DNA of 32,751 bases from an uncultured Lachnospiraceae bacterium. Lineage in GTDB: Bacteria > Bacillota > Clostridia > Lachnospirales > Lachnospiraceae. The position numbers and the translations under genes are program-made. The notes beneath the pieces are model-generated. The model did no database searches. It was given only the letters and a program-made list of their open reading frames with translations, and was not told the origin of the DNA. Positions 1 to 32,751 of this stretch are shown piece by piece (the stretch's first letter is position 1; the number at the start of each line of letters is the position of its first letter). The DNA lies in NCBI GenBank assembly GCA_947566705.1, contig CANOLA010000033.1, positions 1 to 32,751 on the forward strand, written 5' to 3'.

Positions 1-1329
1 CTGATTTATCTGTTTGAGATTACCCTGACATTACCGGGTATTGCCGGTGTAATCCTTGGTATCGGTATGGCGGTGGATGCAAATGTTATTATCATCTCCC
101 GAATCCGCGAAGAGGTGGCGGGCGGAAAGTCCGTGCTTGTGGCAATTAAAGAAGGCTACAGGAAAGCACTTTCGGCAATTGTTGACGGAAACGTAACGAC
201 ATTTATTGCAGCCCTTGTGCTGATGTGGCTCAGCTCAGGTACCGTCAAGGGATTTGCATATACTCTGATGATTTCCATTCTGGTTTCAGCCTTTACTGCG
301 CTTGTGATATCCAGATACCTGAATCTTGCGCTGTATGCAGTCGGGTTCCAGAGTGAAAAGCTGTACGGACGTGCAAAAGAGCGTAAGACGATTGACTTTA
401 TGAAAAACCGTTATAAATGGTTTGCAGTATCCCTTGTTGTAATTGTAGCTGGATTTGTGGGAATGGCTGCATATGCGGCAGGCGGAAAAGGTGCATTAAA
501 CTACAGTCTGGAGTTTGTCGGCGGTACAGCGATTTCTGCGGACTTTGGCAAGGATTACACAGTTGATGAAGTAGAGGATACCATTGTTCCGGAGATTGCA
601 GATGTGATAAAGAGTAAAAACATCCAGGCAAGTACCGTATCGGGAAGCAATGTTGTGTCATTTAAGACAAAGACGCTTTCCCAGGAACAGCGTGAAGCAG
701 TGAATGACCTGCTGGTGGACAAATTCAGTGTGGACAAATCCACCATTGAGAGCCAGAGTATCGGTTCCACGGTCAGCAGTGAGATGCGCAGAAACGCATT
801 GCTTGCAGTAATTGTGGCATGTATCTGTATGCTTTTGTATATCTGGCTCCGTTTCAAGGATATCCGTTTTGCAGGAAGCGCAATTGCAGCGCTTGTGCAT
901 GACGTACTGGTAATGCTGACCGCATATGCGCTGATCCGTATTTCGGTCGGCAACACGTTTATTGCATGTATGCTTACTATTGTCGGATATTCCATTAACG
1001 ATACAATTGTCATTTTTGACCGTATCCGTGAGAACATGCATGGGGTTAAAAAACAGACGCCGGAGTCACTGGCAGAAATTGCCAACCGCTCACTGACACA
1101 GACGCTGGGGCGTTCCATCAATACCTCAGTTACAACGATTGTGATGGTTCTGCTGCTGTTTATTTTAGGCGTATCATCCATCCGTGAGTTTGCACTGCCG
1201 TTAATGGTCGGGTTAGTCAGCGGTACTTACTCATCCATCTTTATTGCAGGCTGTCTGTGGTATGTTATGAAGCTTCACCTGGGTAAGGGAAAACTGGTGA
1301 AGTCATCTGCAAAAAAAGTAAAACAGTAA
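1..1329 (+). CDS. secDF: Protein translocase subunit SecDF, 3' part of gene
   Basis: The reading frame is open from base 1, so the gene starts upstream of the window. The first residues carry the end of a SecD module: a membrane segment followed by GIGMAVDANV and ISRIREE, the typical SecD motif. About 120 residues later a SecF module begins, with the periplasmic-type SLEFVGGTAI stretch and the late motif TIVGYSINDTIVIFDRIREN. Having SecD and SecF on one chain is the usual fused SecDF of Bacillus and many Clostridia. SecDF works with SecYEG at the membrane and uses the proton or sodium gradient to pull secreted proteins outward. The C-terminus ends in a basic tail after the last membrane helix. 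A strong terminator follows 15 bases after the stop. Family assignment is very sure; only the start is missing. Confidence 0.96.
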   Translation: MIYLFEITLTLPGIAGVILGIGMAVDANVIIISRIREEVAGGKSVLVAIKEGYRKALSAIVDGNVTTFIAALVLMWLSSGTVKGFAYTLMISILVSAFTALVISRYLNLALYAVGFQSEKLYGRAKERKTIDFMKNRYKWFAVSLVVIVAGFVGMAAYAAGGKGALNYSLEFVGGTAISADFGKDYTVDEVEDTIVPEIADVIKSKNIQASTVSGSNVVSFKTKTLSQEQREAVNDLLVDKFSVDKSTIESQSIGSTVSSEMRRNALLAVIVACICMLLYIWLRFKDIRFAGSAIAALVHDVLVMLTAYALIRISVGNTFIACMLTIVGYSINDTIVIFDRIRENMHGVKKQTPESLAEIANRSLTQTLGRSINTSVTTIVMVLLLFILGVSSIREFALPLMVGLVSGTYSSIFIAGCLWYVMKLHLGKGKLVKSSAKKVKQ

Positions 1330-1343
1330 TAAAAATGATGCGG

Positions 1344-1377
1344 GGGACTGTGGATTGGATTCACAGTCCCTTTTTTT
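1344..1377 (+). terminator. Rho-independent terminator after secDF
   Basis: A nine-base stem, GGGACTGTG (1344-1352) with CACAGTCCC (1362-1370), is followed directly by seven T (1371-1377). It closes the secDF transcription unit. Confidence 0.93.
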
Positions 1378-1434
1378 ATCCAGGGTGGACATATCCGCTT
1401 TGTTATTTATGGAAGAAAGGTACGGGAAGAAAAA

Positions 1435-1698
1435 ATGTGGAAACAGGCGGGAGTTATTTACCTTATCGCAGTAAATGCTGTGGGATTTTTTCTGATGCAT
1501 GCCGATAAGGAAAGGGCAAAAAAACACAGGTGGAGGATTTCGGAGCGCACCCTTTTTGCCGTAAGCCTTCTTGGCGGCAGCGCCGGGGCATGGGCCGGAA
1601 TGTATGTATTCCGGCATAAAACAAGGCACTGGTATTTTGTGGCAGGAATTCCCGCAATACTTGTGATACAAATCATTGCATTGTTTTCTGTGATTTAG
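1435..1698 (+). CDS. DUF1294 family small membrane protein
   Basis: An 87-residue protein with a hydrophobic N-terminal helix, a short basic loop (DKERAKKHRWRISERTL), a Gly/Ala-rich second helix (LLGGSAGAWAGMY), then FRHKTRHWYF and a hydrophobic C-terminal helix. The sequence R-I-S-E-R-T-L, the GGSAGA motif and the HKT-x-H-x-x-F motif are the signature of DUF1294 (PF06961). The function of this family is unknown; members are integral membrane proteins and are sometimes fused to cold-shock or nucleic-acid-binding domains, which this one is not. Length is normal for the single-domain form. It sits between the secDF terminator and glyA, and the glyA promoter overlaps its last codons. I see no clear promoter of its own; a purine-rich stretch before ATG 1435 can act as ribosome binding site. 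Confidence 0.9.
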   Translation: MWKQAGVIYLIAVNAVGFFLMHADKERAKKHRWRISERTLFAVSLLGGSAGAWAGMYVFRHKTRHWYFVAGIPAILVIQIIALFSVI

Positions 1699-1704
1699 TA
1701 TAAT
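1676..1704 (+). promoter_or_regulatory. Sigma-A type promoter for glyA
   Basis: TTGCAT (1676-1681), a 17-base spacer and TATAAT (1699-1704). It lies across the 3' end of the DUF1294 gene and predicts a transcript start near 1711, giving glyA a leader of about 60 bases. Confidence 0.7.
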
Positions 1705-1728
1705 TACTGGTAATAGGGTTTGAAATAC

Positions 1729-1752
1729 CTCCCGAAGGGGAGTGCAATAAAA
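1729..1752 (+). repeat. Short leader hairpin shared with the hpt leader
   Basis: In the glyA leader, CTCCC and GGGAG form a five-base stem around GAAG, followed by TGCAATAAAA. The pattern CCCGAAGGG, four bases, GCAATAAAA recurs as CCCGGAGGG, four bases, GCAATAAAA at 21478-21499, with identical spacing, also just before a ribosome binding site. No poly-T follows, so it is not a terminator. Confidence 0.5.
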
Positions 1753-1769
1753 GATTAAGGAGAAAAAAT

Positions 1770-3017
1770 ATGTACACACTAAAAGATATTCAGACAGTAG
1801 ATCCTGAAATTGCAGCAGCAATTACGGCGGAATTTGAAAGGCAGAGCAGCCATATTGAGCTGATTGCTTCCGAGAACTGGGTAAGTCCGGCGGTTATGTC
1901 GGCAATGGGAAGCGTTCTTACCAATAAATATGCAGAAGGATATCCGGGCAGACGTTATTACGGCGGATGTGAGTGCGTGGACGTGGTTGAGGACCTTGCA
2001 AGGGAGCGTGCAAAAAAGCTTTTTGGATGTGAGTATGTGAATGTCCAGCCGCATTCCGGCGCACAGGCAAATATGGCGGTGCAGTTTGCTGTTTTAAAAC
2101 CTGGCGATACCGTTATGGGAATGAACTTAGACCACGGCGGACACCTGACCCATGGTTCACCGGTCAATTTTTCCGGAAGCTATTTTAATATTGTGCCTTA
2201 CGGGGTGAATGATGAGGGATTTATTGATTATGATAAAGTAAGGGAGACTGCGCTCCAGTGTAAACCTAAAATGATCATTGCGGGAGCATCTGCATATGCA
2301 AGGACCATTGACTTCAAAAAATTCCGTGAAATAGCGGATGAGGTGGACGCAGTACTTATGGTGGACATGGCCCATATCGCAGGACTGGTTGCGGCAGGGC
2401 TTCATCCAAGTCCGGTACCATATGCGCATGTAATCACAACCACGACCCATAAGACTCTGCGCGGACCGCGCGGCGGCATGATTTTATGCAGCAACGAGGT
2501 AAATGAAAAATATAACTTTAACAAGGCAATTTTCCCTGGAATCCAGGGCGGACCTTTAATGCATGTCATTGCGGCAAAGGCAGTCTGCTTTGAGGAGGCG
2601 TTAAAGCCGGAATTTAAGGAATACCAGAAGCAGGTGGTAAACAATGCACAAGCGCTGTGCAAAGGCTTACAGAGCCGCGATATCAAGATTGTATCCGACG
2701 GTACGGACAATCATCTGATGCTTGTGGATTTAACTCCGTATGAGCTGACAGGAAAGGCTGTGGAGAAGCTTCTTGACAGTGCGCATATTACAGCAAACAA
2801 AAATACGATTCCAAACGACCCGCAGAAGCCGTTTGTCACAAGCGGTATCCGTCTTGGTTCGCCTGCGGCTACGTCAAGGGGACTGAAGGAAGATGATTTT
2901 GACCAGGTGGCATCTGCAATTGCGATGCTGGTTAAAAACGGGGAATCCGCAGTGGACGAGGCGAAGTCAATTGTGAAAACCCTGACAGAGAAATATCCAT
3001 TGCAGAGTTTTGAATAA
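1770..3017 (+). CDS. glyA: Serine hydroxymethyltransferase
   Basis: A 415-residue PLP enzyme that interconverts serine plus tetrahydrofolate with glycine plus 5,10-methylene-tetrahydrofolate, the main cytosolic source of one-carbon units. The PLP lysine is Lys228 in [14 protein letters not shown], the family signature. Other marks are the N-terminal [14 protein letters not shown], the stretch [11 protein letters not shown], and [19 protein letters not shown] before the PLP lysine. The length is the usual bacterial length. The start is set by AAGGAG, eight bases before ATG 1770. It has its own promoter, and serS follows 21 bases after its stop, so the two are probably cotranscribed. Confidence 0.97.
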
Positions 3018-3038
3018 TACAAAGTTCGGGAGGAACTT

Positions 3039-4325
3039 ATGATTGATATTAAATTTTTACGGGAAAATCCGGAAATTGTTAAGGATAACATTAAAAAGAA
3101 ATTCCAGGAACACAAACTTGCCCTTGTGGACGAAGTGATTGAACTGGATGCAAAATCCCGCGCAGCGCAGGCAGAGGCAGACGCCCTGCGTGCGAATAAA
3201 AATAAGATTTCCAAACAGATTGGAGCGCTGATGGCGCAGGGAAAGAAAGATGAGGCAGAGAAAGTCAAGGCAGAGATTGCAGCAAATGCAGCCCGCCTTG
3301 CCGAGCTGGAAGAGCAGGAAAAAGAGCTTTCTGAAAAAGTTACGAAAATCATGATGACTATTCCAAACATCATTGATCCGTCCGTTCCGGTTGGAAAGGA
3401 TGACAGCTGTAATGTTGAGATTGAGAAGTTCGGGGAGCCGGTGGTACCGGACTTTGAAATTCCGTACCATACCGAGATTATGGAAAAATTCAATGGAATT
3501 GACCTGGATGCAGCAGGAAAGGTTGCGGGCAATGGCTTCTATTACCTGATGGGTGATATTGCAAGGCTTCACTCCGCAGTGATTTCCTATGCAAGGGATT
3601 TCATGATTGACAGAGGGTTCACATACTGTGTGCCGCCGTTTATGATTCGTTCGAGTGTTGTTACGGGCGTTATGAGCTTTGACGAGATGGACGCCATGAT
3701 GTACAAGATTGAAGGCGAGGACCTTTACCTGATTGGGACAAGCGAGCATTCCATGATTGGAAAATTCATTGATACCATTAATGACGAGGACAAGCTGCCT
3801 TTCACACTGACAAGTTATTCTCCGTGCTTCCGTAAGGAAAAGGGAGCGCATGGCATAGAAGAGCGCGGCGTTTACCGGATTCACCAGTTTGAGAAGCAGG
3901 AAATGATTGTTGTATGCAAACCGGAAGAGGCATCCATATGGTATGAGAAGCTCTGGCAGAATACCGTGGATTTATTCCGCAGTCTGGATATTCCGGTGCG
4001 TACACTGGAGTGCTGTTCCGGAGACCTGGCAGACCTTAAGGTGAAATCCTGCGATGTGGAGGCATGGTCCCCGCGGCAGAAGAAATACTTTGAGGTTGGA
4101 AGCTGTTCAAATCTGGGGGATGCCCAGGCAAGACGGCTGAAAATCCGTGTGAAAGGAAAAGACGGTAAAAAATATTTTGCGAATACATTAAACAATACCG
4201 TTGTGGCACCGCCGCGTATGCTGATTGCATTTCTGGAAAACAACTTAAATGCAGACGGCAGCGTGAATATCCCGGAGGCACTGCGGCCGTATATGGGCGG
4301 TATGGAGAAGCTGGCGGTAAAATAA
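3039..4325 (+). CDS. serS: Serine--tRNA ligase
   Basis: A 428-residue class II aminoacyl-tRNA synthetase that charges tRNA-Ser. The N-terminus is the long antiparallel coiled-coil arm that recognises the tRNA-Ser variable arm (about residues 25-110, rich in Lys, Ala and Glu). Motif 2 starts at Phe264 with FRKEKGAHG and continues GVYRIHQFEKQEM. The region FEVGSCSNLGDAQARRLKIR is typical. Motif 3 reads TLNNTVVAPPRMLIAFLENN rather than the commoner TLNGSGLAVGRT form; I believe this variant is normal for SerRS of this lineage, since the ATP-contacting Arg is kept. GGGAGGAA precedes ATG 3039. No T-box is visible upstream; the gene is close behind glyA. Confidence 0.96.
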   Translation: MIDIKFLRENPEIVKDNIKKKFQEHKLALVDEVIELDAKSRAAQAEADALRANKNKISKQIGALMAQGKKDEAEKVKAEIAANAARLAELEEQEKELSEKVTKIMMTIPNIIDPSVPVGKDDSCNVEIEKFGEPVVPDFEIPYHTEIMEKFNGIDLDAAGKVAGNGFYYLMGDIARLHSAVISYARDFMIDRGFTYCVPPFMIRSSVVTGVMSFDEMDAMMYKIEGEDLYLIGTSEHSMIGKFIDTINDEDKLPFTLTSYSPCFRKEKGAHGIEERGVYRIHQFEKQEMIVVCKPEEASIWYEKLWQNTVDLFRSLDIPVRTLECCSGDLADLKVKSCDVEAWSPRQKKYFEVGSCSNLGDAQARRLKIRVKGKDGKKYFANTLNNTVVAPPRMLIAFLENNLNADGSVNIPEALRPYMGGMEKLAVK

Positions 4326-4351
4326 ATAACCAAAAGCAGCTTTGGGAATGA

Positions 4352-4380
4352 TTGACAAAAATTTGTCAAAATGTTACCAT
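4352..4380 (+). promoter_or_regulatory. crt promoter with Rex-like palindrome over the -35 box
   Basis: TTGACA (4352-4357), a 17-base spacer and TACCAT (4375-4380). The -35 box is the left end of a perfect inverted repeat, TTGACAAA and TTTGTCAA separated by AA (4352-4369). The spacing of TTG, AA, TT and CAA matches the known Rex (redox repressor) site frame, though four specific positions differ from the consensus. Confidence 0.6.
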
Positions 4381-4384
4381 AAAT

Positions 4385-4434
4385 TGTAGTATTCCGTAAG
4401 GAATATTGCCTTCGCGAAGCGGATTTTCATGTGC
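4385..4434 (+). repeat. Family I hairpin repeat, copy A (crt leader)
   Basis: TGTAGTATT (4385-4393), CC, GTAA, GG, seven bases, CC, then TTCGC (4111 offset: 4411-4415), GAA, GCGGA (4419-4423) and TTTTCAT. The first hairpin pairs TATTCC (4390-4395) with GGAATA (4400-4405); the second pairs TTCGC with GCGGA through one U-G pair. The layout matches copies at 17777 and 31368, and partly 11877. It lies between the crt promoter and its ribosome binding site. Confidence 0.65.
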
Positions 4435-4479
4435 TTTGCCCCATTAAAAAAATATAAAGGTTTTAGGAGGAATTTTACT

Positions 4480-5283
4480 ATGAGTGAATTTAAAAACTTA
4501 ACACTTGATGTGTCAGATGGAATCGCTGTTCTTGCCATTTCAAGACCGGCAGCATTAAATGCATTAAACTCTGAGACTCTGGATGAGTTAAATGTCTGCC
4601 TGTGCGAGATCGAAAAGAATGATGACATTAAAGTTGTCATCTTAACCGGCGGTCCGGATAAGAAAGGCAATGAATTCAAATCATTCGTAGCCGGAGCTGA
4701 TATTGCCGAGATGGTAAACTTTACAGCGCCTGAGGCACGCGCATTCGGAATTAAGGCATCAGAGCCGTTCTTTAAACTGCAGAATATGCGTCAGGTAACA
4801 ATTGCTGCCATTAACGGATTTGCACTTGGCGGGGGATGCGAGATTGCAATGAGCTGTGATATCCGTATCGCAAGTGACAATGCAGTATTCGCACAGCCGG
4901 AATGCGGACTTGGAATCATTCCGGGATTCGGCGGAACACAGAGACTTGCACGTCTGGTAGGTATGGGACGAGCAAAGGAAATGATCTTTACCTGTGACAA
5001 TGTGGATGCAAACGAAGCATACCGTATCGGACTTGTAAATAAAGTAGTAGCGAAAGAAGAACTGATGCAGACTGCAAAAGACATGGCTGCAAAGATTATT
5101 TCCAAGGGAAGCTATGCAGTATCTGTTGCAAAGGCTGCCATCAACAACGGCTATGATATGGATATCAGAAACGCAGTAGAGATGGAGGCAAACCTGTTTG
5201 GCGTTGTCAATGATACAAACGATAAGAAAGAAGGCATGGGAGCGTTCCTGGAGAAGAGGGCTGCCAATCTGACAGATTTTTAA
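4480..5283 (+). CDS. crt: Short-chain enoyl-CoA hydratase (crotonase)
   Basis: A 267-residue crotonase-fold protein that hydrates crotonyl-CoA reversibly to 3-hydroxybutyryl-CoA in butyrate formation. The two catalytic glutamates of this family are present: Glu121 in ALGGGCEIAMSCD and Glu141 in FAQPECGLGIIPGFGG, 20 apart as in rat enoyl-CoA hydratase. The oxyanion-hole region FVAGADIAEM is also there. I chose ATG 4480, preceded by TTAGGAGG at 4464-4470, over an earlier in-frame ATG at 4429 that falls within the leader repeat. It stands alone: no thl, bcd, etf or hbd neighbour is in the window, unlike the clustered bcs operons of many butyrate producers. A terminator follows at 5310. Related acyl-CoA hydratases are possible, but the short-chain crotonase type fits best. 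Confidence 0.92.
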   Translation: MSEFKNLTLDVSDGIAVLAISRPAALNALNSETLDELNVCLCEIEKNDDIKVVILTGGPDKKGNEFKSFVAGADIAEMVNFTAPEARAFGIKASEPFFKLQNMRQVTIAAINGFALGGGCEIAMSCDIRIASDNAVFAQPECGLGIIPGFGGTQRLARLVGMGRAKEMIFTCDNVDANEAYRIGLVNKVVAKEELMQTAKDMAAKIISKGSYAVSVAKAAINNGYDMDIRNAVEMEANLFGVVNDTNDKKEGMGAFLEKRAANLTDF

Positions 5284-5309
5284 TCTGCCGGAAAAACGGA
5301 CATACTTAT

Positions 5310-5344
5310 GGACGGGAAATCATTGTATTTCCCGTCCTGTTTTA
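5310..5344 (+). terminator. Rho-independent terminator after crt
   Basis: An 11-base perfect stem, GGACGGGAAAT (5310-5320) with ATTTCCCGTCC (5327-5337), loop CATTGT, then TGTTTTAT. Its position argues against starting mutY at ATG 5308, which would lie in this stem. Confidence 0.85.
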
Positions 5345-5370
5345 TAAATGGGAAACGGGCAGGATATATC

Positions 5371-6447
5371 ATGCTGGATGAGTATAATTTAAACAAAATC
5401 GTGGAACCACTGCAGAAATGGTTTCTGGAAAATGCAAGGACTCTTCCGTGGCGGGACGATCCCACACCCTATCATGTCTGGATTTCAGAGATTATGCTGC
5501 AGCAGACCAGAGTGGAGGCAGTCAGGTCATATTTTGAGCGGTTTGTGAAAGAACTGCCGGATGTGTATGCGCTTGCAGAATGTCCTGAGGACAGGTATTT
5601 AAAACTCTGGGAAGGACTGGGGTATTATAACCGGGTGCGGAATATGAATGCGGCAGCAAAGCAGATTGTGGAAAATTACGGCGGCAGGATTCCGTCTAAT
5701 TATGAAGAACTGCTGAAGCTGAAAGGAATTGGAAATTACACGGCAGGCGCAATTGCCTCCATAGCCTGCAACCAGCCGGTTCCGGCAGTGGATGGAAACG
5801 TACTGAGGGTTATTTCCAGAATAAGCGGCGATGATTCGGATATTATGAAACAGTCCGTTAAGACTCACATGGAAGAGAAATTAAGAAGTCTCATGACCGC
5901 GGACCTGGAAACAGAATTAAAGCCCCGTATCTTTAACCAGGCGCTGATGGAACTGGGAGCGCTGGTCTGTGTTCCGAACGGCGAGCCGCACTGCGGCCAG
6001 TGTCCGTTAAATGATGTCTGTGAGGCATACAGACAGGGGAGAACTGCAGAAATTCCGGTCAGGTCAAAGGCAGGGGCACGCAGGATTGAGAAAAAAACCA
6101 TTTTCATCATAAAGGATGGTGAGAAGATTGCCATACGTAAGCGGCCCAGAAGAGGACTTCTGGCGGGACTGTATGAATTTCCCGGACATGAAGGGCATAT
6201 GAAACAGGATGAGGCTCTTTCCTATATGAAATTACTTGGCTATATGCCGATAAGAATCCGGCCGCTTGGAGAAGCAAAGCATGTTTTTTCCCATGTGGAA
6301 TGGCATATGACAGGATATGCAGTGCAGGTGGAGGAAGTACCTGAAAGCAGAAACGGAATATTTTTTGTGGAGGTTTCGGAACTTAGCAGACAGTATGCAG
6401 TTCCTGCAGCCTTTGCACGGTACATGGAATTCATAAACATGAATTAA
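5371..6447 (+). CDS. mutY: A/G-specific adenine DNA glycosylase
   Basis: A 358-residue base-excision repair enzyme that removes adenine mispaired with 8-oxoguanine or guanine. The helix-hairpin-helix reads LKGIGNYTAGAIASIA. Catalytic Glu40 is in WISEIMLQQTRV and Asp141 in VDGNVLRV, matching E. coli Glu37 and Asp138. An iron-sulfur cluster loop follows (CVPNGEPHCGQCPLNDVC), with seven residues between the first two cysteines rather than the six of E. coli. The C-terminal third (about residues 235-358) is the MutT-like domain that recognises 8-oxoG, with FPGHEG and HVFSHVEWHM. ATG 5371 is chosen because an upstream in-frame ATG lies in the crt terminator; the ribosome binding site (CAGGAT) is weak. 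A hairpin at 6475 ends the gene. Confidence 0.95.
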   Translation: MLDEYNLNKIVEPLQKWFLENARTLPWRDDPTPYHVWISEIMLQQTRVEAVRSYFERFVKELPDVYALAECPEDRYLKLWEGLGYYNRVRNMNAAAKQIVENYGGRIPSNYEELLKLKGIGNYTAGAIASIACNQPVPAVDGNVLRVISRISGDDSDIMKQSVKTHMEEKLRSLMTADLETELKPRIFNQALMELGALVCVPNGEPHCGQCPLNDVCEAYRQGRTAEIPVRSKAGARRIEKKTIFIIKDGEKIAIRKRPRRGLLAGLYEFPGHEGHMKQDEALSYMKLLGYMPIRIRPLGEAKHVFSHVEWHMTGYAVQVEEVPESRNGIFFVEVSELSRQYAVPAAFARYMEFINMN

Positions 6448-6474
6448 ACAAGGGATAAAACACATGAAAAGAGG

Positions 6475-6501
6475 AAAACCGGTGCATGCCACACCGGTTT
6501 T
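6475..6501 (+). terminator. Hairpin terminator after mutY
   Basis: AAAACCGGTG (6475-6484) pairs perfectly with CACCGGTTTT (6492-6501). The U-run is inside the stem and only a few T follow, so it is a moderate terminator and could work in both directions. Confidence 0.75.
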
Positions 6502-6732
6502 GTATGAAAAAGATTAAGTATGAGAAAGAAAAATCTGTTTTTTAAGGGAGGTCCCCGCGCCGTGTAAGGGTGCGAGGAAGATGAAAAAGAAAAAAGTTAT
6601 TTTCTTGCTTACAGTAGATAGTATAAGTTTTATTTATGAAATTGATGTGTGGAGATTATGAGAATTCTGTTAATAAAATGTGAACAAATGAAAAAACAAA
6701 GTGATTCTTAAGACAAAATTAAGTAAAAAAAG

Positions 6733-6761
6733 TTCGACTGTATTCACAAAATGTGTATAAT
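6733..6761 (+). promoter_or_regulatory. Sigma-A type promoter for glf
   Basis: TTCGAC (6733-6738), a 17-base spacer and a perfect TATAAT (6756-6761). The predicted start near 6768 gives a leader of about 29 bases to the glf start at 6797. Confidence 0.65.
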
Positions 6762-6796
6762 AATAAATGATACGAAATAAGACAAAGGGGAAAAAT

Positions 6797-7942
6797 ATGT
6801 ACGATTATATCATTGTCGGCTCCGGGATTGCCGGTGCAGCAGTTGCCAGAAAGCTGGCAGAGGAGAAGAATAAAAAAATTCTGGTAATAGAGAAAAGAAG
6901 TCATATAGCGGGAAACTGTTACGATAAACCGGACAAATACGGAATTCTGGTTCATGAATACGGCCCGCATATTTTCCATACAGAGGATGAAGGAGTGAGA
7001 GAGTTTTTATCCCGTTTCACCGAATGGTATGATTTCGGTCATGAAGTGGTGGCAAAGGTGGGAGACAGGCTGATTCCCGTACCGTTTAACCTGAACACCC
7101 TGCATATGGTGTATGACGGGGAAAAGGCAGCACGGCTGGAGGAAAAGCTGGTAAAAGAGTATGGGGAAGGAAGCCGCGTACCCATCATGAAGCTCAGGGA
7201 AAACAGCGATGCGGATGTGCGTGAGATTGCAGATTTTGTATACAAAAACGTATTTTTATACTATACCATGAAACAATGGGGGCAAAAGCCTGAGGAAATC
7301 AGTCCGGAGGTTACGGGGCGTGTGCCGGTTGTCATATCAAGGGATAATCGTTATTTTAAGGATAAATACCAGAGCATGCCGCTTCATGGATATACGCCGA
7401 TGTTTGAAAAGATGCTTTCGCATGAAAATATCGAAATCAGGACTGGTACGGACTGCAGAAGGGTCCTGGAATTTAAGAATGGAAAAATATATTTTGAGGG
7501 CAGTGAGTATACAGGGGGCGTTGTTTATACAGGGGCAATTGATGAACTGTTCGGCTGCAGGTTCGGCAGGCTGCCGTACCGTTCGCTTGATTTTAGGTTT
7601 GAGCATCTGCCGCAGGATTCTTTCCAGGGACACAGCGTGGTCAACTATACCGTGAGCGAGGATTATACACGCATTACCGAGTTTAAATACCTGACCGGAC
7701 AGAAGGATGCAAAAGGAACGACCATAGTAAAGGAATATCCGTTTGCCTATACAGGAGCCGAAAACGAAATTCCTTATTATGCAATCTTAAATGAGGAAAA
7801 TGAAAAACTGTATGAAAAATACAGAAAACTGACAGAGGAATATCCGCATTTTTACCTGCTGGGCAGGCTTGCGGAATATAAATATTACAATATAGATGCC
7901 ATGTGCAGAAAGGCAATGGATCTTGCGGAGGAACTCAGATGA
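6797..7942 (+). CDS. glf: UDP-galactopyranose mutase
   Basis: A 381-residue FAD enzyme that converts UDP-galactopyranose to UDP-galactofuranose, the donor for galactofuranose in cell-surface glycans. The N-terminal Rossmann motif is YIIVGSGIAGAAVARKL, followed by the Glf marks GNCYD and EYGPHIFHT. The middle carries YYTMKQWGQKPEEI, and the C-terminal part has ITEFKYLTG and LGRLAEYKYYNID, which hold flavin- and substrate-binding residues in this family. ATG 6797 is preferred to ATG 6767 because AAAGGGG lies just before it and the promoter -10 box is at 6756. It overlaps the next gene by four bases (ATGA), so the two are translationally coupled. Confidence 0.95.
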   Translation: MYDYIIVGSGIAGAAVARKLAEEKNKKILVIEKRSHIAGNCYDKPDKYGILVHEYGPHIFHTEDEGVREFLSRFTEWYDFGHEVVAKVGDRLIPVPFNLNTLHMVYDGEKAARLEEKLVKEYGEGSRVPIMKLRENSDADVREIADFVYKNVFLYYTMKQWGQKPEEISPEVTGRVPVVISRDNRYFKDKYQSMPLHGYTPMFEKMLSHENIEIRTGTDCRRVLEFKNGKIYFEGSEYTGGVVYTGAIDELFGCRFGRLPYRSLDFRFEHLPQDSFQGHSVVNYTVSEDYTRITEFKYLTGQKDAKGTTIVKEYPFAYTGAENEIPYYAILNEENEKLYEKYRKLTEEYPHFYLLGRLAEYKYYNIDAMCRKAMDLAEELR

Positions 7943-8952
7943 AATTACTGACATTTGCAATCCCGTGTTACAATTCACAGGATTATATGGAACACTGTAT
8001 TGAATCAATCCTGCCGGGGGGCGAGGATATTGAAATTCTGATTATCGATGACGGTTCAAAGGACCGTACGGCAGAGATTGCCGACGATTACGCGAAGCGT
8101 TATCCTTCCATTATCCGCGCCATCCACCAGGAAAATGGCGGACACGGGGAGGCCGTCAACACAGGCATCCGCAATGCGTCCGGACTGTATTTTAAAGTGG
8201 TGGACAGTGACGACTGGGTGGACGCGGAAGCATACAAAAAAGTACTGCAGACACTGCGTGAGCTGACCGGAAGCAAAACCACACTGGATATGCTGCTTTC
8301 CAACTATGTCTATGAAAAAGAAGGTGCGAAAAATAAAAAAGTAATGCGGCAGACCGGATTTCCAAAAGACAGGCTTTTTACATGGAGTGATGTCAGGCAT
8401 TTTTACAAAGGGCATTATATCCTTATGCATTCCGTCATTTACCGTACAAAACTGCTGCGGGAATGCGGGCTTGAGCTTCCGAAGCATACCTTTTACGTGG
8501 ATAATATCTACGTTTACAAACCGCTTCCGTATGTGCGGACCATGTATTATCTGGATGTGGATTTTTACCGTTATTATATTGGAAGGGAAGACCAGTCGGT
8601 CAACGAAAAAGTCATGATTTCGCGGATTGACCAGCAGATCCGTGTAAACAAAATAATGCTGGACGATGTAAACCTCTGGAAGGTGCAAAACCCGAAATGC
8701 CGGAAATACATGTTTAATTACCTGGAGATTATAACAGTGGTTTCAACAATTATGCTGATTCGTTCCGGCACAGAGGAAAACCTTGAGAAAAAACGTGCGC
8801 TCTGGAAATATATTAAGGACAGGGATATCAAACTGTTCCATAAGCTGCGCCGTGGAATTATGGGACAGACCATGAACCTGCCGGGAAAGGGCGGAAGAAA
8901 AATTTCCGTTGCAGCATACCGGCTTTCCCAGAAAGTGGTTGGCTTTAATTAA
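7939..8952 (+). CDS. Glycosyltransferase family 2 protein
   Basis: A 337-residue inverting glycosyltransferase of the GT-A fold. The N-terminus reads LTFAIPCYNSQDYMEHCIESIL, followed by ILIIDDGSKDRTAEIA for nucleotide binding and VVDSDDWVD with the metal-binding Asp residues near 89-92. No signal peptide or clear membrane helix is seen, so it is probably cytosolic and membrane-associated. It overlaps glf by four bases, which suggests that it uses UDP-galactofuranose or builds the glycan that contains it; this is inference from context. The acceptor cannot be read from sequence. It ends the two-gene unit: a hairpin with a T-run follows at 9011. Confidence 0.9.
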   Translation: MKLLTFAIPCYNSQDYMEHCIESILPGGEDIEILIIDDGSKDRTAEIADDYAKRYPSIIRAIHQENGGHGEAVNTGIRNASGLYFKVVDSDDWVDAEAYKKVLQTLRELTGSKTTLDMLLSNYVYEKEGAKNKKVMRQTGFPKDRLFTWSDVRHFYKGHYILMHSVIYRTKLLRECGLELPKHTFYVDNIYVYKPLPYVRTMYYLDVDFYRYYIGREDQSVNEKVMISRIDQQIRVNKIMLDDVNLWKVQNPKCRKYMFNYLEIITVVSTIMLIRSGTEENLEKKRALWKYIKDRDIKLFHKLRRGIMGQTMNLPGKGGRKISVAAYRLSQKVVGFN

Positions 8953-8984
8953 TAATAACAACTGGCAATAAAAGGGTTTCTGTC

Positions 8985-9013
8985 TTGTCAGTTGTCAGGA
9001 TATGTGCTATACT
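8985..9013 (+). promoter_or_regulatory. Promoter for nadB-nadC-niaR
   Basis: TTGTCA (8985-8990), a 17-base spacer and TATACT (9008-9013). The predicted start is near 9020. The -10 box overlaps the left arm of the 11-base palindrome at 9011-9040. Confidence 0.65.
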
Positions 9014-9045
9014 CCATGTCAGGCAAAGATGACATGGAGTTTTTT
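9011..9045 (+). terminator. Terminator-like hairpin that may also be the nadB operator
   Basis: ACTCCATGTCA (9011-9021) pairs perfectly with TGACATGGAGT (9030-9040), loop of eight bases, then a six-T run (9040-9045). As RNA it looks like the glf/GT2 terminator. As DNA it is an 11-base palindrome sitting on the nadB -10 box and start site, just where the NiaR repressor encoded by the third gene of the unit could bind. The two roles are compatible. Confidence 0.75.
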
Positions 9046-9060
9046 GAAAGCGTGGGAGAG

Positions 9061-10422
9061 ATGAAAACAGACATACTTATTGTTGGAACCGGATGCTCTG
9101 GCCTGTACTGTGCCCTGCAGCTGCCTGACGATAAACAGATCATGATGATTACAAAATCCGATGTAAAAAGCAGCGACTCCTATCTGGCACAGGGCGGTAT
9201 CTGCATGTTAAAGGATGACGCTGATTATGACAGCTATTTTGAAGATACCATGAAGGCGGGGCATTATGAAAATGACCCGGATTCCGTCAGTATTATGATA
9301 AAGTCTTCCAGAAACGTGATAACGGATCTGCTGGATTACGGAGTGGATTTTGCCCGTGACGGGGATGGCACCCTGGTTTTTACCAGGGAGGGAGCACATT
9401 CCGATAAAAGAATCCTGTTTCACAAAGATATTACAGGAGCTGAAATTACAGGCAAACTGCTTGCTGCTGCCGGAAAAAGAAAAAACATAACGATTCTGGA
9501 GCATACGCGGATGGTGGATATTGTGACGCATGACAACCGCTGTTACGGCGCCGTTATCCGGAAGGAGGACGGAAGCCTTGATGCGGTGGAGGCACAGTAT
9601 ACCGTCTGGGCATGCGGCGGAATCGGCGGACTGTACAGCCATTCAACAAACTTCCGCCATCTGACAGGAGACGCACTTGCCCTGGCAATCCGGCATAATA
9701 TCCGCTTAAAGGATATCAATTACATACAGATTCACCCGACAACATTATATACGGATAACGAAGAGGAACGCAGCTTTCTGATATCAGAATCCGTCCGCGG
9801 GGAAGGGGCAAAGCTTTATGACAAAAATATGAACCGCTTTGTCAATGAACTGCTGCCGCGTGACGTCGTTACGGTGGAAATCTATAAACAGATGGAAAAA
9901 GACCAGACGGAGTTTGTCTGGGAGGATTTACGCACCATTCCGGAGGACGAGCTTGTGACCCATTTTCCAAATATCGTAAAACACTGCAGGGAGATGGGCT
10001 ATGATGTCATGCATGAATGCATTCCGGTTGTTCCGGCGCAGCATTATTTTATGGGGGGCGTCTGGGTGGACCACGACAGCGCCACCTCCATGGAGCATCT
10101 GTATGCAGTCGGGGAAACCGCATGCAACGGCGTCCATGGCAGAAACCGGCTGGCAAGCAATTCCCTGCTGGAAAGCCTTGTCTTTGCAAAACGTGCGGCA
10201 GGCCGGATGACAGCGGGCATGGATGAAAAATTTACTGTGGAAAATGATATGTTTGCCTCACTGGATTTTTCAGAATATGAGGATAAGGAAGCGCTGGCAG
10301 GCAGGTATCACGAAAGTGTCCGAAGGGCAATTCTGGAAGCTGATAAAAAAATGGAAGCGTCCAAAGAAGAGGACTCCCACAGACAGGCAAAGGTGGCTTT
10401 TCGTAAGAAAATCGTGATTTAA
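9061..10422 (+). CDS. nadB: L-aspartate oxidase
   Basis: A 453-residue FAD enzyme that oxidises L-aspartate to iminoaspartate, the first step of de novo NAD synthesis. The N-terminal dinucleotide motif is ILIVGTGCSGLYCAL. Family marks follow: DSYLAQGGI, FTREGAHS, IHPTTLY, SVRGEGAKLYD, and the FAD-binding C-terminal block YAVGETACNGVHGRNRLASNSLLESL. It is shorter than E. coli NadB (about 540 residues) at the C-terminus, where the long helical tail is missing. I place the start at ATG 9061 because the Rossmann strand begins there and earlier in-frame codons (TTG 8992, ATG 9034) lie in the promoter or hairpin; GGGAG precedes it closely. nadC follows 12 bases after the stop. nadA, expected as partner, is not in the window. 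Confidence 0.94.
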   Translation: MKTDILIVGTGCSGLYCALQLPDDKQIMMITKSDVKSSDSYLAQGGICMLKDDADYDSYFEDTMKAGHYENDPDSVSIMIKSSRNVITDLLDYGVDFARDGDGTLVFTREGAHSDKRILFHKDITGAEITGKLLAAAGKRKNITILEHTRMVDIVTHDNRCYGAVIRKEDGSLDAVEAQYTVWACGGIGGLYSHSTNFRHLTGDALALAIRHNIRLKDINYIQIHPTTLYTDNEEERSFLISESVRGEGAKLYDKNMNRFVNELLPRDVVTVEIYKQMEKDQTEFVWEDLRTIPEDELVTHFPNIVKHCREMGYDVMHECIPVVPAQHYFMGGVWVDHDSATSMEHLYAVGETACNGVHGRNRLASNSLLESLVFAKRAAGRMTAGMDEKFTVENDMFASLDFSEYEDKEALAGRYHESVRRAILEADKKMEASKEEDSHRQAKVAFRKKIVI

Positions 10423-10434
10423 GGAGAAAATACT

Positions 10435-11289
10435 ATGTACGACCAGGTAACATTAAAATTAAATGCAGACCCGTTTATTTTAAGCGCGTTAAAAGAGGAC
10501 ATTACCAGTGAGGATGTTTCCACAAACAGCGTGATGCCGCATCCCCAGGCGGGCGAGGTGGATTTAATCTGCAAGCAGGACGGAATTATCTGCGGTCTGC
10601 AGATTTTTGAGCGTGTGTTCACTTTACTGGATGAAAATACTGAGGCAGAGTTTTTTGTGCAGGATGGTGATACAGTAAAAGCCGGACAGCTGATGGCAAA
10701 GGTACGCGGGGATATCAGAACCCTGCTCTGCGGGGAGCGCACAGCACTGAATTATTTACAGCGCATGAGCGGGATTGCCACATATACCAGGGAAATGGCG
10801 TCGCTTCTGGAAGGCAGCAGGATGAAGCTGTTGGATACAAGAAAAACCACGCCGAACAACCGCATTTTTGAAAAGTACGCGGTACGCACTGGGGGCGGAA
10901 ACAACCACCGTTACAACCTCTCCGACGGCGTACTGCTTAAGGATAACCATATCGGGGCGGCTGGCGGCGTGAAGGAAGCCGTCCGGGCTGCAAAGGCATA
11001 TGCGCCGTTTGTGAGAAAGATTGAAGTGGAAGTGGAAACAATTGATATGGTGAAGGACGCGGTGGAAGCCGGGGCTGATATCATCATGCTCGACAACATG
11101 GACATAGAAACATTAAAGGAGGCAATTGACTGCATCGGCGGACGCGCAGAAATCGAAGTGTCCGGAAACGTGACGAAAGAAAACATTGAAAGACTGTCAG
11201 GTCTTGGGGTGGATTATATATCAAGCGGGGCATTAACGCATTCGGCCCCGATTCTGGATATTTCACTGAAGAATTTAAGACCCGTTTAA
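10435..11289 (+). CDS. nadC: Nicotinate-nucleotide pyrophosphorylase (quinolinate phosphoribosyltransferase)
   Basis: A 284-residue enzyme that makes nicotinate mononucleotide from quinolinate and PRPP, with loss of CO2. The family signature runs from LDTRKTTPNNRIFEKYAV through GGGNNHRYNLSDGVLLKDNH, giving the Arg, His and Lys residues that bind quinolinate. Barrel motifs IEVEVETIDMVKDAVEAG, IIMLDNMD, EVSGNVT and DYISSGALTHS follow and are in the expected order. Length is typical. The ribosome binding site AAGGAG (10421-10426) overlaps the nadB stop, so translation is probably coupled. niaR comes next after about 38 bases. Confidence 0.96.
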   Translation: MYDQVTLKLNADPFILSALKEDITSEDVSTNSVMPHPQAGEVDLICKQDGIICGLQIFERVFTLLDENTEAEFFVQDGDTVKAGQLMAKVRGDIRTLLCGERTALNYLQRMSGIATYTREMASLLEGSRMKLLDTRKTTPNNRIFEKYAVRTGGGNNHRYNLSDGVLLKDNHIGAAGGVKEAVRAAKAYAPFVRKIEVEVETIDMVKDAVEAGADIIMLDNMDIETLKEAIDCIGGRAEIEVSGNVTKENIERLSGLGVDYISSGALTHSAPILDISLKNLRPV

Positions 11290-11327
11290 GGGCTGCATAA
11301 ACGGTTACTGTAGGAGTGGATACTGTA

Positions 11328-11876
11328 ATGAACGGTGAAGAAAGGCGCGGCAGAATCATACAACTGTTAAGGGACAGAAAGAGTCCCCTGCCGGGAACAG
11401 AACTTGCAAAACAGCTTTCGGTCAGCAGACAGGCAATCGTTTCGGATATCGCATTGCTGCGTGCGAACGGAGTGGATATTATTTCTACAAACAGGGGGTA
11501 TCTGATGCACGGCGGGAAAGAAAGCCGTGTGTTTAAGGTCCGGCATGAAGATGATGAGGCTGAAAAAGAACTGACCTGCATTGTGGACCTTGGCGGGGAA
11601 GTGCAGGACGTGTTTGTCTGTCACAGGGTATATGGCATTCTCAGGGCGGAAATGCATATCAGGTCCCGCATGGACATCCGCAGGTATATGGAGGACATCG
11701 CTTCCGGAAAATCCAGCCTGTTAAAAAATGTGACATCCGGTTACCATTACCATACCATAACCGCAGACAGCGGGGAAATACTGGACATGATACAGGAAAG
11801 ACTGCAGGAATACGGATTTCTTGCAAAACTTCAGGATTATGAACCGGTGGATTTTTGGGGCAGGGAAGACAAATAA
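11328..11876 (+). CDS. niaR: NiaR-type transcriptional repressor of NAD genes
   Basis: A 182-residue protein with an N-terminal winged helix (about residues 1-60; ERRGRIIQLLRDRKSPLPG, then ELAKQLSVSRQAIVSDIALL) and a C-terminal 3H domain. The 3H domain is named for three conserved His; here HRVYG (about residue 103), and the His residues of GYHYHTI are candidates. In Bacillus and Clostridia this pair of domains is NiaR (YrxA), which represses NAD synthesis or niacin uptake genes when nicotinic acid is present. Its place right after nadB-nadC supports this and suggests autorepression. ATG 11328 with TAGGAG upstream is chosen; GTG 11316 overlaps that site. The family-I repeat starts at the first base after its stop. 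Confidence 0.92.
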   Translation: MNGEERRGRIIQLLRDRKSPLPGTELAKQLSVSRQAIVSDIALLRANGVDIISTNRGYLMHGGKESRVFKVRHEDDEAEKELTCIVDLGGEVQDVFVCHRVYGILRAEMHIRSRMDIRRYMEDIASGKSSLLKNVTSGYHYHTITADSGEILDMIQERLQEYGFLAKLQDYEPVDFWGREDK

Positions 11877-11909
11877 CAGGAAGTGTCCCTGCTGTGCAGG
11901 AATATTACA
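11877..11909 (+). repeat. Family I hairpin repeat, partial copy (valS leader)
   Basis: CAGG (11877-11880), seven bases, CCTGC (11888-11892), TGT, GCAGG (11896-11900), AATATTACA (11901-11909). Read on the minus strand it is TGTAATATT, CCTGC, three bases, GCAGG, seven bases, CCTG, the same frame as the copies at 17777 and 31368. The TTCGC/GCGAA second hairpin is absent. Its orientation is opposite to copies A, B and C. Confidence 0.7.
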
Positions 11910-11929
11910 CATCTAGAAAGGATAAAAAC

Positions 11930-14578
11930 ATGAGCAGAGAATTATCAAAAACCTATGATCCAAAAGATATAGAGGACCGTTTATATAAAAAATGGGAGGA
12001 CAGCGGTTATTTCCATGCTGAGGCGGACCGCAGCAGAAAACCGTTTACCATCGTGATGCCGCCTCCAAATATTACCGGACAGCTTCACATGGGGCACGCA
12101 CTGGATAATACCATGCAGGATATTCTGATCCGTTATAAAAGAATGCAGGGCTATAACGCACTCTGGCAGCCGGGAACTGACCATGCTTCCATTGCAACGG
12201 AAGTAAAGGTCATCGAGTCCCTGAAAGAACAGGGAATTGAAAAGGCAGACTTAACGCGCGAGGAGTTCCTGGAAAAATGCTGGGACTGGCGGAAAGAATA
12301 CGGCGGGCGTATCGTAAAGCAGCTCCGCAAAATGGGCTCATCCGCAGACTGGCAGAGGGAACGTTTTACCATGGACGAGGGCTGTTCCCGTGCAGTCAAC
12401 GACGTGTTTATCAAACTGTACAAAAAAGGCTGGATTTACAAAGGTTCCCGTATTGTCAACTGGTGTCCGGTCTGTAAAACCTCAATCTCCGATGCAGAGG
12501 TTCTTCATGAGGAACAGGACGGTTTTTTCTGGCATATCAATTATCCGGTTGCCGGGGAGGAAGGCAGATTTGTGGAAATCGCAACCACCCGTCCGGAAAC
12601 CTTGTTCGGAGATACTGCAGTGGCGGTTAATCCGGAAGATGAAAGATACCAGGATATCATAGGAAAGACCCTGGTACTGCCGACGACCGGAAGGGAAATT
12701 CCGGTCATTGCAGATTCCTATGTGGACAAAGAGTTTGGAACCGGCTGTGTAAAGATTACCCCGGCGCATGACCCGAACGACTTTGAAGTGGGAAAACGGC
12801 ATAACCTGGAAGAAATCGTTGTCATAAATGACGATGCCACCATGAATGAAAAAGCCGGGAAATACGCCGGAATGGACCGTTATGAGTGTAGAAAGGCACT
12901 GGTAAAGGATTTGGAGGAAATGGGACTTCTCGTGAAAGTTGTTCCTCATTCCCACAACGTAGGTACTCATGACCGCTGCCATACCACGGTGGAGCCGATG
13001 ATCAAGCAGCAGTGGTTTGTAAAAATGGATGAGATGATAAAGCCTGCAGTTGCCGCGGTAAAGAACGGGGATATTAAGTTGCTTCCGGCAAGGATGGACA
13101 AGACCTATTTTAACTGGACGGACAATATCCGCGACTGGTGTATCAGCCGCCAGCTCTGGTGGGGACACCGGATTCCGGCATGGTACTGCGGGGACTGCGG
13201 GCATATGGAGGTTTCCGTGGAAAAGCCAGGTGCCTGTCCAAAATGCGGATGCAGTCATATGACGCAGGATGAGGATACGCTCGATACATGGTTTTCTTCT
13301 GCACTCTGGCCGTTTTCCACACTGGGATGGCCGGACAAAACGGAAGACCTGGATTATTTCTATCCGAATGACGTACTGGTAACCGGATATGATATTATCT
13401 TTTTCTGGGTTATCCGCATGATTTTTTCCGGTTACGAGCAGACCGGGAAAGCGCCGTTTCATACGGTATTATTCCACGGGCTGATCCGTGATTCCGAAGG
13501 ACGTAAAATGAGCAAGTCGCTCGGAAACGGAATTGACCCGCTTGAGGTTATTGACAAATACGGTGCAGATGCGCTGCGTCTGACTCTGATTACCGGAAAT
13601 GCCCCGGGAAATGACATGCGTTTTTACTGGGAGCGTGTGGAGGCATCCAGAAACTTTGCAAACAAAGTATGGAATGCATCCAGATTTATCATGATGAACC
13701 TGGATGGGGCAGCAGTAACGGAGCCGTCTGCAGAAGAACTGCATACAGCAGACAAATGGATTCTTTCAAAAGTAAACACACTGGCGCATGATGTTACCGA
13801 AAACATGGACAAATTCGAGCTTGGAATTGCCGTGCAGAAGGTCTATGATTTTATCTGGGATGAGTTCTGTGACTGGTACATTGAGATTGCAAAGGTCCGC
13901 ACCTATAAAAAGGATGAGAACAAAAGTTCCGCAAATGCCGCGCTCTGGACATTAAAGACTGTGCTGGCAAATGCGTTAAAGCTGCTGCATCCGTATATGC
14001 CGTTTATCACGGAGGAAATTTTCTGTACGCTGCAGAATGATGAGGAAACCATTATGCTTTCGCAGTGGCCGGAGTATAAGGAAAGCTGGAACTTCCCGGA
14101 GGCGGAAGCTGCAATCGAGCGTTGCAAGGACCTGGTAAAGGGCGTCAGGGGTGTCCGTACGGAAATGGATGTGCCGATGTCAAGAAAGGCAAAGCTGTTT
14201 GTTGTATCAGAAAAAGAAGAAGTACGTAAGGTATTTGAGGACAACAGGGAAGTTTATGTAAACCTTGCATTTACAAACGGAATCAGTGTACAGCAGGATA
14301 AGTCCGGGGTCGGGGAGGATGCGGTATCAACGGTTATCCCGGATGCTGTCGTTTATCTGCCGCTGGAGGACCTGGTTGACCTGGAAAAGGAAAAAGAACG
14401 CCTGAACAAAGAGAAGGACAGGCTTTCAAAGGAACTTGCACGCTCAAAGGGGATGCTCTCAAATGAGAAGTTTTTAAATAATGCAAAACCAAAGAAGGTG
14501 CAGGAGGAAAAAGACAAGCTGGTAAAATATGAACAGATGATGGCATCCGTGGAGGCACGCCTTGCACAGATGAAGTAA
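11930..14578 (+). CDS. valS: Valine--tRNA ligase
   Basis: An 882-residue class I synthetase that charges tRNA-Val. The HIGH motif is HMGH at residues 53-56, the KMSKS loop is at 526-530, and the valine/editing marks PGTDHASIATE and TTRPETLFGDTAVAVNPED are present. WWGHRIPAWYC is followed by a four-Cys zinc-like knuckle (CGDCG, CPKCG). The C-terminal 60 residues form the coiled coil typical of ValRS (LEKEKERLNKEKDRLSKEL). ATG 11930, with AAAGGA upstream, is chosen over an in-frame ATG at 11855 inside niaR. The 53-base gap from niaR holds only a family-I repeat and the ribosome binding site. A T-box, common before valS in Firmicutes, does not fit there. Confidence 0.97.
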   Translation: MSRELSKTYDPKDIEDRLYKKWEDSGYFHAEADRSRKPFTIVMPPPNITGQLHMGHALDNTMQDILIRYKRMQGYNALWQPGTDHASIATEVKVIESLKEQGIEKADLTREEFLEKCWDWRKEYGGRIVKQLRKMGSSADWQRERFTMDEGCSRAVNDVFIKLYKKGWIYKGSRIVNWCPVCKTSISDAEVLHEEQDGFFWHINYPVAGEEGRFVEIATTRPETLFGDTAVAVNPEDERYQDIIGKTLVLPTTGREIPVIADSYVDKEFGTGCVKITPAHDPNDFEVGKRHNLEEIVVINDDATMNEKAGKYAGMDRYECRKALVKDLEEMGLLVKVVPHSHNVGTHDRCHTTVEPMIKQQWFVKMDEMIKPAVAAVKNGDIKLLPARMDKTYFNWTDNIRDWCISRQLWWGHRIPAWYCGDCGHMEVSVEKPGACPKCGCSHMTQDEDTLDTWFSSALWPFSTLGWPDKTEDLDYFYPNDVLVTGYDIIFFWVIRMIFSGYEQTGKAPFHTVLFHGLIRDSEGRKMSKSLGNGIDPLEVIDKYGADALRLTLITGNAPGNDMRFYWERVEASRNFANKVWNASRFIMMNLDGAAVTEPSAEELHTADKWILSKVNTLAHDVTENMDKFELGIAVQKVYDFIWDEFCDWYIEIAKVRTYKKDENKSSANAALWTLKTVLANALKLLHPYMPFITEEIFCTLQNDEETIMLSQWPEYKESWNFPEAEAAIERCKDLVKGVRGVRTEMDVPMSRKAKLFVVSEKEEVRKVFEDNREVYVNLAFTNGISVQQDKSGVGEDAVSTVIPDAVVYLPLEDLVDLEKEKERLNKEKDRLSKELARSKGMLSNEKFLNNAKPKKVQEEKDKLVKYEQMMASVEARLAQMK

Positions 14579-14597
14579 TTCAGGTCATGATTTGACG

Positions 14598-14630
14598 TTT
14601 TATTCTGCCGGTAAATGGGGCGGGATAAAA
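14598..14630 (+). other. Hairpin in the valS-DUF342 gap
   Basis: TTTTATTCTGCC (14598-14609) pairs with GGCGGGATAAAA (14619-14630) through twelve pairs, two of them G-U. No T-run follows on the plus strand, so a normal terminator is doubtful. It may be a weak terminator or processing site for valS mRNA. Confidence 0.4.
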
Positions 14631-14656
14631 AAATGTCGATATTTTACAGGAATAAA

Positions 14657-14685
14657 TTGAACTGGCAGGAGAAATATGTTAAAAT
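14657..14685 (+). promoter_or_regulatory. Promoter for the DUF342 gene
   Basis: TTGAAC (14657-14662), a 17-base spacer and TAAAAT (14680-14685), with TGT just before the -10 box (extended -10). Confidence 0.6.
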
Positions 14686-14732
14686 AACCTAAAGAATATA
14701 TAACTGGAAAATGTATTTTGAGGAGTGGACGT

Positions 14733-16133
14733 ATGGAATTATCTGCTTTTAAAGACGCAAGGATAAGAATTTCATATGATGAGATGGAGGCATTTCTGTT
14801 TCTGCCGGCGCTTCCGGTGGGACAGAAGTATACGGTAAAGGACATTGTTGCGTTTCTTAATGCCGGCAGAGTGGTTTTCGGGATTGATGAGGCGCGGATC
14901 CGTAAAATAATTGACACAATGGCGTATGAGCGTGAGGTATGCGTTGCAACGGGCATTCGTCCGGTGGAAGGGCAGGATGGATTCTTTGAATATAAGTTCA
15001 ATATGGACTTAAATTCAAAGCCGCAGGAAAACTCTGACGGTTCTGTGGACTACTGGTCAATCCATACTCTTGAAACAGTGGAAGAGGGGCAGGTAATTGC
15101 TACCTATCATGAGCCGGTTGAGGGTTCTGATGGAAAAACAGTTACCGATAAGGTTGTTCCATGCAAGCGTGCCCGTGCACTTCCGCCGCTTGCAGGAAAA
15201 GGATTTACCCGTTCTGAGGATAACTGTACCTATACTGCGGATTTAAACGGCAAGATTGAGATGAAGAACGGCCGTATTATGATTAGTAATATCCATGAGG
15301 TTATGGGGGATGTGGATCTGCATACCGGTAATATTGATTTCCGCGGGGATGTTCTGATTCATGGCAGCGTTACGCCGGGAGCAGTTGTCAAGGCGACCGG
15401 ATCCATTACCGTGGACGGTATCTGTGAAAACTGCATGCTGGATGCGGGCAAGGATATTATTCTCCGTGGCGGAGTGCTGGGAGGACACAGTGCGGTCATT
15501 CGTTCAAAGGCAAATATCCATGCACAGTTTCTGGAGTACTGCAGCGTGGAGGCAGAAGGTTTTATTGAGTTTAATTATGCATTAAGCTGTAATATTACAT
15601 GCTATGACCATATTTACGTTGCCGGCAAAAAAGCAAGTATTGTGGGCGGCAGCGTTTATGCGACAAGCGGTGTGGATGTCGCGGTTGTCGGCAATATGAA
15701 CGAAGTAAAAACAAATATCCATGTTGGTACAAATACTTCTGTATTAAAAGAAATCATTGACCTGCAGAACCAGATGACAGAAGCAAACGAGATGGTTGAA
15801 AAGATTACCGGAGGTCTGCAGCAGTTTGACATTGTGTCAAAGGAGCGCGGGATTGACAACCGGAATGATGAGCGCAGAATTGCACTTTTACGTACCAGGA
15901 TGACAAAGCAGGCGGAGATTGCAACAATCCAGAAAGAACTGGACCGTCTGAATGTTATTGTGGAAAGGGGCAAGGAGGCTACTGTCAAGGTACTGCGTGA
16001 CGTGTATCCGGGTACTACCATAGGTATCGACCAGATGAAGCTGACCGTAAAAGATAAGCAGCAGACAATCGAATTCCGCAAGAGAAAAGGAAAAGTCGTG
16101 ATGGTGGCGCTGGAAGACGTTCTTGTCGGATAA
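14733..16133 (+). CDS. FapA/DUF342 family protein
   Basis: A 466-residue protein of the FapA (flagellar assembly protein A, DUF342) family. The N-terminal third holds the DUF342 N-terminal domain (SIHTLETVEEGQVIATYHEP, then VPCKRARALPPLAGKGF). The middle is a right-handed repeat of short beta strands with regularly placed Gly (VDLHTGNIDFRGDVLIHGSV, ATGSITVDGICENCML, KDIILRGGVLGG, GGSVYATSGVDVAVVG), as in bactofilin-like and polymer-forming folds. The C-terminal third is a coiled coil (about residues 335-415). The molecular role is poorly known; in Vibrio, FapA affects flagellar assembly and localisation. No flagellar gene is seen here, so its job is open. GAGGAG seven bases before ATG 14733 fixes the start. 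It has its own promoter and a terminator at 16189. Confidence 0.88.
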   Translation: MELSAFKDARIRISYDEMEAFLFLPALPVGQKYTVKDIVAFLNAGRVVFGIDEARIRKIIDTMAYEREVCVATGIRPVEGQDGFFEYKFNMDLNSKPQENSDGSVDYWSIHTLETVEEGQVIATYHEPVEGSDGKTVTDKVVPCKRARALPPLAGKGFTRSEDNCTYTADLNGKIEMKNGRIMISNIHEVMGDVDLHTGNIDFRGDVLIHGSVTPGAVVKATGSITVDGICENCMLDAGKDIILRGGVLGGHSAVIRSKANIHAQFLEYCSVEAEGFIEFNYALSCNITCYDHIYVAGKKASIVGGSVYATSGVDVAVVGNMNEVKTNIHVGTNTSVLKEIIDLQNQMTEANEMVEKITGGLQQFDIVSKERGIDNRNDERRIALLRTRMTKQAEIATIQKELDRLNVIVERGKEATVKVLRDVYPGTTIGIDQMKLTVKDKQQTIEFRKRKGKVVMVALEDVLVG

Positions 16134-16188
16134 CCACACAATTTGCGATGTTTTTTAAAAACTTCATAATATTTGTGCTTGCATAATG

Positions 16189-16224
16189 CGACCACTATAT
16201 TATAATAAAATATAGTGGTCGTTT
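16189..16224 (+). terminator. Rho-independent terminator after the DUF342 gene
   Basis: A 12-base perfect stem, CGACCACTATAT (16189-16200) with ATATAGTGGTCG (16210-16221), then TTTGTTATT. Confidence 0.85.
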
Positions 16225-16253
16225 GTTATTGATAAAAGGTTGAGGAGGCTTCC

Positions 16254-16397
16254 ATGATTAATTTTGAAAAAGAACTGAAAAACTTTAAGCCGAGCGCTGA
16301 AGTGGAGGAGGCAGAAGCTGTGATCCAGAACCATGATCTGTCAGACGTGACAGATTTAATCGCTGAGATGCTGCGTGAAGCAAAGGGGAACCGTTAA
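16254..16397 (+). CDS. Small acidic protein, 47 residues, unknown function
   Basis: A 47-codon gene with a very strong ribosome binding site (GAGGAGG at 16242-16248) before ATG 16254. The product starts MINFEKELKNFKPS and ends in a helix LIAEMLREAKGNR. It is acidic, has no Cys, signal peptide or membrane helix, and is predicted to be helical. Its stop is one base before the ATG of the zinc-ribbon/TPR gene, so the two are surely coupled; its last codons serve as the ribosome binding region for that gene. I do not recognise a named family. The tight coupling suggests a partner or regulator of the TPR protein. It could also act mainly as a leader for translation of that gene. Confidence 0.75.
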   Translation: MINFEKELKNFKPSAEVEEAEAVIQNHDLSDVTDLIAEMLREAKGNR

Positions 16398-16398
16398 T

Positions 16399-17775
16399 AT
16401 GATTTGTTACAGATGTGGACAGGAAGCAGGAAATGAAAAGCGGTGCCCGTCATGCGGGGAAAATCTTGCCGTTTTAAAGAAAATACGAATTATTTCCGGC
16501 GCATATTATAACCAGGGGCTGGAGCAGGCAAAAATCCGGAATCTTTCGGATGCAGTGATCAGCCTGAAAAACAGCCTGAAATTTAATAAATACAATATAG
16601 ATGCCCGCAATCTGCTCGGACTTGTGTATTTTGAGATGGGTGAGGTTGTGGATGCGCTGGGGGAATGGGTTATCAGTAAAAGTTACCAGCCCAGTGACAA
16701 TCTTGCAAGTGTTTATCTGGATGAAGTACAGAAAAACCGCGGACGGCTGGATTCCGAGAACCAGACAATTAAAAAATATAACCAGGCGCTGCATTACTGC
16801 CAGCAGGACAGCCGGGATCTTGCCATTATCCAGCTAAAAAAAGTTCTTTCCATGAATCCGAGAATGGTAAAGGCGCACCAGCTTCTGGCGCTTTTGTACC
16901 TGCAGGAGGATAAACTGGAGCTGGCAAAGAGGACTCTCCGCAATGCGGCAAAAATTGACAGCGGGCACACGATAACGCTCCGCTACATGCAGGAAGTCAA
17001 CCGCCGTCTGAAGGAAAAAGAAAAAAATTCTTCCAAAAAGTCAAAGGATGAGGACCTGATTTCCTACCAGAGCGGGAATGAAACGATTATCATGCCGAAG
17101 AGGTTTAAAGAATCCTCGGTTGGCACCACACTGCTTTCCATAGTTATCGGTCTGTTAATCGGTACGGCAGTTACTTCATTTTTGATTGTTCCAACCGTCA
17201 GAAACCGCATGAAGGAAGAAACCAGGCAGCAGATGCTGGAAGCAAGCGATACCATATCCAGTAACGGCCAGGAAATGAAAGAGCTGGAAAGCCAGATTGA
17301 GACTTTAAAACAGCAGCTTACAGAGGAGCAGGAGAACAGCGTTAAGGTTGAGTCGCAGATAAGCTCGTATGACAAGCTGTTAAGTGCCTATGTTTCCTAT
17401 GTTTCAGAAGATTTTACGGCAGCAGGGGAAGCCCTGGACAAGGTAAAGACCAAATATCTGTCCAAGAGCGCAAAGTCAATTTACAAGGAACTGAGTGATG
17501 TTGTCATGGAAAAGTATTTTACGCAGCTTTACCGTGAAGGGTATTCGGCATACCAGAAGGGACGGTATGCAGAGGCAATTGAGGCATTTAAGCAGATTAC
17601 CGATGAAAAGGAAGATTTTCATGACGGTTATGCGGCATATTATCTGGCACAGTCCTACCGCAGGAGTAATGATTTACAGTCTGCGAAGCCGTATTACCAG
17701 TATGTGATAGATAATTATCCGGATACCGAACGTGCCAGAACAGCACAGAACTATGTGAATGCACAGGAACAGTAA
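16399..17775 (+). CDS. Zinc-ribbon, TPR-repeat membrane protein
   Basis: A 458-residue protein. Residues 3-19 are a zinc ribbon (Cys3-x2-Cys6 and Cys16-x2-Cys19). Residues of about 30-200 are tetratricopeptide repeats (for example SLKFNKYNIDARNLLGLVYF and VLSMNPRMVKAHQLLALLYL). One membrane helix lies at about 241-265 (LLSIVIGLLIGTAVTSFLIV). It is followed by a coiled coil (about 270-330) and a second TPR block near the C-terminus (YQKGRYAEAIEAFKQI, then YYLAQSYRRSNDLQSAKPYY). This looks like a membrane-anchored scaffold with protein-binding repeats on both sides of the membrane, but no function is established. The start, ATG 16399, is one base after the stop of the 47-residue gene; GGGG at 16385-16388 can serve as its ribosome binding site. 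A terminator lies at 17855. Confidence 0.85.
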   Translation: MICYRCGQEAGNEKRCPSCGENLAVLKKIRIISGAYYNQGLEQAKIRNLSDAVISLKNSLKFNKYNIDARNLLGLVYFEMGEVVDALGEWVISKSYQPSDNLASVYLDEVQKNRGRLDSENQTIKKYNQALHYCQQDSRDLAIIQLKKVLSMNPRMVKAHQLLALLYLQEDKLELAKRTLRNAAKIDSGHTITLRYMQEVNRRLKEKEKNSSKKSKDEDLISYQSGNETIIMPKRFKESSVGTTLLSIVIGLLIGTAVTSFLIVPTVRNRMKEETRQQMLEASDTISSNGQEMKELESQIETLKQQLTEEQENSVKVESQISSYDKLLSAYVSYVSEDFTAAGEALDKVKTKYLSKSAKSIYKELSDVVMEKYFTQLYREGYSAYQKGRYAEAIEAFKQITDEKEDFHDGYAAYYLAQSYRRSNDLQSAKPYYQYVIDNYPDTERARTAQNYVNAQEQ

Positions 17776-17776
17776 C

Positions 17777-17846
17777 TGTAATATGCCTGCTTTGCAGGCG
17801 TATTACCTGTGCAGTCGTATTCGCGCAGCGAATTTTCATACGACTG
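17777..17846 (+). repeat. Family I hairpin repeat, copy B
   Basis: TGTAATATG, CCTGC (17786-17790), TTT, GCAGG (17794-17798), seven bases, CCTG (17806-17809). A second hairpin follows: outer CAGTCGTA (17812-17819) with TACGACTG (17839-17846), inner TTCGC (17820-17824), GCA, GCGAA (17828-17832), and an asymmetric TTTTCA. It begins two bases after the TPR stop and precedes the terminator, so it is in that gene's 3' region. Confidence 0.75.
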
Positions 17847-17854
17847 AATCTTAC

Positions 17855-17887
17855 AAAAGACGTCAATGATGGCGTCTTTTTATTTTT
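17855..17887 (+). terminator. Rho-independent terminator before spoIIAA
   Basis: AAAAGACG (17855-17862) pairs with CGTCTTTT (17873-17880), and the stem can extend by two pairs. It is followed by TATTTTTT. Confidence 0.88.
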
Positions 17888-17948
17888 TCCAGAAAGGTTG
17901 GGACATGCAGAAGCATGAAGGCAGTAAATTGAAGGAGGTAAAGAAAAA

Positions 17949-18290
17949 ATGGAACTGCAATATCAGATCAAGGAGGACCGGATGGTGGTACCCATGCCAA
18001 AGGAAGTGGACCACCATGTGGCAAAAAGTTTAAGCAGGGAAATTGATTTCCTTGTGGATTCCTGGCATGTGAAAACACTCATTTTTGACTTTGAGGGGAC
18101 AGATTTCATGGACAGTTCAGGAATCGGGGTGTTACTTGGACGTAAAAAAACCATGGAATTGTATTCCGGTGAAATGCGTGCAGTCAATCTTGGGGAACGC
18201 GTGGAAAAGATATTTGAAAAATCAGGTCTGTTTCGTGTAATTACGGTGGAACGGTCTGAGAAAGGAGGAAAAGAAAATGGAAATATGTAA
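17949..18290 (+). CDS. spoIIAA: Anti-sigma F factor antagonist SpoIIAA
   Basis: A 113-residue STAS-domain protein. The phosphorylation site is in FMDSSGIGVLLGR (Ser56-Ser57), preceded by LIFDFEGTDF as in SpoIIAA. Unphosphorylated SpoIIAA binds SpoIIAB and frees sigma F in the forespore; SpoIIAB kinase phosphorylates the serine to switch it off, and SpoIIE reverses this in the known system. AGGAGGT eight bases before ATG 17949 fixes the start. It overlaps spoIIAB by 14 bases. In Bacillus the operon promoter is read by sigma H; I could not find a convincing sigma H site in the short upstream stretch after the terminator. Confidence 0.95.
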   Translation: MELQYQIKEDRMVVPMPKEVDHHVAKSLSREIDFLVDSWHVKTLIFDFEGTDFMDSSGIGVLLGRKKTMELYSGEMRAVNLGERVEKIFEKSGLFRVITVERSEKGGKENGNM

Positions 18291-18714
18291 TCATATGCAG
18301 GTAAGTTTCGATGCAAAATCAGTCAACGAGGGGCTGGCACGTATGGTGGTGACAGCTTTTATGACGGAGATGAACCCTACGCTGGAACAGATTGCGGATG
18401 TCAAGACTGCAGTATCCGAAGCAGTAACGAATGCAATTATTCACGGATATGAAGATGAGGACAAGCTGGTGGAGTTAAGCTGTGAGCGGAACGGACAGCA
18501 GCTTGTCGTAACGGTTGAGGACCACGGGATTGGGATTGCCAATCTTCAGGAGGCCATGCAGCCGTTTTATACCACAAAACCGCAGCTGGAACGTTCCGGC
18601 ATGGGATTTTCCTTTATGGAGGCTTTCATGGACAAAATTGAAGTGCGTTCAGATATGGGAAAAGGCACGAAGGTCGTGATGTGGAAATACATAGAAAGGG
18701 AAAAAAATCAGTAG
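18277..18714 (+). CDS. spoIIAB: Anti-sigma F factor and serine kinase SpoIIAB
   Basis: A 145-residue GHKL-fold kinase. The N-box is EAVTNAIIHGY, the G1 box DHGIGI and the G2 box GMGFSFM, in the order expected for SpoIIAB. It holds sigma F inactive in the presence of ATP and phosphorylates SpoIIAA. AAAGGAGG at 18261-18268 precedes ATG 18277, which lies inside spoIIAA, so translation is coupled. Its last codons overlap the probable start of sigF by eight bases. Confidence 0.96.
   Translation: MEICNHMQVSFDAKSVNEGLARMVVTAFMTEMNPTLEQIADVKTAVSEAVTNAIIHGYEDEDKLVELSCERNGQQLVVTVEDHGIGIANLQEAMQPFYTTKPQLERSGMGFSFMEAFMDKIEVRSDMGKGTKVVMWKYIEREKNQ
18694..18709 (+). promoter_or_regulatory. Ribosome binding site and non-AUG start of sigF
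   Basis: GAAAGGG (18694-18700), six bases, then ATC (18707-18709) in the sigF frame. That frame is closed upstream by TAG at 18692 and has no ATG, GTG or TTG until ATG 18803. A single G to C change would explain it (ATG to ATC), and an ATG here would not alter the spoIIAB stop. Confidence 0.65.
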
Positions 18715-19450
18715 TCTGGATACGAATGAGGAATGGCGCAAGTCAATTGCAAAGGCACAAAACGGGGACAAAAAAATCCGGGCGCAGCTGGTAACTGAAA
18801 ACATGGGGCTTGTGTATATGGTAGCCAGACGTTTTGAGGGGCGCGGAACAGACCGGGAGGAGCTGGTTCAGATCGGGGCAATCGGACTGATTAAGGCAAT
18901 TGACAAATTTGACCCTGCACTGCCGTACTCTTTTTCCACTTATGCTGTTCCGCTGATTATCGGGGAAATCCGGAGGTTTTTAAGGGATGACGGAATGATT
19001 CATATCAGTCGAAGTGTGAAGGAGAATGCAAGAAAAATAGCGATTGTCAGAGAAAAACTGAAAAAGACGGAAAATAAAGACCCGACACTGGAAGAACTCA
19101 GGGAACTGACCGGACTGGAATATGAAGAAATCGTTACGGCAATGGAGGCAACAAGCGAAGTGGATTCCATATACCGTCCGCTTGCGGGAGAAGACGGGGA
19201 CTCCCTGACACTGGGGGAAAAACTGGCGGACGAGAAACAGTTTGAAACTCCGATTGTCAACAGCATTGCCCTGCAGCAGGTTATGGACACCCTGGAGGAA
19301 AACGAAAACAGACTGATCAGCCTGCGGTACATGCAGAACCGTACACAGGCGGAAACTGCCAGGATTCTTGGAACAAACCAGGTCGCGGTTTCCCGTATGG
19401 AGCGGAAGATACTGACAAAGCTGCGGCAGAGATTGTATATGGAGGGATGA
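18707..19450 (+). CDS. sigF: RNA polymerase sigma-F factor (probable non-AUG start)
   Basis: A 247-residue sigma-70-family protein if started at ATC 18707; B. subtilis sigma F has about 255. It directs forespore transcription after septation. Region 2 is GLVYMVARRF, ELVQIGAIGLIKAIDKFD, FSTYAVPLIIGEIRRFLRDD. Region 3 follows (DGMIHISRSVKENARK), and region 4 ends with TQAETARILGTNQVAVSRMERKIL. The first standard start codon, ATG 18803, would give only 215 residues and cut off the stretch AKAQNGDKKIRAQLVTEN, which is plainly the conserved sigma N-terminus. ATC 18707 has a Shine-Dalgarno (GAAAGGG) at proper distance and overlaps the end of spoIIAB. CTG 18716 is a poorer choice. A sequencing error is possible. 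The promoter of the HAD gene lies in its last codons. Confidence 0.9.
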   Translation: MSSLDTNEEWRKSIAKAQNGDKKIRAQLVTENMGLVYMVARRFEGRGTDREELVQIGAIGLIKAIDKFDPALPYSFSTYAVPLIIGEIRRFLRDDGMIHISRSVKENARKIAIVREKLKKTENKDPTLEELRELTGLEYEEIVTAMEATSEVDSIYRPLAGEDGDSLTLGEKLADEKQFETPIVNSIALQQVMDTLEENENRLISLRYMQNRTQAETARILGTNQVAVSRMERKILTKLRQRLYMEG

Positions 19451-19461
19451 TTTAGTATAAT
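19433..19461 (+). promoter_or_regulatory. Promoter for the HAD gene
   Basis: TTGTAT (19433-19438), a 17-base spacer and a perfect TATAAT (19456-19461), across the sigF stop. The predicted start near 19468 coincides with the first hairpin of the family II element. Confidence 0.7.
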
Positions 19462-19464
19462 AAA

Positions 19465-19527
19465 TGTGTCAGGTTTTCTGTAAAAACCTGACATGCAGCA
19501 TCGGCAAATTTAGCATGGGCTGATATT
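19465..19527 (+). repeat. Family II structured leader element, copy 1 (HAD gene)
   Basis: Hairpin 1 pairs TGTCAGGTTTT (19467-19477) with AAAACCTGACA (19483-19493). The 15-base block CTGACATGCAGCATC (19488-19502) is identical to the clpB leader. Hairpin 2 pairs ATCGGC with GCTGAT, one G-U pair, within TGGGCTGATATT (19516-19527). It occupies almost the whole 5' leader. Confidence 0.75.
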
Positions 19528-19545
19528 ACGGAAAGGGGAAAGAAT

Positions 19546-20310
19546 ATGGGGAAACACCTGAATAAAGCGGTATTACCGGAAAATTACAAAAATTATGTAT
19601 TTGACCTTTACGGAACACTGGTGGACATCCGCACAGACGAGACCAGGCAGTTCGTATGGGGAAAACTGGCGCTTTTTTTCGGCTATTACGGGGCGCATTA
19701 TGAACCGGAAGAATTGTGCAGGCGTTATGGGGAAATTGTCAAAGAGCAGGAAGGAAAACTAAAAAAAGTACTGGACATAAAGCGGCAGGATTCACATGAA
19801 TCTTCTCCGGAAATTGAGATTACCAGTGTATTTTTGCAGTTATACAGGGACAAGGGAATAAGCGCGGATGAACAGCTTGCGGTTTACAGCGGACAGCTGT
19901 TTCGGGTGCTTGCCACAGAGTATATCAGGCTTTATCCCGGAACCAGGGAAATGCTTTCCCATCTGAAAACACTTGGAAAGAATATTTATCTGCTGTCCAA
20001 TGCGCAGAGGATTTTTACGGCTTATGAGATGAAAGACCTCGGAATCAGCTGCTATTTTGATGATATTCTGATTTCATCCGACTACAGGACAAGAAAGCCG
20101 GATGAACAGTTTTTTAAAATCCTGGTGCAGCGCCATTCGCTAAATCCTGCGCAGTGCCTGTTTGTCGGAAATGACAGCAAATGTGATATAGCAGGGGCGC
20201 AGAGTGCCGGAATGGATACATTTTATGTAAAATCCAACATATCCCCGGAGAATGACGAAACGGAAGAAGCAAATTATATCGTGAATAAATTTTTTGAGTG
20301 GGAGGTTTAA
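19546..20310 (+). CDS. HAD-superfamily hydrolase-like protein
   Basis: A 254-residue protein of the haloacid dehalogenase fold. Motif I is FDLYGTLVD with nucleophile Asp20; the second position is Tyr22, not the Asp seen in most HAD phosphatases (D-x-D). Tyr at this place occurs in L-2-haloacid dehalogenases and some uncharacterised relatives. Motif II is the Ser of YLLSNAQ, motif III the Lys of RTRKPDEQFF, and motif IV FVGNDSKCDIAGA. The substrate cannot be named; phosphatase, dehalogenase-like or regulatory roles are all possible. AAGGGG lies before ATG 19546. Its leader is a family II structured element with its own promoter. The gap to ldh is about 95 bases with no clear terminator. Confidence 0.85.
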   Translation: MGKHLNKAVLPENYKNYVFDLYGTLVDIRTDETRQFVWGKLALFFGYYGAHYEPEELCRRYGEIVKEQEGKLKKVLDIKRQDSHESSPEIEITSVFLQLYRDKGISADEQLAVYSGQLFRVLATEYIRLYPGTREMLSHLKTLGKNIYLLSNAQRIFTAYEMKDLGISCYFDDILISSDYRTRKPDEQFFKILVQRHSLNPAQCLFVGNDSKCDIAGAQSAGMDTFYVKSNISPENDETEEANYIVNKFFEWEV

Positions 20311-20365
20311 AACCCAAATTAACTTTGTTTGCCTGAAAGAAGGAATATGAGTAAATCCGGTTGGT

Positions 20366-20371
20366 TATACT
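20366..20371 (+). promoter_or_regulatory. Possible -10 box for ldh
   Basis: TATACT at 20366-20371 is the only promoter-like element before ldh. I see no good -35 box at 17 bases, so ldh may partly depend on readthrough from the HAD gene. Confidence 0.35.
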
Positions 20372-20405
20372 AAGATTAAATATTTAAGGAGGATTTACGG
20401 CGCAT

Positions 20406-21371
20406 ATGGTAAAACAAGGAAAAGTGGCAGTCATTGGCTGCGGGTTTGTCGGCTCTGCGTCAGCTTTTGCACTGATGCAGAGCGGACTTTTTACAGAAAT
20501 GGTACTGCTTGATGCAAATCATGACAAGGCAGAAGGAGAGGCGGATGACATTGTGCACGGCATTCCGTTCGGGCGTCCGATGAAAATATATGCGGGCAGC
20601 TATGATGATATTGTGGATGCGGCAATAGTTGTGGTTACGGCCGGTGCAAACCAGAAACCGGACGAGACGAGGCTGGACCTGGTTCACAAAAACGTGGCAA
20701 TTTTCCGTTCCATCATACCTGAGATTGCACAGCGGGGGTTTGAAGGAATCCTGCTTGTGGTTGCAAATCCGGTGGACATTCTGACTTATGCGGCACTGAA
20801 AATTTCCGGCTATACGGAGAACCGGGTAATCGGCTCAGGAACAGTGCTTGACAGTGCGAGGCTTAAGTACCATCTGGGAGAACACCTTGGCGTGGACAGC
20901 CGGAGTGTCCATGCTTTTATTGTGGGGGAACATGGGGACAGCGAGATTGCGGCGTGGTCAAGTGCAAATGTATCCGGAATTCCGCTGGACAGTTTCTGTG
21001 AAATGCGCGGACACTATAACCATGTGGAGGCGAACGACAGGATTGCGGAGTCTGTTAAGCAGAGTGCCTATGAAATAATAGAAAAAAAGGGTGCGACCTA
21101 TTACGGAATTGCGATGTCCGTTAAACGCATCTGTGAGGCCATCATCCGTGATGAAAAATCCATTCTTCCGGTTTCCACCATGATGCACGGGGAATATGGA
21201 ATCTCGGATGTGGTTTTAAGCATTCCCTGCATTGTGGGGAAAAACGGCTATGAAACAAAAGTTCCTATAGATTTAGATCCGGATGAGGTTGCGAAACTGC
21301 ATGAATCTGCCGATACATTAAAAGAAGTCCTTCAGGATGTCATGCAGGAACAGGAAGTATCAGTGTTGTAA
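20406..21371 (+). CDS. ldh: L-lactate dehydrogenase
   Basis: A 321-residue NAD-dependent dehydrogenase that reduces pyruvate to L-lactate, regenerating NAD. The Rossmann motif is VAVIGCGFVGSASAFAL. The substrate Arg is in DETRLDLVHKN, the NAD/substrate Asn in VVANPVDILTYAALK, and the catalytic His176 in IVGEHGDSEIAAW. Residues around the active site suggest lactate rather than malate dehydrogenase. The start ATG 20406 is preceded by AAGGAGG (20387-20393) at a rather long spacing of about 12 bases; no better in-frame start is present. Promoter-like sequence for the hpt gene overlaps its stop. Confidence 0.94.
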   Translation: MVKQGKVAVIGCGFVGSASAFALMQSGLFTEMVLLDANHDKAEGEADDIVHGIPFGRPMKIYAGSYDDIVDAAIVVVTAGANQKPDETRLDLVHKNVAIFRSIIPEIAQRGFEGILLVVANPVDILTYAALKISGYTENRVIGSGTVLDSARLKYHLGEHLGVDSRSVHAFIVGEHGDSEIAAWSSANVSGIPLDSFCEMRGHYNHVEANDRIAESVKQSAYEIIEKKGATYYGIAMSVKRICEAIIRDEKSILPVSTMMHGEYGISDVVLSIPCIVGKNGYETKVPIDLDPDEVAKLHESADTLKEVLQDVMQEQEVSVL

Positions 21372-21394
21372 AATAAATGCAGCAGTGGTAGAAT
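21366..21394 (+). promoter_or_regulatory. Promoter for the hpt gene
   Basis: TTGTAA (21366-21371, overlapping the ldh stop), a 17-base spacer and TAGAAT (21389-21394) with TGG just before it (extended -10). The predicted start near 21401 leaves a 130-base leader. Confidence 0.6.
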
Positions 21395-21423
21395 AATACT
21401 GTTAGTGTTCGGAAATTAAAAGG

Positions 21424-21500
21424 TACGGGCAGTGCATTCCTTCAGGAATGCTGCATGTCCCGTATAAGGGGCGGCTGCCCGGAGGGCGCCGCAATAAAAA
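21424..21500 (+). repeat. Structured hpt leader, inverted relative of family II
   Basis: GCATTCC (21434-21440), TTCA, GGAATGC (21445-21451) is enclosed by TACGGG (21424-21429) and CCCGTA (21459-21464). ATGCTGCATGTC (21448-21459) is the exact reverse complement of the core of the two family II leaders. A second hairpin pairs GCGGC/GCCGC and GCCC/GGGC (21471-21492). CGGGCAG (21426-21432) can also pair with CTGCCCG (21475-21481), a rival fold. Confidence 0.6.
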
Positions 21501-21530
21501 GTACCGGAGCACGGGAGGAGGATCCTGGAC

Positions 21531-21884
21531 ATGGATGATAACAAAATACAGGAATTAAAGGACGCTGGAGTAAATACTGACACAGCAATGAAGAGGTTTA
21601 TGAACAATGCCTCGCTGATGGAGCGTCTGTTTAAGAAGTTTCTGGATGACAAGAGTTATGCAGCGCTGACGGCTGCACTGGACGCAGGGGAAACGGAAGA
21701 AGCGTTTAAAGCGGCGCATACATTAAAGGGCGTCTGCGGGAATCTTTCGTTTGACAGTCTGTTTTCCATTGTGTCTGAGCAGACAGAAGCCCTGCGTGGC
21801 GGTAATCTTGAAGAAGGAAAAGCACTGATGCCAAAAGTAACGGAAGCATATGACAGGGTGATGCAGGTTTTAAAGACACTGTAA
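21531..21884 (+). CDS. HPt (histidine phosphotransfer) domain protein
   Basis: A 117-residue single-domain protein. The HPt motif is AAHTLKGVCGNLSF with His63 as phosphate acceptor, in a four-helix frame typical of Hpt relay proteins. It carries no kinase, receiver or output domain, and no two-component gene is near, so it would shuttle phosphate between partners encoded elsewhere. The length is normal for a free HPt. The ribosome binding site GGGAGGAGGA lies before ATG 21531. The leader of about 130 bases is heavily structured. It stands before the coiled-coil gene but each has its own promoter. Confidence 0.88.
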   Translation: MDDNKIQELKDAGVNTDTAMKRFMNNASLMERLFKKFLDDKSYAALTAALDAGETEEAFKAAHTLKGVCGNLSFDSLFSIVSEQTEALRGGNLEEGKALMPKVTEAYDRVMQVLKTL

Positions 21885-21934
21885 TTACCATAGACATTAT
21901 TTATGAAAAAGTTACATAAAATGTCATAAAAAGC

Positions 21935-21963
21935 TTTTCAATTTGGTGAAAGTGTGCTATAAT
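21935..21963 (+). promoter_or_regulatory. Promoter for the coiled-coil gene
   Basis: TTTTCA (21935-21940), a 17-base spacer and a perfect TATAAT (21958-21963) with TGC before it (extended -10). The leader to ATG 22027 is about 57 bases. Confidence 0.7.
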
Positions 21964-22026
21964 TTTGATGAAGGATTATAGCTGTGGCGCGGATGCCAGA
22001 TTTTATACAGAAAAGAGGGGATATTT

Positions 22027-24237
22027 ATGACAGGTAGTGCAAATCCGATCGACAGTTTTAGCTATGAATTTAAAAAGGGTCTGCTTGGGGGAAAGAAATT
22101 TTCGAACAGGCTTGCCGTTTTTGTCTCCCGCTTAGAGGGCGAGGGATTTATGCGTGATGCATCCAGACTCAGCCAGTATACCGTTTCTTTTAATATACCA
22201 ATTAAAATGGTAAGAAGTGTATCTGAACAGATTATAGAGAATCAGAAGGTTCTGCAGATTGCATATAATAAGTACAATACGCACAGCGGAACAGAAGAAT
22301 ATGCAGAAATCGTGGGTATTGATGACTGCGATAAATGGATTCGGCTGATCAACGATACAAGAGCTAAATACAAGGAACAGGAAGAAGCAGAAGAAGCGGA
22401 AGCCGCACAGAGGCGCCAGCAGAAGAAACAGGCTGCCGAGGATGCCAAGAGGGCAACAATTGAAGAGAGTGCCCAGAAGGCAGCAGTGCAGGCGGAAGAT
22501 GCTGCAAGAAGAGCCGCAGAGCAGGCCGCTGCACAGCGTGCCGAGGAAGAGGAGGCTGCACAGGCAGAAGCAGCTGAAGCGGCACGCCGTGCTGCAGCAG
22601 AAGAGGCGGTCCGCAGGGCGGCTGAGGAAGTTGCAAGAAGGGCAGCGGAAGAGGATGCGGCAATTAAGGCAGCAGAAGAAGCTGCACAGCGTGTTGCGGA
22701 GGATGAAGCGCTCAGAATGGCGGAAGAGGCAGCACAGAGACTGGCAGAGCAGGAAACCCGCAGGATGGCGGAAGAAGCTTCCAGAAAGTCAGAGAATGAT
22801 GCTGCGCGTATGGCAGAAGAAGCTGCACAGCGGATATCTGCGGAAGAAATGGCACAGCGTGCCGCTGCTGAGGAAGCAATGCGCCTGGTAGCGGAGGAAG
22901 CAGCAAAACGCGCTGCTGCTGCCGAAGCACAGAAGAGGGCAGCCGAGGAAGAAGCTGCAAGCAGAGCCGCCGAGGAGGCAGCAAGAAGAGCTGCAGAAGA
23001 ACAGAGGGCAGTAGAGGAAGCGCAGCGGGAAGCAGCAAAACGTGCTGAGGAAGAAGCCAGAAAGCGTGCGGCAGCCGAAGAAGCAGCACAAAGAAAGGCG
23101 GCGGAAGAAGAAGCACAGCGTGCCGCAGCGGAAGAAGCAATGCGGCTTGCAGCCGAGGAAGCAGCGCGCAGGGCCGCTGAAGAGGAAGCAAAGAAGCGCG
23201 CAGCTGCTGAAGAAGAAGCAAAACGCGCAGCCGAAGAGGCGAAGAAACGTGCAGCAGCTGAGGAGGCGGCAAGACGTGCGGCAGCTGAAGAAGCAGCACG
23301 CAAGGCAGCCGAGGAAGCGGCAGTCCGCAGGGCGGAAGAGGAAGCCAGTGCACGTAAGGCCGCGGAAGAAGAGATTGCAAGAAAAGCTGAGGAAGAAGCA
23401 GCTCGCAGGGCTGCGATTGCAGAAGCTGCAATCCAGAGACTGGCGCAGCAGGAAGCGGACAGAAGAGCCGCTGCTGCAGGAGAGGCAGTTGTGCAGAATC
23501 ATACAGCAGCTGAAGCTGAAGAGAAAAAAGCTGCAAAAGAGAAAGAAAAGATGGCGATTGAAGAGATGGCAGCACAGGCACTTGCCGCACAGTCTGCAGC
23601 AGCAGTTGAAGTGGCAGAGCAGAGGACAGAAGCCGAAGAACCTGCAGCAAACCGCAGGACGGTAGAAGAGTTTGCTGCCAAGGCACTTGCAGCACAGGCA
23701 CTCGTAACGCAGGCAGTTGCCGCACAGGGATTTGTAAAGCAGAACACTGCAGAGGAAATGCCGAAGCAGGAAAAAGCCATGGAGCAGAGTACTGTTATGG
23801 AAGAACCGAAGCGCAGTGTGGCAGAGAGGATTCCGGAACAGGCTGCCATTATGGAAGAACCGGAGAGCAGGAAAGTGGAGGAAACACCAAAGGTTACCGT
23901 TACAGAAAGACCGGTACACAATACAGCAGAGGAACGGCCAAGACAGAGTCTTGTTGAGGAGGCAATGAAGCAGAGTATGCTTGAGGAAATGTCAAAGCAT
24001 ACAGCTGCAGAAAAGGCCCTAACCCGTCAGAAACCTGAAACCAGTACAGCAGAAGCAGATGTTCTGGAGACAGGGAAATTAATAAAGGAGGATCAGAAAA
24101 TGAGTACAGAAGACGGAAAGGTATCAGTAGAAGTCTTTAAGGAGAAACTGGATAAACTGGTACTGTTAAAGAATTCCGGACTGTTGTCAGAAGAAGAGTT
24201 TGCGGTAGAAAAGGCAAAGCTGCTCGCTCAGGTATAA
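22027..24237 (+). CDS. Long Ala/Glu/Arg-rich coiled-coil protein with SHOCT-like C-terminus
   Basis: A 736-residue protein I do not recognise as a named family. Residues 1-115 look folded ([20 protein letters not shown], later [20 protein letters not shown]). Residues of about 118-500 are low-complexity helix built of short Ala/Glu/Arg/Lys units such as [14 protein letters not shown], likely a very long coiled coil or single alpha helix, like the TolA middle domain. Residues of about 500-690 are more varied, rich in Glu, Ala, Thr and Pro. The last 35 residues ([20 protein letters not shown] and on) resemble a SHOCT domain, a short oligomerisation motif. No signal peptide or membrane helix is seen, so it is probably cytosolic. 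GAGGGG precedes ATG 22027. An internal Shine-Dalgarno and ATG at 24100 could make the SHOCT segment separately. A terminator follows. Confidence 0.85.
24084..24102 (+). promoter_or_regulatory. Internal Shine-Dalgarno and ATG inside the coiled-coil gene
   Basis: AAAGGAGG (24084-24091), eight bases, then ATG (24100-24102) in the frame of the long gene. It matches the strength of the strongest ribosome binding sites in the window, in a region whose other codons do not encode such a site. Confidence 0.65.
24100..24237 (+). CDS. Possible independent 45-residue SHOCT peptide (internal start)
   Basis: If translation starts at ATG 24100, a 45-residue product results, equal to residues 692-736 of the long protein: [10 protein letters not shown], then the SHOCT-like helix pair [25 protein letters not shown] segments typically oligomerise, so the short product could mix with or cap assemblies of the long one. 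This is inference from the ribosome binding site only. Confidence 0.5.
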
Positions 24238-24258
24238 ATTAATTACATAGCTTATAAG

Positions 24259-24288
24259 AGAACCCCTGAATTTCAGGGGTTCTTTTTT
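24259..24288 (+). terminator. Rho-independent terminator after the coiled-coil gene
   Basis: AGAACCCCTG (24259-24268) pairs perfectly with CAGGGGTTCT (24274-24283); five more T follow, giving a run of six (24283-24288). Confidence 0.93.
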
Positions 24289-24344
24289 GACCACAAAAAA
24301 GGCTGCCAGTTTATTTTCTCTTTAGAAAAAGTTTAGATAATTTG

Positions 24345-24371
24345 TTAGCACTCTATATTGACGAGTGCTAA
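24345..24371 (+). promoter_or_regulatory. CIRCE operator (HrcA site) for clpB
   Basis: TTAGCACTC (24345-24353), nine bases, GAGTGCTAA (24363-24371): a perfect match to the CIRCE consensus bound by the heat-shock repressor HrcA. It overlaps the clpB -35 box. Confidence 0.97.
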
Positions 24372-24386
24372 CAATCGTGCTATTCT
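24358..24386 (+). promoter_or_regulatory. Promoter for clpB
   Basis: TTGACG (24358-24363), a 17-base spacer and TATTCT (24381-24386). The -35 box lies in the CIRCE spacer and right arm, so HrcA would block polymerase. The predicted start is near 24393. Confidence 0.75.
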
Positions 24387-24404
24387 TAGTGAAGAAACAG
24401 AGGT

Positions 24405-24482
24405 TGTGTCAGGTGTTTAGTGAAAGTCTGACATGCAGCATCAGCCCGTCTGCCAAAGGAAGGCTTTGAATGGACTGATGTT
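24405..24482 (+). repeat. Family II structured leader element, copy 2 (clpB)
   Basis: TGTCAG (24407-24412) pairs with CTGACA (24428-24433), extended by G-U pairs. CTGACATGCAGCATC (24428-24442) is identical to copy 1. Hairpin 2 pairs CATCAG (24439-24444) with CTGATG (24475-24480) in TGGACTGATGTT, which differs from copy 1 at two places; one turns a G-U pair into A-U. The loop is longer here (about 30 bases). Confidence 0.75.
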
Positions 24483-24502
24483 CACAAGAAGGAGGGCGTG
24501 CT

Positions 24503-27097
24503 ATGAACATACAGAAATTTACACAAAAGTCTATTGAAGCGATAAATGGCTGTGAAAAGCTTGCCTGTGACTACGGCAACCAGGAGATGGAGCAGGAACA
24601 CCTGCTTGTATCCCTTTTGGAGCAGGAAGACGGGCTGATTCCAAAACTGATTGAAAAAATGGAAATCCAGCTGGAACATTTTACAGATAATGCAAAAAGA
24701 AAACTTGCCGCAAGGGTAAAGGTATCCGGCGGTGAGCTGCGTGTAGGCCAGGCGTTAAATAACGTGCTGATTCATGCCGAGGATGAGGCAAAGGCGATGG
24801 GGGATGAATATGTTTCCGTGGAGCATCTCTTTTTAACCCTTTTAAAATATCCGAATCCGGCAGTGAAAGAGCTGGTCAGGGAATACGGGCTGACAAGGGA
24901 GCGTTTTCTGCAGGCGCTTTCCACTGTACGCGGAAACCAGCGTGTGACAAGCGATAATCCGGAAGCCACATATGATACGCTGGAGAAGTATGGTTATGAC
25001 ATGGTGGAGCGTGCCCGGCAGCAGAAGCTGGACCCGGTGATTGGCAGGGATGAGGAAATCCGGAATGTAGTAAGGATTCTTTCCCGTAAAACGAAAAATA
25101 ATCCGGTGCTGATTGGGGAACCGGGCGTTGGTAAGACGGCAGTCGTGGAAGGACTGGCACAGCGGATCGTAAAGGGGGATGTGCCGGAGAGTCTGAAAGA
25201 CAAAAAACTGTTTGCACTGGATATGGGAGCGCTTGTTGCAGGTGCAAAATACCGCGGGGAATTTGAGGAGCGGTTAAAAGCAGTGCTGGATGACATTAAA
25301 AATTCCGACGGGCAGATTATCCTGTTTATAGATGAGCTGCATACCATTGTGGGAGCAGGAAAAACTGACGGGGCGATGGATGCCGGGCAGTTGTTAAAGC
25401 CGATGCTTGCACGCGGGGAACTGCACTGCGTGGGAGCGACCACGCTGAATGAATACCGCGAATATATTGAAAAGGACGCTGCACTGGAACGCCGTTTCCA
25501 GCCGGTTATGGTGGATGAACCGACGGTGGAGGATACCGTTTCCATATTGCGGGGACTTAAAGACCGGTATGAGGTGTTTCACGGGGTAAAGATTACGGAT
25601 GCTGCGCTGGTGACAGCCGCCGTACTTTCCAACCGTTATATTTCCGACCGTTTCCTGCCGGATAAGGCAATTGACCTTGTGGATGAGGCATGCGCCATGA
25701 TTAAGACGGAACTCGATTCCATGCCGGCAGAACTGGATGAGTTAAACCGCAAGGTCATGCAGATGGAAATCGAGGAAGCGGCTCTGAAAAAAGAAACGGA
25801 CAGACTGAGCATGGACCGCCTTGCCAGTCTGCAGAAGGAACTTGCTGAATTAAAGGATGAACTTAGCAGCAGGAAGGCAAAATGGAACAGTGAAAAAGAC
25901 GCCGTGGATTCTGTCAGCAGCCTGCGTGAAAAACTTCAGAATATCAATGCGGAAATTGAGCAGGCAAAACAGAAATCTGATTATAACAGGGCAGCAGAGT
26001 TACAGTACGGGGAATTACCGAAACTGACAGAGCAGATAGAAATAGAAGAAAGAAAACTAAAGGAGCGTGACCTTTCCCTTGTACATGAAAATGTGACGGA
26101 TGAGGAAATCGCCCGGATTATTTCCCGCTGGACCGGGATTCCGGTCGCAAAGCTGAGCGAGAGTGAGCGGAATAAGACACTGCATCTGGACGAAGAACTG
26201 CACCGGCGCGTCATCGGGCAGGATGACGGTGTGACAAAAGTTACAGAAGCGATTATCCGTTCCAAGGCGGGAATCAAGGATCCGACCAAACCGATTGGTT
26301 CCTTCCTGTTTTTAGGTCCGACCGGAGTTGGAAAAACCGAGCTTGCAAAAGCACTTGCGGAAAGCCTGTTTGATGACGAGTCAAACATGGTCCGTCTGGA
26401 TATGAGCGAGTATATGGAGAAATACTCCGTTTCCCGCCTGATCGGGGCGCCTCCTGGATATGTGGGGTATGATGAGGGCGGTCAGCTGACGGAAGCAGTC
26501 AGAAGAAAGCCGTACTCGGTTGTACTGTTTGATGAGGTGGAAAAAGCGCATCCGGATGTATTTAACGTTCTGCTGCAGGTGCTGGATGACGGACGGATTA
26601 CCGATTCCCAGGGGCGTACGGTGGATTTTAAAAATACAATTATCATTATGACCAGTAACCTTGGTTCCTCCTGTCTTCTGGAGGGGATTCAGGCGGACGG
26701 AAGTATTGCGGCAGAAGCAGAACATGCGGTTATGGAGGAAGTGCAGGGGCATTTCCGTCCGGAATTTTTAAACCGCCTGGATGAAATCGTCATGTTTAAA
26801 CCTCTGGATAAGACCTGCATTGGAAATATTATTGGACTGCTTATGCAGGATTTGAACAGCCGACTTGCAGATAAGGAGATTCGTGTCGAACTGACAGAGG
26901 AAGCGGAGAGCTTTGTGACAGAGCACGGCTATGACCCGGTTTACGGTGCAAGGCCGCTGAAAAGATTTTTGCAGAAGTATGTGGAAACACTGTCTGCGAA
27001 GCTCATCCTGCAGGATGTGACAAGAGCCGGGGATACCATAGAAATAGGCGTATCAGGCGGTTCACTTGAAGCGCATGTAAAAGAAAATGCGAATTAA
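24503..27097 (+). CDS. clpB: ATP-dependent disaggregase ClpB
   Basis: An 864-residue AAA+ chaperone that pulls aggregated protein apart with DnaK. The N-domain is at the start (about 1-145), then AAA1 with Walker A GEPGVGKT near residue 205 and Walker B LFIDELHT. The coiled-coil M-domain (about 400-525), which marks ClpB rather than ClpC, is followed by AAA2 with Walker [11 protein letters not shown] from residue 605. Other marks are the pore loop [16 protein letters not shown] and the sensor region [19 protein letters not shown] at 24489-24495 sets ATG 24503. It is controlled by a perfect CIRCE operator and has a family II leader. Length is normal. I see no clear terminator before rarA. Confidence 0.97.
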
Positions 27098-27182
27098 ATT
27101 TTACGTTTTGCACAGTAAGAAATGATGAAAGCATTTGTTTTCTGGCATAATGTGGAAATTGATAAAAATTCGATAAAAGGTG

Positions 27183-27211
27183 TTGTAAAGTGTCGGGAAA
27201 TCATGTATTCT
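27183..27211 (+). promoter_or_regulatory. Promoter for rarA
   Basis: TTGTAA (27183-27188), a 17-base spacer and TATTCT (27206-27211). The predicted start is near 27218. The -10 box is inside the arms of a long inverted repeat. Confidence 0.6.
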
Positions 27212-27241
27212 AAGAAAGATGAAATGAAGTTTCCGACACTT
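27188..27241 (+). repeat. Inverted repeat around the rarA promoter
   Basis: AAGTGTCGG (27188-27196) is complementary to CCGACACTT (27233-27241), and the match continues inward (AAA with TTT) after a one-base bulge. Arm centres are about 45 bases apart, near four helical turns, with the -10 box between them. It could be a pair of operator half-sites. Confidence 0.6.
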
Positions 27242-27276
27242 ATTTATGCAAATTACAAAAATTGATACAGACAGCC

Positions 27277-28602
27277 ATGGACTTATTTGATTATATGAGA
27301 GAACAGAATATGGAGACGGAATCTCCGCTTGCCTCGAGGCTGCGTCCGGCAACGCTTGAGGAAGTTGTCGGACAGCAGCATATCGTGGGAAAGGACAGAC
27401 TTTTATACCGTGCGATTAAGGCAGACAAGCTAAGCTCCATTATTTTCTACGGTCCGCCGGGGACTGGAAAGACAACGCTTGCCAGGGTAATTGCAAATAC
27501 CACAAGTGCAGCGTTTGTGCAGATTAATGCAACGTCCTCCGGCAAAAAGGACATGGAGCATGTCGTGGAGGAGGCAAAGAGCCACCGGGGAATGTACGGC
27601 AAAAAGACAATCCTTTTCATAGATGAGATTCACCGTTTTAACAAAGCGCAGCAGGATTACCTGCTTCCTTTTGTGGAGGACGGGACCGTGATTCTCATTG
27701 GTGCGACAACTGAAAATCCTTATTTTGAAGTGAACCCGGCGCTGCTTTCCCGGTCCGTTATTTTTGAACTGGAGAAGCTTTCCGGTGAGGATTTAAAAAC
27801 ACTGATTCTCCGTGCCGTTTATGACAAGGATAAGGGAATGGGGTCCTATCAGGCGCAGATAGACGAGGATGCGCTGGAGTTTCTTTCTGATGTGGCAAAC
27901 GGGGACGCAAGGGCCGCGCTTACAGCAGTTGAGCTTGGCATTATGACGACAGAGCGGAGTGAGGACGGAATCATCCATATCACACTTGACGTGGCATCCG
28001 AATGTATTCAGAAGCGCGTGGTTTCCTATGACAAATCGGGGGATAACCACTATGATGTGGTATCGGCATTTATTAAGAGCATGCGCGGCTCGGATCCGGA
28101 CGCTTCCGTGTATTACCTGGCGCGGATGCTTTATGCCGGGGAGGACGTTAAGTTTATTGCAAGAAGGATTATGATACTGGCTTCGGAGGATATCGGAAAT
28201 GCAGACCCGATGGCAATTACGGTTGCGGTGTCTGCGGCGCAGGCAGTCGAGCGGATCGGAATGCCGGAAGCGCAGATTATCCTGGCGCAGGCAGTGACAT
28301 ATATGGCGAGCGCGCCGAAAAGCAATTCGGCAGTGAATGCCATCAGTAAGGCAATGTCTGTTGTGGAAACCACGAGGACGCCGCCGGTTCCGCCGCATCT
28401 TATGGATGCACATTACCAGTCGGCGGGTAAGCTGGGACACGGACTCGGCTATAAATATGCACATAATTATAAAAATCATTATGTCAAACAGCAGTATCTT
28501 CCGGACGGACTGACGGACCAGATTTTTTATGAACCGTCAGAAAACGGATACGAAGCTGAAATTCGTGAATATTATAAAAAGATAAAAGAGAACCCGGATT
28601 AA
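27277..28602 (+). CDS. rarA: Replication-associated recombination protein RarA (MgsA)
   Basis: A 441-residue AAA+ ATPase related to clamp loaders and RuvB; RarA acts at stalled replication forks. Walker A is YGPPGTGKTTLARVIANTT, Walker B FIDEIHRFNKAQQD, and sensor 1 IGATTENPYFEVN. The C-terminal MgsA tetramerisation region is present (RMLYAGEDVKFIARR, IILAQAVTYMASAPKSNSA, PHLMDAHYQSAGKLGHGLGY). I choose ATG 27277 (MDLFDYMREQNM), typical of the family's N-terminus; the ribosome binding site is weak. TTG 27262 is an unlikely alternative. The aminotransferase follows 45 bases later and may be cotranscribed. Confidence 0.95.
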   Translation: MDLFDYMREQNMETESPLASRLRPATLEEVVGQQHIVGKDRLLYRAIKADKLSSIIFYGPPGTGKTTLARVIANTTSAAFVQINATSSGKKDMEHVVEEAKSHRGMYGKKTILFIDEIHRFNKAQQDYLLPFVEDGTVILIGATTENPYFEVNPALLSRSVIFELEKLSGEDLKTLILRAVYDKDKGMGSYQAQIDEDALEFLSDVANGDARAALTAVELGIMTTERSEDGIIHITLDVASECIQKRVVSYDKSGDNHYDVVSAFIKSMRGSDPDASVYYLARMLYAGEDVKFIARRIMILASEDIGNADPMAITVAVSAAQAVERIGMPEAQIILAQAVTYMASAPKSNSAVNAISKAMSVVETTRTPPVPPHLMDAHYQSAGKLGHGLGYKYAHNYKNHYVKQQYLPDGLTDQIFYEPSENGYEAEIREYYKKIKENPD

Positions 28603-28647
28603 CAGACAATGGAAGCATGAATTACAATCAAAAGGAGGACATTATAA

Positions 28648-29961
28648 ATGAAAACCTATCAGGAAATGAGCAAGGGCGAATTATTAAAAGAAAAGGCAGA
28701 GCTTGAGGCCGCTTTTGAAAAGATTAAGGCAAGAGGGCTTGCACTTGACATGTCAAGGGGAAAGCCGGGAGCTGACCAGCTTGACCTTTCCATGGGTATG
28801 TTAGACTGTCTGGATTCCAAATCAGTGCTTGAAGCAGCTGACGGTACAGACCTCCGTAATTACGGCGTTGTGGACGGTATATACGAAGCAAAAAAACTGA
28901 TGGCGGAAATGGTTGGAACAAAGCCGGAAAATGTGATTGTTTATGGCAATTCCAGTCTGAATATTATGTATGACCAGATTTCCAGGGCGGAAGTTTTCGG
29001 TTACTGCGGCAGCACACCGTGGTGCAGGCTTGATAAAGTAAAATTCCTGTGTCCGGTTCCGGGATATGACAGACATTTTGCAATTATGGAGGACTTCGGC
29101 ATTGAGATGATAAATATCCCGATGACGGACGAAGGACCGGATATGGACATGGTAGAAAAATATGTAAATAATGATCCTGCCGTAAAAGGAATCTGGTGTG
29201 TGCCGAAGTATTCCAATCCGCAGGGAATTGTTTATTCAGATGAAACTGTACGCCGTTTTGCAGCACTGAAGCCGGCAGCGGAGGACTTCCGTATTTTCTG
29301 GGATAACGCATATGCAGTACATCACCTTTATGACGATGACAGGGCAGAAATCCTGAATATTCTCGAAGAGTGCGAAAAAGCCGGAAATCCGGATATGGTA
29401 TTCCAGTTCTGTTCTACCAGCAAAGTAACGTTTCCAGGAGCCGGTATTGCAGCAGTTTCCGCATCAAAAACGAACCTGGATGATATCAGAAAGCATCTTA
29501 CGCTGCAGACCATCGGACATGACAAGATTAACCAGATGCGTCATGTAAAATTCTTTCCGGATGCAGACAGTATCCGAAAGCATATGGCAGCACAGGCAGA
29601 GATTATCCGTCCGAAATTTGAGCTTGTGGAGAAATACCTGAAAAAAGAGATTGCATCACACGGAATTGGCAAATGGGTAATTCCGAAGGGCGGCTACTTC
29701 CTTTCCTTTGAAGCAGTACCTGGCTGTGCGAAAAAAATCGTGGCAAAGTGTAAGGAGGCCGGGGTTGTCCTGACAGGGGCCGGGGCGCCGTTCCCTTATA
29801 AAAAAGACCCGGATGATTCTGTAATCCGTATTGCACCGACTTATCCTTCCATGAAAGAGCTTGAAGAAGCAGTTAAGGTGTTTGTGACCGTTGTCCGTAT
29901 GGTGACAGTGGAAAAAATGGTGGAAGAGGAGTCTGACAGACAGTGCCAGAAAGGTGCATGA
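28648..29961 (+). CDS. Aminotransferase class I/II, aspartate aminotransferase type Ic-like
   Basis: A 437-residue PLP enzyme of the group first seen in Corynebacterium AspT (type Ic aspartate aminotransferase; PF12897). Family marks are LDMSRGKPGADQLDLS near the N-terminus, VYGNSSLNIMYD, the PLP-ring contact VPKYSNPQGIVYS, FWDNAYAVHHL, and the PLP lysine Lys259 in FCSTSKVTFPGAG. The C-terminal block GGYFLSFEAVPGCAK and RIAPTYPSMKEL is also typical. It should interconvert aspartate/2-oxoglutarate and oxaloacetate/glutamate; substrate is inferred from the family. AAAAGGAGG before ATG 28648 sets the start. Convergent with the minus-strand CorC-like gene. Confidence 0.9.
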   Translation: MKTYQEMSKGELLKEKAELEAAFEKIKARGLALDMSRGKPGADQLDLSMGMLDCLDSKSVLEAADGTDLRNYGVVDGIYEAKKLMAEMVGTKPENVIVYGNSSLNIMYDQISRAEVFGYCGSTPWCRLDKVKFLCPVPGYDRHFAIMEDFGIEMINIPMTDEGPDMDMVEKYVNNDPAVKGIWCVPKYSNPQGIVYSDETVRRFAALKPAAEDFRIFWDNAYAVHHLYDDDRAEILNILEECEKAGNPDMVFQFCSTSKVTFPGAGIAAVSASKTNLDDIRKHLTLQTIGHDKINQMRHVKFFPDADSIRKHMAAQAEIIRPKFELVEKYLKKEIASHGIGKWVIPKGGYFLSFEAVPGCAKKIVAKCKEAGVVLTGAGAPFPYKKDPDDSVIRIAPTYPSMKELEEAVKVFVTVVRMVTVEKMVEEESDRQCQKGA

Positions 29962-30006
29962 AGAGAATAAAGGAGCCGGCTTTATTTAAGGGGTGTTCCT
30001 GAATAT

Positions 30007-30049
30007 AAAAAGACTGCTGCAGGGAATGATTACTTTGCAGCAGCTTTTT
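30007..30049. terminator. Bidirectional terminator between convergent genes
   Basis: CTGCTGCA (30014-30021) pairs with TGCAGCAG (30036-30043); AAAAAG and CTTTTT flank the stem with one bulged A. It has a T-run on both strands, ending the aminotransferase (plus) and the CorC-like gene (minus). Confidence 0.85.
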
Positions 30050-30067
30050 ATTTTGCCGGATTTATGT

Positions 30068-31348
30068 TTACCTGTTTTCTTTTTTTGACTCCCGCGCATT
30101 TGGCAGACGGACATAGACGCGCTCGATGCGGTTCTGGTCCATGCGCTCGATGCGCAGAAGAATTTTGTCTTTGGTCCGGATAACCTCATTTTTCTCAGGC
30201 AGGTGGCCGAGCTGGTCCAGACAGTAGCCGCCCATGGTATCATAATCCTCTGAGACAAAGTTTACGGACAGTGCGTCGCAGACATCATCCAGATTGGCAG
30301 AACCGCGGACATAAAATTCGTATTCATTAATGGCGGTGATGTCGTCCTCCTCATCCGCATCATACTCATCACGGATATCCCCCACGATTTCTTCCAGCAG
30401 GTCCTCCAGAGTAACCAGTCCTGCCGTTGTACCGTATTCGTCAAGAACAATGGCAAGGGAGATGGAGGATTTGCGCATTTCAAGGAAAAGGTCTGCCGTA
30501 TTTTTGTGTTCAAATGTAAAATACGGTTCCCGCATAATGGAATGCACGGAAAATTCCGCGGAATCATTTTGAAGAAGGAAATCCTTCATATTGATGATAC
30601 CAATGACATTATCCGTTGTATCCTCATAAACCGGTATACGTGTAAACATATCCTGTTTAAATACTTCAAGTACTTCCTGATAGGTTGCGTTCACCTGTAC
30701 AAAGGTCATATCAATGCGCGGAATCATAATTTCTTTTGCTTCAGCATCTCCGAAGTCGAAGAGATTATGAATCATCGCCCGTTCTTCATCTTCAATGACG
30801 CCGGATTCCTGGCTGACGTCCACAATGGTTCGCAGCTCCTCCTCAGTCATGACACGGCCCGCTTCTTTCGGATCCACCCGCAACAGAAACAGAAGTCCCA
30901 TGGAGAGCTGGTTTACAATATAAATAAGCGGTGTAAATATTTTCATCAGTACGCCGATAAAACCGGCAATACGCAGTGCCAGTTGGTCTGCGCGGATGGT
31001 TGCCATGGTTTTTGGACTGACCTCACCGAAAATCAGAATCAGAAAGGTAAGGATTCCGGTCGCAATTCCAGCCCCGGCACTTCCGAAATGCCTGATTGCA
31101 AGGGAAGTGGAGAGGGAGGAGGCTGACAGATTGACAATATTGTTTCCAATCAGGATGGCGGAAAGCATCTTTCCGGAATTATCAGTAACGCGCAGTACCC
31201 GTTCAGCACGCCGGTCCCCGCTTTCTGCCAGCGTGCGCATGCGGATTTTGTTTACCGTTGTCAGGGCTGTTTCCGCCGAGGAAAAGAAGGCGGAAAGCAG
31301 CAGTAAAACTACCAGAATAATTAATTGTATAATATCACTGGGGTCCAA
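30068..31348 (-). CDS. CNNM/CorC (HlyC) family membrane protein
   Basis: A 426-residue protein. The N-terminal 180 residues are a DUF21/CNNM membrane domain with about four helices (ILVVLLLLSAFFSSAETALTT, later ILIFGEVSPKTMA). Two CBS domains follow from about residue 205 (IMIPRIDMTFVQVNATYQE, then VIGIINMKDFLL; second VLDEYGTTAGLVTLEDLLEE). The C-terminal CorC/HlyC domain covers about 335-415 (EYEFYVRGSANLDDVCDAL). Such proteins act in magnesium or other cation homeostasis; older names call them hemolysins, with little support. The start is TTG 31348, with AGAGGTG seven bases upstream on the minus strand and no better ATG. guaB lies upstream on the same strand, with a family I repeat in between. 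Confidence 0.92.
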   Translation of the reverse strand: MDPSDIIQLIILVVLLLLSAFFSSAETALTTVNKIRMRTLAESGDRRAERVLRVTDNSGKMLSAILIGNNIVNLSASSLSTSLAIRHFGSAGAGIATGILTFLILIFGEVSPKTMATIRADQLALRIAGFIGVLMKIFTPLIYIVNQLSMGLLFLLRVDPKEAGRVMTEEELRTIVDVSQESGVIEDEERAMIHNLFDFGDAEAKEIMIPRIDMTFVQVNATYQEVLEVFKQDMFTRIPVYEDTTDNVIGIINMKDFLLQNDSAEFSVHSIMREPYFTFEHKNTADLFLEMRKSSISLAIVLDEYGTTAGLVTLEDLLEEIVGDIRDEYDADEEDDITAINEYEFYVRGSANLDDVCDALSVNFVSEDYDTMGGYCLDQLGHLPEKNEVIRTKDKILLRIERMDQNRIERVYVRLPNARESKKENR

Positions 31349-31367
31349 GTATAATCACCTCTTATAA

Positions 31368-31429
31368 TGTAATATTCCTGCGAAGCAGGTGTATTGCCTG
31401 CAAATCACTTCGCGTAAGCGAACTGTGAT
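31368..31429 (+). repeat. Family I hairpin repeat, copy C
   Basis: TGTAATATT (31368-31376), CCTGC (31377-31381), GAA, GCAGG (31385-31389), seven bases, CCTGC (31397-31401). Then ATCAC (31404-31408) with GTGAT (31425-31429) around TTCGC (31409-31413), GTAA, GCGAA (31418-31422). It differs from copy B in both loops and in the outer stem, yet pairing is kept. It lies between guaB and the CorC-like gene, both on the minus strand. Confidence 0.75.
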
Positions 31430-31439
31430 GCTGTTTGAA

Positions 31440-32751
<1,312 letters not shown>

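Follow-up and report, generated by a model that had tools for sequence, protein, structure and literature searches.

Small interspersed repeats are common, and to our knowledge, as far as open-access PubMed Central reaches, none is known to settle at the ribosome-binding site in a fixed orientation. Mycobacterial MIRU units are, like the repeat described here, direct, sense-oriented repeats between operon genes, but they are coding and are not known to have a hairpin pair. The GTAG REPs and REPINs (PMC3733652, PMC3116915) are, according to the accessible parts of these papers, likewise short, palindromic, multi-copy repeats of patchy occurrence with GTAG at the foot of a hairpin, and they may give stop codons to flanking genes (PMC3733652); they have been reported from Proteobacteria, Cyanobacteria and Chloroflexi, with no mention of Firmicutes in the accessible text of PMC3733652. 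Pneumococcal BOX, RUP and SPRITE (PMC3049150, as far as its text was available) share with our repeat that they are small structured Firmicute repeats, probably non-autonomous and cotranscribed with genes; BOX, however, is modular with terminal inverted repeats, and the available text mentions placement at Shine-Dalgarno (SD) sequences for none of the three. Most TAACTGA repeats of Beggiatoaceae lie no more than several nucleotides upstream of the start codons of unrelated genes, and a translational role has been proposed for them; yet, in the accessible part of that report (PMC4679880), they are direct heptamer repeats rather than covarying hairpin pairs, and canonical ribosome-binding sites are rare there, whereas the SD sequence is kept at the loci analyzed here.

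We found no description of the present hairpin-pair repeat in open-access PubMed Central. Unlike the REPs, as they appear in the accessible text, it consists of two unlike hairpins in fixed order and lies mostly in one orientation at the SD sequence of the downstream gene, and most of its hosts lack a Y1 transposase; the exact REP tag GTAG is present in half of the copies, at hairpin 2 only, where two of its bases are able to form weak pairs. We consider it probable that the repeat is a small non-autonomous mobile element of some Lachnospiraceae that is targeted to, or kept at, ribosome-binding sites, where it may act through the RNA. It occurs twice in the window, by which we mean the whole stretch of 32,751 nucleotides that was analyzed, in the leaders of a HAD-family hydrolase gene and of clpB:

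19456 to 19461, plus strand: TATAAT (-10-like) box before the HAD copy, read from the sequence
19466 to 19494, plus strand: hairpin 1 of the HAD copy, by model match and folding
19497 to 19527, plus strand: hairpin 2 of the HAD copy, shortened by loss of its upper stem, by model match and alignment
19533 to 19538, plus strand: SD-like AAGGGG directly 3' of the HAD repeat, read from the sequence
19546 to 20310, plus strand: HAD-family hydrolase gene, 3' of spoIIAA-spoIIAB-sigF-like genes
24345 to 24371, plus strand: TTAGCACTC-N9-GAGTGCTAA in the clpB promoter region, which we take to be a CIRCE operator
24358 to 24386, plus strand: predicted clpB promoter, with -35-like TTGACG from 24358 and -10-like TATTCT ending at 24386
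24406 to 24434, plus strand: hairpin 1 of the clpB copy, by model match and folding
24437 to 24482, plus strand: hairpin 2 of the clpB copy, by model match
24489 to 24495, plus strand: SD sequence AAGGAGG directly 3' of the clpB repeat, read from the sequence
24503 to 27097, plus strand: clpB, disaggregase (TIGR03346, 1322 bits)

The open frame directly 5' of clpB (22027-24234) encodes 736 residues, is Ala/Glu-rich and repetitive, and has no NCBIfam match.

An earlier note on this DNA had described three elements common to both leaders, all of which we find: the 15-base block CTGACATGCAGCATC, exact at 19488-19502 (HAD) and 24428-24442 (clpB), TGTCAGG as its upstream arm, and a later arm (GGGCTGATATT, GGACTGATGTT). 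Within the window, the 15-mer with up to three mismatches has four matches where 1.05 are expected, and four of 100 shuffles were equally good, so that this is weak evidence. Across the whole genome, it occurs 44 times with up to two mismatches, compared with once for a reversed control pattern; judged by eye, many of these 44 lack hairpins and are chance matches. When the leaders are folded singly, that of the HAD gene exceeds shuffled sequences in stability (z -2.9), but that of clpB does not (z -0.5). The case for the element rests on the repeat family, not on folds of single leaders. The covariance model R1, built from an alignment of 18 copies (A1), assigns 79.7 bits to the clpB copy and 49.4 bits to that of the HAD gene, which is decayed and has lost the upper stem of hairpin 2; both copies are among the 18, so these scores are not independent. 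It had also been claimed that hairpin 1 sits at or just after the predicted transcript start in both leaders. This is plausible for the HAD copy only, where the predicted TATAAT box ends 4 nt before hairpin 1, whereas at clpB the predicted -10 sequence ends about 20 nt upstream; the TATAAT box stands at the same place in several orthologous HAD leaders without the repeat. In an alternative fold of the clpB leader (24400-24502), the 5' arm of hairpin 2 pairs with GGGCGTGCT, which adjoins the SD sequence; by eye, this arm is absent from the clpB repeat of G005, another repeat-bearing genome.

The complete repeat is about 87 nt long (about 80-90 bp). Hairpin 1, of up to 13 pairs, is followed by a short linker ending in GYAG and by hairpin 2, whose lower stem is separated from its upper stem by a 3'-side bulge; after these come mostly TTC(A/C)A, the SD sequence and the start codon. 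The bulge has 7 nt in 66 of 92 aligned copies, and the foot of hairpin 2 reads GTAG in 46 and GCAG in 35 (together 81 of 92). In A1, 97.8% of the cells pair and seven pairs have changed on both sides. The larger alignment A4, comprising 92 copies from 12 genomes, bears out the covariation that the earlier note had proposed: 26 of 31 pairs have changes on both sides, 96.7% of the cells are paired, and 403 cells carry double-sided changes compared with 73.7 in shuffles, while sliding the pairing partners by one to three columns lowers the paired cells to 31-44%. As A4 was fitted to the structure of R1, these counts lean towards the model, but we judge the covariation too large to come from model fitting alone. 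The repeat matches no known Rfam family: Rfam covariance models gave no match in the window at the gathering cut-off, and at E values up to 5 for five loci they gave four weak matches, none at the repeat. Some copies carry extra hairpins: in L027, L040, L070 and L152, GTCGTACATC with GATGTACGAC (or close forms) stands between or inside the two hairpins, and the extra hairpins of L139, L140, L145 and L146, from G005 and G010, are related to these.

Covariance-model searches yielded 23 matches in the genome of the window (G000; 3.41 Mb in 160 contigs, 84% complete) and between 5 and 31 in each of 11 other Lachnospiraceae genomes, all repeat-bearing genomes used being draft assemblies. With model R2, which was built from A4 and thus from copies of the same 12 genomes, the matches number 23 in G000, 11 in G005, 5 in G010, 30 in G018, 9 in G139, 27 in G216, 20 in G232, 31 in G247, 8 in G300, 8 in G305, 5 in G371 and 12 in G375; G168, which contributed no copies to A4, has one, and 12 repeat-free genomes chosen as controls have none. 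The occurrence is patchy. R1 matched five of 40 genomes around the window (its own included); 19 of 23 same-genus relatives have no match, and G009 has a single weak one. In the family, 19 of 397 genomes matched (own genome counted; strict filters, no more than 11 candidates scored per genome), and several single weak matches in this search resemble another repeat family. A class-wide draw matched in only two of 391 genomes under strict filters, G300 and the window's own, both Lachnospiraceae, so that a host range beyond the family is unsupported. An exact hairpin 2 pattern was found in 31 contig stretches, titled as metagenome-assembled genomes or assemblies of Lachnospiraceae, Agathobacter or Clostridiales, and in no viral contig, which speaks against a phage origin as far as this one pattern goes.

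From the match lists (90 and 67 lines), 157 copies were kept. Opposite-strand matches on the same palindromes and fragments with hairpin 1 only were left out, and tandem pairs whose second copy had been masked by overlap were completed, in part by their head-to-tail spacing; doubtful rows remain, such as L148 (inside a reading frame) and L066 (probably another repeat family). The first set holds 7 of the 8 R2 matches in G300, 7 of 20 in G232, 12 of 31 in G247 and 10 of 27 in G216; a later set adds the remaining G300 match, the eighth, as well as 20 places in G232, G247 and G216. Merging tandem copies resulted in 143 arrays, whose gene contexts were determined with a home-made gene caller.

The copies lie mainly in 5' leaders and have a strong orientation bias relative to the genes, both of which the earlier note had named as points to be checked. 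In 82 of the 143 arrays, the repeat is directly followed, on the same strand, by an SD sequence and the start codon of an open frame; the antisense control yields one array of 143, and 447 of 20,000 random positions in the same loci (2.2%) pass this test. The right-hand gene has the sense orientation in 112 arrays and the antisense orientation in 25, six arrays having no call, and the median distance from the end of the element to the start codon is 17 nt. Among the 20 later loci, eight pass the strict test and none on the opposite strand (3 of 5 in G232, 5 of 11 in G247, 0 of 4 in G216); four more G247 loci have, by eye, an ATG at a like distance behind a weaker SD sequence, and the G247 rate of 5 of 11 compares with 8 of 9 in the first set. 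In G300, all seven near-identical copies lie at an SD sequence in sense, and the eighth, more diverged match passes as well. Placement is poor in G305 and G375 (one of 14 arrays) and in G216 (3 of 10, then the later 0 of 4); once these three genomes are set aside, together with nine loci embedded in larger repeats, the test is passed by 78 of 109 arrays. The nine loci are all in G018. In six of them (L096, L099, L100, L109, L121, L128), the repeat lies within a roughly 400-bp intergenic repeat that seems to be bounded by CTATTCAG-like and CTGAACAGTTAC-like ends; in L102, L103 and L104, a palindrome of some 300 bp encloses it in its loop, and the palindrome arms differ among the three copies yet are complementary by eye, so that this looks like a larger structured repeat.

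The upstream side is often close as well. Of the arrays with a gene start within 45 nt, 57 of 86 have a same-strand preceding gene that ends no more than 80 nt from the element, and in 27 of these 57 the upstream stop codon borders on or overlaps the stretch covered by the element model, a few flanking columns being counted in that stretch. In at least five arrays, the upstream gene ends at a TGA that lies in the hairpin 1 loop; for genome annotation, this means that the repeat can supply the end of a neighboring gene.

In two genomes the copies are very alike: the seven compared in each of G300 and G232 stand before different genes at a median identity of 0.977 and are near-identical even in their loops, and from this near 98% identity before unrelated genes we conclude that the element spreads within genomes. 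The within-genome medians of the other ten genomes range from 0.63 to 0.91. Head-to-tail runs of as many as four copies also occur, the unit recurring roughly every 83-87 bp. Empty sites in related species were compared for 13 loci, of which five (rplT, plsX, spoIVA, flgK and ychF) are readable at both ends, and in all five the repeat stands at the 5' edge of the SD sequence. Among 24 rplT matches, 22 rpmI-rplT gaps were read; 19 of them measure 22-31 nt and mostly contain GTTAAGGAGG or a similar sequence, compared with 107 nt in G018, where the repeat lies between GTTAA and AAGGAGG. The right junction is at the 5' edge of the SD sequence for plsX, spoIVA, flgK and ychF as well, ychF holding hairpin 2 alone; at etfB, the native spacer seems to have been replaced by the repeat, and the remaining seven loci are too different. 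Sequence comparison shows that copies have spread within genomes and that most of them share one orientation and stand at, or close to, the 5' edge of an SD sequence; the SD sequence of the next gene is then on one side, and on the other is the promoter or else the end of the preceding gene. Two further rpmI-rplT gaps, in G437 (L356) and G441 (L373), contain other hairpin-bearing inserts with AAGGAG-like sequence on both sides.

Conservation drops sharply at both element ends; upstream, a trace of GTTCAAA in G000 resembles the tail of an earlier copy. The first 14 bases of 144 copies, compared with the reverse complement of the last 14, show no terminal inverted repeats (mean longest match 3.0, shuffled 3.16), nor do the boundary windows (3.61 compared with 3.65). 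No fixed-register direct repeat indicating target duplication was found in 105 single copies, which show a slight excess of short matches (4.35 compared with 4.10; none of 200 shuffles as high). Neither of these two MITE features, terminal inverted repeats and target-site duplication, is seen in these comparisons.

A link between stress genes, also suggested earlier, finds no support in the genes named and was rejected. The downstream genes named by NCBIfam or Pfam are clpB, the HAD hydrolase (no equivalog over the cut-off), murE, hydG, ptsI, gatA, spoIVA, rplT and an ornithine carbamoyltransferase-like gene (match below the curated cut-off); purD, atpC, etfB, plsX, ychF, pyk, pflA, thiD and flgK were named by eye from the sequence. 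We see no common theme among them, and many copies lie between co-directional genes. Within the genus of the window, the repeat was seen by eye in two of 26 clpB leaders read (of 27 full-length loci, L229 at a contig start being left out); among HAD leaders, it is present in one of 16 read. Besides G000 and G005, clpB, here named by eye, carries a copy of another subfamily in G371, which belongs to another genus.

On the RNA level, the predicted openness of the SD sequence in 71 leaders is 0.565 with the repeat, compared with 0.476 when the repeat is mononucleotide-shuffled (p 2.5e-6); replacing the repeat by native upstream sequence gives 0.509, which is not significantly different (p 0.067). 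This prediction indicates that the repeat tends to fold on itself and in general does not hide the SD sequence. Sequestration as a general mechanism is unsupported by these values, the competing fold at clpB being an exception. The two leader regions scanned contain no sense-strand terminator-like site, only one antisense match (19493-19467), and hence give no indication of an intrinsic terminator or attenuator. We propose that the RNA copy of the element would be a compact leader sparing the downstream gene, with two rigid hairpins ending where the initiating ribosome begins and leaving the SD sequence open. Serving as a passive leader or insulator between cistrons, it would probably tune how the mRNA of that one gene is processed and translated. 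The position at the SD sequence itself might result from a targeting mechanism or from strong selection.

The earlier note had offered a cis-acting RNA or a mobile structured repeat. A structured repeat in 5' leaders is what we find, and of the two options the mobile one fits better than a dedicated cis-acting RNA because near-identical copies precede unrelated genes, the occurrence is patchy and relatives have empty sites. That the hairpin pair is instead a true regulatory RNA, binding a protein or small molecule that controls the translation of a regulon to which spreading copies recruit genes, is favored by the very strong covariation, the kept 7-nt bulge and GYAG linker and the near-fixed distance to the start codon, as well as the recurrence at clpB in G000, G005 and G371; but the named downstream genes have no common function, 19 of the 23 same-genus relatives searched have no match, clpB has the repeat in only two of the 26 leaders of its genus, and the G300 and G232 copies are near-identical down to their loops. 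We regard this explanation as unlikely.

Less probable still are small neutral repeats inserted anywhere, whose position at the SD sequence remains because selection removed the other sites. Most copies of G216, G305 and G375, and the G018 copies inside larger repeats, do lie off SD sites, yet the near-identical G300 copies, and the diverged eighth, all lie at one in sense, the antisense controls yield one of 143 and none of 20, and the repeat often touches or overlaps the upstream stop codon (27 of 57 arrays). We give least credence to a REP-like element whose single-stranded hairpins are moved by a transposase of the IS200/IS605 type (Y1, RAYT). In its favor, 81 of 92 copies have GTAG or GCAG at the base of hairpin 2, GTAG being the REP tag (PMC3733652), and the absence of target duplication would fit; against this, PF01797 (Y1_Tnp) matches in only four of the 12 repeat-bearing genomes, yet in eight of 12 repeat-free genomes, so that such mobilisation is unsupported and the search names no mobilising protein, and the REPs of PMC3733652, in the accessible text, stand near where the upstream gene ends, while their spacing to the downstream gene varies. 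For the mobile element that we prefer, we tentatively suggest, as possible though doubtful, an insertion machinery that reads the SD region, as DNA or mRNA, and places the two-hairpin leader at its 5' edge in sense; the element could thereby spread through operons, leaving the downstream gene unbroken and rewiring translation gene by gene. Should insertion be targeted, one could study how a mobile element chooses its sites in a way that is new. Should selection account for the position, the repeat would be a portable RNA leader adopted by many unrelated genes in several genera, and its loci would offer natural leader swaps with which to measure the effect of structure adjoining the SD sequence on translation and mRNA processing.

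A different repeat has a hairpin resembling hairpin 2, with a like bulge on the 3' side. It is found at L066:1501-1566, L196, L199, L200 and L202, in the genome of the window and in G405, G381, G418 and G403, some of its copies having GTAACAGTTCAG-like and CTGAACTGTTAC-like ends.
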